A stretch of 64,000 bases of DNA from Tritonibacter litoralis (lineage in GTDB: Bacteria; Pseudomonadota; Alphaproteobacteria; Rhodobacterales; Rhodobacteraceae). Below are positions 1-64,000 of this stretch, in pieces. Position 1 is the stretch's first letter, and each line of letters begins with the position of its first letter. Where the stretch lies: contig NZ_WIBF01000007.1 in assembly GCF_009496005.1 (NCBI RefSeq), forward strand, positions 62,001-126,000, written 5' to 3'. The position numbers and the translations under genes were made by a program. The notes beneath the pieces are model-generated. The model did not search any database. It saw nothing but the letters and a program-made list of their open reading frames with translations, and was not told the DNA's origin.

Positions 1-779
1 CCGAGTGCCTTGAACGCGTCAACCCGTGTTGCAGCGTCCGAGCCGCCGATCAAAAGCCGCCACGTCAGCTCTGGTGTCTGGCGACTGGCTTGGATGGCTG
101 CTTCAAACAGTTCATCCCCAATGGATCCGCCGCCTGCGCTGACCAGGATTTCTCCTCTGCCAACTCCATCGGGTTGGGGTTCTGGTGCGGCGGGGGCCAC
201 ATAGCCGGTATAGTGGATTTTGGGTTCCAACGCTGGATCCAATGGCCAGCTGAGGTCCAGGCGCGTGGTCTCTGGATCGGAATGCACCAGGACACCATCA
301 TAGAGATCGGTCAAAATATCGTGGCACTCCTCGATCCGTTCCGGCTTGGTCGGAGGGGCAAGAATATCGCGGATCGACGACAGGATCAGCGGACGCGGCG
401 TTGCGTGTTGGGCGGTTTCAATAATGTCGCGGAATTCGACCCGCAGGGTGCGGCGGCCAAACGGGTAGAGCTCGGTTATAATGACGTCCGGCTGAAAATC
501 GTGAAACGCCTGTCGCAGCGCCGCTTTGCGCCGTTCAAAATAGGCCTCATCCGCCAGTTCGCCTCCCTCACCCAGCAGGCGTTTGAAGTTTACACCATCT
601 GATTTCAGGGGCGGCAATTGCACCAGCGTCACACCTTGGGACGATAACTGCGGTGTGGGAAATCCGCCCGACAGCACCTGCACCTCGTCTCCGGCTGCCG
701 CATAGGCGCGACCAAGTGTCAGCGCGCGCGCCAGATGGCCCGAGCCGAGAAGATGGGTGACGATGATCTGAACCTTCAT
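1..779 (-). CDS. Glycosyltransferase, MurG-like (COG4671 type), 3' end outside window
   Basis: I read about 259 residues from the ATG at 779 down to the window edge without a stop; the C-terminus is not visible. The protein begins MKVQIIVTHLLGSGHLARAL, with the H-x-x-G-S-G-H loop (residues 9-15) typical of MurG-like GT-B transferases. A glycine-rich SAGGGSIGDEL stretch at about residues 213-222 marks the start of the nucleotide-sugar-binding half. It is the same type as the protein at 3683-4912. The start overlaps the stop of the upstream phosphatase gene by 4 bases (ATGA), so it is the last visible gene of a coupled operon. The role is probably in surface glycan synthesis; donor and acceptor cannot be told. 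The family call is firm, the substrate unknown. Confidence 0.75.
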   Translation of the reverse strand, partial: MKVQIIVTHLLGSGHLARALTLGRAYAAAGDEVQVLSGGFPTPQLSSQGVTLVQLPPLKSDGVNFKRLLGEGGELADEAYFERRKAALRQAFHDFQPDVIITELYPFGRRTLRVEFRDIIETAQHATPRPLILSSIRDILAPPTKPERIEECHDILTDLYDGVLVHSDPETTRLDLSWPLDPALEPKIHYTGYVAPAAPEPQPDGVGRGEILVSAGGGSIGDELFEAAIQASRQTPELTWRLLIGGSDAATRVDAFKAL

Positions 780-1363
780 AATGTGTCCTTTTGGATCAGG
801 CGAACAGGATCTGGAATGGGGGTAAGGGCTGTGCCAGTAATTTCAACCACAAAAAGCCGGTTGCGTTTAACGGCAAAGGGGGCAGGGCCTGCAAAATCCC
901 AGCCATATGCCCGCGCCAGGATCACACGCATGATGCCGATGTGACAAACGGCAATGGTGTCCTGGCTGAGCTGAAAGAGCCAAGGTTCCAATCGGTCCCA
1001 GACCTCAGACGGGGTTTCGCCGCCCGGAGGGCGAAAATCCCACCCCCAATGCTCGATGTCTTTAAACCCGCTTTGGGGATCGTTTTTCAGGTCGCGCCCA
1101 TGAAGCCCTTCCCAATCCCCCCAGTTCATTTCAATCAGATCAGGCTCACGCCGGGCTGGGCGATTTGCCACCAGTTCTGCCGTGTGCCAGGCGCGTTCCA
1201 ATGGGCTGGCGACAAGATCGGCATTGACCCAGTCCGGCGGCAAAGCTTGCGCCGCCAGTTGCTCCCGTGCGGCGTCATCGAGTGCGATATCACTGCGTCC
1301 CTGAATACGGCCCAAACGGTTCCAAGGCGTGTGACCATGGCGCAGCATCGCAAGGCGGGTCAT
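776..1363 (-). CDS. Histidine phosphatase family protein (phosphoglycerate mutase-like)
   Basis: This 195-residue protein carries the phosphohistidine motif L-R-H-G at residues 7-10 and a second catalytic histidine in VCHIGIMR around residue 141. Both are hallmarks of the histidine phosphatase superfamily (PhoE, CobC and PGM-like enzymes). It has no signal peptide, so it should act in the cytoplasm. It lies between glycosyltransferase genes, overlapping both neighbours by 4 bases (ATGA). That position suggests it removes a phosphate from a sugar-phosphate or glycan intermediate, but this is inference from context only. It is not a cobalamin gene by neighbourhood. Confidence 0.85.
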   Translation of the reverse strand: MTRLAMLRHGHTPWNRLGRIQGRSDIALDDAAREQLAAQALPPDWVNADLVASPLERAWHTAELVANRPARREPDLIEMNWGDWEGLHGRDLKNDPQSGFKDIEHWGWDFRPPGGETPSEVWDRLEPWLFQLSQDTIAVCHIGIMRVILARAYGWDFAGPAPFAVKRNRLFVVEITGTALTPIPDPVRLIQKDTL

Positions 1364-2445
1364 AACTGTTGCTCCAACAAAGGTGTGATCGCGGTCAAAA
1401 ACCCCTCAGCCGCAGCCGGTAAGAGGTGACGGTCTTCAATGAAACGTCGTGCATCCGTTTGGATCTTGTGGCTGATCGATGGGCTCAGCGTCTTGATCTG
1501 ATCTACCAGCCCCTTTGGGCCAAGTGTAACATCGGCGGTACGAGCGTGGTTCAGTGGCGACAGGACTTCGCTGACGCCTGGGCGGTTTTGGGCAATGATC
1601 GGCAGCCCAAAGGCCTGCGCTTCCAGATAGACCATGCCAAAGGCCTCATTCACGCCGGGCCAAAGAAACAGCCGCGCGGTTTGATACTTCTGCGCCAGTT
1701 CACCGCGCGACAGTTGCCCAAGGAACCGCACGCGCCCCCCGAACTGCGCCATCATTGCACGCACGTCGGGTTGTGCTGGCCCGTCGCCCGCAATATCCAG
1801 CTGCCAGTCGCCATCAAGGTGGCGCAACGTGTCCGCGATCAATTGATAAGACGCGAGCTTATCTCCGGGGCGCATCATTCCTGCACTCAGCATTGGCCCC
1901 TGCAAAGTTGAGGGGTGGGGCAGCTCTGTGGCGGATAAAAAGGGCGGCAGCACGTTTAACGCTTGCGCAGCAAACCGGTCCCGGATCAGCGTCTTTTGAT
2001 CGCGCTCTGTCAGCGACAAGATCAGATCCGCGTGGTCTGCGGCGGCATGTGCGGCCCGCGCAAACTGGTCCCACGGTCCGCCAAGGCGTTTTAATGCCCG
2101 CGTGCTTTCGATCTGCACATAAGGCACACCGCGCGCCTGTGTGAGGCGTGGACCGATCAGATCCGGCGCCTTGTAGTAATTGTGGTAGGTGACCCACAGG
2201 TCAAATGGCGCAAGCTCCTTTGTCAGCTTGGCCACTTCGCCCTCGGCCTCACGCAGCAGCTGGGCTTGCACCTCTGCATCGCCTGCTTTGTCCCGGCACC
2301 GCAGATCGCTGACCAATGTGACAGTGCAGCCTGCGCATTCCATCATCCGCATCAGATTTCGCGCCATCTCACGATCCCCAGAGGGGACCGGGTGGTTGGG
2401 CGATTTCATCGGCGCATAAAAAGCGATGCGGGGCGCCGGGGGCAT
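1360..2445 (-). CDS. Glycosyltransferase family 4 protein
   Basis: This 361-residue GT-B enzyme starts at the ATG at 2445. The N-terminal half opens with a Rossmann-like strand (RIAFYAPMKSPNHPVPSG). The C-terminal half has a GDG turn in IAGDGPAQ and the E-x7-E region, EAFGMVYLEAQAFGLPI at about residues 268-284, that binds the nucleotide-sugar diphosphate in GT4 enzymes. There is no signal peptide or obvious membrane segment, so it is a cytoplasmic or peripheral enzyme. It starts 2 bases after the upstream GT4 stop and ends in a 4-base overlap with the phosphatase gene. The substrate cannot be read from sequence. Confidence 0.85.
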   Translation of the reverse strand: MPPAPRIAFYAPMKSPNHPVPSGDREMARNLMRMMECAGCTVTLVSDLRCRDKAGDAEVQAQLLREAEGEVAKLTKELAPFDLWVTYHNYYKAPDLIGPRLTQARGVPYVQIESTRALKRLGGPWDQFARAAHAAADHADLILSLTERDQKTLIRDRFAAQALNVLPPFLSATELPHPSTLQGPMLSAGMMRPGDKLASYQLIADTLRHLDGDWQLDIAGDGPAQPDVRAMMAQFGGRVRFLGQLSRGELAQKYQTARLFLWPGVNEAFGMVYLEAQAFGLPIIAQNRPGVSEVLSPLNHARTADVTLGPKGLVDQIKTLSPSISHKIQTDARRFIEDRHLLPAAAEGFLTAITPLLEQQL

Positions 2446-2447
2446 GG

Positions 2448-3686
2448 TTACTGGTCCTGAAGCAATGCCGTGAGGCGGGATTTCAATCGCAGGATGCCTG
2501 GCATCATACCAAAGTCCTGACGCAGACGGTGCAGCGCGGCCTCCGCCATTTCTGCGACGTGATCGGGAGATCGGGCAATGTCCACGATCGCAGCCGCCAG
2601 ATCACGGGGGTGATCCGAGCTGAGCCGACCATGGATGCCATCGTCAATGAATTCAGGGATCGCGGAAACAGGTGTGGACAGGATGGGCAACCGTTGTGAG
2701 GCGGCTTCCATCAGCACATTGGGCAGCCCATCGCGATCCCCATCTTTGGCAATACGGCTGGGCAGCACAAAAAGATCGCTGACGCGCATTTCGGCGATCA
2801 CCTCGGGCTGGTCACAGGCTCCACGCCAGGTGATCCGGTCGCCGATCCCGGCCTCGGCGGCTTGTGCCTTCAGCTTGTCGCCCAAAGCACCGCCGCCGAT
2901 ATGGGTGAAATGCCAGTCCAGATCCGCAGGCAGCAGAGAAAGCGCCGCAATCAGATTGTCAAAGCCTTTCTTTTCAACCAATCGACCCACGGACATCAGC
3001 TTGAGCGGTGCGTCTGATGTGCGCCAGATCCGTTCGGGCGGTTCTGGGAACCGCGTGAGGTCCAGACCGTGATAAATCAGATCCACCGGGGTGCCATCTG
3101 ACATGGCTTGCAAATGCTCTGCTCCAAACCGGGTACATGTGGCCCCAAAGGCGGCGCCAAAGCTTTTGTCTGAAAGCTTTTCAGCGATTTCCCAATCCGG
3201 CGAGGTCCAGATGTCCTTGGCATGGGCCGCAAAACTCCAAGGCATGCCGCGCATAATCCCAGCATAGCGTGCAACCGAGGACGGGGTGTGCAGAAAATGC
3301 GAATACATCGCCAGCACGTCGTCTGACATCTCAGCCGCCAGCACGCAGGCCTGGCCAAACCGGCGGACGCGGTTGGGTGTAATGTCGCGCCGCAGATCTG
3401 CGCGCCAGATCTCATAGGCTTTGGCATAGCCTGGCAATTTGCGGGCAACGTCACGGGCGGCCCACACGCGTTCTGGCTCTTCGTACAGATATTCCGGCAG
3501 GTAGTGGACGCGCGCTTGCAGGCGTTCGTGCAGCGGATGACGTTTGATATCGGTCGGATGGCGCAGGGACCAGATTTCAAATGCAACGCCCTGTTCTTCC
3601 AGCGCGACCAGCTCTTGGGCGATGAACGTCTCAGACAGGCGCGGCCAGCCTTTGACCAGCACAGCAAGGGGAGGAGTATTTGTCAT
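2448..3686 (-). CDS. Glycosyltransferase family 4 protein (WcaL/AmsK-like)
   Basis: This 412-residue protein opens with VLVKGWPRLSETFIAQEL, the P-x-x-S-E-T-F-I pattern common at the N-terminus of colanic-acid and amylovoran type GT4 enzymes. The C-terminal GT4 domain begins at SVGRLVEKKGFDNLI (about residue 231), and the donor-binding region is DGLPNVLMEAASQRLPILST (about 315-334). It shares its family with the protein at 1360-2445 but is not a close copy. Its start overlaps the stop of the upstream gene by 4 bases (ATGA). The product is probably an exopolysaccharide or another surface glycan. Confidence 0.85.
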   Translation of the reverse strand: MTNTPPLAVLVKGWPRLSETFIAQELVALEEQGVAFEIWSLRHPTDIKRHPLHERLQARVHYLPEYLYEEPERVWAARDVARKLPGYAKAYEIWRADLRRDITPNRVRRFGQACVLAAEMSDDVLAMYSHFLHTPSSVARYAGIMRGMPWSFAAHAKDIWTSPDWEIAEKLSDKSFGAAFGATCTRFGAEHLQAMSDGTPVDLIYHGLDLTRFPEPPERIWRTSDAPLKLMSVGRLVEKKGFDNLIAALSLLPADLDWHFTHIGGGALGDKLKAQAAEAGIGDRITWRGACDQPEVIAEMRVSDLFVLPSRIAKDGDRDGLPNVLMEAASQRLPILSTPVSAIPEFIDDGIHGRLSSDHPRDLAAAIVDIARSPDHVAEMAEAALHRLRQDFGMMPGILRLKSRLTALLQDQ

Positions 3687-4912
3687 TCAGCAGCCTTTGG
3701 CGCAGTGCGCGCAAGTAAAGTGTCCACGCGCCCGGTCACGTAGTCCAAACCATTTAACAGTTCAGCATGTTGATCCGCCGCAGAAGGCGGCTGTTGCTGC
3801 GCAAGCGCGCGGATCGCGCGGATCATTGATGTGGGCGTCAGACCGTCGCGTTTGGTATCCAGCATGGTCACAAGGCCCAGCTCTTCGGCGCGGCTGGCCC
3901 GGATCCATTGCTCCAGTCTGGGTTTGACGCGGGGCACGATCAGGGCGGGTTTGTCAAAGGACAGGACTTCGCAGAACGTATTGTAACCGCCCATGGCAAC
4001 CACGCCTTGCGCGCCTGCAAACAGGGTTTCGATCTGGCTTTCAAAGCCCACCGCAGTTACGCGGCCATCGAGCCGAGCAACACGGGTTTCAAATTCTTCG
4101 CGGGTCTCACCGGACAGAAACGGGCCATAGACCAAAACAGCGCGTGGGGACAGGTCGGGATCCTGTTCATAGGCCGATAGAACCAGATCCACCATTGTGG
4201 CTCCGTCGCCGCCGCCACCGGGGGTAATCAGCACATAAGGCTGCTGCGGGGGCGTGCCAACGTCGCCCAGATCGCGGCGCAGATAGCCGGTCCAATGCAT
4301 GCGCGCTTGGGTTTCGGATGACAGCGGCAGGCCCGCGGTTGGATCATAAACGGAGCGAGGGCCATAGACCCAGATCTCATCATAAAAGCGCTCGGTCGCG
4401 TCCAGGGCCCCTTTGCGCGCCCATTCGGCGGCCAGAACCGTGGCTTCGTCCAAGACATCGCGCAGGCCCAGCACTAGTTTCGCCGAGCCGTCTGATTTCA
4501 GCCGTTCTAGCGTCGGCAACAGCTCGCCGCGAAACCCGCAGGGCTCTTTGTCGACAATCAGAATATCCGGTGCATAAGTTTCCACCGTGGATAGGATCAG
4601 ATTGGCACGCAGCTCGGTTGTTTCTTCGATCCCCATACCCAAGGTGCGCGAGGCATAGGAGCCGTCGGACCGTTTGATCACACCCGGCAGGCGCACGTGG
4701 TCGACGCGGGTGGGGAACGCAAAACGCCCGGCAACAGGTGACCCCGTCAGGATCAAGGCGGACGCCGAAGGGTCAGAGGCTGTGATCGCTTCCGCCAAGG
4801 CCCGTGAACGACGCAGATGGCCAAGGCCAAAGGTGTCATGACTGTAAAGCACAACACGAGGGCCGCGAACGGGCGTATCGGTGGTGTCGGATGCAATTTC
4901 GCTCGGCGTCAT
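3683..4912 (-). CDS. Predicted glycosyltransferase, MurG-like (COG4671 type)
   Basis: This is the first gene of the minus-strand glycosyltransferase operon, 409 residues. After about 18 hydrophilic residues it has VVLYSHDTFGLGHLRRSRAL, with the GLGH loop seen in MurG-like and COG4671 transferases. A glycine-rich ITPGGGGDG turn lies near residues 227-236, and a donor-site region VVAMGGYNTFCEVL follows. It is homologous in layout to the partial gene at 1-779, so the operon holds two members of this group. The likely promoter region is 4913-5319. The acceptor and donor are not known. Confidence 0.8.
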   Translation of the reverse strand: MTPSEIASDTTDTPVRGPRVVLYSHDTFGLGHLRRSRALAEAITASDPSASALILTGSPVAGRFAFPTRVDHVRLPGVIKRSDGSYASRTLGMGIEETTELRANLILSTVETYAPDILIVDKEPCGFRGELLPTLERLKSDGSAKLVLGLRDVLDEATVLAAEWARKGALDATERFYDEIWVYGPRSVYDPTAGLPLSSETQARMHWTGYLRRDLGDVGTPPQQPYVLITPGGGGDGATMVDLVLSAYEQDPDLSPRAVLVYGPFLSGETREEFETRVARLDGRVTAVGFESQIETLFAGAQGVVAMGGYNTFCEVLSFDKPALIVPRVKPRLEQWIRASRAEELGLVTMLDTKRDGLTPTSMIRAIRALAQQQPPSAADQHAELLNGLDYVTGRVDTLLARTAPKAAE

Positions 4913-5319
4913 GGCAGCGTCCTACAAGAAGAGGTGATCCCTCGCCACGGATTAGGACGGTGATTGACCGATCGCATGCGCCCGTATTCGTGACCCCAAT
5001 CTTTGGCCATCTTCTGCCCCGGTTCTGGCGAGGTTGCCGTTTTGGCACCTGGCGCTTGTTTTTACTGCACCGACCAGCGGGCAGGTCCTGGACCTGGTGA
5101 ACCAGGCAATTCGTTACTTGCGGGCACCGGGTCAATTAAACCGGGAGATTTCCAGTGGCTCTTGGCCGTCTGTCCCACCCGCCCGCGTATAACGATACAG
5201 TGGCCCAGTTGCAATCAAGCAAAGGCTTTTGCCAAGCACAAGGGAAAACCCCGTGGTCAATCAACCATCGGCTGGATAATCTCAATGTGAGTTAACTTTC
5301 TATTCGAAAAGGTGGCGAA
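4913..5319. other. Intergenic region with nested palindromes between divergent genes
   Basis: This 407-base gap separates the glycosyltransferase operon (minus) from the mechanosensitive channel (plus), so it should hold both promoters. It contains a perfect palindrome CAGGTCC-T-GGACCTG at 5082-5096 and an overlapping perfect hairpin CCTGGT-GA-ACCAGG at 5093-5106. No convincing coding sequence or tRNA is present. The two palindromes share bases, so only one can form at a time. Confidence 0.5.
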
Positions 5320-7635
5320 ATGTCAGGCATATTGCGCAGACTTCTCGCAGTTGTGATTAGTTTATTTTTTGCCACAGTGGCTGCGGCGCAGGAGGCTGCG
5401 GCGACGCTTCCCTCCCAAGATCGCACAGAGGCTTTGAGCGAGGCCATTGAACAGGCCGTTGCAAATGGGCTGGGTGTCATTGTGATCGACCCGTCGGGGA
5501 ACCCTGTTAATACGGCACCGCCTGCAGCCGAAGAGCCGCCGGTCGAGAACCCGATGGAGGGGCCATCGCCGTTGATGCGAGCCCAGTCCAGAATGGATTC
5601 TTTCCGACTGGCGTTGGCAAGCCGATTGGATGCGCTGCCGTATTCTGTTTTCGAATTCAAATACGTACTGCGACAGACCAGCCCGGACGGTCGGATCTTG
5701 AAGTATCTCGAAGTTCTGGCCGCTGCCGTTGTTTTGCTTCTCATTGGGCGATGGTTATCGACTGAGATCTATGGCAAGCGGATTGCCCGCAAATTTGTCG
5801 TAGCGCGGATCAAAGATAAACCTCAGGGCTATGCAGAAAAAATGCCGTTCTTGGTAATGCGATTCGTCACTGGGATCGGCGCGACCATTTTTGCAATGCT
5901 CTTTGTGGCGATCACGGCGCTTCTGTTTTTTGGCCGCGCAAATGACCAATCGATTCAGTTCACGATTATTGCGATTTTCACCGCCTTCTTCCTGTCGCGC
6001 ACAGCGTCTGATCTGTGGCGCATGGTGTTATCTCCGTTCTTGCCGCAATATCGCATCCCAGTATTGAGCGATCGGGATGCGAAACGGCTTTATTATTGGG
6101 CATCCGCAATTGCGACCTATGATATCTGTTCGGTTATCTTTGCCACGTGGGTTGGGGACTTTGGCCTAAACTACAACGTTTACGCACTCGTCTATGGCGG
6201 GCTGGCGGCTGTGGGGACTTTGGGTAACCTCGCAATGGTTTTGGTCAACGGGCGCGCCATTTCCGGGGCCATTCGAGCCGGAAAACCCAAGGAGACCTGT
6301 TCCTGGTTGGTGCGGATCTTGTCCGTCGCCTGGGGGCCTGTTGTTATTGCCTATATGATTTTTGGGTGGTTGGAGCTCGCCGGGGATCTGGTCCTGGAGC
6401 GCAATGTTTCAATTCCGCTGATGGCGGGGACATACATCGTATTGACCTCTATCTTGGTGGTGTATGGTGCAATCAACTATGTGATTGAGCGCTATTTCCA
6501 AAAGCGGGCCAGACATCAGAGTTCGGCGGAAAGCTTTGAAGATGATATGCCGGAAGATGACGTGGATGTGCCGCGTCGCCACCCGGTTGCCACTTTTGAG
6601 GATTTGGCCCGGCGGGTTGCAGGTTTTCTGGCCTTTGTGGTTGGCGTTGTCGCCTTGATCTTTGTCTGGAACCCGGATGCGGCCTGGCTGAGCAGTCCCT
6701 GGGCCTCCAAAGGCATTGATGTTATTGCGATCCTTTTCATCGGCTACATTGTCTATCACATGTTCCGGATCTGGATCGACAGCATGATAGACGACGAAAC
6801 AACAGACATGCCCGAAGGAGAATTGGGCGACGAAGGTGGGGCAGGGGGCGCAAGCCGTCTGGCGACCTTGTTGCCCTTGTTCCGTGGTGCCATTCTGGCG
6901 GTTGTTGTGGTCTCGATCATTCTGATTGTACTGATGGAGATCGGTATCAACGTCTCTCCGCTGTTCGCAGGTGCAGGTGTGATCGGTCTGGCGGTTGGGT
7001 TTGGATCGCAAACTCTGGTGCGGGATATTTTCTCCGGCGCCTTTTTCTTGTTGGATGATGCGTTCCGAAAAGGCGAATACATCGATATTGGCGATGTCAA
7101 AGGCACGGTTGAGAAAATCTCGGTCCGGTCATTCCAACTGCGCCACCACCTGGGCGCGTTGAACACGATCCCTTTTGGTGAGATCAAGGTTCTGACTAAT
7201 TATTCCCGCGATTGGGTGATGATGAAGCTTCCCTTGCGCGTCACCTATGACACGGATGTAGAAAAGGTGCGCAAGCTGATCAAGAAACTGGGTCAGGAAT
7301 TGCTGGAGGATCCGGTTGTTGGCGACAACTTCATCCAGCCGCTGAAGTCGCAAGGCGTGATTGAAATGCAGGATTCTGCTATGATCATCCGGGTGAAGTT
7401 CATGACCAAGCCAGGGGATCAATGGACGATCCGTAAACGCGTGTTCCAAGAGATCCGCGATCTGTTTGAGCGCGAAGGCATTCGATTTGCGCACCGTGAG
7501 GTAACCGTGCGGCTGGCGGGCGACCAAGTTGAGGACATGACCCCGGAGCAGAAGAAAAAAGCTGCAGCGGGTGGTGTGCAGGCGGCAATTGACGAAGATC
7601 TGATGGATATCAACGGCGGCTCTGACGGAGATTAA
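5320..7635 (+). CDS. Large MscS-family mechanosensitive ion channel
   Basis: This 771-residue membrane protein starts with a signal peptide (residues 1-23, ending AAAQE) and a short acidic, proline-rich periplasmic segment. About ten or eleven hydrophobic segments follow. The MscS core starts near residue 540: the pore helix lies in SPLFAGAGVIGLAVGFGSQT, followed by the beta domain and the C-terminal domain up to about residue 735. The size and multi-helix N-terminus resemble YbiO/MscM-type channels rather than the small E. coli MscS. It probably releases solutes on osmotic downshock. It is monocistronic, with a terminator-like hairpin just after the stop. Confidence 0.9.
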   Translation: MSGILRRLLAVVISLFFATVAAAQEAAATLPSQDRTEALSEAIEQAVANGLGVIVIDPSGNPVNTAPPAAEEPPVENPMEGPSPLMRAQSRMDSFRLALASRLDALPYSVFEFKYVLRQTSPDGRILKYLEVLAAAVVLLLIGRWLSTEIYGKRIARKFVVARIKDKPQGYAEKMPFLVMRFVTGIGATIFAMLFVAITALLFFGRANDQSIQFTIIAIFTAFFLSRTASDLWRMVLSPFLPQYRIPVLSDRDAKRLYYWASAIATYDICSVIFATWVGDFGLNYNVYALVYGGLAAVGTLGNLAMVLVNGRAISGAIRAGKPKETCSWLVRILSVAWGPVVIAYMIFGWLELAGDLVLERNVSIPLMAGTYIVLTSILVVYGAINYVIERYFQKRARHQSSAESFEDDMPEDDVDVPRRHPVATFEDLARRVAGFLAFVVGVVALIFVWNPDAAWLSSPWASKGIDVIAILFIGYIVYHMFRIWIDSMIDDETTDMPEGELGDEGGAGGASRLATLLPLFRGAILAVVVVSIILIVLMEIGINVSPLFAGAGVIGLAVGFGSQTLVRDIFSGAFFLLDDAFRKGEYIDIGDVKGTVEKISVRSFQLRHHLGALNTIPFGEIKVLTNYSRDWVMMKLPLRVTYDTDVEKVRKLIKKLGQELLEDPVVGDNFIQPLKSQGVIEMQDSAMIIRVKFMTKPGDQWTIRKRVFQEIRDLFEREGIRFAHREVTVRLAGDQVEDMTPEQKKKAAAGGVQAAIDEDLMDINGGSDGD

Positions 7636-7657
7636 CTGGGCTTTGTTTTATGTCTTG

Positions 7658-7685
7658 GACGGGTGGGGCGCTCCCGCCCGTCTTT
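7658..7685 (+). terminator. Probable terminator after the mechanosensitive channel gene
   Basis: Arms GACGGGTGGG (7658-7667) and CCCGCCCGTC (7673-7682) pair with one G-U wobble around a 5-base loop and are followed by TTT. A second perfect hairpin, ACCTGCC-GGA-GGGCAGGT, lies just downstream. The T tract is short, so termination may be partial. Confidence 0.5.
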
Positions 7686-7796
7686 GACCTGCCGGAGGGC
7701 AGGTCGCATCCCGTTGGGCCAGGCCGCCGTGCCCCTGCGGGGATCGGCGGCGGTTGCGTTTTGGGGTCGCTGAGGTCTCTTTTGAGGCCGATGTGT

Positions 7797-9152
7797 TTAA
7801 GTGGCTGGAGCTGACGGCCAGGACGCAGGATGACTGCCGCAGGCAACAGCGGGGCGGGTCCACTTCAGCTGCGTTTGCCCAACCGAGAGGGGGCTGTGCA
7901 GGCGGTGGCCGGGCCCCCAGCTTGTTTGTTCAACGGCAGGGGTGAAATCGCTGTCAACCCAGTCGAGGATTTCGGGGCCGGTTGCATGGGGTGAGAGCTG
8001 CGTCAATTCCAGCGCTGTGCGGGCCAGGGACAGATGCGCGGTTCCAATGGGCGCATGGGTTTGGGCCTGGGTCAGAGCGGACAGTACGGCCGCTGCCATC
8101 AGATAGCCGGTGGCATGATCCAAAGCTTGAAACGGCAAAGGGTGCGGTTCGGTCTTGTTCGCCCAAGCCCTGCCGCGATGATTGATGCCACAGCTCATTT
8201 GCACCAGACTGTCAAAACCACGCCGCAGGGCCCAGGGGCCGGTCCAGCCATAAGCGTTGAGCGTGACCTCCACCCGATTGGGGGCAAGCGCATCCAGTGC
8301 GTCCGGCCCAAATCCAAGCGCGGCCAATGCGCCGGGGCGGTAGCCATGGACCAGCACGTCAGCCTCTGCCAGCAAGTCAGACAAACGCGCGCGTCCTTGC
8401 GGTGTTTTGAGATCCAGCGTGGCCATGGATTTCCCCAGAGCGATATCCGGGATCACCCCGGGTTCGTCCCAGCCGGGAGGATCGATTCGCAATACTTCGG
8501 CCCCGAGGCCTGCCAGCGCGCGGGTGGCAATCGGGCCTGCCAGAACGCGGGTCAGGTCCAATACGCGCAGGCCCTTCAAAGGGCGTTGTTCTGTTGCGTT
8601 TTCAAGGGAGCGCGCTTTGACCACCCGTGGCCTTTGCCATGAGATCGAGGGTTCCTGCGCCAAGGCCTGACCTTGAGGATGGTTCGCCCAGCTTTCCGGG
8701 CTGCGCAGGGCGGCTGCAACACCTCCGGCTGCATGAATGTCCCGCTCTACTGCGTCTGCCGACAGTCTACGCAAAGTGGCGGATACCGCGCTGCGTGTGG
8801 GCGCGCAGGTGAGGGTGGCCAAAGCGGCAGAGCGATGATGCGGCAGGTTGGTGTGCAGACGGATCCATCCGTCTTGGGTCTTGTAGACACCTGCCAGATC
8901 GTCCCAGAGGTTTGGCATCTCCCAACCGTCTGGGCGAAAGCTGTATTTTCCCCACAGCGTGGCAAGGCGTTGATCTACCACGACTGAGGGAGCCGCAGCC
9001 AAGCCCGTGGCCGTCATAAAACCCGCAAGCTCCACACCCACCGCAGCAATGGCGCGGGTTACAAGATCGGTGACAGCAAAGGCGCTGGGTGCGATTCCTG
9101 CGCCGACCGTTTCAAACATGTTCGGCGTGGGCAGGGTGGTGCGCAGGCTCAT
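7797..9152 (-). CDS. CaiB/BaiF-type (class III) CoA-transferase
   Basis: This 451-residue protein has the class III CoA-transferase core from about residue 195 onward: LKGLRVLDLTRVLAGPIATR, then LGAEVLRIDPPGWDEPG and GKSMATLDLKTPQGRARL. These strands bind CoA and carry the glycine-rich turn of the family. It also has an N-terminal extension of about 190 residues resembling a second, degenerate half. Its start overlaps the stop of the peptide-transporter permease by 4 bases (ATGA), so it is translated with a YejABEF-like importer. The acyl substrate is unknown. The family call is strong; the link to imported substrate is inference. Confidence 0.85.
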   Translation of the reverse strand: MSLRTTLPTPNMFETVGAGIAPSAFAVTDLVTRAIAAVGVELAGFMTATGLAAAPSVVVDQRLATLWGKYSFRPDGWEMPNLWDDLAGVYKTQDGWIRLHTNLPHHRSAALATLTCAPTRSAVSATLRRLSADAVERDIHAAGGVAAALRSPESWANHPQGQALAQEPSISWQRPRVVKARSLENATEQRPLKGLRVLDLTRVLAGPIATRALAGLGAEVLRIDPPGWDEPGVIPDIALGKSMATLDLKTPQGRARLSDLLAEADVLVHGYRPGALAALGFGPDALDALAPNRVEVTLNAYGWTGPWALRRGFDSLVQMSCGINHRGRAWANKTEPHPLPFQALDHATGYLMAAAVLSALTQAQTHAPIGTAHLSLARTALELTQLSPHATGPEILDWVDSDFTPAVEQTSWGPGHRLHSPLSVGQTQLKWTRPAVACGSHPASWPSAPAT

Positions 9153-10312
9153 TGCTGGTATGGATCCAGACTGTCGCGCAGACCGTCGCCTAAGAAGTTA
9201 AAGGCAAGCACGACAACCACGATGGGCAGCATTGGGATGGCGGTCCAGGGGTAGATCTCGATACTGGCGAGGTTTTGCGCGTCGTTCAGCATCACACCCC
9301 AGCTGACAGCCGGGGCCCGCAGGCCAAGGCCCAGATAGGACAGCGCCGTCTCCCCCAGGATCATGGCCGGGATCGATAGCGTGGCCGAGGCGATCAGGTG
9401 GCTGAGGAAATTTGGCAAAAGGTGTTTACGGATCACCCGGCCAGAGCTTGCCCCCATCATTTCGGCGGCGCGCACATATTCCTCTTCTCGCAAGGACAGG
9501 AATTTGGCGCGTACGGCTCTGGCCAGTCCGGGCCAATCCAACAGGCCTAGGATGATGGAGATGACAAAGAACACCGCAATGGGTGACCAGTATGATGGCA
9601 CCGCCGCAGAAAGCGCGAGCCACAAGGGGAGTTCGGGCAAGGAGCGCAAGATCTCAATCACGCGGTTAATCACCCAATCAAGGGTGCCGCCAAAGTACCC
9701 CGCCAGCGAGCCAAAGAAGATGCCAAGCACAAAGGATACGGAGATGCCGATCAAACCCACGGTCAGCGACAGTTGAGCGCCATAAAGAATGCGGCTGAAC
9801 ACATCACGTCCCAAACGGTCAGACCCCCACAGGAAGAAGGGCACAACTTCTTCTTCCAAAGTTTCCGGCGGGCAGAACAGATGGGTGTCGGCCGGGATGA
9901 TGCCTGCGATACGGTACGTCTTGCCTTCGCAGAAAAACCGCAGTTTGCGCGGGTTGTCGAGGTCGGGAATGAATTCCCATTGGAAAGTTTCCAGATTGGC
10001 CTCGGAGGTCATCGGATAGATGAAGGGGCCAAGGAATTCACCCTGATGAAAGAAGTGGATGCTTTGCGGAGGTGAATAGAGATGCTCCGCATGGCGTTCG
10101 TTGGGGCCATAAGGCGCAACAAAGCCGATGAACGGCAGCAGCAGGTAGCAAAACAGCAGGAAGGCGCCGGATATCAGCCCCAGACGGTGGGTGCGGAATT
10201 TGCGCCAGACCAAAAGCCAATTGGGCGCATCCAGATCCTTGCGCTCGATTTCTTGCAAAGCGGGGGCGGGATCAAAGGGGGCGTCGCTGACGTAACGGGT
10301 GTCTTTGGTCAT
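9149..10312 (-). CDS. yejE: ABC peptide importer permease, YejE-like
   Basis: This 387-residue inner-membrane permease belongs to the DppC/OppC group. Its long loop after the first membrane segment is characteristic of YejE. The ATPase-contacting EAA loop reads EEEYVRAAEMMGASSGRVI, and a GETALSYLGLGLRAP stretch follows, as in oligopeptide permeases. It is the fourth gene of a run in the order ATPase, binding protein, YejB-like permease and this gene. It overlaps both neighbours by 4 bases. The complex is expected to import oligopeptides or peptide-like compounds; in E. coli YejABEF takes up microcin C. Confidence 0.88.
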   Translation of the reverse strand: MTKDTRYVSDAPFDPAPALQEIERKDLDAPNWLLVWRKFRTHRLGLISGAFLLFCYLLLPFIGFVAPYGPNERHAEHLYSPPQSIHFFHQGEFLGPFIYPMTSEANLETFQWEFIPDLDNPRKLRFFCEGKTYRIAGIIPADTHLFCPPETLEEEVVPFFLWGSDRLGRDVFSRILYGAQLSLTVGLIGISVSFVLGIFFGSLAGYFGGTLDWVINRVIEILRSLPELPLWLALSAAVPSYWSPIAVFFVISIILGLLDWPGLARAVRAKFLSLREEEYVRAAEMMGASSGRVIRKHLLPNFLSHLIASATLSIPAMILGETALSYLGLGLRAPAVSWGVMLNDAQNLASIEIYPWTAIPMLPIVVVVLAFNFLGDGLRDSLDPYQQ

Positions 10313-11337
10313 GCTTTGCGCCCCTCATAGCGGATGCGGGGGTCCAACAGGACCAAAAGAACGTCAGAGATCATTGTGCCGATCAACGTTAACAGCGCCA
10401 CAAACATCAGCACAAAGGCGGACAAGAACATATCTTGCGATTTGAGCGCCTGCAGCAGATCCGGGCCAATGGTTTGCAGGCCCAGAACAACCGACACCAG
10501 AACCGAGCCCGAGACCATCGAGGGCAGCAGGTTGCCGATATCCGCAACAAAGGGGTTAAAGGCCACGCGCAGCGGGTATTTCATCAACATACGACGCGGC
10601 GGCATGCCCTTGGCGATGGCGGTTTCCACATAGGGTTTGCCCAGCTCATCCAGCATGTTGGCCCGAAGACGCTGCATCATGGCCGAGGCTCCCGATGTGC
10701 CGATCACAAAGGTTGGCACGATCAGGTGCAGCAGGATCGATTTCACCTTGTCCCAGGACATGGGCGCGTTTTCATAGATTGGATCCATCAAGCCGCCAAT
10801 CGGCAGGTTCAGGTGCTTGTGGCCATAATAAAACAGCACCAGCGCCAGCAGGAAGTTTGGTGTCGCAAGACCAAGATAGCCCACAAAGGCAGAGGTATAA
10901 TCCACCCAGGTGCGCGCCCGCGCTGCGGCCAGAACGCCCAAGGGAAGGGCGACAAGGTAGACGAACAAAACGGCGGCCAGATTGACCATCACCGTCATCC
11001 ACAGGCTGTCACCCACGATATCCGCCACCGGGGCGTCAAATTCAAAAGACCAGCCAAAGTTGCCCTGGATCAGCCCGGAAAACCCATGGGGTCCAGGCAT
11101 AAACCCTGCCCAGATCAGATATTGCTGCCATAGGGGCCGGTCCAGAGCGTATTCCTTGCGCAGGAACTCAGCTTTGGCCACGCCGGCGGATTGGCCTGAG
11201 GCTTGCAGTTCAGCAATCTGGTTTGACAGATAATCGCCGGGAGGCAGGTTGATGATGATAAATATCAGGATCGACACCACCCACAGCGTCAACAGCATGG
11301 TGGCAAATCGATAGAGTGCATAGCGCAGGATCTGCAT
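10309..11337 (-). CDS. yejB: ABC peptide importer permease, YejB-like
   Basis: This 342-residue permease of the DppB/OppB group has an N-terminal membrane helix (RFATMLLTLWVVSILIFIII) and about five further hydrophobic segments. An EAA loop, YVETAIAKGMPPRRMLMKY, lies in the C-terminal half. Its start codon shares one base with the stop of the binding-protein gene (TGATG), and its end overlaps the YejE-like gene by 4 bases. It forms the membrane pore with the YejE-like protein. Confidence 0.9.
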   Translation of the reverse strand: MQILRYALYRFATMLLTLWVVSILIFIIINLPPGDYLSNQIAELQASGQSAGVAKAEFLRKEYALDRPLWQQYLIWAGFMPGPHGFSGLIQGNFGWSFEFDAPVADIVGDSLWMTVMVNLAAVLFVYLVALPLGVLAAARARTWVDYTSAFVGYLGLATPNFLLALVLFYYGHKHLNLPIGGLMDPIYENAPMSWDKVKSILLHLIVPTFVIGTSGASAMMQRLRANMLDELGKPYVETAIAKGMPPRRMLMKYPLRVAFNPFVADIGNLLPSMVSGSVLVSVVLGLQTIGPDLLQALKSQDMFLSAFVLMFVALLTLIGTMISDVLLVLLDPRIRYEGRKA

Positions 11338-13262
11338 CAGCCTTGGCCACCTTCAAAATAAAACTCATCCATTCGGTGAATGCCAAAATGTGCACCGGGG
11401 TCCCAGGCCCAGATCCCTTTTTCGGGCACGTTGCGCAGCTTGCGATTGATCACCACCGGCTGTGGCGCGCCTGCAACCAGGCCGATGCCGTAAACTTGTT
11501 CCGCGTGAATCATCAGCATGTCATGCCAGATCCGGCTGCGCTCTTCGTCGGTTGTGGCAATGTTCCAGGCATGCATTAAATGCATCAACTCTTCGGCTGC
11601 AGGGTCATCCGGTGCTTCGCCCACCTGGCCGCTGGTCTGATAGAATTGCCCCCATTTGGGCCAGGCCAGAAACGTCTGATCCGTGGGCGCAAGGTAGGAG
11701 GGCGAGGTATAAGGCCCCGGCAACCCATTGTCCCAACCATACCAGACCGAGGCCATCGTGGTGCCTGAAAACACCCGATTGCGCAGGATGTCCCGATCCA
11801 GCGGACGCAGGATCAGTTTGATACCAACATCTTTCCAATCATCGGTGATGATCTGCAGCGCGTTTTCAACCTCTTGCCGCTCACCCGCTGTTTCCACCAC
11901 CAGCTGCATCTGGCGGCCATCGGGCAAATAACGGATGCCATAGGCGTCCCTCTCCGTCAGCCCTGCTTCGTCCAGCAGCTGGTTGGCCAATTCAGGATCA
12001 TAGGCGGACCAGGCGGTGCGCATCTTTTCCTCGTAAAACGGGCTTTTCTCCAGAACGGCCATGGCACCGGGGTGGCCCAGTTTGAAATAGAGCGCTTTGT
12101 TGATGGCGCGCCGATTGATCGCCAGGGAGAGGGCGCGACGGACGCGTACGTCCCGCAGCGTTTTACGCCACACCGGGTCGTTGACGTTTAAATTGGGGTA
12201 GATCGCAATCTGTGAAGCCGCACCACTTTGCCAAAGCACGGACCGATAGTTGCCGCCTTCGTTCTCGCCTTTGCGCAGGATTGGGATGTCTCGAAAGCCC
12301 AGCCCACGGGCCTGCAGATCCGCTTCGCCTGCATTGGATTTGGCCGCAATCAACCCGCCCGACACGATCTCCATCTCAACCGTATCAATATAGGGCAGCT
12401 GGATGCCGCGGCTGTCGACCCGGTGGTAATAGGGGTTCTTAACAAACTGATGGCGGATCTTCTTGCCCGAGGATGCGTTCATCCAAGGCTGCAGAGTTGG
12501 CAGCTCGTGATTGTCGAACTTGTACATATTGTCGAGCTTGTTGTGCAGCGCGGCCCAGGACTTCACCCGGAAATAGTCCACCTCTTCCTGCAAATCTTCT
12601 GGTGACGTGAAATCAGCGTGGAAGTTTTTGAGGTATTCTGAAGGTCGGTAAATGAACGGCGGCCGTGCCTGGGCGAGGCTTTGCATGAAATTGGGATTTG
12701 GCGTCGACCACGCGTAGATCACTGTGGTGTCATCCGGAAAGCTGACTTTGGGCAGCTCGCCATCGACACGCAGGAAATCGGGTGGGCCCGCGGGGCTGAG
12801 CAGCGGGTTGTTGGCCACATCCTCCCACCAGTACCGGAAATCCTCGGCGGTAAAAGGCGCGCCATTTGACCATTTGTGACCGGGACGCAAGCGCAGGGTG
12901 AACGTGCGGTTGTCTTCCGTTTCGCAAGCCAGCAGAAGATCTGGTTTCAGGTTGTAGTCCTGATCGTATCCGACCAAACGTGCATAGCCATAAACAACCA
13001 TCTGCCGGATGTCTTTGGAACGGCTGACCATGGTGTTCAGCGTACCACCCTGCACCCCAAAACTGCGCCCCTTGGCCGCAAGATCCACAACCAATGGCAC
13101 CTCTGGCAAGCGCTCGTCCACCGGCGGCAGGTGATTGGCCTTTACCTCTGATTGCCAAAAGGAGCTTTCCTGGAAAACAGGTCGCTCGTCAGCTGTGGAT
13201 AACTGCGTGGACAAAGAAAGTGCAACTGTTGAAAGGCACAGGAAACGCAAGAGTTTAGACAT
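11337..13262 (-). CDS. yejA: Periplasmic peptide-binding protein, YejA-like (SBP family 5)
   Basis: This 641-residue binding protein has a clear Sec signal peptide (MSKLLRFLCLSTVALSLS, cleavage near residue 24, STA-DE). Family 5 features follow, including LRPGHKWSNGAPFTAEDFRYWWEDV, split over two lobes, and RRALSLAINRRAINKALY. The length above 600 residues fits the YejA subgroup better than DppA or OppA. It should capture peptides in the periplasm for the adjoining permeases. The start overlaps the ATPase gene stop by 8 bases. Confidence 0.88.
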   Translation of the reverse strand: MSKLLRFLCLSTVALSLSTQLSTADERPVFQESSFWQSEVKANHLPPVDERLPEVPLVVDLAAKGRSFGVQGGTLNTMVSRSKDIRQMVVYGYARLVGYDQDYNLKPDLLLACETEDNRTFTLRLRPGHKWSNGAPFTAEDFRYWWEDVANNPLLSPAGPPDFLRVDGELPKVSFPDDTTVIYAWSTPNPNFMQSLAQARPPFIYRPSEYLKNFHADFTSPEDLQEEVDYFRVKSWAALHNKLDNMYKFDNHELPTLQPWMNASSGKKIRHQFVKNPYYHRVDSRGIQLPYIDTVEMEIVSGGLIAAKSNAGEADLQARGLGFRDIPILRKGENEGGNYRSVLWQSGAASQIAIYPNLNVNDPVWRKTLRDVRVRRALSLAINRRAINKALYFKLGHPGAMAVLEKSPFYEEKMRTAWSAYDPELANQLLDEAGLTERDAYGIRYLPDGRQMQLVVETAGERQEVENALQIITDDWKDVGIKLILRPLDRDILRNRVFSGTTMASVWYGWDNGLPGPYTSPSYLAPTDQTFLAWPKWGQFYQTSGQVGEAPDDPAAEELMHLMHAWNIATTDEERSRIWHDMLMIHAEQVYGIGLVAGAPQPVVINRKLRNVPEKGIWAWDPGAHFGIHRMDEFYFEGGQG

Positions 13263-15027
13263 GACACCTCACCTTATGTCCTGGCTTCAGTTGTATCAAA
13301 GGTGGCGCGTCATTTGCCGCAAATCGAAAGGCTTCGGGCCAGGATCCTGGCTCACCTGCGCCTTGGGCAACCAGTTTGAGGTTGATCGGGCGGCCGATCT
13401 CGGGCTCGGGCTGGGCGGCAATCAGCGCTTTTGTGTACGGATGTTGAGGATTGTAAAAAAGTTCGGCTGGTGTGGCCTGTTCAACCACCAGTCCACGTCG
13501 CATTACTGCAACCTCATCTGCGATGCGGGCCACCACTGCAAGGTCGTGGCTGATGAATAAATAGGACAGTTTCTTGTGTTCGCGGATCTCTTCCAGCAAC
13601 AACAGGATCTGTTCCTGGACGGAAACATCCAGGGCCGAGGTCGGCTCATCACAGACCACAAGTTTCGGGTCCAGCATCAGGGCCCGCGCGATGGAAAGGC
13701 GTTGGCGTTGACCGCCAGAAAACGCATGGGGATAACGTAGCATCATGTCAGGGCCCAGACCGACCAAACGCAAGAGGTCTGCCGCCTTTTCCCGCCGGGA
13801 ACTGCGGTCGCCAATCTCGTGGATTTCCAAGGGTTCGGTCAGCGCGTCTTGAATCCGCATGCGCGGGCTGAGCGAAGAGTAGGGGTCTTGAAACACCATC
13901 TGTGCTTCGCGCTGAAACTTGAGCCGCGTTGCGTGGTCCATCGCGTGCACCGGCAGCGCATCTGCGCCGGCTGCGCTGCGAAATAGGACCTGCCCGCCCG
14001 GATCCGGCAATTCCGCCCCAAGCGCAATCCGCGCCGCCGTTGTCTTGCCCGATCCGCTTTCACCAACGATGGCCAATGTCTTTCCCCGCTCCAACGCCAG
14101 ATCGACACCACGGCAGGCATGGACCATCTGCGGAGCGGACCATCCTCGCCCGGAGCGCAGCTTATAGGTTTTGGCCACGCTTTTCAGCTCAAGGATCACG
14201 TCTTCCTTTGGTTGTGTGGTCACCGGTGTCGGCGCCTCGGGGATGCGGGGGGCTGCGTTGATCAGTGCCCGTGTATAGGGATGGGCTGGCGCATCTAGGA
14301 TCGGTGCGGCATCGCCGGCTTCCATGACGGAACCCTTGTGCATCACAACAACTTTTTCCGCCATATTGGCCACGACACCCAGATCATGTGTGACCAGGAT
14401 CATGGCCATTCCGGTCTGTTGCTGCAGATCCTTCATCAGTCCCAAAACCTGGGCTTGGGTTGTAACATCCAGCGCGGTTGTTGGCTCATCCGCGATCATC
14501 AGCTTGGGACGCGCCACCATGGCCATGGCGATCATGGCGCGTTGGCGCATGCCGCCCGACAGTTCAAACGGATAAGAGCGATAGGTGCGTTCCGGATCTG
14601 GAAAGCCAACCTGCTCAAAGACATCCAGAACCTTTTGCCGCGCCTTGGCACCCATCGGCCCACCATGCAGATGCAGGACTTCGACAACTTGGTTGCCGAT
14701 CCGATGCAGCGGTGACAAGGACCGCATGGGCTCTTGGAAGATCATCGAGACGTGATTGCCGCGAATGTCCCGCAGGGAACGCTTGTCCAACCGAAGCAGA
14801 TCCACCGGTCCTTGATCCAGGCGAAGATTTATCTGGCCTGATGTGATCTTTGCGGTCCGTGGCAGAATGCCCAAGGCGGCGCGGCAGGTCAGCGTTTTTC
14901 CTGAACCGCTTTCCCCAACCAACGCAAGCGTTTCGCCGGCTTGAAGAGCAAAGCTGACATCATTCACCACTGGGGTGCTCCCAGCAAAGGAAATGCTGAG
15001 ATTATTCACCGCAAAAAGAGCGCTCAT
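13255..15027 (-). CDS. yejF: Dual-domain ABC peptide importer ATPase, YejF-like
   Basis: This 590-residue protein fuses two ABC ATPase domains. The first has Walker A GESGSGKT near residue 37 and signature LSGGMRQR. The second has GESGSGKTT near residue 320 and signature FSGGQRQRLSIARAL. Both have intact Walker B stretches (KLMIADEPTTALD, KLVVCDEPTSALD), so both should hydrolyse ATP. It is the first gene of the importer operon, preceded by GGAGAG 11 bases before the ATG. The order ATPase, binding protein, permease, permease differs from the E. coli order yejA-B-E-F. Confidence 0.9.
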   Translation of the reverse strand: MSALFAVNNLSISFAGSTPVVNDVSFALQAGETLALVGESGSGKTLTCRAALGILPRTAKITSGQINLRLDQGPVDLLRLDKRSLRDIRGNHVSMIFQEPMRSLSPLHRIGNQVVEVLHLHGGPMGAKARQKVLDVFEQVGFPDPERTYRSYPFELSGGMRQRAMIAMAMVARPKLMIADEPTTALDVTTQAQVLGLMKDLQQQTGMAMILVTHDLGVVANMAEKVVVMHKGSVMEAGDAAPILDAPAHPYTRALINAAPRIPEAPTPVTTQPKEDVILELKSVAKTYKLRSGRGWSAPQMVHACRGVDLALERGKTLAIVGESGSGKTTAARIALGAELPDPGGQVLFRSAAGADALPVHAMDHATRLKFQREAQMVFQDPYSSLSPRMRIQDALTEPLEIHEIGDRSSRREKAADLLRLVGLGPDMMLRYPHAFSGGQRQRLSIARALMLDPKLVVCDEPTSALDVSVQEQILLLLEEIREHKKLSYLFISHDLAVVARIADEVAVMRRGLVVEQATPAELFYNPQHPYTKALIAAQPEPEIGRPINLKLVAQGAGEPGSWPEAFRFAANDAPPLIQLKPGHKVRCHV

Positions 15028-15386
15028 CTGGTGAAAGTCTCTCCGTGCGGGGTCACAAGATGCGATAAATAGTGCTGGCCCTTAATCTGCATGGTCTTCC
15101 CAGAGTGATGTTCGCTTGTCAGCATCGCGCGAATGTCCTTTCGCCGTCAAATGATTTACACATGCCAATTTGCGGTTCCATAACAGGGATACCCTGCTAT
15201 GAGCCTACGCGATGTTAAGCGATAACAATACTGTTTAGGATTAAAATTTCATCTGTTGAAAGCTCAAAGCTAACCAACGGCAAAAAAGGCACATCCACTG
15301 TCGAGAGCGCCATTTCATGCCGGGGCAATTCAAATGTTCACAAGAACAGTCGCAAAAACGTGTTTAAGCCTTGGGTCGAAAAAGCG
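15028..15386. other. Intergenic region upstream of the Yej-like operon
   Basis: No coding sequence is convincing in these 359 bases, which should carry the promoter of the minus-strand transporter operon. One perfect short palindrome, CAGGG-ATA-CCCTG, lies at about 15186-15198. The stretch from 15220 to 15290 is AT-rich. I cannot assign a regulator. Confidence 0.4.
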
Positions 15387-15779
15387 TCAAACGAGCACAA
15401 ATGCGCACCAAGCCCAGCCCATCGCCAGATAGGTCGCCTGATGAAGCGCCTGATCCGTTCCCATCGCCCACCAGTAATGCGCCTGATTTGGTTTCAGTGA
15501 TTTGCATTCGTTGTATCTGGCTTTGGCAAAATCGATGTGGAAATGTGCAATCCACTCCAAAACGCAGATCATAATCGCAAATAAAACAGGTGAAGAGAGC
15601 AGCAAAAAAACCGCGGCGGTGCCGATAAGGTGAACTGTGGCATGTTGGGCCCGCCCCAAATGAAGGTAAATACTGCGTCCTGACAGCATACGGGGGGTCT
15701 GAAGGAAAAAGTCTGCGAACATATGCTTGACCTGCAACAACAGCAGTAAGGCCAGCAAAGATACGATATGCTCGGACAA
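15387..15779 (-). CDS. DUF3307 membrane protein
   Basis: This 130-residue protein has about three to four hydrophobic segments. The N-terminal pattern, a leucine-rich helix then KHMFADFFLQ, is typical of DUF3307. A further conserved-looking stretch is WIAHFHIDFAKARYN, followed by HYWWAMGTDQALHQATYLAM. Family members are small inner-membrane proteins of unknown function. The start is a TTG at 15779 with AAGGA about 8 bases upstream; the first in-frame ATG is too far inside. It lies between the Yej-like operon and the divergent ABC-like gene. Confidence 0.75.
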   Translation of the reverse strand: MSEHIVSLLALLLLLQVKHMFADFFLQTPRMLSGRSIYLHLGRAQHATVHLIGTAAVFLLLSSPVLFAIMICVLEWIAHFHIDFAKARYNECKSLKPNQAHYWWAMGTDQALHQATYLAMGWAWCAFVLV

Positions 15780-15924
15780 CGGTTTTTCCTTCTTAAGATC
15801 TTAATTGATTTGAACCTTACGGTTTTTCCGCCCATTGGCAAATACTGCGATTTGAGTCAAAGCACAGAACTCTCAAAACTTTCGGTACTTCGTTGGGCTT
15901 GGCGAGAGGCCTCTGGAAGGCTAA

Positions 15925-18900
15925 ATGTACAAAGCCGAGGCCAAAATCCGGAGCAGGGTCATCGAACGTTCTCTATTTAAGTTTATTTGGAAGTACTCCA
16001 AGCGCGATCAACTTGTGCTGCTTGTGGTTACCTCCTGTTTGTTTCCACTTCTTTACCTGACGCTGGAACTTCCAAAACGGATCATCAACGACGCAATCGG
16101 TGCGCAGACCTCCACCATTGCGGTTATGGGGTATGAGCTGGAGCAGCTGCATTTCCTGTGGCTGCTGTGCGGGGCTTTTTTGGTGTCGGTCCTGTGCCAT
16201 GGTCTGCTCAAGATGCGGATCAACACAATGAAAGGCATCCTGGCCGAGCGTATGTTGCGTCGGCTCAGGTTCCAATTGATCGAACGTGTCATGCGGTTTC
16301 CTCAGCCGTATTTTGAGCGCGTGAGCCAAGGCGAACTGGTCTCTATGGTCACCTCTGAAAGCGAGCCCATGGGGGGCTTGATGGGAGATGCAATCAGCCA
16401 GCCAGTGCTTCAGGCCGGGCAGATGCTGACGATTCTGTTCTTTTTGTTCTCCCAAAACCTTTGGTTCGGGCTGGCTGCGGTTGCCTTGATCCCCTTGCAG
16501 GGCTGGTTAATTCCAATGCTCCAGCGACGGATCAATTTGTTGAACAAAAAGCGCATACATCAGGTGCGCGCCCTGGCTTCTGAGATCGGTGAAAGTGCGG
16601 CAGGAGCCTCTACTTTGCGGGTGAACGGCGGCTGGCGATATCGACTTGCGGTGATCACCGAGCGGCTGGGGCGGCTCTATGACATCCGCTTTGAAATCTA
16701 CAAGAAGAAGTTTTTTATGAAGTTTCTCAATAACTTCATAACGCAGCTGACCCCGTTTTTCTTTTACGCGGTGGGCGGCTTTCTTGTTCTTCAGGGCAAA
16801 GTCTCATTGGGTGCTTTGGTTGCGGCCTTGGCCGCCTACAAAGACCTGGCCTCTCCCTGGAAGGAGCTTTTGGCCTATTACAATCAAACCCAAGACATGT
16901 CTTTGCGCTGGGACGTGATCCTTGAGCGATTTGCACCCGCCGGAATGGTAGATGCCGAACTGATGCAGGGTGATCCCCAGGACATTCCCCGTTTGAATGG
17001 GGATGTGGTGCTGCACGGGGTGAATGTGCGCGATGGCGATGGCAATCTCGTCCTGGAGGATTTGAATGCCACGCTGCCCAAAGGGAATGTCGTCGGGATA
17101 GCGGCGCCTTCTGAGGAAGATCGCCGTGCTTTGGCCCAGTTGCTGACCCGTGAGGTGCTGCCATCTGCGGGACATGTTGCGATCGCGGGTCACGACCTGC
17201 GCCAGATGCACCAGGCCGTGCTGGCAACACGTGTGGGCCATGCGACCTCACGTCCCGTGTTGTTCCAGGGGTCGTTCGGCGACAACGTCTTGATGCCAAT
17301 GCGACCGCGTCCTCAAAGCGTCGCGCGGGATCAGAGGCGCAATGCTGATGCGATCAAGGCCGGCAACAGCGCAGATCCGTTGGATGCTCATTGGCTGGAT
17401 CCCAGTGTTGCTCGGCTGGAGAATGAGGGCGACCTGCGCCGTTGGTGGTTGAGGTTGGTCGAAGGTATCGGCTCGCAAACGGCTCTGTTTCGCCGGGGAT
17501 TGGATCAGAAGTTTCAGGGTGAGATCCATCCAATGTTGGCGCAAAAGCTTGTTAATCTGCGCCCCCAGATCCAAGCGGCCATTCGTGAGGCAGAGCTGGA
17601 TGCGCACGCCCAGTTCTTTGCACCCAAGGCTTATAACGCAGCGATGCCTGTGGCGGAAAACCTGCTTTATGCGACGACCTTTGATCCGCTGACCGATGCG
17701 CAGCTGACACAGCAAAGAGAGTTTTTACAACATTTATCGAGACTTGGACTGGTACAGGACTTAGTTGCCCTGACCCAGGACGTGGTTGACATGTTGCGTC
17801 AGACTTTTGGCATGGATGGCGTGGATCACCCGCTGTTTCGGAAATTGGGCATTGGCGCCGGGGCCTATGAGACAGCGCTGTCCCTGACCGAAAAAACCCG
17901 CAAAAACGGTGCAGAGGCGCTGGATCTGATGGAACTGGCGCAGTTGTTGATTGTGCCCTTCAGGATTTCAGCAGAAAAAATCGGACCTGCGTTCACGGAT
18001 GAGATGAAGGGCCGCATTCTGGAGTTTCGCCATGCCCATGGTCCGGAGATGCGTGAAGCCTTGAAAGATACGTTTGCGCCCATTTCGGATGATGCGTTTA
18101 CACCCGGTCTGACGGTGCTTGAGAACGCGATGTTCGGCAAGATTTCAGATGGGGCAGGGGCCAAGGGGGAAGAGCTTCGTAAGTTGGTGTCGCAGATTCT
18201 GATCGCCAATGGGCTGCGGGACCTGGTGGTTGAGCTGATCTTCGATCTGCCCATTGCGGTTGGCGGCCAGGGGCTGCCCGCAAGTTTTGCCGAACCATTG
18301 GCGTTTTCCCGAGCGACCGTGAAACGGCCTGATGTGCTGATCCTGGATGATGCGATGGCAAGCTATGACATCGAAACCCGCATCGCCGTGCACAAGAACC
18401 TGCGGAAGCTTCTGCCTGAGACCACGCTGATTTATTTGAGTGCTGAGTTTTCGAAACCTGAAGTCTTTGACACCTATTATGAGCTGCGTCAGGGGCGTCT
18501 GGTGACAGATGAGGTGCGGGCTGATGCTGTCGAAGATGGTGCCGCAAGTGCCGATTTGGCGCGAAAACTCAGAGCTTTGGAGCAAACGGAACTGTTTTCA
18601 GGTCTCAATCGTCGCCAATTGCGCCTATTGGCCTTTGGAGCACGTTGGTTTGACGCCAAGGCGGGGCAGACGGTTTTCCGAAAGGATGATGTGGCGTCGG
18701 ATGGTGCCTATATGATCCTGGATGGAGAGGCCGATTTCTATCTGCCGCAACCTGGTCAAGAGGACCGCTATATCGTAACCTTTGGTCCTGGGCGTCTTGT
18801 GGGAGAGCTTGGTTTGATCCGTCGAGAGGCGCGCGCATTGACGATGGTGGCCAAAACGGATCTGACCTGCCTTAGGATCGGCGAAGAAGAATTCCTCGCC

Positions 18901-18969
18901 GTTGTTGAAAACGATGCTTCAACAGCCTTCAAGCTGTTGCAGGTGGTCGCCGGATATGTGTCGAACTAA
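15925..18969 (+). CDS. ABC-exporter-like protein with degenerate ATPase and cyclic-nucleotide-binding domain
   Basis: This 1014-residue protein has a type-1 exporter membrane domain (residues about 25-330), an ABC-like domain and a C-terminal cNMP-binding fold (about 890-1010; FGPGRLVGELGLIRREARAL is the phosphate-binding cassette region). The ATPase is degenerate. The P-loop position (about 389-397) reads GIAAPSEEDRRAL with no GxxGxGK(S/T). About 380 residues of extra sequence separate it from a weak signature, VGGQGLPAS (about 779). Walker B survives as VLILDDAMASYD, but the H-loop histidine is absent (LIYLSAEF). It may be regulatory or pair with another ATPase. It is transcribed alone and converges on the ArsR gene. 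Confidence 0.8.
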   Translation: MYKAEAKIRSRVIERSLFKFIWKYSKRDQLVLLVVTSCLFPLLYLTLELPKRIINDAIGAQTSTIAVMGYELEQLHFLWLLCGAFLVSVLCHGLLKMRINTMKGILAERMLRRLRFQLIERVMRFPQPYFERVSQGELVSMVTSESEPMGGLMGDAISQPVLQAGQMLTILFFLFSQNLWFGLAAVALIPLQGWLIPMLQRRINLLNKKRIHQVRALASEIGESAAGASTLRVNGGWRYRLAVITERLGRLYDIRFEIYKKKFFMKFLNNFITQLTPFFFYAVGGFLVLQGKVSLGALVAALAAYKDLASPWKELLAYYNQTQDMSLRWDVILERFAPAGMVDAELMQGDPQDIPRLNGDVVLHGVNVRDGDGNLVLEDLNATLPKGNVVGIAAPSEEDRRALAQLLTREVLPSAGHVAIAGHDLRQMHQAVLATRVGHATSRPVLFQGSFGDNVLMPMRPRPQSVARDQRRNADAIKAGNSADPLDAHWLDPSVARLENEGDLRRWWLRLVEGIGSQTALFRRGLDQKFQGEIHPMLAQKLVNLRPQIQAAIREAELDAHAQFFAPKAYNAAMPVAENLLYATTFDPLTDAQLTQQREFLQHLSRLGLVQDLVALTQDVVDMLRQTFGMDGVDHPLFRKLGIGAGAYETALSLTEKTRKNGAEALDLMELAQLLIVPFRISAEKIGPAFTDEMKGRILEFRHAHGPEMREALKDTFAPISDDAFTPGLTVLENAMFGKISDGAGAKGEELRKLVSQILIANGLRDLVVELIFDLPIAVGGQGLPASFAEPLAFSRATVKRPDVLILDDAMASYDIETRIAVHKNLRKLLPETTLIYLSAEFSKPEVFDTYYELRQGRLVTDEVRADAVEDGAASADLARKLRALEQTELFSGLNRRQLRLLAFGARWFDAKAGQTVFRKDDVASDGAYMILDGEADFYLPQPGQEDRYIVTFGPGRLVGELGLIRREARALTMVAKTDLTCLRIGEEEFLAVVENDASTAFKLLQVVAGYVSN

Positions 18970-18977
18970 ATTTGTTT

Positions 18978-19325
18978 TTAAGCCGGCTGCGGTTCGGCGG
19001 GTTGGTCTTTGCAAAACATCTCATGCAGAAGTTCAAGGACCTGTGCTGCGTTTTGATCTTTGAGGCTGTAGTAAACCGTTTTCCCGGCGCGCCGGGTGTG
19101 GACCATGCCTTCATCGCGTAAGCGTGCCAGCATTTGGCTCACGGCTGCTTGGCGCAGGCCCAAGAGATCTTCGAGTTCGCCTACGGACCGCTCGCCCTCA
19201 ATGAGATGACAAAGGATCATCAGGCGCCCCTCATGTGCCAGAGCTTTAAGGAAAGCTGCAGCCGTCGCTGCCCTCTCTGACATGTCTTCGAATGCGGGTT
19301 TAGGTGCTTGTGAAGAGATATTCAT
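18978..19325 (-). CDS. ArsR-family regulator, SqrR/BigR-like
   Basis: This 115-residue winged-helix protein has the ArsR pattern KALAHEGRLMILCHL, a recognition helix in LRQAAVSQMLARLRDEGMV and a wing in RRAGKTVYYSL. Its only two cysteines are C39 and C105, 66 residues apart. Published SqrR/BigR persulfide sensors use two cysteines in the same places, and I recall C41 and C107 in Rhodobacter capsulatus SqrR. It lacks the metal-site cysteines of classical ArsR. No sulfide-oxidation gene lies next to it in this window, so its targets are elsewhere or it acts on itself. The DNA-binding call is firm; the sulfur-sensing role is inferred. Confidence 0.8.
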   Translation of the reverse strand: MNISSQAPKPAFEDMSERAATAAAFLKALAHEGRLMILCHLIEGERSVGELEDLLGLRQAAVSQMLARLRDEGMVHTRRAGKTVYYSLKDQNAAQVLELLHEMFCKDQPAEPQPA

Positions 19326-19663
19326 AATCGTAAAGTTTGATTGCTCACATGGAAAACTGTTACCACATTACATAAAAAGTTTAGCGTAATCTAGAGCTTT
19401 GATTTACATCGAAATATCAATTGATAGCGTTTGTCATTCTGGGTTAAATGTCTGAAAATAAATGATTTTTACGGTAATTTCGCCTAGGCATTCGCACCGC
19501 GGCAAAAAGTAGCAAACTACTAATTGCGCAATAATCCTTATCACGGCGCGTTTTGATGTAGATTTCATAAAAGTGTAACGAGGCGATCTTGGACGAAAGC
19601 CTTGAGACCCACCTGACGCGGGCAACTCGGTTAGGTTCGCTCAGGCGTTAAATTGCCGTCATT
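19326..19663. other. AT-rich intergenic region with a 12-base perfect palindrome
   Basis: This gap between the ArsR-type gene and pcaB is more AT-rich than its surroundings. It includes the perfect palindrome TATCAATTGATA at 19415-19426, about 90 bases upstream of the regulator start. Nearby ATTAC and GTAAT arms (about 19368-19390) form a second loose dyad. Either could be an operator for the regulator, but I have no direct support. A 63-codon open frame at 19434-19625 has no recognisable features and I do not call it a gene. Confidence 0.35.
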
Positions 19664-20995
19664 TCAAGCGAGAGCACGCACTGTTTGCGCGAAATTATTT
19701 GCTGTTTCGCGGCTCTGCCCCATTTGAGCATCAGCCTTGAAAACGGCAGTTAAGTCAGCCTCGGAAGCGTGTTTCTGCGCAAGCTGAGAAAGCGGCACGC
19801 CGGTTTCCGTAGCTTCTTTACAGAGGGCTTTCACGATATCTTGAGCTTGGGTTCGAGTTAACGATTGAGCCAGCGCAAATGTCAACGCTTCGGCGTGAAT
19901 CAGGTCCAAGTTTTGGGACAGTTCGCCGCGCATTTGAGCATCCTGTGGCTGAAGGGCCGCGGAAAGCCCGACCGCGGTTTCCGCTGCAGATGCAGCAGCC
20001 AGTACGATTTGAGGTAGGCACAGCCATTCGGTAAACCATGCACCGGCATCGCGTTGGTATTGGTGAGTGGCCGCAGATTGGAGGCTCGCATTCAGGCCTG
20101 TGCTGTGTTGGGCCAGGGCGACCAGCTTGGCGGCGGCAACTGGGTTTTGCTTGTGTGGCATGGTTGAGGAACTGCCCGTTTGCGCCAGTCGCAGCGTTGC
20201 GATCCCGGTCTGCACCATCGCGTGGCAATCCAGTCCCATTTTGCTGAGGGCGAGGGTCGCGCGGTGCATCCAGCCGAGAATGCGTAGCACGGGCCCGCGG
20301 TCCGTGTGCCAGCTGCGCCCCGGGTCTGACAAAGCCAGCCCCTTGGCCAGTTCCGCACGTTGGGCGTCGGCCTTTGGGCCCAATGCGCTGGCTGTTCCAA
20401 CCGCCCCCGACAATGAAACCAACAGAGATGTGCGGCGCAGCTCTGGCAATTCGTCCAGCAGATCCAAAAGAGGTGCGCCCCAGCTTGCCACAACAGCACC
20501 AAACGAAGTGGGTGTTGCATGTAGACCAAAGCTGCGCCCAGCCATTGGGAGCGCGGCATTGGTTTCGGCCTGTTCTGCCAGATGCGACAGAGTGTTTTTC
20601 AGATTTTCCTCAATCAACCCCAGGGCCTGGCGCAGGCGCAGCATCAATGCGGTGTCCATGATGTCCTGCGAGGTCGCACCCCAATGCACATATTGCGCAT
20701 GTTCGGGTGCGTTCATCTCGGCCCGGAATGCAGACACCAGGGCGGGCACGGGTACACCATTTTGGGCGGTCTCGGCCCGCAAAGCGCCGGGATCAATGGC
20801 GACTTCCATAACCGCGCGTTGAATGGCTGCTGCACTGATTTCGGGGATGACACCCAATGCGCCCTGAGCTTTGGCCAAGGCACCTTCGACCAAGAGCATA
20901 GCGCGTATTTCTGCGCTGTCGGAAAACAGACGACCGGCGTCTCCGGCGTTAAAAGCGCCACCATAAAGCTGGCTTTCAAAGAGAGATGCGGCCAT
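19664..20995 (-). CDS. pcaB: 3-carboxy-cis,cis-muconate cycloisomerase
   Basis: This 443-residue member of the fumarase/aspartase superfamily has the family signature GSSSTMPHKQNPVAA at about residue 270. Its N-terminal and C-terminal sequence (HWGATSQDIMDTALMLRLRQ; SDPGRSWHTDRGP) fits PcaB. It converts 3-carboxy-cis,cis-muconate to gamma-carboxymuconolactone in the protocatechuate branch of the beta-ketoadipate pathway, in the cytoplasm. An AGGAGG ribosome site precedes the ATG. It is 20 bases downstream of pcaD. The dioxygenase genes pcaGH and the decarboxylase pcaC are not in the window. Confidence 0.9.
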   Translation of the reverse strand: MAASLFESQLYGGAFNAGDAGRLFSDSAEIRAMLLVEGALAKAQGALGVIPEISAAAIQRAVMEVAIDPGALRAETAQNGVPVPALVSAFRAEMNAPEHAQYVHWGATSQDIMDTALMLRLRQALGLIEENLKNTLSHLAEQAETNAALPMAGRSFGLHATPTSFGAVVASWGAPLLDLLDELPELRRTSLLVSLSGAVGTASALGPKADAQRAELAKGLALSDPGRSWHTDRGPVLRILGWMHRATLALSKMGLDCHAMVQTGIATLRLAQTGSSSTMPHKQNPVAAAKLVALAQHSTGLNASLQSAATHQYQRDAGAWFTEWLCLPQIVLAAASAAETAVGLSAALQPQDAQMRGELSQNLDLIHAEALTFALAQSLTRTQAQDIVKALCKEATETGVPLSQLAQKHASEADLTAVFKADAQMGQSRETANNFAQTVRALA

Positions 20996-21015
20996 CCTAG
21001 CCTCCTGTCTGTGCG

Positions 21016-21813
21016 TTAAGTGCTGCTGATATGGCCGATTTTGCGCAAGAAGGCCACCAGATGCTCGGCAAAGGCATCGGGTTGTTCAACACAGGGCATA
21101 TGGCCGGATCTGCGGATAAGATGAAATTCGCTGCCCGGGATCAGCCCAACCGTTTCGCGCACCAGATCAGCAGGTGTCGATCCATCTTCGGTTCCGCACA
21201 AACCCAGTGTGGGAAGGCGCAATCCGCTGGTGGGGGTATAAAAATCCGTGCCGGAGATCGCTGCGCAACAGCCGATGTATCCGTCTGGGCTGGTTTTCGT
21301 GATCATCGCGCGCAATTCATCTGAAAGCTCACCGTTTCGGTTTGAACGCGCCAGCCAGCGATCCAACGTCGGCTCCGCGATGGCGGGCAGGCCTTTGGCC
21401 TCGATCAGATCAATGCGGTCCTGCCAGATCTTGGGCGTGCCGATTTTGGCAGCGGTGTTCGATAGCACCAGCGCCCGGATCTGGTCCAACCGTTTGACCG
21501 CAAGGCCCTGGGCAACCATCCCGCCGATGGACAGGCCGACAAAGACCGCATCGCGAATGTCCAGATGGGCCAGAAGTCCCTCGGCGTCCTTGACCAGATT
21601 TCCCATGCGATAGGGAGCTTTGAGGGCTGAGGACTGCCCGTGCCCCCGCAGATCAAACCGCAGCACACGCAGCGACTTGGGCAAGCGATCCACGACCTGA
21701 TCCCACAGCGTCAAATTCGTGCCAAGCGCATGCGCAAAGACAATCGGCGCCCCGTCTTCTGGTCCGTCCAACTGATAATGGAGATCAACGTTTCCGATGG
21801 TTGCGATGGTCAT
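21016..21813 (-). CDS. pcaD: 3-oxoadipate enol-lactonase
   Basis: This 265-residue alpha/beta hydrolase has the nucleophile elbow GLSIGG in AVFVGLSIGGMVAQGLAV, a catalytic-acid region near LGLCGTEDGSTP and a histidine in RRSGHMPCVEQP. The length and sequence are typical of PcaD, which hydrolyses 3-oxoadipate enol-lactone to 3-oxoadipate. AGGAGA lies 6 bases before the ATG. It is followed directly by pcaB, so the two form a pair. An unspecific alpha/beta hydrolase role is possible, but the pcaB neighbour makes PcaD much more likely. Confidence 0.85.
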   Translation of the reverse strand: MTIATIGNVDLHYQLDGPEDGAPIVFAHALGTNLTLWDQVVDRLPKSLRVLRFDLRGHGQSSALKAPYRMGNLVKDAEGLLAHLDIRDAVFVGLSIGGMVAQGLAVKRLDQIRALVLSNTAAKIGTPKIWQDRIDLIEAKGLPAIAEPTLDRWLARSNRNGELSDELRAMITKTSPDGYIGCCAAISGTDFYTPTSGLRLPTLGLCGTEDGSTPADLVRETVGLIPGSEFHLIRRSGHMPCVEQPDAFAEHLVAFLRKIGHISST

Positions 21814-21930
21814 GTGGCTCTCCTGCGGCTGATTTTGGCTTTTTGCCGTCTCAGCGCAGGGCAGTGCAACCGGTTTAATGGTCTACCGTGTCGATCTTTG
21901 ACCATTTGATCGCGGCTTTCGCGATTGTGC

Positions 21931-22911
21931 CTAGAACGGGTGTTGTGAAAGGGCGGATTGGAACACTGTTGGATCGACATTGCCCCCTGTGGCAACGGCG
22001 ATCACCGTATCGCAGTCAAAAGCATCCTGTTGGAAGAGTGCCGCCGCCAAAGATACGGCGCCACCGGGTTCCAGCACGATTTTCAAGCGCAAGAAGGCAA
22101 GAGCCATTGCGTGAATGGCCTGCGCATCGGTGACAACAACACCGGGTCCAGCCAGACGCGATAAAATGGCAAAGGTGTTTTCCCCTGGTTCAACGGTCAG
22201 AATCGCGTCGCAAATGGATCCGGATTGGGAGGGGTTGGATTTAATCTCGCCTGAGGCCAGGGAACGCGCCATATCGTCAAACCCTTGAGGCTCCACAGGA
22301 CGGACACGCATGTGCGGCGCGTATTTTTCGAGCGCCAGCGCGGTTCCCGCAGCCAGCCCACCGCCACCGCAACAGATGGCCACATCGGCTTGGGTTATGC
22401 CCAATTCCGCTGCCTGCCGCGCGATTTCCAGACCAACACTGCCTTGGCCCGCGACGACCTCAGGGTTTTCATAAGGCGTCACCAACGTCAGCCCGCGCTC
22501 TTCTGCGAGAGCCGCGCCGACCTCTTCGCGGCTTTCGCCACCAACGCGGTCATAAAGTACAACTTCAGCCCCCAAGGCGCGGGTATTGTCGATTTTAAGC
22601 TTTGGGGCATCCGCGGGCATCACAATGACAGCGGGCGTGTTGTGGGCCTTGGCAGCGGCGGCAACCCCTTGGGCGTGATTGCCGCTGGAGTAGGCAATCA
22701 CCCCACGTTTGCGTTGATGAAATCCAAGCGCCGAAAGGGCGGCCCAACCGCCGCGAAACTTGAACGAACCGGTGTGCTGCAAACATTCCGCTTTGACCAA
22801 TACACGTCGCCCGGCAATAGCGTCGAGGTCAGGTGACGACAGCAGAGGCGTGACGCGGGCCTTGCCATGCAGGCGTTTGGCGGCGGCTTCGATTTTTTCT
22901 ATGGTTGCCAT
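21931..22911 (-). CDS. PLP-dependent threonine/serine dehydratase-like enzyme
   Basis: This 326-residue fold-type II PLP enzyme has the lysine motif TGSFKFRGGW near residue 50, the asparagine loop SSGNHAQGVA, and the phosphate-binding glycine run CCGGGGLAAG near residue 185. It lacks the C-terminal ACT regulatory domain of biosynthetic IlvA. It is therefore a catabolic threonine/serine dehydratase or a hydroxyaspartate dehydratase. Its start overlaps the upstream hydrolase gene by 13 bases. The exact hydroxy-amino-acid substrate is not readable. Confidence 0.85.
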   Translation of the reverse strand: MATIEKIEAAAKRLHGKARVTPLLSSPDLDAIAGRRVLVKAECLQHTGSFKFRGGWAALSALGFHQRKRGVIAYSSGNHAQGVAAAAKAHNTPAVIVMPADAPKLKIDNTRALGAEVVLYDRVGGESREEVGAALAEERGLTLVTPYENPEVVAGQGSVGLEIARQAAELGITQADVAICCGGGGLAAGTALALEKYAPHMRVRPVEPQGFDDMARSLASGEIKSNPSQSGSICDAILTVEPGENTFAILSRLAGPGVVVTDAQAIHAMALAFLRLKIVLEPGGAVSLAAALFQQDAFDCDTVIAVATGGNVDPTVFQSALSQHPF

Positions 22912-23759
22912 TGGGTTTGCTCCAGCACGGTATGGATGGTTTCAACCGCCTCAGGTTCATCCAGGAACGGCACATGGCCACGGTTGGGAATTTCTTGGGC
23001 TACAGCAGAAGGGATCGCATCGCGCATTTTCTGAAACGTCTCAGCCGAGAGAATATCAGAATTCGCACCACGCAGCACGCCAAGGGGGAGACCTTCCAGG
23101 GCCATGTACATCGGCCAAAGATCCGGAACTGTGTCGCCCAAGGCTTGGGCCTGAGCCAGCAGCGCGTCGCGCATCTTGGCGTCATATCTCAAGTCGAGAC
23201 CGTCATCTGTCTGGGTGTAAAAGGTTTCGACCTCTTCCCGCCAGCGCTGAGAAGGGACGTCCGGAAACGCCGGCGCCATTGCTGCGTGCAGTTGTTGTGC
23301 CGCGAGCTCCAGCGTTTTGGCCGCTGGTTTGCGGCCGAGGTAGTCCATGATCCGCGCCAGCCCATCACTTGGAATTTCAGGACCCACATCATTGAGGATG
23401 ACGGCCGCCAGCCGGTCCTTGGCCGTGGCGGCCAGCGTCATTGCGACCAACCCGCCGCGCGACGTGCCCAGGATGGCTGCGGTTTTTAATCCCAGATGGT
23501 CCATCAGCGCCAGAACGTCCTGCGCCTCTTGGAGGACATTGTAGTTCATGAAATTGTTGTCATAGGCCGAGCGACCACGCCCCCGCGCGTCCAGGGTGAT
23601 TATCCGATAGGCCTGCGCATGTGGGGCGAAATAGCGAAAATCCAGGCCGCAGCGTGTTAGTCCCGGCAGACAGATCAGCGGGAGTTTGGCATCCTGGGTG
23701 CTGTCTGCGGTATCGGTGTAATACAATCGCAGCCCGTCCTGCGTTTCAAAATTAGCCAT
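22899..23759 (-). CDS. Alpha/beta hydrolase
   Basis: This 286-residue hydrolase has an HG-like oxyanion region (LICLPGLTRCGLDF), a nucleophile elbow GTSRGG in AAILGTSRGGLVAMTLA and a C-terminal histidine in NRGHVPFLDEP. It has no signal peptide, so it is cytoplasmic. The gene overlaps the HAD gene upstream by 8 bases and the dehydratase gene downstream by 13 bases, so the three are probably translated together. The substrate is unknown. Confidence 0.85.
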   Translation of the reverse strand: MANFETQDGLRLYYTDTADSTQDAKLPLICLPGLTRCGLDFRYFAPHAQAYRIITLDARGRGRSAYDNNFMNYNVLQEAQDVLALMDHLGLKTAAILGTSRGGLVAMTLAATAKDRLAAVILNDVGPEIPSDGLARIMDYLGRKPAAKTLELAAQQLHAAMAPAFPDVPSQRWREEVETFYTQTDDGLDLRYDAKMRDALLAQAQALGDTVPDLWPMYMALEGLPLGVLRGANSDILSAETFQKMRDAIPSAVAQEIPNRGHVPFLDEPEAVETIHTVLEQTQWQP

Positions 23760-24447
23760 TTTGCGCGTCCGCCAGATCCGGGATTGGGTTGAGGTTGCAC
23801 AGGGTATAGTCCGGCACCCAAGGGAGCCTGTCCGTGGGTTCGTTCAAGCGGTTCACCCAAGCGGTTGTAAACCCGTATCCGCCAGCGGCAGCAGCATCCC
23901 AGCCATTGGAGGAGACAAACAGAACCTCTTCTTTCTGGCAGGAAAACCGTTGCCCGACGAGGTCATAGACGCTGTGGGCGGGTTTGAAGATCCCAACGCT
24001 TTCGACGGACAGCACATCATCCAGAACCTCGCGAACCCCTGCAGAATCCACGGCCCCGGCCAGCATGTTTGGGGACCCGTTTGAGAGGATCGCCACGTTG
24101 AACCCTTTTTCCTTGAGGCTTTTCAGGACGCTGGGGACCTCGGGATAGGCTTGGAGCTCCCAAAATAGGTCCAAGAGACGTTGGCGCAACGCGGGGTCGC
24201 CTGACAGACCGCAAGCGTCTAGCGCCCAGTCCAGGCTTTCCTCGGTCACAATCCAGAAATCCGTGTGAGCCTTGGTGATTGCACGTAACCAAGTGTACTG
24301 TAGCTGCTTGAGCCGCCAATGGCCTGCCAAGGTGACCCAGTGGTCCTGAAGATGTGGAAACTCAGGCTCTTGCGCCGCGCGCCGTGCGGCTGATGTGACA
24401 TCGAACAAAGTTCCATAGGCGTCAAAGATACAGGTCGTAATAGGCAT
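23752..24447 (-). CDS. HAD-superfamily haloacid dehalogenase type II-like protein
   Basis: I choose the ATG at 24447 (231 residues) because the motif-I strand TTCIFDAYGTLFDV starts three residues later and GGGAGA lies about 10 bases upstream. An open frame continues further upstream but has no family match. Motif I is D9-A-Y-G-T, motif II is the serine in ILSNGSP, a lysine follows in GIFKPAHSVYDL, and the type II dehalogenase loop is SSNGWDAAAAG. Such enzymes hydrolyse 2-haloalkanoic acids, but many HAD relatives have other substrates. Confidence 0.82.
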   Translation of the reverse strand: MPITTCIFDAYGTLFDVTSAARRAAQEPEFPHLQDHWVTLAGHWRLKQLQYTWLRAITKAHTDFWIVTEESLDWALDACGLSGDPALRQRLLDLFWELQAYPEVPSVLKSLKEKGFNVAILSNGSPNMLAGAVDSAGVREVLDDVLSVESVGIFKPAHSVYDLVGQRFSCQKEEVLFVSSNGWDAAAAGGYGFTTAWVNRLNEPTDRLPWVPDYTLCNLNPIPDLADAQNG

Positions 24448-24555
24448 GGCATGCGTCTCCCTTGCTGCACCCTTGCATATGGGGTTGGGGCCTGGAAGTG
24501 TGAATGCAACTGCGGGGTGTTTTTGCAAGCAAAGCAGGGGCTCCCGCCCATTGTG

Positions 24556-24615
24556 GTGCAGCCAAAGGCTGCACCCGCATTGGTTGGGCCTGGCAGCGCG
24601 CGGGCGCGCGCTGCC
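24556..24615. repeat. Two perfect GC-rich hairpins between the HAD gene and fabI
   Basis: The first hairpin is GTGCAGCC-AAA-GGCTGCAC (24556-24574). The second has 10-base arms GGCAGCGCGC and GCGCGCTGCC (24592-24615) with loop GGGC. Both are perfect and lie within 50 bases of the fabI terminator. They could be dispersed intergenic repeats or add to transcription insulation. I have no name for them. Confidence 0.5.
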
Positions 24616-24637
24616 CACCGTCTGTGGCGTTGTCGCG

Positions 24638-24665
24638 AAAAAAGGCAGCCGTTGAGCTGCCTTTT
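24638..24665 (-). terminator. Rho-independent terminator of the fabB-fabI operon
   Basis: Arms AAAAGGCAGC (24640-24649) and GCTGCCTTTT (24656-24665) are perfect, with loop CGTTGA. Read on the minus strand the stem is followed by a T run, as expected for a terminator after fabI. Confidence 0.8.
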
Positions 24666-24703
24666 GTGTGTCTTCTATGGTGTTGAGGCTGTCGAAATCC
24701 GGA

Positions 24704-25495
24704 TCAGAGGTTGTCTGGCTGCGGCATGCCAAGCACGTGAAAGCCGCCGTCGACGCGAATGATCTCACCCGTCGTGCAAGCACCTGCATCGGATGCGAGG
24801 TACACAGCCGTACCGCCAACTGCGTCAAGCGTTGCGTTTGAGCGCATTGGCGCGTTCTGGTCAGTGTGTTTAAACGTCTTGCGCGCGCCACCAATTGCGG
24901 CACCAGCTAGGGTTTTCATCGGGCCAGGGGAGATCGCGTTGACGCGGATGCCTTCGGGACCCAGATCATTGGCCAAATAACGCGTCGCGGATTCCAAAGC
25001 AGCCTTGGCCACGCCCATGACATTGTAATTGGGAACAACGCGGTTCGAGCCCAGATAGGTCAGGGTCAGAAGGGTGCCACCGTTTTCCTGCATCATCGGG
25101 TAGGCGCGGCGCGCCACTTCGATAAAGGAATAGGCCGAGATATCCATCGAGTTTTTGAAGTTCGCGCGGCTTGTGTCCAGGAACCGCCCGGTCAGCTCGG
25201 ATTTATCGGAATAGGCAATGGCGTGGACCACAAAGTCGATTGTCGGCCAGCGTTCAGACAGTTGGGCAAAAGCTGCGTCTAGGGAAGCGTCATCGGTGAC
25301 ATCCACATCCACCATAAAGTCGCTTCCAACACTTTCGGCAAGCGGTTTCAGGCGGTTGCCAAAAGCCTCGCCCTGATAGGTGAACGCCAGTTCCGCCCCG
25401 GCGGCGTGCATTGCTTTGGCGATGCCCCAAGCGATAGAACGGTCATTGGCCACGCCCATGACGAGGCCGCGTTTGCCCTCAAGTACTCCGGTCAT
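24704..25495 (-). CDS. fabI: Enoyl-[acyl-carrier-protein] reductase (NADH)
   Basis: This 263-residue short-chain dehydrogenase-like reductase catalyses the last step of each fatty-acid elongation cycle. FabI features are the cofactor loop GLVMGVANDRSIAWGIAKA, the catalytic Tyr and Lys in NYNVMGVAKAALE and the substrate-loop region GPMKTLAGAAIGG. It starts 5 bases after fabB ends, so the two genes are one transcript, closed by the terminator at 24638-24665. The reductase type is the triclosan-sensitive FabI class, not FabV or FabL. Confidence 0.95.
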   Translation of the reverse strand: MTGVLEGKRGLVMGVANDRSIAWGIAKAMHAAGAELAFTYQGEAFGNRLKPLAESVGSDFMVDVDVTDDASLDAAFAQLSERWPTIDFVVHAIAYSDKSELTGRFLDTSRANFKNSMDISAYSFIEVARRAYPMMQENGGTLLTLTYLGSNRVVPNYNVMGVAKAALESATRYLANDLGPEGIRVNAISPGPMKTLAGAAIGGARKTFKHTDQNAPMRSNATLDAVGGTAVYLASDAGACTTGEIIRVDGGFHVLGMPQPDNL

Positions 25496-25500
25496 GGAAG

Positions 25501-26730
25501 TTATCCTTTGTATTTGCTGAGAACCATGGATCCATTAGTGCCACCAAAGCCAAAGCTGTTGGTCATCACGGAATCCAGGCCTGCGTTTTCCACCAGATCA
25601 GTTGCGACTTCGCCTGGCAGGATGCCATCGGCGAGTGTGTCCACATTGATGGAGGGGGTAATGAAGTCATGTTCCAGCATCAAAAGGCAGAAGATTGCTT
25701 CCAATGCGCCCGCCGCACCCTGGGCGTGGCCGGTCATGGATTTGGTCGAAGAGATTGGCGGAACCGCGCCTTCACCGAACACGCGGCGTGCGGCCTCAAC
25801 CTCACCCACATCGCCAACGGGGGTCGATGTGCCATGGGCGTTAATATAGTCCACTTTGCGCCCTTCGGGCAGGGTGGAGAGGGCCAAGCGCATGGCGCGC
25901 TCGCCGCCTTCACCGGATGGTGCAACCATGTCGTGGCCGTCAGATGTGGCCGCAAACCCGGTCACTTCGGCGTAAATCTTGGCACCGCGCGCCAGCGCGT
26001 GTTCCAGATCTTCCAGCACGACCATCCCGCCGCCGCCGGAAATCACAAACCCATCACGGTCCTGATCAAAGGCGCGGGAGGCTTTGGTCGGGTCGTCGTT
26101 CTTCTTCGACGACATCGCGCCCATCGCGTCGAACAGGCACGACAATGTCCAGTCCAGCTCTTCACCACCGCCAGCAAACATCACGTCCTGCTTGCCCATC
26201 ATGATCTGTTCGGCCGCATTGCCGATGCAGTGAAGAGAGGTCGAGCATGCAGATGTAATCGAGTAGTTGATGCCCTTGATCTTGAACGCAGTCGCAAGGT
26301 TCGCAGAGATCGTCGAGGACATACATTTCGGCACCGCAAAGGGGCCAATCCGTTTGGTCGCGCCGGTTTTCAGCACGGTTTGATGCGCGGTCAGCATGGC
26401 CGAGGTCGACGGCCCGCCAGAGCCCGCCACAAGGCCGGTGCGTTCGTTCACCACCTGATCATCCGACAGGCCCGCATCAGCAATCGCCTGGGTCATGGCA
26501 ATATGGGCATAAGCTGCACCGGGCCCCATAAAGCGCAGGGTGCGTTTGTCCACCAGCTCTTTGACGTCCAGATTAATGGTGCCGGCAATCTGGCTGCGAA
26601 AGCCATGTTCCGCCATTTCAGGGCTGGCTTCGATACCGGATTTACCGGCCTTCAAAGAGGCCAGAACTTCCTCGGCATTGTTCCCGATCGAGGACACGAT
26701 CCCCAAACCGGTGACGACGACACGACGCAT
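25501..26730 (-). CDS. fabB: 3-oxoacyl-[acyl-carrier-protein] synthase I
   Basis: This 409-residue condensing enzyme has the Cys-His-His triad: cysteine in SACSTSLHCIG (about residue 163), histidines in INAHGTSTPVGD and SMTGHAQGAAGALE. The FabB subgroup, with FabA, makes unsaturated fatty acids. In many Rhodobacterales fabB follows fabA directly. Here fabA lies 8 kb away at 34689, so fabB must be expressed from its own promoter in 26731-27111. GGGAGA precedes the ATG. Confidence 0.93.
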   Translation of the reverse strand: MRRVVVTGLGIVSSIGNNAEEVLASLKAGKSGIEASPEMAEHGFRSQIAGTINLDVKELVDKRTLRFMGPGAAYAHIAMTQAIADAGLSDDQVVNERTGLVAGSGGPSTSAMLTAHQTVLKTGATKRIGPFAVPKCMSSTISANLATAFKIKGINYSITSACSTSLHCIGNAAEQIMMGKQDVMFAGGGEELDWTLSCLFDAMGAMSSKKNDDPTKASRAFDQDRDGFVISGGGGMVVLEDLEHALARGAKIYAEVTGFAATSDGHDMVAPSGEGGERAMRLALSTLPEGRKVDYINAHGTSTPVGDVGEVEAARRVFGEGAVPPISSTKSMTGHAQGAAGALEAIFCLLMLEHDFITPSINVDTLADGILPGEVATDLVENAGLDSVMTNSFGFGGTNGSMVLSKYKG

Positions 26731-27111
26731 ACGTGCTCTCCCTTTTCTGTTAAAGCCTTACTAGGCTGTGTGGGGCAGGGGTGCAAGGTAGGAAGGATTG
26801 CTAAAGAGCAACGCTGTTTGAGTGTCGGCAATGCGGATAAAACCGACATTTGCGCTTTCTCACGAAATGGCCGCATTTCCAAGGCTGCTCATGCAGCGAT
26901 GCAAACCTCGAGCCGAGAGCGGGAGTTTGTTGCAGAACTGCTGTAATAGGTCGGCAATGTTAGATATGGTGGCACTATCACCCGAGTGTGGTGACTATGA
27001 TCTGAATTTCTGCAAGGTGTTCGGGCCCAAAGCGGCTCAGCAAAACTCTATTGCCAAATAGCAAAGGGCATTTTTCGAAGGGCAGAACAACGCCCAGAGA
27101 AACAGTGCGTT
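26731..27111. other. Intergenic region at the fabB side of the tartrate module
   Basis: I see no gene in these 381 bases. A short open frame at 26822-27061 has no features that I recognise. There is an inverted repeat TGTCGG (26823-26828) / CCGACA (26843-26848), and a second GTCGGCAATG copy occurs near 26952, so repeat-derived sequence is possible. The fabB promoter must lie here on the minus strand. Confidence 0.4.
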
Positions 27112-28368
27112 TTAGAGAACAAGTACCGCCCTAAAATCATTCACGTTAGTGAGAGTCGGTCCAGTGTGAATAAGGGCATCCAATTTGTAAAAGAGTGTGT
27201 AGCTATCGTGTGACGACAGGTAGTATTCAGGATCCAGTCCCGCGTCTCGGGCCTTGGTTAAGCTGTTTGGTCCGAGGATGGCACCGGCAGCGTCTTCGTT
27301 TCCGTCGATCCCGTCAGTGTCGGCAGCGATTGCATGGATATCCGGGCCTGTGGAAAGCCCAAGTGCGAGCCCAAGGAGAAACTCCGTGTTTCGCCCGCCC
27401 TTGCCGGGGCGCCCCGATCCGATTGAAACGGTGGTTTCGCCTCCGGAAATCAAAATTGCGGGCGCTTTCGCCGGGTTTCCGTGCGTTCGAATAGCCTTTG
27501 CGATTCCAGCCATTACGGTGCCGAGCTCACGTGCTTCTCCTTCCAGCGCATCGCCGAGAACGACAGGTGTGATACCGGCGTCTTGCGCGACTTGTGCGGC
27601 GGCCTCAAGTGCCATTTGGGGTACTGCTATGAGCCGGAAATCCGCGTCAAACTCTGGCCCAGGTGCTGGCTCAGCGAGGAGTATGCGCCTTGCTGCTTCC
27701 GGCATGCTCTCGCCGAGGCTTTCTACAATGGCGGACAGATCATCCCCGGCTGTTGGATCCGGCACGGTTGGTCCAGACGCGATGGCCGCAGGATGATCGC
27801 CGGGAACATCCGATATTGCCAGCGTGACGATTTTCGCCGGATGGGCCGCTTCTGCCAAGCCTCCGCCTTTTATCAGCGACAAGCGGCGCCGGACGCGGTT
27901 CATATCGTCAATCGGCAAGCCGGATCTCAACAACGCTTTGTTCACCAGGACTTCGTCCTCGATGGTCAGCGGCGGTCGTGGCATCGGCATCAGGGCGGAT
28001 CCGCCCCCAGAAATGAGAGCCAGCACCAAATCCCCTGCTTGCGCTCCCTGTGCGGCCCTTAAAACTTCATGAGCCGCCGATAGACCAGCCTCGTCGGGCA
28101 CCGGGTGTGATGCTTCCCTTACTGTGATCCTGTCTGTCGATGTCGAATGGCCATAGCGCGTGACCACAACGCCCGAAATATCTACATCAGGCCAAGCGAC
28201 TTCTACCGCGCGCGCCATGCTTGCAGCCGCCTTGCCCGCGCCCACCACGATGCAGCGTCCCGTCGGCTTTTCGGGCAAATGCTGCGCCAACACCATTGCC
28301 GGGTCCGCCGCCGATATTGCTGCGTCTAGCATCCGGCGGAGCAAGAGCTGCGGATCAGAAGCGCTCAT
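27112..28368 (-). CDS. ttuD: Glycerate 2-kinase / hydroxypyruvate reductase TtuD-type (MOFRL family)
   Basis: This 418-residue protein of the MOFRL glycerate kinase family starts at the ATG at 28368, with GGAGG 7 bases upstream. A TTG one codon earlier is less likely. Features are the N-terminal VVGAGKAAASMARAVE, the central LALISGGGSALMPMP and NRVRRRLSLIKGGGLA, the MOFRL domain (ILISGGETTVSIGSGRPGKG) and the conserved C-terminus GPTLTNVNDFR. Proteins of this family were called hydroxypyruvate reductase in tartrate loci, but several are D-glycerate 2-kinases. Either role would channel tartrate carbon to central metabolism. It lies 14 bases after ttuC. Confidence 0.8.
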   Translation of the reverse strand: MSASDPQLLLRRMLDAAISAADPAMVLAQHLPEKPTGRCIVVGAGKAAASMARAVEVAWPDVDISGVVVTRYGHSTSTDRITVREASHPVPDEAGLSAAHEVLRAAQGAQAGDLVLALISGGGSALMPMPRPPLTIEDEVLVNKALLRSGLPIDDMNRVRRRLSLIKGGGLAEAAHPAKIVTLAISDVPGDHPAAIASGPTVPDPTAGDDLSAIVESLGESMPEAARRILLAEPAPGPEFDADFRLIAVPQMALEAAAQVAQDAGITPVVLGDALEGEARELGTVMAGIAKAIRTHGNPAKAPAILISGGETTVSIGSGRPGKGGRNTEFLLGLALGLSTGPDIHAIAADTDGIDGNEDAAGAILGPNSLTKARDAGLDPEYYLSSHDSYTLFYKLDALIHTGPTLTNVNDFRAVLVL

Positions 28369-28382
28369 CAAACCGGCCTCCG

Positions 28383-29456
28383 TTAGATGTTTTCGCGTCG
28401 GATTGCTTCGCAGACCGCGTCGGTAACTTCGCTGGTCGTGGCTGTGCCACCCACGTCCGGTGTGACAATGCCATCGGCGCAGACCCTTTCAACCGCGCGC
28501 ATGAGGCGTGCGGAGGCTTCGGGTTCCCCAAGGTGGTCAAGCATCTGGCTGGCTGTCCAGAAACTGGCGACCGGGTTTGCGATACCCTTGCCGGTAATGT
28601 CAAAGGCCGAGCCGTGGATCGGTTCGAACATTGACGGGAAGCGCTTCTCGGGGTCAATGTTCGCGGTTGGTGCAACCCCCAGCGATCCCGCTAGTGCTCC
28701 CGCAAGATCCGATAGAATGTCCGCGTGAAGATTGGTGGCCACGATGGTGTCAATGGATTTCGGATCTTTGACCATTCGTACCGTCATTGCGTCGACCAGC
28801 ATTTTATCCCAAGTCACATCCGGGAACTCCGCCGCGATCTCGGCTGCGATTTCGTCCCACATTACCATTCCGAACCTCTGCGCGTTCGATTTCGTCACAA
28901 CGGTCAGGTGTTTACGTGGCCGCGATTGGGCCAGCGCGAAGGCGTAACGCATAATCCGGGTGACGCCGACACGGGTAAAGATCGACACTTCGGTGCCAAC
29001 TTCTTCAGGCATGCCCTTGTGTGCTCGTCCACCGTGGCCGGAATATTCCCCTTCGGAGTTTTCGCGCACGATGACCCAATCCAGATCGCCGACGCCCACA
29101 TCCTTTAATGGCGAGGATACGCCCGGGATGATCTTTGTCGGGCGAACGTTGGCGTATTGGTCAAAGCCCTGACAGATCGGCAAGCGTAGGCCCCACAAAG
29201 TGATATGATCCGGCACGTCCGCCGCTCCAACCGCGCCAAAGTAGATCGCATCGAATGGCTTCAGCTGCTCAAGTCCGTCGTCAGGCATCATGACGCCGTG
29301 CTGTTTATAGTAGTCCGATCCCCAGTCGAACGTTTCGACGTCGAACTTGATGGTTCCGTCCCGCTTTTCCAACGCGGATAGCACTTCAAGCCCGGCTTCT
29401 ATCACTTCCGGGCCGATTCCATCGGCGGGGATGGCGGCAATTTTGTATGTACGCAT
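28383..29456 (-). CDS. ttuC: Tartrate dehydrogenase/decarboxylase or D-malate dehydrogenase
   Basis: This 357-residue member of the isocitrate/isopropylmalate dehydrogenase family starts at the ATG at 29456, with GGAGA 7 bases upstream. Family marks are AAIPADGIGPEVIEAGLEVL at the N-terminus, VIVRENSEGEYSGHGGRAH, the metal-binding aspartates in the LHADILSDLAGAL region, and GSAFDITGKGIANPVASFW. The ENSEGEYSGHGG sequence and the length fit TtuC/DmlA rather than LeuB. It would oxidise tartrate to oxaloglycolate, or D-malate to pyruvate, using NAD+. Its neighbours, a MOFRL enzyme, a LysR regulator and a C4-acid-type transporter, favour tartrate. Confidence 0.8.
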   Translation of the reverse strand: MRTYKIAAIPADGIGPEVIEAGLEVLSALEKRDGTIKFDVETFDWGSDYYKQHGVMMPDDGLEQLKPFDAIYFGAVGAADVPDHITLWGLRLPICQGFDQYANVRPTKIIPGVSSPLKDVGVGDLDWVIVRENSEGEYSGHGGRAHKGMPEEVGTEVSIFTRVGVTRIMRYAFALAQSRPRKHLTVVTKSNAQRFGMVMWDEIAAEIAAEFPDVTWDKMLVDAMTVRMVKDPKSIDTIVATNLHADILSDLAGALAGSLGVAPTANIDPEKRFPSMFEPIHGSAFDITGKGIANPVASFWTASQMLDHLGEPEASARLMRAVERVCADGIVTPDVGGTATTSEVTDAVCEAIRRENI

Positions 29457-29565
29457 AATTTGTCTCCGCATTGGTGCGACCCGCGCTTAACGAAGTTGCT
29501 CAGGCGGTTCGAATGCTCCCTCTTTCCGGAACAGTCGCAACTTGACGGTCGCGCTGCAAGAATGC

Positions 29566-29580
29566 ATTTATCATATAAAT
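29566..29580. promoter_or_regulatory. Candidate LysR operator in the ttuC-lysR intergenic region
   Basis: A perfect dyad ATTTAT-CAT-ATAAAT lies 24 bases before the LysR start and about 110 bases before ttuC, between divergent genes. LysR proteins commonly bind AT-rich T-N11-A dyads there. A related AT-rich stretch occurs at 30525-30550, ahead of the transporter genes. The assignment rests only on position and symmetry. Confidence 0.4.
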
Positions 29581-29603
29581 TTTTGCAATAATGGCCCGAG
29601 TAT

Positions 29604-30518
29604 ATGGAACTTCGTCAACTTCGCTGCTTGATCGCCGTCGCCGACACTTTGCACTTTGGGAAGGCCGCACAGCAGATGGACATGCTTCCCGCTTCGTTCG
29701 GACGGCAAATTAAGCTGCTAGAAGATCGCCTGGGAAGCAGATTGCTGGTGCGCACCACACGACACGTATCGCTGACAGAGGCCGGACGTGACTTTGTCGA
29801 AGCTGCACGAGACATTGTGGACCGGGCAGATCGTTTAGAAGCAGAGTTTCGTGAGGGGCAACAAGATCAGTTACCCGTGCTTCGCATTGGGGCAATCGAC
29901 AGTGCCGCGGCCGGACTGATGCCGCAGTTCTTACCCCATTTTCGTGAGCTTTATCCCAAGATCGATATCGAATTGATGGAACAAAAGACTATCCGGTTAT
30001 TGCCGAGAGTTCTGTCCGGTCGGCTGGATGCGGCCATTGTTAGACCGCCGGAAGTGAGAGACACAAGGCTGAAATTTCGCTCACTTTTCAATGAGACTGC
30101 CGTTGTTGCCGTGCCAGAGCAACATGATTTGGCAACGAAAACCGAAATCACCGTGGCCGATATGGCAGATGAACCATTGATCGTACCAGAGCGGCAGTCG
30201 CGGCCCCATAGTCATGACCTGACCATGAAACTGTTCCTGGGTTCCGGCTATGCGGCCCGTGTGGCCCAGGTCGCTGAAGAGAAACAGACTATTGTCAGCC
30301 TGGTGTCGACCGGCGTCGGTTTGGCAATCGTGCCAAAATGGGCGTCGCGCCTCGCGGTTGGTGGTGTGCGTTTTGTTCCGCTGTCGATCCCACCGGGCAT
30401 CGCCCGCGAAAAATTGGCCTTGTCGGTGGTCTGGTTGCGGGACACGCGGCATCCAGCGCGTGATGCTTTTTTGGATGTGCTCGACGCGAATGTGGAGGCA
30501 TTGTCCCGGACCGCCTGA
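29604..30518 (+). CDS. LysR-family regulator, TtuA-like by context
   Basis: This 304-residue LysR-type regulator has an N-terminal winged helix-turn-helix (MELRQLRCLIAVADTLHFGKAAQQMDM is the first part, residues 1-27). The effector-binding domain starts near residue 90 (VLRIGAIDSAAAGLMPQFL). It lies divergent from ttuC and upstream of the TAXI transporter genes, so it probably controls both in response to tartrate or a related acid. In Agrobacterium vitis the regulator of the tartrate genes, TtuA, is also a LysR protein. The effector is inferred. Confidence 0.85.
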   Translation: MELRQLRCLIAVADTLHFGKAAQQMDMLPASFGRQIKLLEDRLGSRLLVRTTRHVSLTEAGRDFVEAARDIVDRADRLEAEFREGQQDQLPVLRIGAIDSAAAGLMPQFLPHFRELYPKIDIELMEQKTIRLLPRVLSGRLDAAIVRPPEVRDTRLKFRSLFNETAVVAVPEQHDLATKTEITVADMADEPLIVPERQSRPHSHDLTMKLFLGSGYAARVAQVAEEKQTIVSLVSTGVGLAIVPKWASRLAVGGVRFVPLSIPPGIAREKLALSVVWLRDTRHPARDAFLDVLDANVEALSRTA

Positions 30519-30692
30519 AAATTATTTAAATTTATTGTATAATAATGGGCGTCATTCTGAACACGCTTTTTTCTTGAGTTCACCAATTTCTTGCATGTAG
30601 CGTCTGATACATTCTGACACGAGGGGTGTATGCCGGACGACGCGAAATGGAGGTCGCGTTGTCTCACACGGCAAAACAACAAGGAGGAACTT

Positions 30693-31694
30693 ATGCATTT
30701 CAAAGCGATCAAGCGGCTAACGACCGTATGTGCTGCAACAGCGTTGACCGCAGGCGCGGCAGTCGCAGAAACTCAAGTCGATAAGACCGGTTGGCCTGAA
30801 AGCTTTACTGTTGGCACCGGCTCACAGGGCGGTACATATTTCGGTTATGGCTCGGGCTGGGCCGGTATCGTGTCGGACGCGTTGGGCGTGTCTGGCGGCG
30901 CGGAAGTCACTGGTGGACCGATGCAGAACATGGCCTTGGTTCACACGGGCGACCTGCCATTTGGCATGACCACAATGGGCCCGGCGGCTGAATCCATTGC
31001 CGGAAGCAACCCGATCGCACCAGGTCTACAGATGACCAATGCGTGCGCGATGTTCCCAATGTACCAGACGCCATTCTCGGTAACGGCTCTGTCGGCTTCA
31101 GGTATCTCCTCGGTAGCGGATATCCCGGACGGTGCGCGCATCGGTTTTGGCCCTGCGGGTTCGACATCGGACACCTACTTCCCGCGTATGATGGAAGAAC
31201 TGGGTGTCAATTTTGAGCGCCGCAATGGTGGCTGGTCCGACCTTGGCAGCCAGCTTCAAGACGGTCTGCTGGACGTAATCGCATTCGCGGCGGGTGTTCC
31301 GGTTCCGGCGGTATCCCAGCTTGAGGCACAGGTGGCGGTGAATATCATCGAGTTCACGGAAGACGAGCAGGCAAAAATCACCGCAGCCTTCCCCGTAGCT
31401 CCGTTTGACATCTCGGCAGACTCCTACACAACCCTAGAGGCGCCAGCGCGCTCTGTCTCGATGTGGAATTTTGCAATTGCGAACTGCGATCTGCCTGAAA
31501 CCTTCGTTTACGGTGTTGTCGACGCGGTTATGTCTGACAACGAGCGTATGGTGAACACACACCGTGCGGCCCGGTCCACGTTGCCACAGTACTGGGATCG
31601 CAACACCGTGATGGCATGGCACCCTGGCGCAGCCCGCTGGTTCAACGAAAACGCAGGCGCTGACATTGCTGACGGCATGATCCACGGCAACTGA
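30693..31694 (+). CDS. TAXI-family TRAP transporter solute-binding protein
   Basis: This 333-residue periplasmic protein starts at the ATG at 30693, with AAGGAGG 5 bases upstream. It has a Sec signal peptide, cleaved near AAVAETQ (residue 23). The mature part opens with FTVGTGSQGGTYFGYGSGWA, the characteristic G-T-G-x-x-G-G-T-Y ligand loop of TAXI proteins, and ends with WHPGAARWFNENAG. It would deliver a carboxylate-type ligand to the fused permease at 31854. The neighbouring genes suggest tartrate or a related hydroxyacid, which is not an established TAXI substrate to my knowledge. Confidence 0.88.
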   Translation: MHFKAIKRLTTVCAATALTAGAAVAETQVDKTGWPESFTVGTGSQGGTYFGYGSGWAGIVSDALGVSGGAEVTGGPMQNMALVHTGDLPFGMTTMGPAAESIAGSNPIAPGLQMTNACAMFPMYQTPFSVTALSASGISSVADIPDGARIGFGPAGSTSDTYFPRMMEELGVNFERRNGGWSDLGSQLQDGLLDVIAFAAGVPVPAVSQLEAQVAVNIIEFTEDEQAKITAAFPVAPFDISADSYTTLEAPARSVSMWNFAIANCDLPETFVYGVVDAVMSDNERMVNTHRAARSTLPQYWDRNTVMAWHPGAARWFNENAGADIADGMIHGN

Positions 31695-31706
31695 GCCACA
31701 CAGGTC

Positions 31707-31750
31707 GCGCATCGGCCGCCAAATGGCTGGGCCGGTGCGCCTTTTTCTTT
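31707..31750 (+). terminator. Intercistronic terminator/attenuator between TAXI binding protein and permease
   Basis: Arms GCGCATCGGCC (31707-31717) and GGCCGGTGCGC (31730-31740) pair with one wobble and are followed by CTTTTTCTTT. Partial termination here would give more binding protein than permease, a common arrangement in binding-protein transporters. It should not be a full stop, because the permease has no other obvious promoter. Confidence 0.7.
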
Positions 31751-31853
31751 GAAAAGACGGACGATGCCCTGCGGCGGCTTATGACGGTTCCGGTCATCCG
31801 AAACCCTCACGGCGAGGCACGTCTGGCGGCATATACGGCCGACAGGGGACACC

Positions 31854-34151
31854 ATGGCAGAGCATACTAAAAGAACTGAAACGACTGACCCAGCAGCATT
31901 GGAGGATCAGGCAACAGTCTTGGCCGAAGGCGTGGATGAAGAGCCCATTGAGGGCAATCGCCGCCTGTTCACAGGCTCCGGCTATATGTTCATTGCAGCA
32001 CTTTCGACGCTTTATGCCATGTTCCACATGATCGCGCTGAACGGTGTTTCTGTTTCCGATTGGACTGGCATCGAAATTCCATTGCTACCGCAGTTCCCGA
32101 TGGAAACATGGAACTTCCGTATCGTCCACATCGCGGGCGCGCTGGCACTCGGGTTCCTTTTGTTCTCGGCGCACAGTTTTCACCCAGACAAAGAGTACAA
32201 CAAGTCGCCGCTCCTGTCGTGGTTCGCACTTGCCCTTACCATTCCGGTTCTGATCGCCGGTGTAACCGCAGTTGGATTTGCAAGTACGATCAGTTCAGGC
32301 ACTTTGCCGCAGATGGGTGGCCTGATCACCTGGCCTGCGTTCCCCGGCACTGAGATCTTTCAGACTGAAGTTCGCTGGTTCGGTATCCCGCTGTTGATCG
32401 CCACGTTTGGCGGGATCCTGTTGGGCTGGTTTGAGCGACGCGGGCGAGAGCTTTTTGCAGCCTCCGATGTGGTGCTGGCACTCTGTGGTGCAGTCGTGGC
32501 TGTCTATCTGGTGGCAATTTATGGCACAGCGGCGCGCAATTCGGTCGGGACCCCGTTCGTTCCGGTCGGGGTTGCTTTTGCAGCAACCGCAGGTGCGGCG
32601 ATGATCATGGAACTGACGCGCCGCGTGGCGGGGCTCGCTCTGGTCATCATTACCGGTGTGTTCCTTGTCTACACGTTTACAGCGCACCTGCTGCCCGGCA
32701 TTCTTGCCGTGCAAAGCGCCTATAGCTGGCAGCGTTTCTTCGGTCATGTCTATTCCGACGCAGGTATTCTTGGGCCAACCACCGCGGTTTCATCGACCTA
32801 TATCATCCTGTTCATCATTTTCGCGGCGTTCTTGCAGGCCTCAAAGGTGGGCGACTATTTTGTGAACTTTGCCTTCGCCACCGCCGGGCGTGCGCGTGGT
32901 GGTCCTGCCAAAGTTGCGATCTTTGCGTCGGGCCTCATGGGCATGATCAACGGTACATCAGCGGGCAATGTTGTGGCTACCGGATCACTGACCATTCCGC
33001 TGATGAAGAAGGTCGGCTATCACAAGAAAACCGCTGGCGCGATTGAAGCCGCCGCCTCCACCGGTGGCCAGATCATGCCACCGATCATGGGGGCAGGCGC
33101 TTTTATCATGGCCGAGGTAACGGGCATTCCCTACCAGGAAATCGCGATTGCGGCTGTAATCCCGGCGATCCTCTACTTTGCCTCGATCTACTTCATGGTC
33201 GACTTTGAGGCGGCAAAGCTGAACATGCGTGGGATGCGCGAAGACGAATTGCCAAAATTCGCGAAACTGGTGCGCCAAGCATACCTGTTTATTCCCATCA
33301 TTATTCTGATCGCGGCACTTTTCCTTGGATATTCGGTTATTCGCGCGGGCACACTGGCCACGGTGGCGGCTGCGGTGGTGTCTTGGCTGACGCCACATCG
33401 AATGGGTATCCGGTCGATCATCAAGGCCTTCGAGCTGGCCGGCGTCATGTCAATCCAGATCATCGCCGTCTGCGCCTGTGCAGGGATCATCGTGGGAGTC
33501 ATCAGCTTGACTGGTGTCGGTGCGCGCTTCTCGGCGGTCTTGCTGGACCTTGCAGGTTTAAGCCAGCTGCTGGCACTTTTCTTTGCTATGTGCATCGCGA
33601 TTCTTCTGGGAATGGGAATGCCGACAACGGCGGCCTATGCGGTTGCGGCATCGGTTGTGGCACCGGGCCTGATCCAACTGGGCATTCCACAGCTAACCGC
33701 GCATTTCTTCGTCTTCTACTTTGCAGTTGTATCCGCGATCACACCGCCCGTCGCCTTGGCCAGCTACGCTGCGGCGGGGATTTCGGGTGCAAACCCGATG
33801 GAGACCTCTGTGGCCTCGTTCAAGATCGGCATTGCCGCCTTTATCGTGCCGTTCATGTTTTTCTACAACAGCGCCATCCTGATGGAAGGCTCAACCGTCG
33901 AGATCCTTCGTGCAGGCGTCACGGCGGTCTTCGGCGTCTTCCTTTTGTCAGCAGGCGTACAAGGCTGGTTCATGGGCAGCCGCAGCGCATGGTTCCTGCG
34001 CATCGCACTTTTGGCCGCGGCGCTCTTCATGATCGAAGGCGGGATTGTGACCGACTTGGTTGGTGTCTGTGCTGCGGTTGCGATCTATTTTATCCAGAAA
34101 GTGTTCAACCCAAAGCCATACGCTACGATTGATGTACGCGGCGCAGATTAA
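31854..34151 (+). CDS. TRAP transporter fused small and large permease (DctQM type, TAXI class)
   Basis: This 765-residue inner-membrane protein fuses the small (DctQ-like) and large (DctM-like) TRAP subunits. The N-terminal part, with about four to six helices to residue 280, precedes the large subunit, where GLMGMINGTSAGNVVATGSLTIPLMK and AASTGGQIMPPIMGAGAFIMAE are the conserved discontinuous helix regions. GMGMPTTAAYAVAASVVAPGL is its C-terminal repeat. Such fusions are the rule for TAXI systems. It would use the sodium gradient to import the ligand of the protein at 30693. The ribosome site is AGGGGA. Confidence 0.92.
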   Translation: MAEHTKRTETTDPAALEDQATVLAEGVDEEPIEGNRRLFTGSGYMFIAALSTLYAMFHMIALNGVSVSDWTGIEIPLLPQFPMETWNFRIVHIAGALALGFLLFSAHSFHPDKEYNKSPLLSWFALALTIPVLIAGVTAVGFASTISSGTLPQMGGLITWPAFPGTEIFQTEVRWFGIPLLIATFGGILLGWFERRGRELFAASDVVLALCGAVVAVYLVAIYGTAARNSVGTPFVPVGVAFAATAGAAMIMELTRRVAGLALVIITGVFLVYTFTAHLLPGILAVQSAYSWQRFFGHVYSDAGILGPTTAVSSTYIILFIIFAAFLQASKVGDYFVNFAFATAGRARGGPAKVAIFASGLMGMINGTSAGNVVATGSLTIPLMKKVGYHKKTAGAIEAAASTGGQIMPPIMGAGAFIMAEVTGIPYQEIAIAAVIPAILYFASIYFMVDFEAAKLNMRGMREDELPKFAKLVRQAYLFIPIIILIAALFLGYSVIRAGTLATVAAAVVSWLTPHRMGIRSIIKAFELAGVMSIQIIAVCACAGIIVGVISLTGVGARFSAVLLDLAGLSQLLALFFAMCIAILLGMGMPTTAAYAVAASVVAPGLIQLGIPQLTAHFFVFYFAVVSAITPPVALASYAAAGISGANPMETSVASFKIGIAAFIVPFMFFYNSAILMEGSTVEILRAGVTAVFGVFLLSAGVQGWFMGSRSAWFLRIALLAAALFMIEGGIVTDLVGVCAAVAIYFIQKVFNPKPYATIDVRGAD

Positions 34152-34202
34152 TACCGAACCACCCCGCATCGACGCCGATCATTGCTCGGTGCGGGTGATA
34201 CC

Positions 34203-34520
34203 CTAACGGCAGCCTTCTAGTCTGTACCGTTGTGCAGCTGCATAGGCTTTGCATTTGAGCAACCGATTGAGGCTTGGTCTGATATTCGGCGTTAGGAACC
34301 GCAGATTGAACTTGCAAAAATCCTTTGCCACGAAACGTGTGGGATCAGGTGCTTGGTCCACCAGCATTCCGCGCCCTAGGAGTGAATGCGCAACGAAGGC
34401 GACGCCCAGTTCTTGGCAGATCTGCACAAGTTCCTGATCGCTTGTCTGGTCCAGAGAGAGTATTCGCTTTGCGCGACAGGTGGCGCTGCATAGCAGCGAC
34501 CGACGAAATGGGAAGTGCCC
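34203..34520 (-). pseudogene. Broken aldo/keto reductase remnant
   Basis: On the minus strand one frame contains QSEYSLWTR at 34471-34445. A different frame contains ELGVAFVAHSLLGRGMLV and then RFVAKDFCKFNLRF (about 34412-34320). In intact aldo/keto reductases these segments follow each other (typically QSEYSLWxR ... ELGIGFVAYSPLGRGFL ... DFRRxNPRF). Here they are separated by a frameshift near 34440, and the reading frame stops at 34203 without the C-terminal part. The N-terminal barrel with the catalytic tyrosine is also missing. It lies between the tartrate module and fabA, consistent with debris from a rearrangement. Confidence 0.7.
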
Positions 34521-34626
34521 AATCTGGGATGTGCTTCACAGAATTTCAGATAGTCATTTCTCGTACACGGGCTTTAGCTGCGGTATAACACGTCGGAAAT
34601 AACGGTTCGAAGCAGGTATTGCCCCC

Positions 34627-34652
34627 AAAAAAAGAGGCCTGCTGGCCTCTTT
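34627..34652 (-). terminator. Rho-independent terminator of fabA
   Basis: Perfect arms AAAGAGGCC (34631-34639) and GGCCTCTTT (34644-34652), loop TGCT. On the minus strand the stem is followed by a run of seven Ts. It ends the fabA transcript, so fabA is not co-transcribed with fabB and fabI here. Confidence 0.88.
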
Positions 34653-34688
34653 CGTGTTTGGATGCAGAGTTGAGATTTAATCTCTGTT

Positions 34689-35198
34689 TCAGCTCTCGCT
34701 GAGCGCCACTTTCATGTCTTTGACCTGGTAGATCACTTCGCCATCCGCTTCGACGATACCGTCGGCCACGCCCATGGTCAGGCGGCGGGTTTGGATGGCT
34801 TTGGTGAAATCGATCTTGTAGGTCAGCATCTTGCGATCCGGGCGGACCATGCCGGTCAGTTTGACTTCGCCCACACCCAGAGCATAGCCACGACCCTGCC
34901 AGCCGCGCCAGCCGAGGTTGAAGCCGGTCAGTTGCCACAAACCATCCAGGCCCAGGCAGCCAGGCATGATCGGGTTTCCAGGGAAATGGCAGTCAAAGAA
35001 CCACAGGTCCGGTGTGATGTCGAATTCCGCAATCACGTGACCTTTGCCGTGCGCCCCGCCGTCGCCACTGATGTCGGTGATGCGATCCATCATCAACATC
35101 GGTGGTGCAGGAAGCTGCGCGTTGCCGGGACCGAAAAGTTCGCCACGGGCACATTTCAGCAGATCTTCCTTGTCAAAGCTGTTGGGGTATTCGGCCAT
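34689..35198 (-). CDS. fabA: 3-hydroxydecanoyl-[acyl-carrier-protein] dehydratase/isomerase
   Basis: This 169-residue hot-dog-fold enzyme starts at the ATG at 35198, with AGGAGA about 9 bases upstream; an upstream in-frame extension lacks similarity. Catalytic H71 and D85 lie in [14 protein letters not shown] and [10 protein letters not shown]. It dehydrates 3-hydroxydecanoyl-ACP and isomerises trans-2 to cis-3-decenoyl-ACP, the branch point to unsaturated fatty acids, completed by FabB. It is divergent from irr, and its own terminator follows it. Confidence 0.95.
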
Positions 35199-35325
35199 AC
35201 TGGCGCTTCTCCTGCCTGATACATCGCATTTATCTGGCCTCCTGTAACACCGGCGTAACGGGTCCTGCAAGGGCACAGGCGGTAATCATAACGGGGAATA
35301 ACACTCAGTTGCGAGTGAATTTCAT

Positions 35326-35355
35326 TTGAACTCAGGGTGGGGGGAGTCCTATATA
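35326..35355 (+). promoter_or_regulatory. Candidate irr promoter
   Basis: A TTGAAC element (35326-35331) is separated by 18 bases from TATATA (35350-35355), giving an expected start of transcription about 25 bases before the irr ATG. The match to the sigma-70 consensus is moderate. The same short gap must also drive fabA on the other strand. Confidence 0.4.
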
Positions 35356-35387
35356 TACGATCAGCAAAGGGATTCAGGAAAGACAGG

Positions 35388-35801
35388 ATGCCCAATAGCG
35401 TGGAAATCGCGACGAACTGGTTGGTGACAGCCGGGTTACGTCCAACTCGTCAACGTTTGGCTTTGGCTGAACTGCTGGTAGGGGATGGAAATCACCGCCA
35501 TGTCACCGCCGAAAGCCTTTTTGAATCCGCAAAGGATCGCGGTGCTGCCGTCTCTTTGGCGACCGTATACAATACGTTGCGCGCTTTCTGTGATGCAGGC
35601 GTCTTGCAGGAAATTACTGTCGACGGCTCCAAGAGCTATTTCGATACCAATACCCATGACCACCCGCATTTCTATCACGAGAATGAAGCACGGCTGTCTG
35701 ACGCGCCTTCTGAAGAGCTGGTGATCAAACAGCTGCCCACGGCACCTGACGGGTTTGAGATTGCCTCAGTCGATGTTGTGATTCGGCTGCGGAAGGTGTG
35801 A
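35388..35801 (+). CDS. irr: Iron response regulator, Fur family
   Basis: This 137-residue Fur-superfamily protein starts at the ATG at 35388; an upstream in-frame ATG at 35337 would lie inside the promoter. It has the winged-helix region LRPTRQRLALAELLVGDGNHRHVTAESL, split across residues 14-42, and the histidine-rich THDHPHFYHENE (about 87-98) where Irr proteins bind haem or metal. No cysteine-containing haem-regulatory motif is present at the N-terminus. Irr controls iron and haem genes in alphaproteobacteria. Divergence from fabA is a familiar arrangement in this order. Confidence 0.88.
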   Translation: MPNSVEIATNWLVTAGLRPTRQRLALAELLVGDGNHRHVTAESLFESAKDRGAAVSLATVYNTLRAFCDAGVLQEITVDGSKSYFDTNTHDHPHFYHENEARLSDAPSEELVIKQLPTAPDGFEIASVDVVIRLRKV

Positions 35802-35822
35802 AGTCTTCCGCACCCCGATTGT

Positions 35823-36773
35823 TTAAAACCACTGACCCGGCTCCATCAGGCCCAGATCCAGCAGCTGGCGGGAATGCCATTCAAAGGGTGTTGAATTATG
35901 CCACAGGAAGCTGTTGATCTCAAAGCGTGAGCCCGGATTGCGTCTCAACGCCTTGGCGGTTCGGAACGAGCAAACCGCTGCCGTCAGATTGTGGTGCCAG
36001 GGGCAGGCATAAGTGTTGTATTCCTGATCATTGAACGTGTGGTTGTCCTGCAGGATCAGGTCCGGTTTGGCCCGGAACAGCGAGATACGGTCAATCTTGC
36101 GGCTGGTCTCGGGAATATGCTCTTCAAACCGCCAGCGGACACCGCCAAAGAAATCCAATTGACGTTCGCGCGGGTGGCCGGTTTCTGGCGCATTGCGGGC
36201 CTGTGCGTAGTAACCCGATTTATCCAGATGTGCCTGTTCCAGCGACACGGCCGACGGTGTGGTTGTCAGATCGCCCGCATACAGGTCGATTACATAGGCC
36301 AGCATCGCATCCCGGCGTTCTTCGGCGTGAAACGCCAGCATCTCCCCGACGCTGCGGGTCTCGCAGAAGGGATAGAAGAGATATTCGGCGTTATGGCAAT
36401 AATAAAGCCATGCCCCTTGGGGAACCTGCGCGATGATCTTGTTCATCGCCCTGGATACAGCGCCGTGGGGTGTGCAATCAAACGGAACCCGGTGGATCTT
36501 GTCCGCGACGTCCTTGGGAATTGAAAACGCGTCGGGCACCAGTGCAGCCACATGTTTAAAGCCACAGTCCAAATGATGGCGCAGTGTGGATGGGATCTCG
36601 ACCTCGTCTTCCACAAAGATCAAAGCAATCGGCCCTTTGCCCAAGCCAGGAGCCTGGGTGAGGAAATCGTCAAACGAAGGATACTTGGTGCCTGTCATAG
36701 GATGCCTGTGCTGCAAGGTGGCCCAATTGCCGTTCTGGCCTTTTGTTGCAAAATCGGTTAATTGCGCCTCCAT
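35823..36773 (-). CDS. Conserved hypothetical, glycosyltransferase family 2-like
   Basis: This protein of up to 316 residues contains PIALIFVEDEVEIPSTLRHHLDCGFKHV split over an N-terminal region that resembles the first strands of a GT2 Rossmann fold, then GAWLYYCHNAEYLFYPF. Later tryptophan- and histidine-rich stretches (YACPWHHNLTAAVCSFRTAKAL, interrupted) have no motif I know. The start is uncertain: the ATG at 36773 has a poor ribosome site, and the ATG at 36698 is an alternative. I recall similar genes next to miaB in related genomes. It has no signal peptide and no membrane helix. The function is unknown. Confidence 0.6.
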   Translation of the reverse strand: MEAQLTDFATKGQNGNWATLQHRHPMTGTKYPSFDDFLTQAPGLGKGPIALIFVEDEVEIPSTLRHHLDCGFKHVAALVPDAFSIPKDVADKIHRVPFDCTPHGAVSRAMNKIIAQVPQGAWLYYCHNAEYLFYPFCETRSVGEMLAFHAEERRDAMLAYVIDLYAGDLTTTPSAVSLEQAHLDKSGYYAQARNAPETGHPRERQLDFFGGVRWRFEEHIPETSRKIDRISLFRAKPDLILQDNHTFNDQEYNTYACPWHHNLTAAVCSFRTAKALRRNPGSRFEINSFLWHNSTPFEWHSRQLLDLGLMEPGQWF

Positions 36774-36778
36774 TGCAA

Positions 36779-36805
36779 GCGGCTCGGTTTCAGGCTATGA
36801 GCCGC
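36779..36805. repeat. Hairpin between divergent genes ahead of miaB
   Basis: Perfect arms GCGGCTC (36779-36785) and GAGCCGC (36799-36805) lie 35 bases before miaB, inside its likely leader. The stem may affect miaB translation or mark the divergent promoter. There is no known regulator. Confidence 0.35.
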
Positions 36806-36839
36806 GGCTGATCTCACCCCGTTTGGAAGGCTGACCACG

Positions 36840-38165
36840 ATGAGCGCCCCAAAGAAGCTTTATATCAAGACCTATGGCTGTCAGATGAACGTCTATGACA
36901 GCGAGCGCATGGCGGAGACGCTGGGCGGGCAGGGCTATGTCGAGACCAAAAGTCCTGATGACGCGGATATGATCCTGCTCAATACCTGCCATATTCGCGA
37001 AAAAGCGGCTGAGAAGGTCTATTCCGAATTGGGACGTTTCAAAGGTCTGAAGGCTGAGAAACCAGATCTGAAAATCGGGGTGGCGGGCTGTGTGGCCCAG
37101 GCTGAGGGCGAAGAAATCATGCGCCGCCAGCCGTTGGTGGATCTGGTCGTTGGCCCGCAAAGCTATCACCGCCTGCCGGAGATGGAAGCAAAAGCCGGGC
37201 AGGGTGAGAAGGTGCTGGACACCGACATGCCCGAAGAAGACAAGTTTGAAAAACTCAAGAGCCGCCCCAAGGCAAAACGGGGCCCGACTGCGTTTTTGAC
37301 GGTTCAGGAAGGCTGCGACAAATTCTGTGCCTTCTGTGTTGTGCCGTATACCCGTGGCGCCGAAGTCTCACGCCCGGTGGATCGCATTCTGACCGAAGCG
37401 CGGGATCTGGTGGAACGCGGTGTGCGTGAGATCACCTTGCTGGGGCAGAACGTCAACGCCTATCACGGGGCCGGGTCCAACGGGGCCGACTGGACATTGG
37501 CGCAATTGATCTGGGAGCTCGACAAAGTGGACGGGCTGGAGCGCATCCGGTTCACCACAAGCCATCCCAATGACATGCAGGATGACCTGATCGAGGCGCA
37601 CGGCACCTGCAAAAAGCTGATGCCTTACCTGCACCTGCCGGTCCAGGCGGGCTCTGACAAAATCCTGAAGCGGATGAACCGCAGCCATACCGCCGAAAGC
37701 TATATTCGCCTGATCGAGCGGATCCGGGCCGCGCGCCCGGATATTCTGTTGTCTGGTGACTTTATTGTTGGCTTCCCGGAAGAGACCGAGGAAGATTTCC
37801 AGGCCACGCTGGATCTGATCAAAGAGGTCAAATACGGCACCGCTTACTCCTTTAAATACTCGACCCGCCCCGGCACCCCAGCCGCAGAGCGACCACAGGT
37901 GGACCCGGCCGAAGCGGATGATCGTCTGCAGCGGCTGCAATCGCTGCTGAACACGCAGCAACGCGAGATCCAGGACAGTATGGTTGGCCGCGAAGTTGGG
38001 GTTCTGTTTGAGAAGGCAGGGCGGTTCCCAGGCCAAATGGTGGGTAAATCCGATTACCTTCACGCGGTGCATGTTGCCGATTGTGGTCGTGAGGTGGGTG
38101 ATCTGGCGCGGGTGCGAATTGTGTCATCCGGCGCGAACTCTTTGGCGGGTGAGCTGATCGAATAA
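36840..38165 (+). CDS. miaB: tRNA-2-methylthio-N6-dimethylallyladenosine synthase
   Basis: This 441-residue radical-SAM methylthiotransferase modifies A37 of tRNAs that read UNN codons. The N-terminal cluster domain has cysteines in [16 protein letters not shown] and AGCVAQAEG. The radical-SAM cluster motif CxxxCxxC is CDKFCAFC at about residues 159-166. The TRAM domain ends the protein (from about residue 375). It leads a typical Rhodobacterales housekeeping run and is closed by a strong hairpin at 38192-38217. Confidence 0.96.
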
Positions 38166-38191
38166 GGCTGTCGCCAAACGCAAACGCTTAT

Positions 38192-38218
38192 AAAGCCGTC
38201 ACAGTCGTGACGGCTTTT
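38192..38218 (+). terminator. Rho-independent terminator after miaB
   Basis: Perfect 11-base arms AAAGCCGTCAC (38192-38202) and GTGACGGCTTT (38207-38217), loop AGTC, with TTTT overlapping the end of the stem. It sits 27 bases after the miaB stop. Confidence 0.8.
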
Positions 38219-38468
38219 GCGTTGATATTCACAAAAGTGAGTCCGAATTGCATCGCTTTGCGCAACAATTCTTCCATATGTGTTTTAGTGTTCCCAAATC
38301 TGTTTTAACTTCTTTGAAAATATTTGAATTACATCGCGCTTGACGGCTGCAAAGCAGCTATGCTGGCGCGGAAATAGGTCTCTAAACCGGTAAATTGGCA
38401 GCCGTGCTGTATTGATCCGTTTGGATAAAAGACCTTGTCGGGGGAAACGGAGCGAAGGATTTCGGGTC
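38219..38468. other. Leader region of the OmpA-like gene
   Basis: This gap after the miaB terminator is AT-rich around 38280-38335 and probably holds the promoter for the OmpA-like gene and its lipoprotein partner. I see no gene in it and no clear operator. Confidence 0.4.
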
Positions 38469-39038
38469 GTGTTGATTGAAAAAGCAAAAACGCTGGGTGC
38501 TGTGGTTGCAGCAGGCACATTGGCATTGGCCCTTGGGGTCTCGGGCGCTGCTGCGCAGACGCGTACGGTTATTGGGGAACGCTATATCCCGACAATCTGG
38601 GTGGATCCGGACGGGTGCGAACACTGGGTGCTGGATGATGGTGCCGAAGGGTATATGACCCCACATGTGACACCGGATGGCAAACCCGTCTGTCGGCGTG
38701 GTGAGTTGTGCGGCATGATGCCGACTGATCAGTTCTTTGCCACGGACAAACATTATATCAACACGGCGGGCCGCAAGCGTTTGGAGGATTTCTTTAACTC
38801 CAAAAAAGGCAGCTTCCGTGGGTTTGTGGTTGCAGGTCACACCGACAGCCGTGCCTCGGATGAATACAACATTGGCCTGTCTCAGCGTCGCGCCAATGCG
38901 GTTGCACATGTGGCCCGCTCGGTCGGGGCGCGTTTGTTCGATGTGCGTGCCTACGGTGAACGCGACCCGCGTAAGCCGAACACAAGTGCCGCCAACATGG
39001 CTGAAAACCGCCGCGTTGAAATCTACTGCCTGCGCTAA
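38469..39038 (+). CDS. OmpA-family outer-membrane/peptidoglycan-binding protein
   Basis: I choose the GTG at 38469 (189 residues) because it is preceded by AAGGA and directly followed by a signal peptide (VLIEKAKTLGAVVAAGTLAL, cleavage after AAAQ near residue 30). The OmpA-like domain covers about residues 85-189, with peptidoglycan-contact residues in VVAGHTDSRASDEYN, QRRANAV and NRRVEIYCL. Between signal and OmpA domain lies a compact module, residues 43-75, with two cysteines 25 apart (C50, C75). The same module occurs in the lipoprotein gene just downstream. It probably anchors the outer membrane to the wall. Confidence 0.85.
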   Translation: MLIEKAKTLGAVVAAGTLALALGVSGAAAQTRTVIGERYIPTIWVDPDGCEHWVLDDGAEGYMTPHVTPDGKPVCRRGELCGMMPTDQFFATDKHYINTAGRKRLEDFFNSKKGSFRGFVVAGHTDSRASDEYNIGLSQRRANAVAHVARSVGARLFDVRAYGERDPRKPNTSAANMAENRRVEIYCLR

Positions 39039-39050
39039 GGGAGAGAGAGT

Positions 39051-39362
39051 ATGAAAGTTACCAAAGTTTTCGCCCTGATCGCAGTTGCGGGCCTGACGGC
39101 CGCCTGTTCTGCGGGGCACGGTGTGGTTGGACCAAATAAATCCTTGGACCGTGGCACCGATAGCAAAGACCTGTCGCAGCTGACCGCGGGCATCTGGGTT
39201 GACCCAAACGGTTGTGAACATTGGATCATTGACGATGGTGTCGAAGGTTACGCGGACCTGCGTCGCACACCTGACGGAAAGCCTGTGTGCAACAGCGAAC
39301 TGCCGCGCAATGTGGCAACAGGACCTTTCAAGCAAGGCTCTCCGATTGCCGACAGCCTCTGA
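39051..39362 (+). CDS. Small lipoprotein sharing a module with the OmpA-like protein
   Basis: This 103-residue protein has a lipoprotein signal with lipobox LTAAC (C19). Its residues 48-80 repeat the module of the preceding OmpA-like protein: IWVDPNGCEHWIIDDG, then VEGY and TPDGKPVC, with cysteines C55 and C80 spaced 25 apart as in the partner. It starts 12 bases after the OmpA-like stop with GGGAGA as ribosome site, so the two are co-expressed. The function is unknown; a shared ligand or disulfide-stabilised contact at the outer membrane is plausible. The transcript ends at the hairpin 39387-39408. Confidence 0.82.
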   Translation: MKVTKVFALIAVAGLTAACSAGHGVVGPNKSLDRGTDSKDLSQLTAGIWVDPNGCEHWIIDDGVEGYADLRRTPDGKPVCNSELPRNVATGPFKQGSPIADSL

Positions 39363-39386
39363 GGCTTGCGCAAAAACCTGCTGAAT

Positions 39387-39416
39387 TGGCCGCCGTTTCC
39401 GGCGGCCATTTTGTTT
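39387..39416 (+). terminator. Terminator after the small lipoprotein gene
   Basis: Perfect arms TGGCCGCC (39387-39394) and GGCGGCCA (39401-39408), loop GTTTCC, followed by TTTTGTTT. It separates the OmpA-like pair from phoH. Confidence 0.8.
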
Positions 39417-39505
39417 CACTTCCATGAAATTTCTTGATGGGTGCTTGCGCGGGGCGGGCGACGGATGCAGACTTGAACCTGTAACGCCGGAAACAGGAGA
39501 ACCGC

Positions 39506-40519
39506 TTGGCCTTTGGTGCCCCGAACCCTGCAGAAGACCAGACCACGATCCATGAAGTGCTGCTGGAATTCCCTGATAATCGTTTGTTGATCGACCTTTG
39601 CGGAGAATACGATCGACATCTGGCTGAAATCGAACAAAAGTTGACTGTGCAGATCGTGCGACGCGGCAATATGTTGTCCGTAATGGGCGATCCGGATATG
39701 CGCGAACAAGCGGCGGCTGTTTTGACCGCGTTGTATGACCGGCTTGAGACCGGGCGCAGCGTCGAAGTTGCTGATGTGGACCGCGAATTGCGGATGGACA
39801 CCCGTGCCACCGAAGAGCCTGCGCCAGGTGACCAGCTGGAAATGTTCCGCGGCGGCAAGGTTGAAATCAAGACCCGCAAAAAGCTGGTTGAACCGCGCAC
39901 CGACGCGCAGAAAGCCTATGTTCAGTCTCTGTTTGAGCATGAGCTGGCTTTTGGCATCGGGCCTGCCGGTACGGGTAAGACCTATCTTGCGGTGGCTGTG
40001 GGTGTGTCCATGTTCATCACCGGACATGTGGACAAAATTATCCTCTGTCGGCCTGCGGTCGAAGCCGGTGAACGCTTGGGCTTTCTGCCCGGCACGCAGG
40101 AAGAAAAAGTCGATCCCTATATGCAGCCGCTTTATGATGCGCTGAATGATTTTCTTCCCGGCAAGCAGCTGGCTAAGCTAAAAGAAGAAAAGACCATCGA
40201 GATCGCGCCGCTGGCCTTTATGCGTGGGCGGACTCTCTCCAATGCCTTTGTGGTGCTGGATGAGGCGCAGAACGCCACTACCATGCAGATGAAAATGTTC
40301 CTGACCCGTCTGGGTGAAGGGTCGCGCATGGTGATTACCGGCGACCGCAGTCAGGTCGACCTGCCGCGCGGGGTGACGTCTGGTTTGGCGGATGCAGAGC
40401 GGTTGCTGAATACGATCCCCAAGATCAGCTTTAACTACTTCACCTCCCGCGATGTGGTGCGTCACCCTCTTGTCGCAGCCATCATCGAAGCCTATGAGGC
40501 CGACGACGCGCCGGCCTAA
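39506..40519 (+). CDS. phoH: PhoH-like ATPase
   Basis: This 337-residue protein starts at a TTG at 39506, with AGGAGA 5-6 bases upstream; no ATG or GTG gives a better fit. The N-terminal KH-like part (residues 15-90) precedes the PhoH domain, with Walker A GPAGTGKTYLA (about residue 155) and Walker B VVLDEAQNATTMQMKMFL. PhoH proteins are RNA-linked ATPases, conserved next to ybeY in many bacteria. The following gene ybeY starts 38 bases downstream, and the run phoH-ybeY-corC-lnt is probably one operon. Confidence 0.92.
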   Translation: MAFGAPNPAEDQTTIHEVLLEFPDNRLLIDLCGEYDRHLAEIEQKLTVQIVRRGNMLSVMGDPDMREQAAAVLTALYDRLETGRSVEVADVDRELRMDTRATEEPAPGDQLEMFRGGKVEIKTRKKLVEPRTDAQKAYVQSLFEHELAFGIGPAGTGKTYLAVAVGVSMFITGHVDKIILCRPAVEAGERLGFLPGTQEEKVDPYMQPLYDALNDFLPGKQLAKLKEEKTIEIAPLAFMRGRTLSNAFVVLDEAQNATTMQMKMFLTRLGEGSRMVITGDRSQVDLPRGVTSGLADAERLLNTIPKISFNYFTSRDVVRHPLVAAIIEAYEADDAPA

Positions 40520-40557
40520 GGGTCTGCGCCCGGATCGGATAGGGGACGAGGGCGGTT

Positions 40558-41055
40558 ATGCTGGATATCGAAATCGAGGACATGCGCTGGCAGGAGCTGG
40601 CGCTTGAGACCTTGGCGCATGAGGCCGTTTCGGCCGCTCTTGCTCATGTGCAGCTGGATCTGGACGACTGTGAAGTTGTGATCCTGGCCTGCGATGACGC
40701 ACGCATTGCAGAGCTGAACGAAGAGTTTCGCGAAAAGGCCAAAGCGACAAATGTCCTCAGCTGGCCCTCGGAAGACCTGGCGGCCGAGACGCCAGGTGCT
40801 GATCCCGAACGGCCTGAAGCCGATTTTACCGGCGAAATAGCACTGGGGGATATCGCGATTGCCTATGACACTTGCGCTCGCGAGGCGGAAGAGGCGGGCA
40901 AATCAATGACAGACCATGTTCGCCATCTGGTTGTTCATGGAACGTTGCATCTTTTGGGATATGATCACATACGTGACGAAGATGCCACGCTGATGGAAAC
41001 TTTGGAGGTGGAGATACTTGGCAAGCTGGGTATCCCCAACCCATATGAGCATTAA
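40558..41055 (+). CDS. ybeY: Endoribonuclease YbeY
   Basis: This 165-residue metalloprotein has the zinc-binding H-x3-H-x5-H motif in HLVVHGTLHLLGYDH (about residues 122-136), the defining site of YbeY. It matures 16S rRNA 3' ends and takes part in ribosome quality control. It lies between phoH and corC, the usual position. Residues 78-92 contain an acidic insertion (ETPGADPERPEAD) common in alphaproteobacterial forms. Confidence 0.95.
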   Translation: MLDIEIEDMRWQELALETLAHEAVSAALAHVQLDLDDCEVVILACDDARIAELNEEFREKAKATNVLSWPSEDLAAETPGADPERPEADFTGEIALGDIAIAYDTCAREAEEAGKSMTDHVRHLVVHGTLHLLGYDHIRDEDATLMETLEVEILGKLGIPNPYEH

Positions 41056-41091
41056 CGCATGCCCCGGGCCGGGCACAAATGGATTGGATAG

Positions 41092-41982
41092 ATGGGCGAT
41101 ATAGAAGGCAGTTCTAACGCGGCGCAGAGCGCGCTGCCGAATGAGAACGAAGACGGGATGAGGCCGGGGGCCGGTTTCTTAGGTCGATTTTTTGGCAACC
41201 TGTCAGCACATGAACAGCCAAAACCTTCTGAAGTAAACGGTTTTTCCGCTCTGCCTCAGCAGCCACACGGGATGATGAACCTGCGCCGTTTGCGGGTGGA
41301 AGATGTGGCAACACCAGCGGCTGAAATCGTTTCGGTCCCTGCAAATATGTCCAAGGACGAGCTGGTGCAGGTGTTCCGCGACAGCGGCTTTACCCGCATT
41401 CCCGTCTATGAGGGCACGTTGGACACGCCGGTTGGTATGGCCCACCTCAAAGATTTTGCCCTGACCCATGGGTTCAATGGCGAGACCAGCGTCTTTGATC
41501 TGACCCAGATGCTGCGCCCCTTGCTGTTTGTGCCCCCATCGATGCCGATCGGGGTCTTGCTGACCAAGATGCAAGCCGAGCGGCGGCATATGGCTTTGGT
41601 GATTGATGAATATGGCGGTGTCGACGGGCTGGTGACAATCGAAGATCTGATTGAACAGGTTGTTGGTGAGATCGAAGATGAACATGACACCAACGAGCTG
41701 CAGACCTGGTTTCAGGAAAAGCCCGGCTGTTACGTGGCGCAGGCTCGCACACCACTGCCCGAGTTTGAGACTGAGCTTGGCCGATCTTTGACCGCACATG
41801 AGGATATCGACGAGGAAGAGATCGACACTTTGGGCGGTCTTGTCTTTGTGCTGTCGGGACGGGTGCCCGCGCGTGGCGAGGTGATCCGTCACCCTGAAGG
41901 GGTTGAGTTTGAGGTGATGGATGCGGATCCGCGCCGGATCAAACGTCTGCGGGTGCGTCTGCCACAGGCGGCGGCAGAGTAA
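41092..41982 (+). CDS. corC: CBS-domain protein CorC/HlyC family
   Basis: This 296-residue cytoplasmic protein has two CBS domains (about residues 65-190: RVEDVATPAAEIVSVPANMS and the second in RRHMALVIDEYGGVDGLVT) and a C-terminal CorC_HlyC domain (about 205-290). There is no DUF21 membrane part, so it is the short CorC type linked to magnesium or cobalt efflux and often found between ybeY and lnt. The first 55 residues are poorly conserved. Confidence 0.92.
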   Translation: MGDIEGSSNAAQSALPNENEDGMRPGAGFLGRFFGNLSAHEQPKPSEVNGFSALPQQPHGMMNLRRLRVEDVATPAAEIVSVPANMSKDELVQVFRDSGFTRIPVYEGTLDTPVGMAHLKDFALTHGFNGETSVFDLTQMLRPLLFVPPSMPIGVLLTKMQAERRHMALVIDEYGGVDGLVTIEDLIEQVVGEIEDEHDTNELQTWFQEKPGCYVAQARTPLPEFETELGRSLTAHEDIDEEEIDTLGGLVFVLSGRVPARGEVIRHPEGVEFEVMDADPRRIKRLRVRLPQAAAE

Positions 41983-41988
41983 GCGCTG

Positions 41989-43491
41989 ATGGTGGCGCGG
42001 GTCGGGCCAGTGCTTGCGGCGTTGCTGCTTGGCGCGCTGATGGCGCATGCTCTTGCGCCCCATAATTGGTTGGGTGTGACGCCGGTTGCCCTAGTTTCCA
42101 TAACTTTCCTTCTTCTGCGCGCGCGCACAGTCCGCGCAGCTGGCGGTCTGGGTTGGTTTTTTGGCTTTGGCTATTTCCTGAATGGGTTGTCCTGGATCCT
42201 TGAACCTTTCCAGGTAGAGGCTGAGCTTTATGGCTGGATGGCCCCCTTTGCCCTTGTGTTTCTGGCGGGCGGACTTGCGCTGTTCTGGGGTGCGGCTTTT
42301 GCTTTGGCGCAGCGATGCGCCGCAGGAAACTGGCGTGTTCTCGCGCTCATCGGGTTCTGGTCCCTGTTGGAGTTTGCGCGCGCCTATGCACTCACCGGTT
42401 TCCCCTGGGCTGGGCTGGCGCAATTGGGCATAACCCCGTGGACCTTTGGTGTTCTTCCTCTTTTAGGACCGCATGGTTTTGCCATCGTGAAACTCATGCT
42501 GTTTCTACCGCTTGCGCTGCTGCGGATGCGCAGGATCTGGCCCGTCTTACCTTTGGCGGGTTATGTCTTGACGGTGTTTAGCTTGCTGCCCGAAGCACCG
42601 CGCGAAGACGGCGTCGCCTATACCGATCACACGGTCCGGTTGGTGCAACCCAATGCCCCACAGGACGAAAAATGGCACCCCGATAAACGTTGGGATTTTG
42701 TCCGCAGGCAGGTTGCGTTTTCCGCGAATGAGCCACGGCCTGATCTTATCGTTTGGCCGGAAACCGCTGTGCCGCAGCTGTTGAACTATGCCGACGACAC
42801 GCTCGCCGCGATATCACAGGCCGCGCATGGCGTGCCGATCCTGCTGGGCATCCAGCGCGAAGAAGACGGGCGCTATTTCAACTCGGCTGTCTTGTTGGAT
42901 GAGTCGGGCGTCGCCACGGCGACCTATGACAAAATGCATCTGGTGCCCTTTGGGGAGTATATGCCCTTCCCGGATCTGGTGGCGCGATTTGGCATCTATG
43001 GTCTCGCAGCACGGGCAGAAGCAGGCTATAGCGCCGGAGAGGCGCGAACCTTTTTGGACACGCCTGCGGGGCGAACTTTGCTGCTGATCTGTTACGAAGG
43101 TGTCTTTGCGCATGAGATCGACACCCGCGACGCGCGCCCCGATTACCTGACGCTGATCACCAATGACGCCTGGTTTGGGACCTATTCCGGACCGCAGCAG
43201 CATCTGGTGCAGGCACAGATGCGGGCGGCTGAACAGGGCCTGCCGATGGTGCGCGTGGCCAATACTGGGGTCTCTGCAATGATCGACCCTTACGGGCGGA
43301 TCGTACCCGGAATGAAACTGCCACTGGGGCAGGCCGGATACATCGACGCGGATCTTCCCGCACCTTTGCCGCCCACACTCTATTCCCGCACAGGGGATTT
43401 GCCTTGGTTCCTTTTGGCGGTGTTTTTGACGGCTGGATCGATGATTTCCCGGCGTAGCGGCCATTCTCGCAAAGAAGCGGTTAATCTCTAG
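41989..43491 (+). CDS. lnt: Apolipoprotein N-acyltransferase
   Basis: This 500-residue inner-membrane enzyme adds the third acyl chain to lipoproteins. About seven N-terminal helices (residues 1-200) precede a periplasmic nitrilase domain with the catalytic triad: Glu in VWPETAVPQ, Lys in YDKMHLVPFGEYMP and Cys in LLICYEGVFA. A last helix lies near residue 480. It starts 6 bases after corC. The terminal gene of the phoH-to-lnt run, it is followed by a hairpin and the metK riboswitch. Confidence 0.95.
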   Translation: MVARVGPVLAALLLGALMAHALAPHNWLGVTPVALVSITFLLLRARTVRAAGGLGWFFGFGYFLNGLSWILEPFQVEAELYGWMAPFALVFLAGGLALFWGAAFALAQRCAAGNWRVLALIGFWSLLEFARAYALTGFPWAGLAQLGITPWTFGVLPLLGPHGFAIVKLMLFLPLALLRMRRIWPVLPLAGYVLTVFSLLPEAPREDGVAYTDHTVRLVQPNAPQDEKWHPDKRWDFVRRQVAFSANEPRPDLIVWPETAVPQLLNYADDTLAAISQAAHGVPILLGIQREEDGRYFNSAVLLDESGVATATYDKMHLVPFGEYMPFPDLVARFGIYGLAARAEAGYSAGEARTFLDTPAGRTLLLICYEGVFAHEIDTRDARPDYLTLITNDAWFGTYSGPQQHLVQAQMRAAEQGLPMVRVANTGVSAMIDPYGRIVPGMKLPLGQAGYIDADLPAPLPPTLYSRTGDLPWFLLAVFLTAGSMISRRSGHSRKEAVNL

Positions 43492-43517
43492 GCGATAAAG
43501 ATTGACCTTGAAGCAAG

Positions 43518-43533
43518 CTCCGCATAAGCGGAG
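43518..43533. repeat. Hairpin between lnt and the metK riboswitch
   Basis: Perfect 6-base arms CTCCGC (43518-43523) and GCGGAG (43528-43533), loop ATAA, lie 26 bases after the lnt stop. No T tract follows, so it is a weak terminator at best and may be an upstream structural part of the metK leader. Confidence 0.4.
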
Positions 43534-43543
43534 AGAACACTCT

Positions 43544-43589
43544 CGTCACAACGGCTTCCTGGCGTGACGGGTAAATCACAATGGAGCAC
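43544..43589 (+). promoter_or_regulatory. SAM/SAH riboswitch controlling metK
   Basis: The metK leader holds stem CGTCAC (43544-43549) / GTGACG (43564-43569) enclosing loop AACGGCTTCCTGGC. Downstream, GGAGC (43583-43587) can pair back with GCTTCC (43554-43559) in the loop, forming an H-type pseudoknot. This matches the SAM/SAH riboswitch class described upstream of metK in Rhodobacterales. The GGAG that pairs is the ribosome site 10 bases before the metK ATG, so ligand binding should block translation when S-adenosylmethionine is plentiful. The match is by eye to remembered consensus. Confidence 0.85.
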
Positions 43590-43596
43590 CTTCCCC

Positions 43597-44778
43597 ATGA
43601 CACGTAAGAACTACACCTTTACCTCGGAATCAGTATCCGAAGGTCACCCGGACAAAGTCTGTGACCGGATTTCTGATGCAGTGCTGGACGCATTCCTGGC
43701 CGAAGAGCCGGAAGCGCGCGTCGCAGCCGAAACATTTGCCACCACGGATCGCGTGGTCATCGGGGGCGAAGTGGGCCTGTCCGATCAGGACAAGCTGCAT
43801 GACTATATGGGCAAGATCGATGAGATCGCCCGCGCTTGTATCAAAGACATCGGATACGAGCAGGACAAGTTCCACCATGAAACCGTGGAAATCACCAATC
43901 TGCTGCACGAGCAATCCGCGCATATCGCACAAGGTGTCGATGCGGCGGCAGACAAGGATGAGGGGGCAGGCGACCAGGGCATCATGTTTGGCTATGCCAC
44001 CAATGAGACCGAAGCCTTGATGCCAGCGCCGATCCAGTATTCCCACGCCATCCTACGCCGTCTGGCAGAGGTGCGCAAAAACGGCACCGAGCCTGCGCTG
44101 GGCCCGGACGCCAAATCTCAGCTGTCCGTTGTCTATCGCGACGGCAAGCCGGTTGGCGTCAGCTCTCTGGTTCTGTCGACCCAGCACCTGGATGAAACGC
44201 TGACTTCAAACGACATCCGCGCGATTGTCGAACCCTATTTCCACGAAGTTCTGCCCGAAGGCTGGCTGACGGATGAAACCGTTTGGCACGTGAACCCAAC
44301 CGGTAAGTTTGTGATCGGCGGCCCCGATGGCGACGCAGGTCTGACCGGGCGTAAAATCATCGTCGACACCTATGGTGGCGCGGCGCCGCATGGTGGCGGT
44401 GCTTTCTCTGGCAAAGATCCAACCAAAGTGGACCGTTCGGCGGCCTATGTCGCGCGGTATCTGGCCAAGAATGTGGTTGCCGCTGGCATGGCCGAGCGCT
44501 GCACCATCCAGCTGTCCTATGCCATCGGCGTGGCGGCTCCTCTGTCGATCTATGCGGATCTGCATGGCACCGGCAAAGTTGAGGCTGTCGCCATTGAGGC
44601 TGCGATACCGCAGGTCATCGATCTGACCCCGCGAGGTATCCGCACGCACCTGGGGCTGAACAAGCCGATCTATCAGCGCACTGCTGCTTATGGCCACTTT
44701 GGCCGCACGCCGGATGCAGACGGTGGTTTCAGCTGGGAGAAGACCGATCTGGTCGATGCGCTGACCAAATCCGTTTAA
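43597..44778 (+). CDS. metK: S-adenosylmethionine synthase
   Basis: This 393-residue enzyme makes S-adenosylmethionine from methionine and ATP. I choose the ATG at 43597, because the GTG upstream at 43564 lies inside the riboswitch stem. Signatures are [12 protein letters not shown] at residues 14-25, the hexapeptide-like [15 protein letters not shown] (about 125-139) and the glycine-rich [16 protein letters not shown]. It is controlled by the riboswitch at 43544-43589 and ends at the terminator 44808-44835. Confidence 0.97.
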
Positions 44779-44807
44779 TCGGCCCAATACGCCGGACAAA
44801 ACAGACA

Positions 44808-44835
44808 AACGGGTCGCCTGGCGGCCCGTTTTCTT
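44808..44835 (+). terminator. Rho-independent terminator after metK
   Basis: Arms AACGGGTCGC (44808-44817) and GCGGCCCGTT (44821-44830), loop CTG, one G-U pair, followed by TTCTTTT. It lies 30 bases after the metK stop. Confidence 0.82.
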
Positions 44836-44894
44836 TTGTCGCGGCCCTCAATTTTGCATCGCGGCGCCGTGGCTTTGCCGCTAAGGAGGGCCGC

Positions 44895-46013
44895 ATGGAC
44901 AAAACTGCTGACTTTGAGATCTTTTTGATGGTGCCCCCTGGGCTGGAGCATCCGCTGGCCGCCGAGGCGCGCGAGCTGGGCTTTAAAGTGTCCCAGATCA
45001 TCCCGGGCGGAGTGATGACCCAAGGCGGCTGGCCGGATGTGTGGCGGGCCAATTACCTGTTGCGCGGCGCGACACGGGTTTTGGCGCGTATCGGCGGGTT
45101 TCGCGCCTTCCATCTTGCACAGCTGGATAAACGCGCGCGCAAGTTTCCCTGGGCCGATGTCTTACGCCCGGATGTGCCGGTCAAGGTGGAGACAACCACC
45201 AACAAAAAGTCCAAGATCTATCATGCGGGTGCTGCAACCCAGCGCATCGAACGGGCGCTCAGCGAAGAGATGGGCATCCAGATTGCTGAGGATGCGCCGA
45301 TCACGATCAAGCTGCGCATCGATGACAATACCTGTGTCTTCAGCGTTGATACCTCTGGTGAGCCGCTTCACAAACGGGGCCACAAAGCAGCCGTTGGCAA
45401 AGCCCCCATGCGTGAGACGATGGCAGCGATGTTCCTGCGTGAATGCGGGTTTGACGGTCAGGAAACCGTGTTGGATCCAATGTGTGGGTCTGGCACCTTT
45501 GTTTTGGAGGCTGCAGACATTGCGCAAGGCTTGGCACCGGGGCGCAGCCGCAGCTTTGCGTTTGAACAGCTTGCCACATTTGATCCGGCTGGTTGGGACG
45601 CGGTCAAATCGCAATCCACGCCGCAGCCATCCCAAATGCGGTTTTACGGGTCTGATCGCAATGCAGGCGCGGTTGAGATGTCGGCGCAAAACGCCGCGCG
45701 TGCGGATGTTGCGGACCTGTGCAGGTTTCAGCAACTGGCCATGGGCGACGTGCGCCCGCCCGAGGGACCGCCGGGATTGGTGATGATCAACCCGCCCTAT
45801 GGTGCGCGTATCGGCAACAAAAAACTGCTGTTTGCTTTGCATGGCACAATGGGAGAGGTGTTGATGGAGCGGTTTTCTGGCTGGCGTGTCGGCATCGTGA
45901 CCAGCGACAGCGGCTTGGCCAAGGCTACGAAATTGCCGTTTCTCCCAACCGGCGCACCGGTCGCACACGGTGGGTTAAAAGTAAGGCTGTTTCGAACGGA
46001 TCCTTTGCCTTAA
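44895..46013 (+). CDS. RlmL-type rRNA guanine-N2 methyltransferase (THUMP domain)
   Basis: This 372-residue protein has an N-terminal ferredoxin-like/THUMP region (residues about 8-160, including FEIFLMVPPGLEHPLAAEA) and a Rossmann methyltransferase domain. SAM-binding motif I is VLDPMCGSGTFVLEAAD (about 193-209), and the catalytic NPPY motif is VMINPPYGARIG (about 296-307). This fits the RlmL/TrmG10-like class that methylates guanine N2 in rRNA or tRNA. Strong ribosome site AAGGAGG. In many relatives trmB follows metK, so this neighbour is a variation. Confidence 0.85.
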   Translation: MDKTADFEIFLMVPPGLEHPLAAEARELGFKVSQIIPGGVMTQGGWPDVWRANYLLRGATRVLARIGGFRAFHLAQLDKRARKFPWADVLRPDVPVKVETTTNKKSKIYHAGAATQRIERALSEEMGIQIAEDAPITIKLRIDDNTCVFSVDTSGEPLHKRGHKAAVGKAPMRETMAAMFLRECGFDGQETVLDPMCGSGTFVLEAADIAQGLAPGRSRSFAFEQLATFDPAGWDAVKSQSTPQPSQMRFYGSDRNAGAVEMSAQNAARADVADLCRFQQLAMGDVRPPEGPPGLVMINPPYGARIGNKKLLFALHGTMGEVLMERFSGWRVGIVTSDSGLAKATKLPFLPTGAPVAHGGLKVRLFRTDPLP

Positions 46014-46178
46014 GCCGCCCCTTAGCCCAAGAGATATATTCAATTATATCTACTTCTTACGCAGAAATGCGCCGCGAGGCTCTGTTTTGCCGCAATATAT
46101 TCAGATTTTCGCAGCAGTCTGATCCATTAGCTGAGAGACCTTAGGATCTCTGTTTGGGTTAGACTGTGTGAGGTTAAA

Positions 46179-47201
46179 ATGGATGGGTCTCTGAACGATC
46201 GTGAGCGCATGATCATGGGGATTGCGGCCGGTCATTTTGGCAAGGATGTGATCCGTGTCGAGGCGCTGAAACAATCGCCGCATTCTTCCATGCGGGTGTG
46301 GTTTTCCGATGGATCCGTCATCGCGAGCCAGCGCCACAACTATCGCCGCACCCATCTGGAGGCGATGGTTCTGGAACAACTCTCTCCGATCTGCGATGAT
46401 GTTCCAACCTTCCTTGGTTTGTCTGATGGGTTCTTGTTCCAATCAGACATCGGTCACGCAAGGTTGGGGGACGAAATTCTGGAGCATGACGCCGCTGACA
46501 GGATAGAATTGGCAGCCGAAGCCTGTGCGTCCATCTTCCGCATTCAGTCCGCAGCACGCCAATCCGGGGTGGTGCAGCTGGTGCCCAAGATCGGCACAAG
46601 CCAGGAGTGGATGGAAAACTTGGTCGGGTCTGTGGACGCTTTGCAGCTGTTTTCCGGTGGAATCCCGGACAGTTTTGACTTTCAGGCTGTGGCAGATCGG
46701 TTGACGGTGCAGAAATGGGATTTTGTCAAATGGCATTGCCGCCCCAGTTACGCGGTGATCAGCGATGATGGTTTTCTGCGTTGGAACGGGTTTGATCTGT
46801 CCGGCAGCCGTCATGGGGCCGAAGATCTGGCTTGGCTCATCGGTGATGAAGAATGGCCCATCGCGCCGCATGATATGCTGGACATCGTGAAACAGACATT
46901 TGATCCGCACAATGGCATCGGTTGGGATCAGTATTTGGACTATTTGGCAGTTTATACCACGTTGCATTGTGTACAGCGGTTTAAATTGATCATTCGTGGC
47001 GCGCAGGAACACGGGTGGTACTGCGACCAGTCGATGGCGCGCAAGGACAGCCCCGGCGTTGACCCGAATTTCGCGCGGCAATTGTGCCAGGTGGGCGCGT
47101 TTTTTGCGGATCAGTCCAAACTGACACGGCCCTTGGTTCGCAATTTTGAGCGCACGTCCTTTGTCACTGATGCGATTAACCAATCAGATCTGCGTACTTA
47201 G
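46179..47201 (+). CDS. Aminoglycoside phosphotransferase (APH)-like protein, function unknown
   Basis: This 340-residue protein has an APH/choline-kinase-like layout: an N-lobe with VRVEALKQSP-type strands and a C-lobe with RWNGFDLSGSRHGAEDLAWLIGDE (about 206-229), resembling the DFD metal-binding region. The usual catalytic loop H-G-D-x-x-x-x-N is not intact; the place reads KWHCRPSYAVISDD. It may be a divergent kinase or inactive. A weak AT-rich hairpin (AGATATA/TATATCT, 46032-46051) lies in its upstream gap. It converges with the DgoK-like gene, overlapping it by 18 bases. Confidence 0.5.
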   Translation: MDGSLNDRERMIMGIAAGHFGKDVIRVEALKQSPHSSMRVWFSDGSVIASQRHNYRRTHLEAMVLEQLSPICDDVPTFLGLSDGFLFQSDIGHARLGDEILEHDAADRIELAAEACASIFRIQSAARQSGVVQLVPKIGTSQEWMENLVGSVDALQLFSGGIPDSFDFQAVADRLTVQKWDFVKWHCRPSYAVISDDGFLRWNGFDLSGSRHGAEDLAWLIGDEEWPIAPHDMLDIVKQTFDPHNGIGWDQYLDYLAVYTTLHCVQRFKLIIRGAQEHGWYCDQSMARKDSPGVDPNFARQLCQVGAFFADQSKLTRPLVRNFERTSFVTDAINQSDLRT

Positions 47202-48032
47202 GATACGTCGACGCGCAGCGTTTAGCCCGGCAAGGCAGGTTTTCTCAGGCCGGGCGAGTGTCACAGGTAAAAACTGGCTCTGAAACGCCGCCTCATAAAT
47301 GGGTGACACATCAGCGGCGGCAATCAGCGCCAGGTTTTGTCCCAACCAATAGGGGCGCGTCGCTGCAAGCTCTGCACCCAGCAACGCGCCCCAGCCTTGT
47401 GAAGCCGAAAGGTCAGCCGTGTTGGGGTGGGCCTTTCTGGACCAAACCGCACTGCTGAGACGAGCGGCCAAAGCCTCGGGGCGCGACAGTGTATCCTCAA
47501 GCGCGCTGGTCAACACAGCCGTATCAGCGGGCGATGTGAAACCCAAAGAACGGGCCAAGGTCGGGGTGAGGGTTGTTTCAAAGCTGACAACTTCATCCGC
47601 GCTGATCTGCGCCCAGGTGCTGCTGTTTCCAACAACACAGATGACCCCATCCCAATTTGGGTTCAGCGACAAGAAGCCCGCGATTTTTGTCGCATCCCCT
47701 TGCAGCTGGCCGCAAGGGTGAGTTTGGGAAATCTCTGCCAGGGTAAAAACAGAAGTTTCTCCAAAGTCACTGCGCCGAATGGGCACCTGCGCAGGGGCGG
47801 TCGGCACCGACACCTTCTCGCAATCGTCCAGACCAGCGGCGACAACGGGAACTGCGTTCCAGCCAGTTTGGGACAGAATTCCAGCCAAATCTTCGGCTGT
47901 GACCGTCGGTCCAATGACTTGGCGTTGCGTATGTTCCACCTGTTGGTCGCGCATCTTCCAAATCGACAGTGTATCCCCATCGCGGACAACTGCGATCCAC
48001 TGTGTTGATTGGGCTAAGCTTACCATGGGCAC
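47184..48032 (-). CDS. Degenerate 2-dehydro-3-deoxygalactonokinase-like protein
   Basis: The 282-residue protein matches DgoK in the middle and end: LQGDATKIAGFLSLNPNWDGVICVVG (split) aligns with the R-G-E-E-T-Q-L-I-G ... V-M-P-G-T-H segment, and WGALLGAELAATRPYW with the C-terminal region. Key kinase positions are lost. The N-terminal phosphate loop D-W-G-(T/S)-T reads RDGDT, and the P-G-T-H-x-K-W loop reads VGNSSTW. The fold is probably DgoK-like but catalysis is doubtful. No other galactonate gene is nearby. Confidence 0.6.
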   Translation of the reverse strand: MPMVSLAQSTQWIAVVRDGDTLSIWKMRDQQVEHTQRQVIGPTVTAEDLAGILSQTGWNAVPVVAAGLDDCEKVSVPTAPAQVPIRRSDFGETSVFTLAEISQTHPCGQLQGDATKIAGFLSLNPNWDGVICVVGNSSTWAQISADEVVSFETTLTPTLARSLGFTSPADTAVLTSALEDTLSRPEALAARLSSAVWSRKAHPNTADLSASQGWGALLGAELAATRPYWLGQNLALIAAADVSPIYEAAFQSQFLPVTLARPEKTCLAGLNAARRRILSTQI

Positions 48033-48316
48033 ACCAGTGTTTTGAGATTGCTAAAAACAAGAGACATACATCTCTCGTCTCAGGTGGTAAACTCATTGGG
48101 TGATTGAAAGCTACTCCGCATGTCAAAACCAATGTGCGGGCGGATGTAGCCCCTATGCCATCGTGTGCCCGGCCTGAGCTTTGGAAAGCTCATCCCCTCA
48201 GGCAAAGACCTTACGTTGTCGCAGAATACATAGAATTCAAAGAATTGCGTATTGCGTTGGAACTGTAGTGCCGGACGTTTGCCTTTTGAAGGGCGGCGCG
48301 GGGCGGGAGAACACAC
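48033..48316. other. Intergenic region upstream of the AraC-type gene, with dyads
   Basis: This gap holds a perfect hairpin TGAGCTTT-GG-AAAGCTCA (48175-48192). The outer bases GCCTGA (48173-48178) and TCAGGC (48198-48203) form an alternative pairing. It may be an operator or leader of the AraC-type gene. No gene or tRNA is seen. Confidence 0.4.
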
Positions 48317-49381
48317 ATGGAAAAAGGTGCAAACATCACTCTGTCTCATACGGTGCCGGTGCGACGGCCGGGTTTTCTGGTCCAAGACGTGGTGCAACGG
48401 CTTCATGCAAAGGGCGTTTTGATTGAAGATTTGTTCCCACTGGGCCCTGCGGCCTCAACGGTATTGGATGGTGAAGCACCGGATTTGAGCTTCTCTGAAG
48501 CTGCATCATTTTTTGAGCACGCAGCCCGTGTGACCGAACAGCCGGATTTCGGGTTTTTAATGGGTTTGCGTCGTGATTTTCGACTGTTGGGTCTTGTTGC
48601 CTATTCCGCGCTCAGCGCCGCCACTTTGGCGGAATTTCTAAATGCGTTTTCGCGAAACCTATTTTGTTATTCAGGTGGCGTGCAGGCAAAGCTCACGAAT
48701 ACGGGAAAGATGGTTTGGCAGGTCACGGAACAGCCGCATTTACCGCATCGACAATATCTTGAGTTTTTGGTGACGCTGTTGTTCAAAGCTGCGCGCATGT
48801 ATCTTGAACCACGCTCAGGCAGCCAGGTGCTTTCTGCCAAAGCGGTGTGGCTGGACCTGTCTGACGGCAATCGAAATGGGGAGAGAGAGGCCTTTTGGGG
48901 CTGTCCTCTGATCCACGAGACCGGGCGATTTGAAATCCATTTTAACGGTTCTGACCTGCGGCGGCAGATGCGCAATGTTGATCCCTTTCTGTCCCGGTTG
49001 ATTGAAGGTTTTGCCACGCTCCAAGCCCAAGAGGATCAACGATTGCAAAACACTTTGGTTCATCGGCTCAGGACCGTCATGTATCAAAAACTGGCCGATC
49101 CCGGTTTGACGCAGGAGGCTGTGGCGCAAGAATTGGGAATGAGCGTGCGGACATTGTCGCGCGAATTACAGCGACTTAATATGCGGTTCTTTGAAGAATT
49201 AGACGATATCCGGCAAGATCTGGCTTGTCGATATTTGTACGAAACAGAATGGACGAGCGCTAATGTGGCGGAGCAGCTGGGCTACGCGAGTGTGAGCAGT
49301 TTCAACGATGCCTTTCGTCGGTGGACTTCAACGACTCCGACCAAATTTCGCCGAAAGGTTAGGGCCACATTAGAAAGGTAA
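48317..49381 (+). CDS. AraC-family transcriptional regulator
   Basis: This 354-residue regulator has an N-terminal effector domain of the arabinose-binding-like (AraC_binding_2/OruR) type (residues about 20-205) and two C-terminal helix-turn-helix units: TQEAVAQELGMSVRTLSREL (about 259-278) and SANVAEQLGYASVSSFNDAF (about 310-329), ending TTPTKFRRK. The ligand is unknown. It lies 5' of the exopolysaccharide locus in the same orientation and might regulate it, but that is inference. GGGAG precedes the ATG. Confidence 0.9.
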   Translation: MEKGANITLSHTVPVRRPGFLVQDVVQRLHAKGVLIEDLFPLGPAASTVLDGEAPDLSFSEAASFFEHAARVTEQPDFGFLMGLRRDFRLLGLVAYSALSAATLAEFLNAFSRNLFCYSGGVQAKLTNTGKMVWQVTEQPHLPHRQYLEFLVTLLFKAARMYLEPRSGSQVLSAKAVWLDLSDGNRNGEREAFWGCPLIHETGRFEIHFNGSDLRRQMRNVDPFLSRLIEGFATLQAQEDQRLQNTLVHRLRTVMYQKLADPGLTQEAVAQELGMSVRTLSRELQRLNMRFFEELDDIRQDLACRYLYETEWTSANVAEQLGYASVSSFNDAFRRWTSTTPTKFRRKVRATLER

Positions 49382-49753
49382 GGTTTGTTTGTACAAATGC
49401 ATTAGATTCTTAAAACTTGTGACTTAATCCCATGATCTATTTAGCGTTTCTCGAAACAGTTTTGTGAAAAAAGATAGACTGTTTACTCCGAAAGGGGTGA
49501 TCTTAACCATATTTTATCCTATCTTAACCTAAATGCAAATTTTGAAAAAACTGCCTCAAATTTAAGGTAAAAGAAAGGCGAGAATTTCGCTGCTCTTCCG
49601 GCCGGTGGGTCAAGGGGCATTCGGGTGTCCGCTGGCGGAAAATTACAGACAGATCTGCACGTTGGGGAATGTGCACAGGACCTGATTGGGCGCCTGTATG
49701 GTTCTGTTTGGCGCGGCGGAATGTGTAGTACGTGGGATCAGTGGGGGTTTTAC
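49382..49753. other. AT-rich upstream region of the exopolysaccharide locus with paired TTAACC sites
   Basis: This 372-base region contains TTAACC at 49503-49508 (as TTAACCAT, a CtrA-like half-site) and again at 49524-49529, spaced 21 bases (two helix turns). The sequence around 49440-49560 is strongly AT-rich, as for a promoter. A GTG at 49625 in frame with the next gene could extend it by 43 residues, but I favour the ATG at 49754. The regulator is not known. Confidence 0.45.
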
Positions 49754-50506
49754 ATGGATGAGTTGCTTGTGCGCGACAAAGGGTCAATCTTTGTCGGACG
49801 GAAGACGGCTGTGACTGGCGGTCATGCAGGAGAAGAGGCCGCTGTTCTGCCAGAGCCTGAAACATTTGCTGTTTGGGGGAGCGGTGATTCAGGGTTCGAT
49901 GGGTATGGGCGTTTTGGAAAACGAGTCATTGATCTGATTTTGATCTTGGGCAGCGCGCCCATTGTGCTGCCGATTATTGCACTTTGTGCCTTGGCCTTGT
50001 GGATCGAAAGCGGACTGCCTTTTTATCGCCAAATCCGTTTAGGTCGAGATGGGCGCGAGTTCTCTATTTTGAAGCTACGAACCATGGTTCGGGATGCAGA
50101 AACATTGCTGGCTTATCATTTGGACGCTGACCCGCAGCTTAGGGCTGAATGGGACAGCACTCAAAAGCTCAAAAATGATCCACGGATCACGCCGGTTGGC
50201 CGGTTTTTGCGTGTCACATCTTTGGATGAGTTGCCGCAAATCTGGAATGTTTTGAAAGGTGAGATGAGCCTGGTTGGTCCACGGCCGATGATGCCGGACC
50301 AACTGCATATGTACGGCGCTCCGGATGCCTATTTCGCGCTGCGTCCTGGAATAACAGGAAAATGGCAAGTGTCTGCGCGAAATGAGAGTGGCTTTGGTGC
50401 ACGTCAAATCTTGGATCGTGACTATTTGGCTCAACTGAGTTTTTTCGAAGATGCCAAAATTCTTCGTCGTACCTTCGGCGTGGTTTGGCGCGGCACCGGA
50501 TATTGA
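49754..50506 (+). CDS. Priming sugar transferase, ExoY/WcaJ-like (polyprenyl-phosphate hexose-1-phosphate transferase)
   Basis: This 250-residue membrane enzyme starts the repeat unit by placing a sugar phosphate on undecaprenyl phosphate. A membrane helix (VIDLILILGSAPIVLPIIAL, about residues 59-78) precedes the catalytic domain with FSILKLRTMVRDAE, GRFLRVTSLDELPQIWNVL and MSLVGPRPMMPDQ, the conserved active-site stretches. The C-terminus ARQILDRDYL...FFEDAKIL is usual. The first of three co-oriented polysaccharide genes (with 50580 and 51658). Confidence 0.9.
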   Translation: MDELLVRDKGSIFVGRKTAVTGGHAGEEAAVLPEPETFAVWGSGDSGFDGYGRFGKRVIDLILILGSAPIVLPIIALCALALWIESGLPFYRQIRLGRDGREFSILKLRTMVRDAETLLAYHLDADPQLRAEWDSTQKLKNDPRITPVGRFLRVTSLDELPQIWNVLKGEMSLVGPRPMMPDQLHMYGAPDAYFALRPGITGKWQVSARNESGFGARQILDRDYLAQLSFFEDAKILRRTFGVVWRGTGY

Positions 50507-50579
50507 GTTTTTCCTTCACAGGCCGGTGTTTTGAAATGCGCCGAACTATTTTAAGCTGCAAGGACGTGGAGATTTCAAG

Positions 50580-51533
50580 ATGAAAGACCTATGCGATTGG
50601 AATACCGCTGAGTTGGGCGACGGCGACAAGGTTGAGCATGTTCGTCCATTGACCGAGGAGCGCACTGTGGCACAGCCGCCCAAGATCAAGAGCTTTCACC
50701 GCCGGAACCGTGAGATTGAGACCGTTTTGGTGACCGAACCGAAACCCGTTGCCCCCCCGGCTACTCTCGCGGCCACGCACTCTATGCCAGCGGAGAAACC
50801 TGAAGCTGTTCTCGAAAAAGAGCCAACCCCGTCTGTCAGCAGAAGCCCACTGTGGAGCCGGGTACGTACGATCAAAGTCGATACGGATCTTGCCATGCGA
50901 CGCGGGTTGCCAATGGTTGATCGCTTCCGGGACACTGAAAGCGCCAAGGCCATTGATTTGCTGCGCACACGCATGCTGCACACTTTGCGTGCGCAAGGCT
51001 GGCGCCGGGTGGCCATCGCCGCACCCACCAGCGGCTGCGGCGCAACTTGGGTCACAACAAATCTCGCACAGGGTCTCGCACGTATTCCGAATTCGCGCAC
51101 AATTGTAATGGATCTGAACTTTCGCAAGCCCGGAGTGGCGCAGGCGCTCGCTTTGCCAGTTCAAGGCGATATGGCTGGTTTTTTGTCGGGTCGTTTGCCG
51201 GGACACCGGCACTTGTTGCGACTGACGGATGGCTTGGCGGTTGGCTTAAACGGTGCAAGCACCGCTGTTGGGTCCGAAGTGCTTCACAATCCCACGGCAG
51301 CAAAGGTCATCGACACAATGATGGAAGACAGCCGCGCAGACGTGGCTTTGTTTGATCTTCCGCCCGTGCTGGAACACGACGATCTGACGGCTTTTTTGCC
51401 GCAAGTCGATGGTGTTTTGCTGGTGGCCGATGGAACCCGCACCACCGCAAAGGATCTTGCGGCTTGTGAGAAGATCCTGGCAGGCCATACCCAACTGCTG
51501 GGGGTTGTGTTGAACCGCGCGCGCCCTAAATAA
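50580..51533 (+). CDS. BY-kinase-like (CpsD/ExoP C-terminal) protein without the Walker A lysine
   Basis: This 317-residue protein has about 100 variable, proline-rich residues and then a BY-kinase/ParA-like domain. Walker A reads AAPTSGCGATWVTTNLAQG: the lysine of GxGKT is alanine (A155). Walker A' is IVMDLNFRKPG and Walker B VALFDLPPVLEHDDL. The C-terminus has no tyrosine cluster (ends NRARPK). The family pairs with Wzz-type proteins to control chain length and export. Without the lysine, ATP use and kinase activity are questionable, so this may be a scaffold. Located between the priming transferase and Wzz-like genes. Confidence 0.85.
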   Translation: MKDLCDWNTAELGDGDKVEHVRPLTEERTVAQPPKIKSFHRRNREIETVLVTEPKPVAPPATLAATHSMPAEKPEAVLEKEPTPSVSRSPLWSRVRTIKVDTDLAMRRGLPMVDRFRDTESAKAIDLLRTRMLHTLRAQGWRRVAIAAPTSGCGATWVTTNLAQGLARIPNSRTIVMDLNFRKPGVAQALALPVQGDMAGFLSGRLPGHRHLLRLTDGLAVGLNGASTAVGSEVLHNPTAAKVIDTMMEDSRADVALFDLPPVLEHDDLTAFLPQVDGVLLVADGTRTTAKDLAACEKILAGHTQLLGVVLNRARPK

Positions 51534-51657
51534 TAGCGCCTTTTGTATTTGCTTCGATTTTTGTCATAGTTTCGCCTGTTTGATATGGTCCAACGAACAG
51601 GACAATGCTGCAGTGCTGTGGCAGGACTATCCTAAACACGTTTTATAGAGTTACGAA

Positions 51658-52929
51658 ATGGGGCCTATCTATTCGCTGCGGGACTTCTTGGACATGCTGC
51701 GGCGTCGCGCGCGTGTCATCTTGGTCTTGACCTTGTTGGGCTGTATGGGTTCGGTTTGGTTTGCCCTCCAGCAAGAGCATTCCTACCAATCAGCCGTTGT
51801 TATTCAGGTCGCGCAGCCCACCATTGCGGACGACCTTGCAAAATCGACGGTGGATGGCTCTTCGGCCCGACGCATTCAATTGATTGAACAGCGGTTGATG
51901 TCGCGCAATCAATTGCTTGAGATTGTTGATAAGTTTGGAATTTACGATGATCTGCCACAGCTGCGCCCTTCCGAGATTGTCGACCTTATGCGACAGTCGA
52001 TTGGGATCACCGGTGTTGCTGCGGCGCGCGAAGGATTTGCGGATGACGGGACGATTTCGGTCCTGACCATCACGGCCACCATGTCCACACCGGAAATGGC
52101 GCAACAGGTCGCGGATGAGTTTGCATCGCGCATCATTGATCTCAGCATTCAATCTCGGATTTCGCAGGCGCGGGAAACCCTGCAATTCTTTGTTGAAAAA
52201 GAAAACGCGCTCAAGGAAGAGCTGGTGCGCCTCGAAGATGAGGTGGCGACCTATCGTTTTGAACATGATGTGTCTTTGCCGGGCGTGGTTGAACTGCGGC
52301 GCGGTGAAGTTGCGCAGATCAATCAAAGCCTCTTGGAAATTGCCCAGGACAAGATCGCTTTGCGTCGTGAAGCGGATCAAGTGCAGGAAAATGAGCGCCC
52401 CGCGACGGCCCGGCGTAAGTTGGCCGAGCTGCAGGAACAGATGGCAACGCTGGATGAGCAAAACGATTTGCTGAACACGCGCAAAGAAGAGTTGGAAGCA
52501 GGATTGCAGACAACACCGCAGGTGGAGCGACAATTGGGGGCCTTTGAGCGCCAGATCGAACAGCTGCAAAGCCAGCTTGGTACGATCATCGAGCGTCGCA
52601 GCGAAGCCGAAGTTGGCTTTCGCCTGGAACAATCCAGCCAATCGGAACGGTTGACGGTGATCGAGGCAGCGTCCTACCCGGACTATCCAGTTGATGGCGG
52701 TCGCAAAAAGCTTGCGATTATGGGTGCGATGGGCAGCATCGTCATGGGGATCTGCGCGGCCTTTGGGCTGGAGCTGTTGCGCCCTGTGATGCGTACCGCA
52801 GCGCAGATGGAGCGGGAAACGGGACTGATGCCCGTTGTGTCGATACCAGAGCTCAAAACTGACGCGAGATCGATAAAGCGGCGTCAGAAACAAAAGGCAA
52901 AACAGCGCGGCGTTCGGCGCACGGTTTGA
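51658..52929 (+). CDS. Polysaccharide co-polymerase, Wzz/GNVR type
   Basis: This 423-residue inner-membrane protein has a first helix (ARVILVLTLLGCMGSVWFAL, residues 18-37) and a second near residues 360-378. A long periplasmic coiled coil between them (about 165-325) is rich in Glu and Gln. Residues 325-355 hold the GNVR-like region just before the last helix (LTVIEAASYPDYPVDG). It sets polysaccharide chain length with the BY-kinase-like protein just upstream. A basic tail KRRQKQKAKQRGVRR follows the last helix. Confidence 0.88.
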   Translation: MGPIYSLRDFLDMLRRRARVILVLTLLGCMGSVWFALQQEHSYQSAVVIQVAQPTIADDLAKSTVDGSSARRIQLIEQRLMSRNQLLEIVDKFGIYDDLPQLRPSEIVDLMRQSIGITGVAAAREGFADDGTISVLTITATMSTPEMAQQVADEFASRIIDLSIQSRISQARETLQFFVEKENALKEELVRLEDEVATYRFEHDVSLPGVVELRRGEVAQINQSLLEIAQDKIALRREADQVQENERPATARRKLAELQEQMATLDEQNDLLNTRKEELEAGLQTTPQVERQLGAFERQIEQLQSQLGTIIERRSEAEVGFRLEQSSQSERLTVIEAASYPDYPVDGGRKKLAIMGAMGSIVMGICAAFGLELLRPVMRTAAQMERETGLMPVVSIPELKTDARSIKRRQKQKAKQRGVRRTV

Positions 52930-52936
52930 GACTTTC

Positions 52937-54301
52937 TCAGGGTTGAAAAGTCAACAGCATGTGCCAAACCCTGTCCCAATGGATCCACACGGCGTAACTC
53001 GCAACCAGCAAGGTGAGACCCGTTGCCACGACATCATGTAGCGGGTCCCAAACCTTGTGTGCGCGCGCGATTGCCACAATCGCAGGATATGTTACCAAAA
53101 GGGCGATGCCCATGGCTGCGATGCCACCTGGCAGGCCGAACCAAACAACGCCGCACAGAAACAGAAGGGTTTGCGAAACGGCCCGGATGGCGCTGACCCA
53201 GAAGAAAGATTTACTGTCTCCTGCGGCCAGTGCGGCTTGGTCATAGGTCATGACAATGACAGCTGGGGCTAGAACCAAGGACAAGGGAACCATAATGGCA
53301 CCTGCAATTTGGTAGCGATCATCATACAGCAGATCGACCAGCCAGGGTCCGGCCAGAGCCATGGTCCACAAGAGGGCAAGAATACCACCAGACAATCCGG
53401 CGCGCAGCATGCGTTGTTTGCGCAAACTTTGCGCATCTGCGGCCGATGAATCGCGATAAATTGGGATCATCAGCCGTTGATTAACCGCATAGCCCAGGGA
53501 CATCGGAAAACTCGCCAGGAAAAAGGCGATATTATAAACGCCCAGCATCTCTAAGGAGATGAACTTTCCCAAAATCGCCCGGTCGCCTTGTGATGTGATG
53601 AACCAAAATGCGGTCGACAAAAAGATCCATTTGCCGAACTTTATCAAGTCCTGCGCGCAGCTCTTGTCCCAATGAAACCTGTTCCGATGACCCGGCAGAT
53701 TGATGTGTGTGGACAAGACATAAAACAAAGACTGTATGACAGTGCCAAGCGCCAGCGCGACAACAGATTGGGTCGCCAGCGCAAGAAGGACGATAACAAT
53801 CAGGCTTACCGCTTGGCTTGCCAATTCCAATTGGGTCACGCGACCAACCAAAAGATGACGGTGCGCTGTCTCGATCCGGGTGGGTTTAAACCCTTCAACT
53901 GCCAGCATGGTGCCCGCAATTGGCAAAAGGTAAATGAGTTCCGGTGCATCGTAAAAACGGGCAACGGGCCAGGCCAGCAGAAAAGTAATCCCCCACAAGC
54001 CCAATCCGCGCACCACTTGGATCGTCCAAGCCGTGTCCAAGAAATCAGGATCATCCCCTCGTTTGCTTTGCAAGATCGCGGGGCCGATCCCCACATCGGA
54101 AAATAGGACCAATCCGGTGGTGATCACAGTGATCAGGGCCATCACGCCAAAGGCTTCGGGAAACAGGATCCGGGTCAGGATTAGGTTGGACGCCAGCCGC
54201 ATCGCTTGGCTGCCGCCAAAGCCCAAAATCATCCAAGAGGCAGAGCGCACCGCACGCGCCATCAATCCAGACCCTTGAATTCGCGCGATGACCCCAACCA
54301 T
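52937..54301 (-). CDS. Lipopolysaccharide/exopolysaccharide flippase (Wzx/ExoT-like, MOP superfamily)
   Basis: This 454-residue polytopic protein has about 12 to 14 hydrophobic segments. The N-terminus WMILGFGGSQAMRLASNLIL and LFPEAFGVMALITVITTGLVL typify the polysaccharide-biosynthesis branch of the MOP flippases. It would move undecaprenyl-linked repeat units across the inner membrane. The start is the ATG at 54301, with AAGGA 9 bases upstream. The gene converges with the Wzz-like gene (7-base gap). Confidence 0.88.
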   Translation of the reverse strand: MVGVIARIQGSGLMARAVRSASWMILGFGGSQAMRLASNLILTRILFPEAFGVMALITVITTGLVLFSDVGIGPAILQSKRGDDPDFLDTAWTIQVVRGLGLWGITFLLAWPVARFYDAPELIYLLPIAGTMLAVEGFKPTRIETAHRHLLVGRVTQLELASQAVSLIVIVLLALATQSVVALALGTVIQSLFYVLSTHINLPGHRNRFHWDKSCAQDLIKFGKWIFLSTAFWFITSQGDRAILGKFISLEMLGVYNIAFFLASFPMSLGYAVNQRLMIPIYRDSSAADAQSLRKQRMLRAGLSGGILALLWTMALAGPWLVDLLYDDRYQIAGAIMVPLSLVLAPAVIVMTYDQAALAAGDSKSFFWVSAIRAVSQTLLFLCGVVWFGLPGGIAAMGIALLVTYPAIVAIARAHKVWDPLHDVVATGLTLLVASYAVWIHWDRVWHMLLTFQP

Positions 54302-54532
54302 TCAAATTATCCTTTTACATCTGTGGGCAAGCTAGGGGCCGCCAGAACTGCGGTCAATTCCCGTCGAATGCTGATCGAGATTAGTCTTGTTGGTGCTTTG
54401 GTTTGCGCAACAATTCAATCCTCTCTAAAGGGAAATCATTTATAAATCAGGCTAGGGCGATGCATTGTTTTGCGCCTTTGTGTTTCGCGGGGTAGCCTGC
54501 GGTCAAACCCATTTCGACCAAGGGCGTTTATT

Positions 54533-55735
54533 GTGAAAATTGCGTATGTTTTGAACACTTATCCGCAACCGTCGCATTCATTTATCCGGCGTGAACTGCG
54601 GGCTTTGGAACGCCAGGGGTTTGACGTCCTTCGGTTGGCCATGCGTGCCAGTGATGCGGAATTGGTGGACGCGGGTGATCAGGACGAAGCGACCAAGACC
54701 GAATATGTTCTGGCCGCAGGAGGCTTGTCCCTGTTGACGGCTTTATTGCTGGAAATCCGGAACCCGGCGCGGTTTTGGTCTGCTTGGACCACTGCGGTTG
54801 CCTTGGGGCGTCGGTCTTCGGTCGGGATCCTCCGGCATCTGATTTATCTGGCTGAGGCCGCCTGGGTGAAACGTCGCTGTGCGCAGACCGGGACCCGCCA
54901 TATGCATGCACATTTTGGGACAAACTCTACCGCCGTTGCTCTGTTGGCTCAGGCACTTGGTGGGCCAAGCTACAGTTTCACCGCGCATGGCCCCGAAGAA
55001 TTTGACGCCCCAGACGCGCTGTCATTGGGAGAGAAGGTGAACGCCTCTGGCTTTGCTGTTGCCATCAGCAGTTTTGGCCGCAGTCAGCTGAGCCGATGGG
55101 CGGCGTTTGAGGCCTGGGAAAAGATCAAAGTGGTCCATTGCGGGATCGAGGTGGAGAAATTCGCAGATCCCGCGCCAATGCCCGGTGGTGACCTGCGATT
55201 GGTGGCAATTGGTCGCTTTGTCGAGCAGAAGGGACAAATGATCTTGCTGCATGCGATGGCTGAGGTGGTGAAGACCCAACCCAAGACACAGCTGTTTCTG
55301 GTAGGCGATGGGGCAATGCGCGAAGATCTGGAGGCGGCGATTGCGGCCCTGGAACTGCAGAACAACGTTACTTTGACTGGATGGCTGGATGAGGCGGGCG
55401 TGCGGGCACAACTGGCCCAGGCCCATGCGCTGGTGATGCCGTCCTTTGCCGAAGGTCTGCCAATGGTGGTGATGGAAGCAATGGCAGCGATGCGTCCGGT
55501 GATTGCCACCTATATTGCTGGAACCCCTGAACTGGTCTTGGAAGGGGAGACCGGCTGGTTGGTGCCTGCCGGGGACGCGGGGCGCTTGGCGGATGCTATT
55601 TGCAAACTGGACCAGTCTCCTATGTCCAAGCGCGTGGAAATGGGGCAGGCGGCGCGCGACCGTGTACTCGCGCGCCACAACAGCGACACAGAAGCTGCGA
55701 AACTTGCTGGATACATCCGCGACGTTGCGGGTTAA
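54533..55735 (+). CDS. Glycosyltransferase family 4 protein
   Basis: This 400-residue GT-B enzyme starts at the GTG at 54533 (VKIAYVLNTYPQPSHSFI); an upstream in-frame ATG adds a non-conserved leader. The P-x-x-S-x-x-F-I-R-R-E pattern at the N-terminus groups it with exopolysaccharide GT4 enzymes such as the one at 2448-3686. The C-terminal domain starts near AIGRFVEQKGQMILLHAM (about 223), and the donor site is FAEGLPMVVMEAMAAMRPVI (about 302-321). It overlaps the convergent GT2 gene by 4 bases. Confidence 0.88.
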   Translation: MKIAYVLNTYPQPSHSFIRRELRALERQGFDVLRLAMRASDAELVDAGDQDEATKTEYVLAAGGLSLLTALLLEIRNPARFWSAWTTAVALGRRSSVGILRHLIYLAEAAWVKRRCAQTGTRHMHAHFGTNSTAVALLAQALGGPSYSFTAHGPEEFDAPDALSLGEKVNASGFAVAISSFGRSQLSRWAAFEAWEKIKVVHCGIEVEKFADPAPMPGGDLRLVAIGRFVEQKGQMILLHAMAEVVKTQPKTQLFLVGDGAMREDLEAAIAALELQNNVTLTGWLDEAGVRAQLAQAHALVMPSFAEGLPMVVMEAMAAMRPVIATYIAGTPELVLEGETGWLVPAGDAGRLADAICKLDQSPMSKRVEMGQAARDRVLARHNSDTEAAKLAGYIRDVAG

Positions 55736-56577
55736 CGGCCGCGGGTCCAACGGTTTTGGCTGCGAAACAAGGGAGTTTTCACCGCCACACTCACCGCAGC
55801 ATAGGCAAGAAACCCCACAGGGTCGCCGAGGAACAGCCGGATCACGTCGGATGGGCTGGGGGACAGCTTGTCATCATTGTCCAAAAGCGCCGGGTAAAGG
55901 CGTTCGATCTCTTCCACGCCTTGGTTTTGCCGACGTCGAACCCGGACCAGATTGCGAAACCCCTGAACCAGCGGCCAACGGTATCCTGCCGCGGCGATGT
56001 GGCGTTCATTGGGGGCAAACATCAACCGCGCATAAGTGTCATCCGCGATGATTTGAGGCCAGCTCTGCCATCGGTTCCGGCCTGCACTGTTCATCGCAAA
56101 CAGCCCAAAACCCGGTACGCCTTGGGTCACAAAAGGCAAACGCTCCCAAAGGCGACCATAGGCCCGGCTAAATGCAGACTGCCCGCCCAAGACACTGGGC
56201 CGACCAGAGGCATAGCCCGGCGCATCGCCGTTCAAAAGCGCGTAAAGCTCTGACAACAAAGATGTCTCGATGCGCACATCCGCATCGAGGTAGACCAGAA
56301 CACCGCCCTGTGCTGCGGCATCGCCCTGGTTCAAGGCGTTCAGCTTTCCCCCTTGTGCAATGTCAATCACGCGCAGTTGCCAGGGGGCAGGCACCGGGTG
56401 GTCGCGCGCGATGGCCGCGGTGTCGTCCTTGCAGCCATTCGCCAGAACAAGCACTTCTGCTGTAACAGGCTCTGGCAAGGGGTCAGATGCAAACACCGCA
56501 GCAAGGCATTCCGCGATCTCATCCGCTTCGTTGTGGGCGGGGATCAAAACGCTAAGGCCGATTTTGGGCGTTGTCAC
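55732..56577 (-). CDS. Glycosyltransferase family 2 protein
   Basis: This 281-residue GT-A enzyme starts at the GTG at 56577, which overlaps the upstream gene's stop as GTGA; a longer frame is not conserved. The Rossmann start SVLIPAHNEADEIAECLAAV and the metal-binding DXD variant VYLDADVRIE (about residues 87-96) are intact. A hydrophobic patch near the C-terminus (DVIRLFLGDPVGFLAYAAVS) suggests membrane contact. It is the last gene of the NRPS operon and links that operon to glycan synthesis. Confidence 0.88.
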   Translation of the reverse strand: MTTPKIGLSVLIPAHNEADEIAECLAAVFASDPLPEPVTAEVLVLANGCKDDTAAIARDHPVPAPWQLRVIDIAQGGKLNALNQGDAAAQGGVLVYLDADVRIETSLLSELYALLNGDAPGYASGRPSVLGGQSAFSRAYGRLWERLPFVTQGVPGFGLFAMNSAGRNRWQSWPQIIADDTYARLMFAPNERHIAAAGYRWPLVQGFRNLVRVRRRQNQGVEEIERLYPALLDNDDKLSPSPSDVIRLFLGDPVGFLAYAAVSVAVKTPLFRSQNRWTRGR

Positions 56578-59078
56578 TTTGCCCCCTCCAGAACGGCCCA
56601 ACGGGGGTTTTCGTCGCTCAACGTCCTGAGCGCGCCCCAGCTGCCCCAGGGGCCTGGCGCATAGACGTCGGCATAGGCATTGAACAAAGTTCCCCCAAGC
56701 GCGGCCCATCCGTCCAACAATTCTTGATACAAATGCCCCATATCGTCTGAGTAATTGTAATGCGTGAAGAACGCCGTCAAAGTGTCGTCTTCGACATGGG
56801 GGCCGACCCCAACCACATGGCTGCCGCCTTCATACATGATCAAGTCCATGCCATAGCTTTTGGCGACCTTGGCGTGATAGGGCAGGATGCGCGTCAACAG
56901 ATCCGCCAAAGTGTCGGCTTCCTGACCGGAGATCAGACCGTCACGCAATTCGGCAGTGGCCTGGGCTGTGGCAATGTCGAATTGATGCGCCCGAACAAAT
57001 GCTCGCAGATCTGCGCCGATCAGACCTTTTTGGCGACCGGCTTCATGGGCACGGGCGCGGCTGTCGGCGATCCACGCGCGCACCACATCCACATAGTCAT
57101 CCCGGCCTAAAACCCCGCCAAAATAGCCGGTGACTGCATAGGCATCAAAGTAATCCGCAGGCCGTCCGTTTTGCGGCGCTTCGCTGCGCCACAAGGGGGC
57201 CTCTAACATCTGTTCTTCAAGCCCCAGCCAGCCAGTATGCGCCGCGATGACCCGGACCAGCCGGTCCGGGGCGTCCGCAAAAACCCGGCTCCAGATCTGG
57301 GACATCTCAGCGGACCGCACACCGTAATACTGCATCCACAAGTTTTCACCGCCCCAACGACGGCGGGCCTGTGTTTCGGCCCATTGGGCCTGTTCAAATT
57401 GCCAGTTCCAAACCTCGTTCGAATACTCGACATAAAGCTTCAGATCCTCGTCCAACATCTGATGCGACAGGCGGGCAAAGTTACGCATGTAGCTGTCGTC
57501 GCTTTGATGCGGCATGGAGAACCAGGGCGATGCCCCCAGTTCATTCACAAGGCTCAGCATCACCTCGGCTGGTACACCCTTGAGCGCCCAGGAATAATCC
57601 GTTGGAAGCGGGCGATCTTCCCAGCCGATTTGGGTCGATCCGTTGGTCTCCATCCAGTCCATGAACCGCAGCACTTCAAACCCGTCCAGCACATCCAGCC
57701 AACGTGGGTTGAACAGACGCCCGGCGGCAAAGGCGTCCAGATGTTCTTGTTTCACAACCGAAATGTTGCGCACATAGTCCCCGGTTTTCTTGCGGTCACT
57801 GCGTTGAATACGGACCTCGACAATGCCGTCGCCGGGGGTGAAATCGAACCAGATCTCATTGTCTCCATATCGGACGTTGCTGGCACGTCCCGCGACCTCG
57901 ACAATGCCATCCCCTTCAAAGCGGAGACGATAGCGCCCCGCGAGGGATCGGGCCTCTTCTGGTAGATCGGCAAAGAGCACTGTCCCGATTGAGCCAAGCT
58001 GCGCTGGCACCGCTTTTGGCCAGCCGTTGTCATCCAGATATCCTGCCTCTTCCAGCTCTTGGGCCGTTGTGCCACCCCAACGTCCGGGCTGGTGGCCAAT
58101 CCAGGCACGGGCGGTTTTGAAATGGTCCAAAAACGGTGCCTGTGGCGACCAATCCGCAATGCCTGCAAGGTTGATTGCAATCGGGCGTTGAATTTCTTTT
58201 GCGGTACGGGGGGCTGCGGTTCTGGGGGATTGGTTCAAACGTACCACATCTGGGTCCTGCGGCAACGCGCTGGGCGCCGGTGGCAGGGCAGTCCGCTGCG
58301 CATCCTTGCGTGCGGCGCGATCCGCGATTTCCTGAAGCCGCTGCGCTTGGGCGGCAGTGGCCGCTTGATAAGGGGTGCCCCATTCATCGGTCAGTTTGCG
58401 CGGGAGACCTTGCGCGGATTGGCCGGTCAGCACCGCGTATTGAAACAGGCTGATGTAATAAAACCCGATGTCATTGGGATGGATATCATCCTCGAACACG
58501 TCGCGCAGGCTGGTCAGCCCGGGCACCGTACCGGCCAAGATCGCATCCTCCAGCCGGGCCAGTGCCTGGCCCGCTTCGAGCAGTTCAATATCCCCTCCGG
58601 TGGTCGCGTTCACGTCATCAACCACAGCTTGCCAGGCCGACAGATCCTGTTCCAGACGCTCGCGCCAAGGAACGCTCATCCCATCATCAAAAGGCACGGC
58701 AACACCCGTTCCGCTGTCGAGACTGTGCCATGTTTCTTGCAAAAAGAACCGCACGTCCGGATTTTGGCTGCGCGCCAGTTCGTAAAACTGGGTCACGGAT
58801 TCGCGGGTGTTGCTCCATTTCAGGTGGTTGGCCAGCGGGATTGCTTCGGTCACAATGACCGCATCAACGCCTTCGGCCAAACGCGTGCGGGCGTTGATAC
58901 CCTCCGCCTCGGCCGCGTGTTGCCAATTATAGCTCAACGGTGCGCCGTTGATGATCTGTGCTTCGACCGCTGTGGGCTGTGTTGCATCAAACAGCTGGTC
59001 CAACATCCGCGGGTTGTCATGGCTGAACAGCGAATGCCCCACAAACACGAGCGAAGTTATAAGTTCAGAAGGAGTCAT
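56574..59078 (-). CDS. SGNH-hydrolase-like domain fused to a clan GH-A-like glycoside hydrolase domain
   Basis: This 834-residue protein has two parts. Residues 1-240 resemble an SGNH hydrolase: block I is VGHSLF (S16, GHSL instead of GDSL), an ETWHSL stretch is at 115-120 and the catalytic DxxHP is D197-x-x-H200-P. After a proline-rich linker (about 262-295), residues 300-830 begin AINLAGIADWSPQAPFLDHF and have EYSNEVWNW with N554-E555, then MYEGGSH with E750, the pattern of a clan GH-A acid/base and nucleophile pair. No signal peptide is visible, although the paralogue next door has one. It could trim or deacylate the polysaccharide. It is coupled to the GT2 gene and lies 5 bases after the smaller SGNH gene. 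Confidence 0.7.
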   Translation of the reverse strand: MTPSELITSLVFVGHSLFSHDNPRMLDQLFDATQPTAVEAQIINGAPLSYNWQHAAEAEGINARTRLAEGVDAVIVTEAIPLANHLKWSNTRESVTQFYELARSQNPDVRFFLQETWHSLDSGTGVAVPFDDGMSVPWRERLEQDLSAWQAVVDDVNATTGGDIELLEAGQALARLEDAILAGTVPGLTSLRDVFEDDIHPNDIGFYYISLFQYAVLTGQSAQGLPRKLTDEWGTPYQAATAAQAQRLQEIADRAARKDAQRTALPPAPSALPQDPDVVRLNQSPRTAAPRTAKEIQRPIAINLAGIADWSPQAPFLDHFKTARAWIGHQPGRWGGTTAQELEEAGYLDDNGWPKAVPAQLGSIGTVLFADLPEEARSLAGRYRLRFEGDGIVEVAGRASNVRYGDNEIWFDFTPGDGIVEVRIQRSDRKKTGDYVRNISVVKQEHLDAFAAGRLFNPRWLDVLDGFEVLRFMDWMETNGSTQIGWEDRPLPTDYSWALKGVPAEVMLSLVNELGASPWFSMPHQSDDSYMRNFARLSHQMLDEDLKLYVEYSNEVWNWQFEQAQWAETQARRRWGGENLWMQYYGVRSAEMSQIWSRVFADAPDRLVRVIAAHTGWLGLEEQMLEAPLWRSEAPQNGRPADYFDAYAVTGYFGGVLGRDDYVDVVRAWIADSRARAHEAGRQKGLIGADLRAFVRAHQFDIATAQATAELRDGLISGQEADTLADLLTRILPYHAKVAKSYGMDLIMYEGGSHVVGVGPHVEDDTLTAFFTHYNYSDDMGHLYQELLDGWAALGGTLFNAYADVYAPGPWGSWGALRTLSDENPRWAVLEGAK

Positions 59079-59083
59079 GGGAG

Positions 59084-59986
59084 TTATTCGGCCTGTGTAA
59101 GTCCGGTTCGATCAAAGGTGGTGACCGTGGCCCAGACGATTTTCTGCACGGCTTCGGCGGTTGCTTGGTCAAAGGCTTGCGCAGCCGTGCCGTCAGGCAG
59201 GGTCAGCTGGTGCGCCAGACCTTCTGGGCTTTTATGATAAAGCACCGCGTAATGGGTCAAAGCCACCACATAAGCGCCCAGGTCGTTCAAATGGATGGTA
59301 TCCGTGAACAGTTCGCTGCGTGCTGTAAGACCAGGAATGCCACCGGTTTCGGCCGCGCGTACCACGGCTGCCATGACCTGGCCAGCGGGGATCAGATACA
59401 CCGGATGGTCTGCATTTCGGCGACTGTCCGGGCCCAGCAGTTTTTTGAGCCACAAGGGGTCAAGATCGCCATCAATCCGTTCCAACCACCCGTCGGCGTC
59501 GTCCAGATTGTGCCAGGTCTCATATAGGTAGATCCGAGGTGGCTTTGGCGCGTTTCGGGCCAGATCTGCCCAGCGGCGCATGTATTTGGCCGAGCCAAAA
59601 TATTTGATCGCATCCCGCAGCTCGACCATCTCGGTCAGGACCACCGCGTCATAATCACCTGATCCCACCGCCTCGCGCGCTTCGCGATAGGCAGGCGGGT
59701 TGTTTGAAATCTCGAAATCGCGGATTGGCTGGTCCGGCTCCCAATGTTCCTTGAGCGAGGTGCCAGAGCCCAACTGGCTGTTCCACTGATGACCTTCGGG
59801 TGCCAGCTGCGCCAACATATGGGGCATGACCGGCCCAACCAAGGAATGCCCCAGGTGATAGACCTGCAGTGCCTGAGCAGGTGGGGCAAGCGGCGGAACA
59901 GGTGTCGCGCGACTTTGGGTGCTGACAAGAAAGGCGCCGATCGGCACCAGGGTTAACAGTCCCAACAAAGCACGTCGCTTGGTCAT
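59084..59986 (-). CDS. Exported SGNH-hydrolase-like protein
   Basis: This 300-residue protein has a signal peptide (MTKRRALLGLLTLVPIGAFL, cleavage near SRA, with twin arginines at residues 4-5 that could mean Tat export). The SGNH pattern is LGHSLV (S48), a YETWHN stretch (E156-H159) and D229-x-x-H232. These three motifs match the N-terminal part of the 834-residue protein at 56574, so the pair arose from a common ancestor. It may be a periplasmic carbohydrate esterase or acyltransferase-like protein. Its start overlaps the PPTase stop as ATGA. Confidence 0.75.
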   Translation of the reverse strand: MTKRRALLGLLTLVPIGAFLVSTQSRATPVPPLAPPAQALQVYHLGHSLVGPVMPHMLAQLAPEGHQWNSQLGSGTSLKEHWEPDQPIRDFEISNNPPAYREAREAVGSGDYDAVVLTEMVELRDAIKYFGSAKYMRRWADLARNAPKPPRIYLYETWHNLDDADGWLERIDGDLDPLWLKKLLGPDSRRNADHPVYLIPAGQVMAAVVRAAETGGIPGLTARSELFTDTIHLNDLGAYVVALTHYAVLYHKSPEGLAHQLTLPDGTAAQAFDQATAEAVQKIVWATVTTFDRTGLTQAE

Positions 59987-60705
59987 CGTCCCCTCATCGT
60001 GATCTGATCCGCCACCATACGTGGCAGGGTTGCGGCTGTAACAATAACACCTGCGCCAATTGCAAACCGCCCAGCGATCTCATCACCGGATTGGAACGGC
60101 AACTGGTCGCCGGTAAACCGGGCCAGAAACCGCGCAGACGGCATGTCAATCTCCAACTCCATACCGTCGAATCCATAATACCGTTGGCTGATGGAATACT
60201 GACATTTGTAAGCGGCTTCTTTGGCTGAGAAAATGAGTTTTCCCATTTGGCCTGGATCAGCTTGCGCGCGCATCCAGGACTGTTCATCTGCCGAGCAGAT
60301 CGCATCCCACAGTTCGGGTTTCAGCGGCGTGTCCTCTTCGACGTCCAGTCCGATGCCGCCAAATTCACTGGCGCGTGCTACGCCTGCCATGGCGCAGCTT
60401 TGGGTATGGGTGATCGAGCCCGTTAACCCATCGGGCCAGACCGGCGCACGTTTTTCACCGATGAATACTGGCTGGGCGGGAAACCCCAAATCGATCATGG
60501 CTTGCCGCGCCATGGCACGACCGGCGGCAAATTCACGACGACGTTTGTCCACACAACGTTCGGACAGCCCCGCGGCCTCGGCAGGCAAGGGGGCGGGTTG
60601 CGGTATCAGCGGGTCGCAGGCCGCAACACAGATACCAGACCCCACACAAGACCGAAGCATCCCCAGCCGGATCTGGGTGCGATCGGACACATCCGTCACC
60701 ATCAC
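59983..60705 (-). CDS. 4'-phosphopantetheinyl transferase, Sfp/EntD type
   Basis: This 240-residue enzyme attaches the phosphopantetheine arm to carrier domains. The magnesium- and CoA-binding motifs are GIGLDVE at residues 117-123 and FSAKEAAYK at 159-167. GSITHT at 96-101 is the usual upstream strand. The EntD-like length and the gene's 4-base overlap with the upstream NRPS gene leave little doubt that it activates that NRPS. Confidence 0.93.
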   Translation of the reverse strand: MMVTDVSDRTQIRLGMLRSCVGSGICVAACDPLIPQPAPLPAEAAGLSERCVDKRRREFAAGRAMARQAMIDLGFPAQPVFIGEKRAPVWPDGLTGSITHTQSCAMAGVARASEFGGIGLDVEEDTPLKPELWDAICSADEQSWMRAQADPGQMGKLIFSAKEAAYKCQYSISQRYYGFDGMELEIDMPSARFLARFTGDQLPFQSGDEIAGRFAIGAGVIVTAATLPRMVADQITMRGR

Positions 60706-63700
60706 GCACGCGCTTTGCGGTTGGCCCGCATCGCCCGACGTTTGGACATACGGTCCGCGCGATCCGCTTCGACTGCGGCGGTGTCTTCTGCGGCGGGCTC
60801 AGCTGGTTTCCCGCCCGAAAGCCCTTCAATATGATCCGCAAGCCCCGAAAGCGTTGGGAAGCGGAAGATATCGGTGATCGACAGCTTGGCCGCATCCAAC
60901 CCCTGACGAATTTCGCGATGGGCCTGCACCGCCAGCAAAGAATGCCCGCCAAGCGCAAAGAAATTGTCCTGAGCCCCAACCGCGCTTACACCCAAAATCC
61001 GTGACCAGATGGCCGCGATCTGAGACTGTGCCCCATCGCTTGGGGTCTCGGGCGCGCTGGTTTCCATCCGCTGTGGCTTTGGATCCGGCAACGCTTTGCG
61101 GTCAATCTTCTTGTTTGGCGTCAACGGGAAGGCATCCAGCGTTACGATATGGGCTGGTATCATGACTTCCGCCAGAGTTTGGGCCAGGGCCTGTTTGGCT
61201 GCCGCTTCATCCACCGGGGCAGAGGTTGTGACATAGCCAACCAGCCGTTCCCCTTCACCCATTTTGCGGGGCATCACAACGGCTGCTGTCACACCCGGGA
61301 ATGCTGCAAGCGCCGCCTCGATCTCACCCAGTTCGATGCGCTGCCCTCGAATTTTGACCTGATGATCCGTCCGTCCCAGGAAATCAAGCCGCCCATCCGC
61401 GCGCCACCGCACCAGATCGCCCGTGCGATAGAATGTTCCGGGCCTCAGCGGCAGTTCGACAAACCGTTCTGCGGTCATCGCCTCGCGCTGCCAGTATCCT
61501 GCGGTGACGCCAGCACCGCCGATCAAAAGCTCCCCAGGAGCGCCAATGGGTTGCGGTGCATTGGCGTCATCCACCACCAGAATTTCCGTATTGGCAATCG
61601 GCGTGCCCACATCGACCACACCTGCGGGCACCGCGTCAAGGGTTTGGACGGTGGACCAGATCGTTGTCTCGGTCGGGCCATACATATTGTGGATCTCGGC
61701 CCGGGTGCCGGTGCGCAAGGCGGCCACCAGATCACCGGGCAGCGCTTCCCCGCCAACCAAGAGATGCCGCAGACGGCCGGTGGCCATGCGCGCCTCTTCG
61801 TTCATTGCAATCATCCGTGCCATGGATGGGGTGCACTGCATATGTGTGACGTTGTGACGGATGATCTGAGCGGCCAGAGAGAAGTCATCTGCTGCCAGCT
61901 CTTGCGGCGCGTTTGAGAGGCGCAGCACCTCAGCCAAGGGTTTCAACCCGTCCAAAACCACATCCGGTGCAATGCCGTAATCGATCAGGCAAGCGACCTC
62001 ATCCACGCCGATCCGTTTCAATTCTTCGACCCGCTGGCACGCGTCAGAAACGGTGCCAAACAGACCGGAATCCTCAAAATAACGCTCGAAGGCAAAGTCG
62101 AGGATGGCTTCCAATTCATCCTCAGACAGGCTGCCCAGATCCATCTCAAACGGGTTTTTGACGCCTTCGGGGCGTTTGAACGCCGGGAAAGCCCAAGCGT
62201 ATTGTTTGATCAGCCCGGCGGCAGAGCGCAGATAGTCTTTCATCGGTTCCCGTGCGATCTGGCGGGCCTCGTCGCGGCTGTCCGCCAGATAGGTGTGCAG
62301 CATCAAGGTGACGGTGTAGTCTGCGGGATCATGCCCGGCGGCGCGTAGGGCAGTGTGATAGATCTCGATCTTGCCAGCAACTTCGTCGATGCTTTGCCCC
62401 AGAAGATGGGTCAGAACATTGGCCCCGATCGCGCCCGCCTCACGCCATGTCTCGGGATTGCCGGCGGTGGTGACCCACACTGGCAACTCCTTGGACACGG
62501 GGCGTGGCTGGGACAAAACGCTGTGTTCGCCGCCGTCTTTGCGAGGGAAGGAAACCTCTTCACCGCGCCACAGTTTGCGAACGGTCTCGATACTGTCAAA
62601 CAATGCTGGTTTGTTTGCGGGTGGCGTGTTTTCGGGGCGAAGGATAAAATCATCCGGTTGCCAGCCCGAGGCAAAGCCAATGCCTGCCCGGCCGTTGGTC
62701 AGATTGTCGATCACCGCCCATTCCTCGGCGATGCGCGCCGGGTGGTGCAGGGGGGCCACGCAAGAGCCCGCGCGCACGCCCAGGTTCTGGGTCACAGCAG
62801 CCACAGCCGCGCCGGTAACCGACGGGTTGGGGTAGGGGCCGCCAAAGGCATGGAAATGGCGTTCCGGCGTCCAGACCGCGTTGAACCCGTGTTGATCGGC
62901 GAATTTCGCGCCTTCCAGCAGCAATTCATATTTCTTCGGACCCGCACCATCGTCGTTGCCCCAGTAAAACAAGTTGAACGCCATCTTCCGGTCGCTCATG
63001 GCGATGGGGCCATTTGACAGTTCCAGGCGACTTTCATCACTGGACAGCACCAGTTTGAACCCGCGCGACAGGGTCCAGAACAGCTCAAGAACCGAAATGT
63101 CGAAGGAGAGTGACGTGACCGCCAACCAGCTGTCGCCAGGCTTATGGGGAATGCGTTGATCCATGCCGGTGAAGAAATTGGACACGTTGGCGTGTTTAAC
63201 CATCACGCCTTTGGGCAAACCTGTCGAGCCGGAGGTATAGATCAGATAGGCCAGATCGTCGCCGGTGGCGCCTCCATTAACTGGGGCGGTCTGGCTCTGG
63301 TCAGCCGTCGCGTCGATGTCCAAAACCGCCGCATCCGAGGCCGGAAGACCAGCTGCCAAAGCTGTTTGTGTCACGATCACAGCGGCTTGGCTGTCTTTGA
63401 CGTAATGCGCAATCCGATCCGCGGGATAGGCCGGATCCAGCGGCACATAAGCGCCCCCGGCTTTCAGAACCGCAAAGGCGGCAACAACCAGATCCATGGA
63501 CCTGCGAATGTAAATCCCGACATGCGCACCGGGTTTGACGCCCATATCCTGCAGACGCGCGGCGACGGCATTGGCGCGCGCATCTAATTGGGCATAGGTC
63601 AGCGTTGCGTCTTCAACAACCAGTGCCGTTGCATCTGGGGTTTTGGCCACCTGCGCTTCCAAAGCGGCATGAATGGTCAGGTCTGACGGGAAGTCACAGG

Positions 63701-64000
63701 TCGTGTTGTTCCACGTTTCCAACAGCGTTTTACGCTCGGCATCCGGCAGGATTGGCAGCGATTTTACAGGGTCCAGACCAGCGGTGCCCATAGCCTCCAG
63801 CACAAGCTGCAACCGGGCCGCCAGCAATTCCACCCCGTCGTCTGGCAGCAGCGTCTTGTCCGCATAAAGGGTGGCGGTTTCGTTGACCACGGCTAGGGTC
63901 AACACACTGCCCTCCGCTGCGCCGTCGCGGCCCAGAGACAGGGTTACGGCTGGTCGCCCCTGATCTGCAAGCTCTGGCGCACGGGCGATGAGGTCACAGG
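60702..64000 (-). CDS. NRPS module with a luciferase-like monooxygenase inserted in the adenylation domain, 5' end outside window
   Basis: The reading frame is open to the window edge, so the N-terminus is missing; the visible part is about 1098 residues. It begins in what looks like the end of a condensation domain (LTLAVVNETATLY, near 63905-63867). The adenylation domain starts near 63700: A3 is YTSGSTGLPKGV and A4 FDISVLELFW. After A4 it is interrupted at about 63010 by a luciferase-like monooxygenase (MAFNLFYWGND, GFNAVWTPERHFHAFGGPYPNP, GIGFASGWQPDDF), ending near 61950. A5 NMYGPTETTIW, A7 YRTGDLVRW and A10 LTPNKKIDRKAL follow. A carrier domain has the serine in GGHSLLA (codon 60941-60939). 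It ends with a basic tail and no thioesterase. Confidence 0.92.
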   Translation of the reverse strand, partial: CDLIARAPELADQGRPAVTLSLGRDGAAEGSVLTLAVVNETATLYADKTLLPDDGVELLAARLQLVLEAMGTAGLDPVKSLPILPDAERKTLLETWNNTTCDFPSDLTIHAALEAQVAKTPDATALVVEDATLTYAQLDARANAVAARLQDMGVKPGAHVGIYIRRSMDLVVAAFAVLKAGGAYVPLDPAYPADRIAHYVKDSQAAVIVTQTALAAGLPASDAAVLDIDATADQSQTAPVNGGATGDDLAYLIYTSGSTGLPKGVMVKHANVSNFFTGMDQRIPHKPGDSWLAVTSLSFDISVLELFWTLSRGFKLVLSSDESRLELSNGPIAMSDRKMAFNLFYWGNDDGAGPKKYELLLEGAKFADQHGFNAVWTPERHFHAFGGPYPNPSVTGAAVAAVTQNLGVRAGSCVAPLHHPARIAEEWAVIDNLTNGRAGIGFASGWQPDDFILRPENTPPANKPALFDSIETVRKLWRGEEVSFPRKDGGEHSVLSQPRPVSKELPVWVTTAGNPETWREAGAIGANVLTHLLGQSIDEVAGKIEIYHTALRAAGHDPADYTVTLMLHTYLADSRDEARQIAREPMKDYLRSAAGLIKQYAWAFPAFKRPEGVKNPFEMDLGSLSEDELEAILDFAFERYFEDSGLFGTVSDACQRVEELKRIGVDEVACLIDYGIAPDVVLDGLKPLAEVLRLSNAPQELAADDFSLAAQIIRHNVTHMQCTPSMARMIAMNEEARMATGRLRHLLVGGEALPGDLVAALRTGTRAEIHNMYGPTETTIWSTVQTLDAVPAGVVDVGTPIANTEILVVDDANAPQPIGAPGELLIGGAGVTAGYWQREAMTAERFVELPLRPGTFYRTGDLVRWRADGRLDFLGRTDHQVKIRGQRIELGEIEAALAAFPGVTAAVVMPRKMGEGERLVGYVTTSAPVDEAAAKQALAQTLAEVMIPAHIVTLDAFPLTPNKKIDRKALPDPKPQRMETSAPETPSDGAQSQIAAIWSRILGVSAVGAQDNFFALGGHSLLAVQAHREIRQGLDAAKLSITDIFRFPTLSGLADHIEGLSGGKPAEPAAEDTAAVEADRADRMSKRRAMRANRKARA

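Follow-up and report, generated by a model that had tools for sequence, protein, structure and literature searches.

The NRPS gene that runs off the end of the window, the 64,000-nucleotide stretch of Tritonibacter litoralis DNA analyzed here, encodes an adenylation (A) domain interrupted by a luciferase-like monooxygenase (LLM), preceded by a formyltransferase (F) domain and followed by a carrier (PCP) domain, and it lies beside the gene of a one-protein PKS. Together the two proteins would form an assembly line with a formyl-glycine starter and a product that serves the surface polysaccharide, perhaps as a substituent, a proposal to which we give an even chance. The insertion of an LLM into an A domain is an already known kind of arrangement; new to us are the combination of an F-A(Gly)[LLM]-PCP starter with a KS-AT-KR-DH-ACP-TE PKS, and its polysaccharide context. 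NRPS and PKS lines are usually viewed as producers of diffusible small molecules. If our proposal is true, assembly-line chemistry may be used here for decorating a surface polymer, and if the line serves sugar polymers in several orders and in Deinococcus, this would be a new kind of polysaccharide chemistry. The line may also account for product-less PKS/NRPS genes listed in Phaeobacter and Tritonibacter genome papers.

Within the window the NRPS gene occupies positions 60702..64000 of the minus strand, which hold the C-terminal 1098 of its 1520 codons. The frame (60702-63998) is open and continues past the window end, and the gene start lies 1264 bp outside it (full gene L003:5203-9765, minus strand, 1520 amino acids). 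Pfam and NCBIfam scans of the protein gave the domain order F - linker - A(N) - LLM - A(C) - PCP - basic tail, the in-window part matching AMP-binding in two pieces, Bac_luciferase, AMP-binding_C, and PP-binding. Upstream of the A domain only the F domain and the linker were found, with no Condensation match by Pfam, and the scans gave no thioesterase match in this protein. A(N), delimited by Pfam, motifs, and a structural model, extends beyond motif A4 (residues 520-750; 63015..63707, minus strand), and A(C), delimited by motifs, carries A5 to A10 (residues 1120-1398; 61071..61907, minus strand). The motifs were located at residues 674 (A3), 721 (A4), 1193 (A5), 1279 (A7), and 1384 (A10), with the LLM between A4 and A5 of a single A domain, in agreement with the preliminary description of this DNA. 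Over 884 columns, an AF2 model of window positions 61065-63707 (pLDDT 84.8, pTM 0.68) aligned with 1amu, the gramicidin synthetase 1 A domain (TM 0.88 by target), and the adenylation fold proved continuous on both sides of the insert. An A domain made of two broken halves was ruled out by this single continuous fold.

The insert (residues about 759-1113; about 61926..62990, minus strand) is an LLM of the MupA/Atu3671 type, as the preliminary description had proposed. It matched TIGR04020 with 474.4 bits (E 1e-142; curated cut-off 244.45) and Pfam Bac_luciferase at 2.5e-47, and the modelled insert resembles the flavin monooxygenase domain 6ket (TM 0.89 by target), which is the OX domain of PuwE, belongs to the TIGR04020 MupA/Atu3671 LLM subfamily, and is 45% identical to the LLM studied here. 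With a mean pairwise identity of 0.78, the LLM is the most conserved domain, compared with 0.51-0.64 in the other catalytic parts. An LLM tree of 35 rows requires 2 changes for its 23 F-module rows; a single clade for these rows is not rejected (p-AU 0.40), nor is it demonstrated. The operon showed no flavin reductase; four were found, all on other contigs. The PP-binding match places the carrier domain after the A domain, where it had also been described before (60810..61037, minus strand; Ser1442 in GGHSL), and its serine is kept in 88/89 rows of the alignment of related loci. The architecture of the protein is established and its catalytic residues are conserved.

The ten-residue specificity code, extracted from A(N) and A(C) as the preliminary description had suggested, reads DILQLGMIWK. 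The same code is printed as common to four Gly-MOX A domains in the available part of PMC12283262, and glycine is the predicted substrate of the A domain. We propose a two-protein NRPS-PKS line with the NRPS as its starter module, in which the A domain would activate glycine and load it onto the carrier, the N-terminal F domain would add a formyl group to the glycyl amine, and the LLM would hydroxylate the N-formyl-glycyl thioester at its alpha carbon with the help of reduced FMN and O2. Such a protein would be a natural module uniting glycine formylation and oxidation. The PKS ketosynthase would then accept the N-formyl-alpha-hydroxyglycyl starter, at least one malonyl-type unit would be added, reduced, and dehydrated, and the PKS thioesterase would free the chain; with one extension this would give something like a 4-formamido-4-hydroxy-crotonyl unit. 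We infer the formylation of the glycine amine and the alpha-hydroxylation by the LLM from homology to described systems. The earlier suggestion that the carrier-bound amino acid is probably oxidised can be refined to glycine and, by the precedent of myxothiazol and melithiazol, to probable alpha-C-hydroxylation.

In the NRPSs of these 2 compounds, as far as the accessible parts of PMC10204066 and PMC11342130 describe them, an FMO located between a4 and a5 alpha-hydroxylates the glycyl residue, after which the carbinolamide is cleaved and a glyoxylyl thioester remains on the carrier. Because hydroxylation is followed by cleavage in both a4-a5 precedents, and the code is that printed for MOX-bearing glycine A domains, the N-formyl carbinolamide might break here too, with loss of formamide and with glyoxylyl-S-PCP as the true PKS starter, which we consider unlikely. 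Alpha-hydroxyglycine is retained in solanimycin, according to the accessible part of PMC10204066, which argues against such cleavage. Retention of the carbinolamide in our proposed pathway is nevertheless a guess, as is the attachment of the product to the polymer. If the carbinolamide were cleaved, the conserved formylation would be pointless, since from general chemistry a free-amine alpha-hydroxyglycyl unit is expected to lose ammonia spontaneously.

It is also conceivable, but quite improbable, that the LLM hydroxylates the nitrogen, in which case an N-formyl-N-hydroxyglycyl hydroxamate starter would lead to a metal-binding or antimetabolite product and the polysaccharide genes would be mere neighbours. 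A formyl and a hydroxyl group on a single nitrogen would form a hydroxamate within one module, and hadacidin resembles such a unit. A subclade comprising the Aliiroseovarius locus (L120) and G557, which has an additional NRPS module and no nearby polysaccharide-gene matches, would fit this chemistry, and the ornithine MOX of the NRPS subunit MbaC is mentioned alongside an N-modification in the available part of its source. However, for the other LLMs and flavin monooxygenases described in the accessible sources, including parts of PMC10204066 and PMC11342130, action on carbon is either proposed or demonstrated, and the annotations around the relatives' loci inspected name neither a TonB-type receptor nor another gene for siderophore uptake. 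A fabrubactin-like siderophore was also considered and rejected.

The F domain at the N-terminus of the NRPS, identified with Pfam and NCBIfam, lies outside the window. Its triad N86/H88/D124 is conserved across 89 rows (N in 87, H in 88, and D in 87, the remainder being gaps). A model of the homologous F region of T. aquimaris (pLDDT 95.5) matches ArnA and Fmt; these, and not the F domain of LgrA, are the nearest solved relatives, and sugar N-formyltransferases as well as ArnA are among the top structural and profile matches. This resemblance, together with the fact that in Deinococcus the F protein is encoded by a separate gene, would suit an ArnA-like enzyme whose formyl acceptor is an amino sugar of the polysaccharide and whose fusion to the NRPS serves co-regulation alone, while A-LLM-PCP handles unprotected glycine. 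Given these nearest relatives, the F domain could act on a substrate other than the glycyl carrier; this particular role is very improbable in our view, because an N-terminal F domain fused to A-PCP is a known starter-module layout in the parts of the literature available, and because of the G583 locus. There, a full condensation domain (1.4e-68) replaces F before the LLM module and the same type of PKS adjoins, as if either an F or a condensation domain might supply the N-acyl group, which fits N-acylation of a carrier-bound amino acid.

The PKS gene lies outside the window and encodes a KS-AT-KR-DH-ACP-TE protein. Its pairing with the NRPS is steady across relatives. Among the best 80 of the 527 confirmed relatives, which are close kin and give non-independent counts, the PKS was above threshold at 78 loci (the other two end at contig ends), a 4'-phosphopantetheinyl transferase (PPTase) match at 77, and the order PKS - GT2 - NRPS of the window genome and its kin, with the PKS upstream, was found in 78/78. 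In the PKS alignment (7 of 89 loci dropped, their PKS being short or missing), the KS, AT, KR, DH, and ACP residues are kept in 82/82 rows; the TE serine column is S in 82/82 as well, a count that is meaningless for the Deinococcus PKS, which ends in a C domain. The absence of a thioesterase noted in the preliminary description thus holds for the NRPS gene alone and not for the line, and its suggestion that the missing release domain implies transfer to another acceptor falls, since a TE closes the adjacent PKS, to which the chain would probably pass next. A line without a release step was rejected for the same reason. NRPS and PKS genes are divergent in Shinella and Aminobacter, and the NRPS lies immediately ahead of the PKS, in the same orientation, in Methylobacterium, Aliiroseovarius, Deinococcus, G671, G557, and G280; three PKSs scanned from the latter type of locus end in TE, in C-A-PCP-TE, and in C (Deinococcus). 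Because the PKS is upstream or divergent in some genomes, gene order alone does not establish a flow from NRPS to PKS. The AT domain bears the signature IAAHS in place of HAFH, the malonyl signature, which leaves the extender unit uncertain. We infer both this unit and the order of transfer by homology.

As noted in the preliminary description, sugar-polymer genes adjoin the NRPS. The PPTase gene (59983..60705, minus strand; 4PPT_N 6.9e-23, ACPS 6.3e-11) overlaps the NRPS gene by 4 bases and is itself overlapped by a gene for an SGNH-like protein (59084..59986, minus strand) with an apparent N-terminal signal sequence and a GHSL motif, both recognized by eye. A large SGNH-like protein follows (56574..59078, minus strand), in which an N-terminal GHSL and, in the second half, EYSNEVWN and YEGG were seen by eye. 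Neither had a Pfam or NCBIfam match; against the PDB, a single-sequence search with the large protein gave a best E of 0.2, and profile searches gave zero matches for one of the two and a single match at 0.43 for the other. Beyond them lie genes for a family 2 glycosyltransferase (55732..56709, minus strand, the NRPS direction; Pfam), a family 4 glycosyltransferase (54470..55735, plus strand), a polysaccharide flippase (52937..54301, minus strand; Polysacc_synt_3 2.7e-46), a Wzz-like chain-length protein (51658..52929, plus strand; 4.6e-05, slightly below the Pfam cut-off), and a bacterial sugar transferase (49625..50506, plus strand; Bac_transf 1.1e-54).

With exceptions, polysaccharide clusters house the NRPS-PKS pair in Rhodobacterales, Hyphomicrobiales, Hydrogenophaga, and Deinococcus. 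From 143 neighbouring ORFs taken by a longest-ORF rule, eight longer ones were left out, and 26 of the 135 scanned matched glycosyltransferase family 2 (Pfam), whereas among the matches listed for 136 control ORFs no sugar-polymer family had more than one. The listing gives the top 25 families, and single-member control families could therefore be missing from it. For test and control ORFs equally, the rule also takes some that lie on the wrong strand, and one ORF may match several families; the control stretches come from own-family genomes only, at arbitrarily chosen places on contigs already examined. In a further set (88 ORFs, 73 scanned after 15 of G583 and G545 were left out), polysaccharide genes were found near 10/14 loci versus 0/10 control pairs, a count in which the Hydrogenophaga matches include the core GT2 gene itself. 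No polysaccharide-gene matches were found near L120, G557, G583, and G545, and the link is therefore non-universal. Near relatives' loci, export genes were observed, of the TolC family in Aminobacter and for type I secretion in Shinella. The exceptions to the polysaccharide context, the TE that frees the chain, and the fact that secreted products are common for such lines are compatible with an ordinary diffusible secondary metabolite whose genes lie in polysaccharide regions by history only. We regard this as rather unlikely, because polysaccharide genes recur in differing arrangements in Rhodobacterales, Rhizobiaceae, Phyllobacteriaceae, Methylobacterium, Hydrogenophaga, and Deinococcus, and were not found, among the matches listed, in the own-family control stretches. 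The earlier idea that the product goes to the polysaccharide next door gains from this recurrence in several orders and in Deinococcus and receives no support from the chemistry; that the product is attached to the polymer is guessed from the neighbouring genes. More tentatively, a mini line in which formyl-glycine is alpha-oxidised and then extended by a one-protein PKS may be widespread, from Rhodobacterales to Deinococcus, and dedicated to an exopolysaccharide substituent or precursor, while one subclade has an extra NRPS module and lacks the polysaccharide context; we regard this generalization as rather less likely than not.

The known systems closest to the module are the glycine-MOX modules of myxothiazol and melithiazol, MtaG and MelG, which likewise carry a flavin monooxygenase between a4 and a5 of a glycine A domain, of the type for which the shared code is printed. 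Those modules are last in line, receive a peptide, and release an amide, whereas the present one would be first and is paired with a PKS; it has F in place of their full C domain, and its only TE is in the partner PKS and not in the same module. A Streptomyces protein (C-A[LLM]-PCP-TE, L151) is nearer to their layout. The TIGR04020 LLMs described in the available sources occur in PKS lines or stand alone, while the LLM studied here interrupts an A domain. The linear gramicidin synthetase LgrA also opens its line with an initiation module in which F is joined to A and PCP, but its F domain is remote (44 bits by profile) and it has no LLM. The available part of PMC4359443 makes no mention of this locus. 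According to the accessible parts of PMC5764310 and PMC4504003, the PKSs for phthoxazolin and conglobatin are fed by F-A(Gly)-PCP loading modules. Oxazole formation as in conglobatin was rejected, the SGGKDS motif being absent from the window, L003, L004, and 89 related loci. OzmO, CongA, and PtxE (oxazolomycin, conglobatin, and phthoxazolin) share with the module an F domain, a glycine A domain, and a carrier that feeds a PKS, but they are without an LLM in the descriptions available and are accompanied by a cyclodehydratase of the SGGKDS type and by long PKS lines, whereas here a single PKS protein accompanies the module in a polysaccharide cluster.

The NRPS gene forms an open frame up to the window end (60702-63998, minus strand). 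On the 225-kb contig that contains the window, the complete gene starts 1264 bp past that end and encodes 1520 residues, in which Pfam matched formyltransferase N and C domains, AMP-binding (in two pieces), Bac_luciferase, AMP-binding_C, and PP-binding. The preliminary description had placed a luciferase-like monooxygenase (LLM) inside the adenylation (A) domain, and this was borne out: the A domain has motifs A3, A4, A5, A7, and A10, and the LLM, which separates A4 from A5, matches NCBIfam TIGR04020 with 474 bits (cut-off 244; 1.9e-142). The same description had proposed continuity of the adenylation fold across the insert as a check. An AlphaFold model of residues 520-1400, built from 56 sequences (pLDDT 84.8, pTM 0.68), aligned with gramicidin synthetase 1 over 884 columns (TM 0.88 by target), and its middle part aligned with the flavin monooxygenase domain 6ket (TM 0.89 by target, 45% identity). 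As modeled, the A domain is thus a single fold carrying an insert. Because the formyltransferase (F) domain lies outside the window, it was modeled from the Tritonibacter aquimaris copy (pLDDT 95.5, pTM 0.90); the model matches ArnA and methionyl-tRNA formyltransferase across about 300 residues, and by profile the domain is closer to ArnA and Fmt (about 100 bits) than to LgrA (44 bits). Conservation in the NRPS is lowest in the F-A linker, some 200 residues long (mean pairwise identity 0.32); by eye the linker resembles the end of a condensation domain, and Pfam found no condensation domain in it. Past the carrier domain, the protein (L003:5203-9765, minus strand, on the stretch with the complete gene) has a recurring basic C-terminal tail of the KRRAMRANRKAR type, which is possibly a docking element for the neighboring polyketide synthase (PKS).

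Using GrsA numbering, we read the ten-residue specificity code of the A domain as DILQLGMIWK. We then surveyed 143 rows (142 LLM hits and the query), which include near-duplicates (132 hits reduce to 116 at 93% identity). In 133 rows the LLM is surrounded by an A domain whose corresponding positions hold Asp, Gln, Gly, and Met, 124 of the 143 reading DILQxGMIWK with position 299 alone variable; the remaining 10 are fragments or LLMs lacking such an A domain. In the accessible text of an A-domain survey, exactly DILQLGMIWK is given for all four glycine-activating A domains with MOX (PMC12283262). In some of our rows, from Streptomyces (C-A[LLM]-PCP-TE), Nostoc, and Burkholderia, the A domain that holds the LLM follows a full condensation domain. 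Likewise, in the alphaproteobacterium G583 the position expected for F is occupied by a full condensation domain; the A domain after it is also interrupted by an LLM and shares the code type, and a PKS of the same kind lies beside it. We take the LLM substrate to be an N-acylated glycine, formyl or other. In one Nostoc protein (L152:4642-10092), a glycine-type A domain between the condensation and carrier domains carries an LLM as well as an FkbM methyltransferase. Above-cut-off TIGR04020 LLMs without a surrounding A-domain code also occur in frames of 1252-1258 aa (L129 and L130) in two alphaproteobacterial genomes that are only 1.5 Mb in size (G222 and G298).

At the locus, the PKS gene and then a glycosyltransferase 2 (GT2) gene lie upstream of the NRPS gene, which overlaps the start of a phosphopantetheinyl transferase (PPTase) gene by 4 bases. 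Among 80 named related loci, the best 80 of 527 confirmed, GT2 was present in all, PPTase in 77 (one miss is a contig end), and PKS above threshold in 78; in the two PKS misses the contig extends only 1.4 and 1.2 kb upstream, and one of them (L041) still has a 138-bit end of the PKS. The PKS is a 2145-aa type I protein with the order KS-AT-KR-DH-ACP-TE, KR preceding DH. The usual PKS order is DH-KR; the KR-before-DH order (L003:10790-17227) is kept in the three distant relatives scanned. Across 89 loci, the F triad is conserved (Asn 87, His 88, Asp 87, the others being gaps), as is the carrier Ser (88/89). When PKS rows at least 85% long were kept, which dropped 7 of the 89 loci, the catalytic residues of KS, AT, KR, DH, and ACP were found in 82 of 82 rows, and likewise the TE Ser, excepting Deinococcus, whose PKS ends in a C domain. 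The AT signature is IAAHS in 78 of the 82; it differs from the malonyl motif, so the extender is uncertain. The order PKS-GT2-NRPS holds in 78 of 78 loci of the window genome's kin, and the two genes are divergent in Shinella and Aminobacter; neither arrangement shows or excludes flow from NRPS to PKS. The NRPS gene directly precedes the PKS gene on the same strand in Methylobacterium, Aliiroseovarius, Deinococcus (where F is a separate gene), and three further genomes (G671, G557, and G280), and three scanned PKSs of this type end in TE, C-A-PCP-TE, and C. Because the NRPS begins with F and the PKS ends in TE, we take the flow to run from NRPS to PKS.

A search of 61 genomes for full-length copies found them in the own genome, in 14 of 17 others of the genus, in 4 of 19 others of the family (one, G026, split across two frames), and in none of 24 from the class's other families. 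Wider sampling for TIGR04020 at 1e-60, irrespective of an A domain and counting the own genome, gave 10 of 289 in the class and 24 of 397 in the phylum. Plasmid records hold further copies (Shinella, Aminobacter, Paracoccus, Rhizobium, Methylobacterium, and Deinococcus). Two betaproteobacterial Hydrogenophaga copies (L075 and L086) cluster with Defluviimonas and Cypionkella in LLM trees (100/99, 92/89); this position among Rhodobacterales LLMs suggests horizontal transfer. Elsewhere in the own genome (G000 contig C1, 64.2-77.5 kb; L002, L179), a second NRPS neighborhood has a stand-alone LLM-like protein, below the TIGR04020 cut-off, with a flavin reductase close by.

The window also encodes GT2, GT4, a flippase, a sugar transferase, and a Wzz-like protein (just below cut-off), and upstream lie a Wzy-like protein (below Pfam's cut-off) and a WecG/TagA glycosyltransferase. 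In 135 neighboring ORFs from 29 related loci, excluding NRPS, PKS, GT2, and PPTase themselves and allowing one ORF to match several families, we counted GT2 26, WecG 10, GT4 10, Polysacc_synt_3 7, Wzz 7, and sugar transferase 3. None of these is among the 25 families listed for 136 control ORFs from 20 arbitrary stretches of same-family genomes, which means at most one match each. Single-sequence searches of 14 further loci (7 genomes, 5 plasmid records, and 2 Hydrogenophaga) found at least one polysaccharide gene in 10 of them and in 0 of 10 40-kb control pairs; the four loci without any are Aliiroseovarius L120, G557, G583, and G545, the last having neither F nor PKS nearby. Among 73 neighbors from five of these genomes, sugar-polymer families top the list yet are few (GT2 3, GT4 3, sugar transferase 2, flippase 2, export 2). 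UDP-glucose dehydrogenase genes occur around both the Deinococcus copy, with glycosyltransferase and sugar transferase genes, and the Methylobacterium copy, with GT4 and a marginal Wzz match. In both L120 and G557 the PKS carries an extra NRPS unit (codes DTIWIGGVTK and DTIWVGGVTK), as if this branch made another product; the fused proteins are L120:19492-28740, C-A-PCP-TE by Pfam, and L186:9559-18795 in G557.

Two operon proteins of the window (59084-59986 and 56574-59078, both minus strand) carry GHSL (SGNH-like) motifs, and the larger also has EYSNEVWN and YEGG, which we take to be reminiscent of clan-A glycoside hydrolases. Among the 80 related loci (best 80 of 527), the smaller exceeds our threshold in 48 and the larger in 58; neither has a Pfam or NCBIfam family or a clear PDB relative. 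From the gene neighborhood, our guess is that the product is attached to the polymer, and these two proteins could form the periplasmic part of the attachment. In the accessible part of the Phaeobacter inhibens genome paper, a PKS (Inhi_1972) and an NRPS (Inhi_1974) are listed without product (PMC4062626); from their one-gene spacing we infer that they probably correspond to the pair studied here. The available text on Tritonibacter mobilis AK171 describes a type I PKS cluster and an NRPS-like cluster, unlike known clusters (PMC11225332).

By analogy, the most likely course of the module is that the A domain would load glycine, which would then be formylated, the LLM would hydroxylate its alpha carbon, and N-formyl-alpha-hydroxyglycyl would be handed to the PKS. 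As far as the accessible text of the sources goes, the myxothiazol and melithiazol synthetases also have the flavin monooxygenase between a4 and a5; there it hydroxylates the glycyl alpha carbon, after which cleavage of the carbinolamide leaves a glyoxylyl thioester (PMC10204066, PMC11342130). Since both known a4-a5 modules end in cleavage, a glyoxylyl starter is the first chemical rival, although there would be little point in formylating a nitrogen that is then discarded, as alpha-hydroxyglycyl without protection should lose ammonia spontaneously. Retention, as in the N-formyl-alpha-hydroxyglycyl starter that we prefer, is described for the alpha-hydroxyglycine of solanimycin, whose FMO lies between a8 and a9 rather than at A4-A5 as here (same sources). 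F-A(Gly)-PCP loading modules feed the PKSs of phthoxazolin, conglobatin, and oxazolomycin (PMC5764310, PMC4504003, in the parts available). With glycine-MOX insertions described as well, each half of the module is already known; we found no description of F-A(Gly)-PCP combined with an a4-a5 LLM in the open-licence literature, seen mostly by listing, which is weak evidence of absence. The insertion type is therefore known, and what seems new is the full architecture together with its recurring place in polysaccharide clusters.
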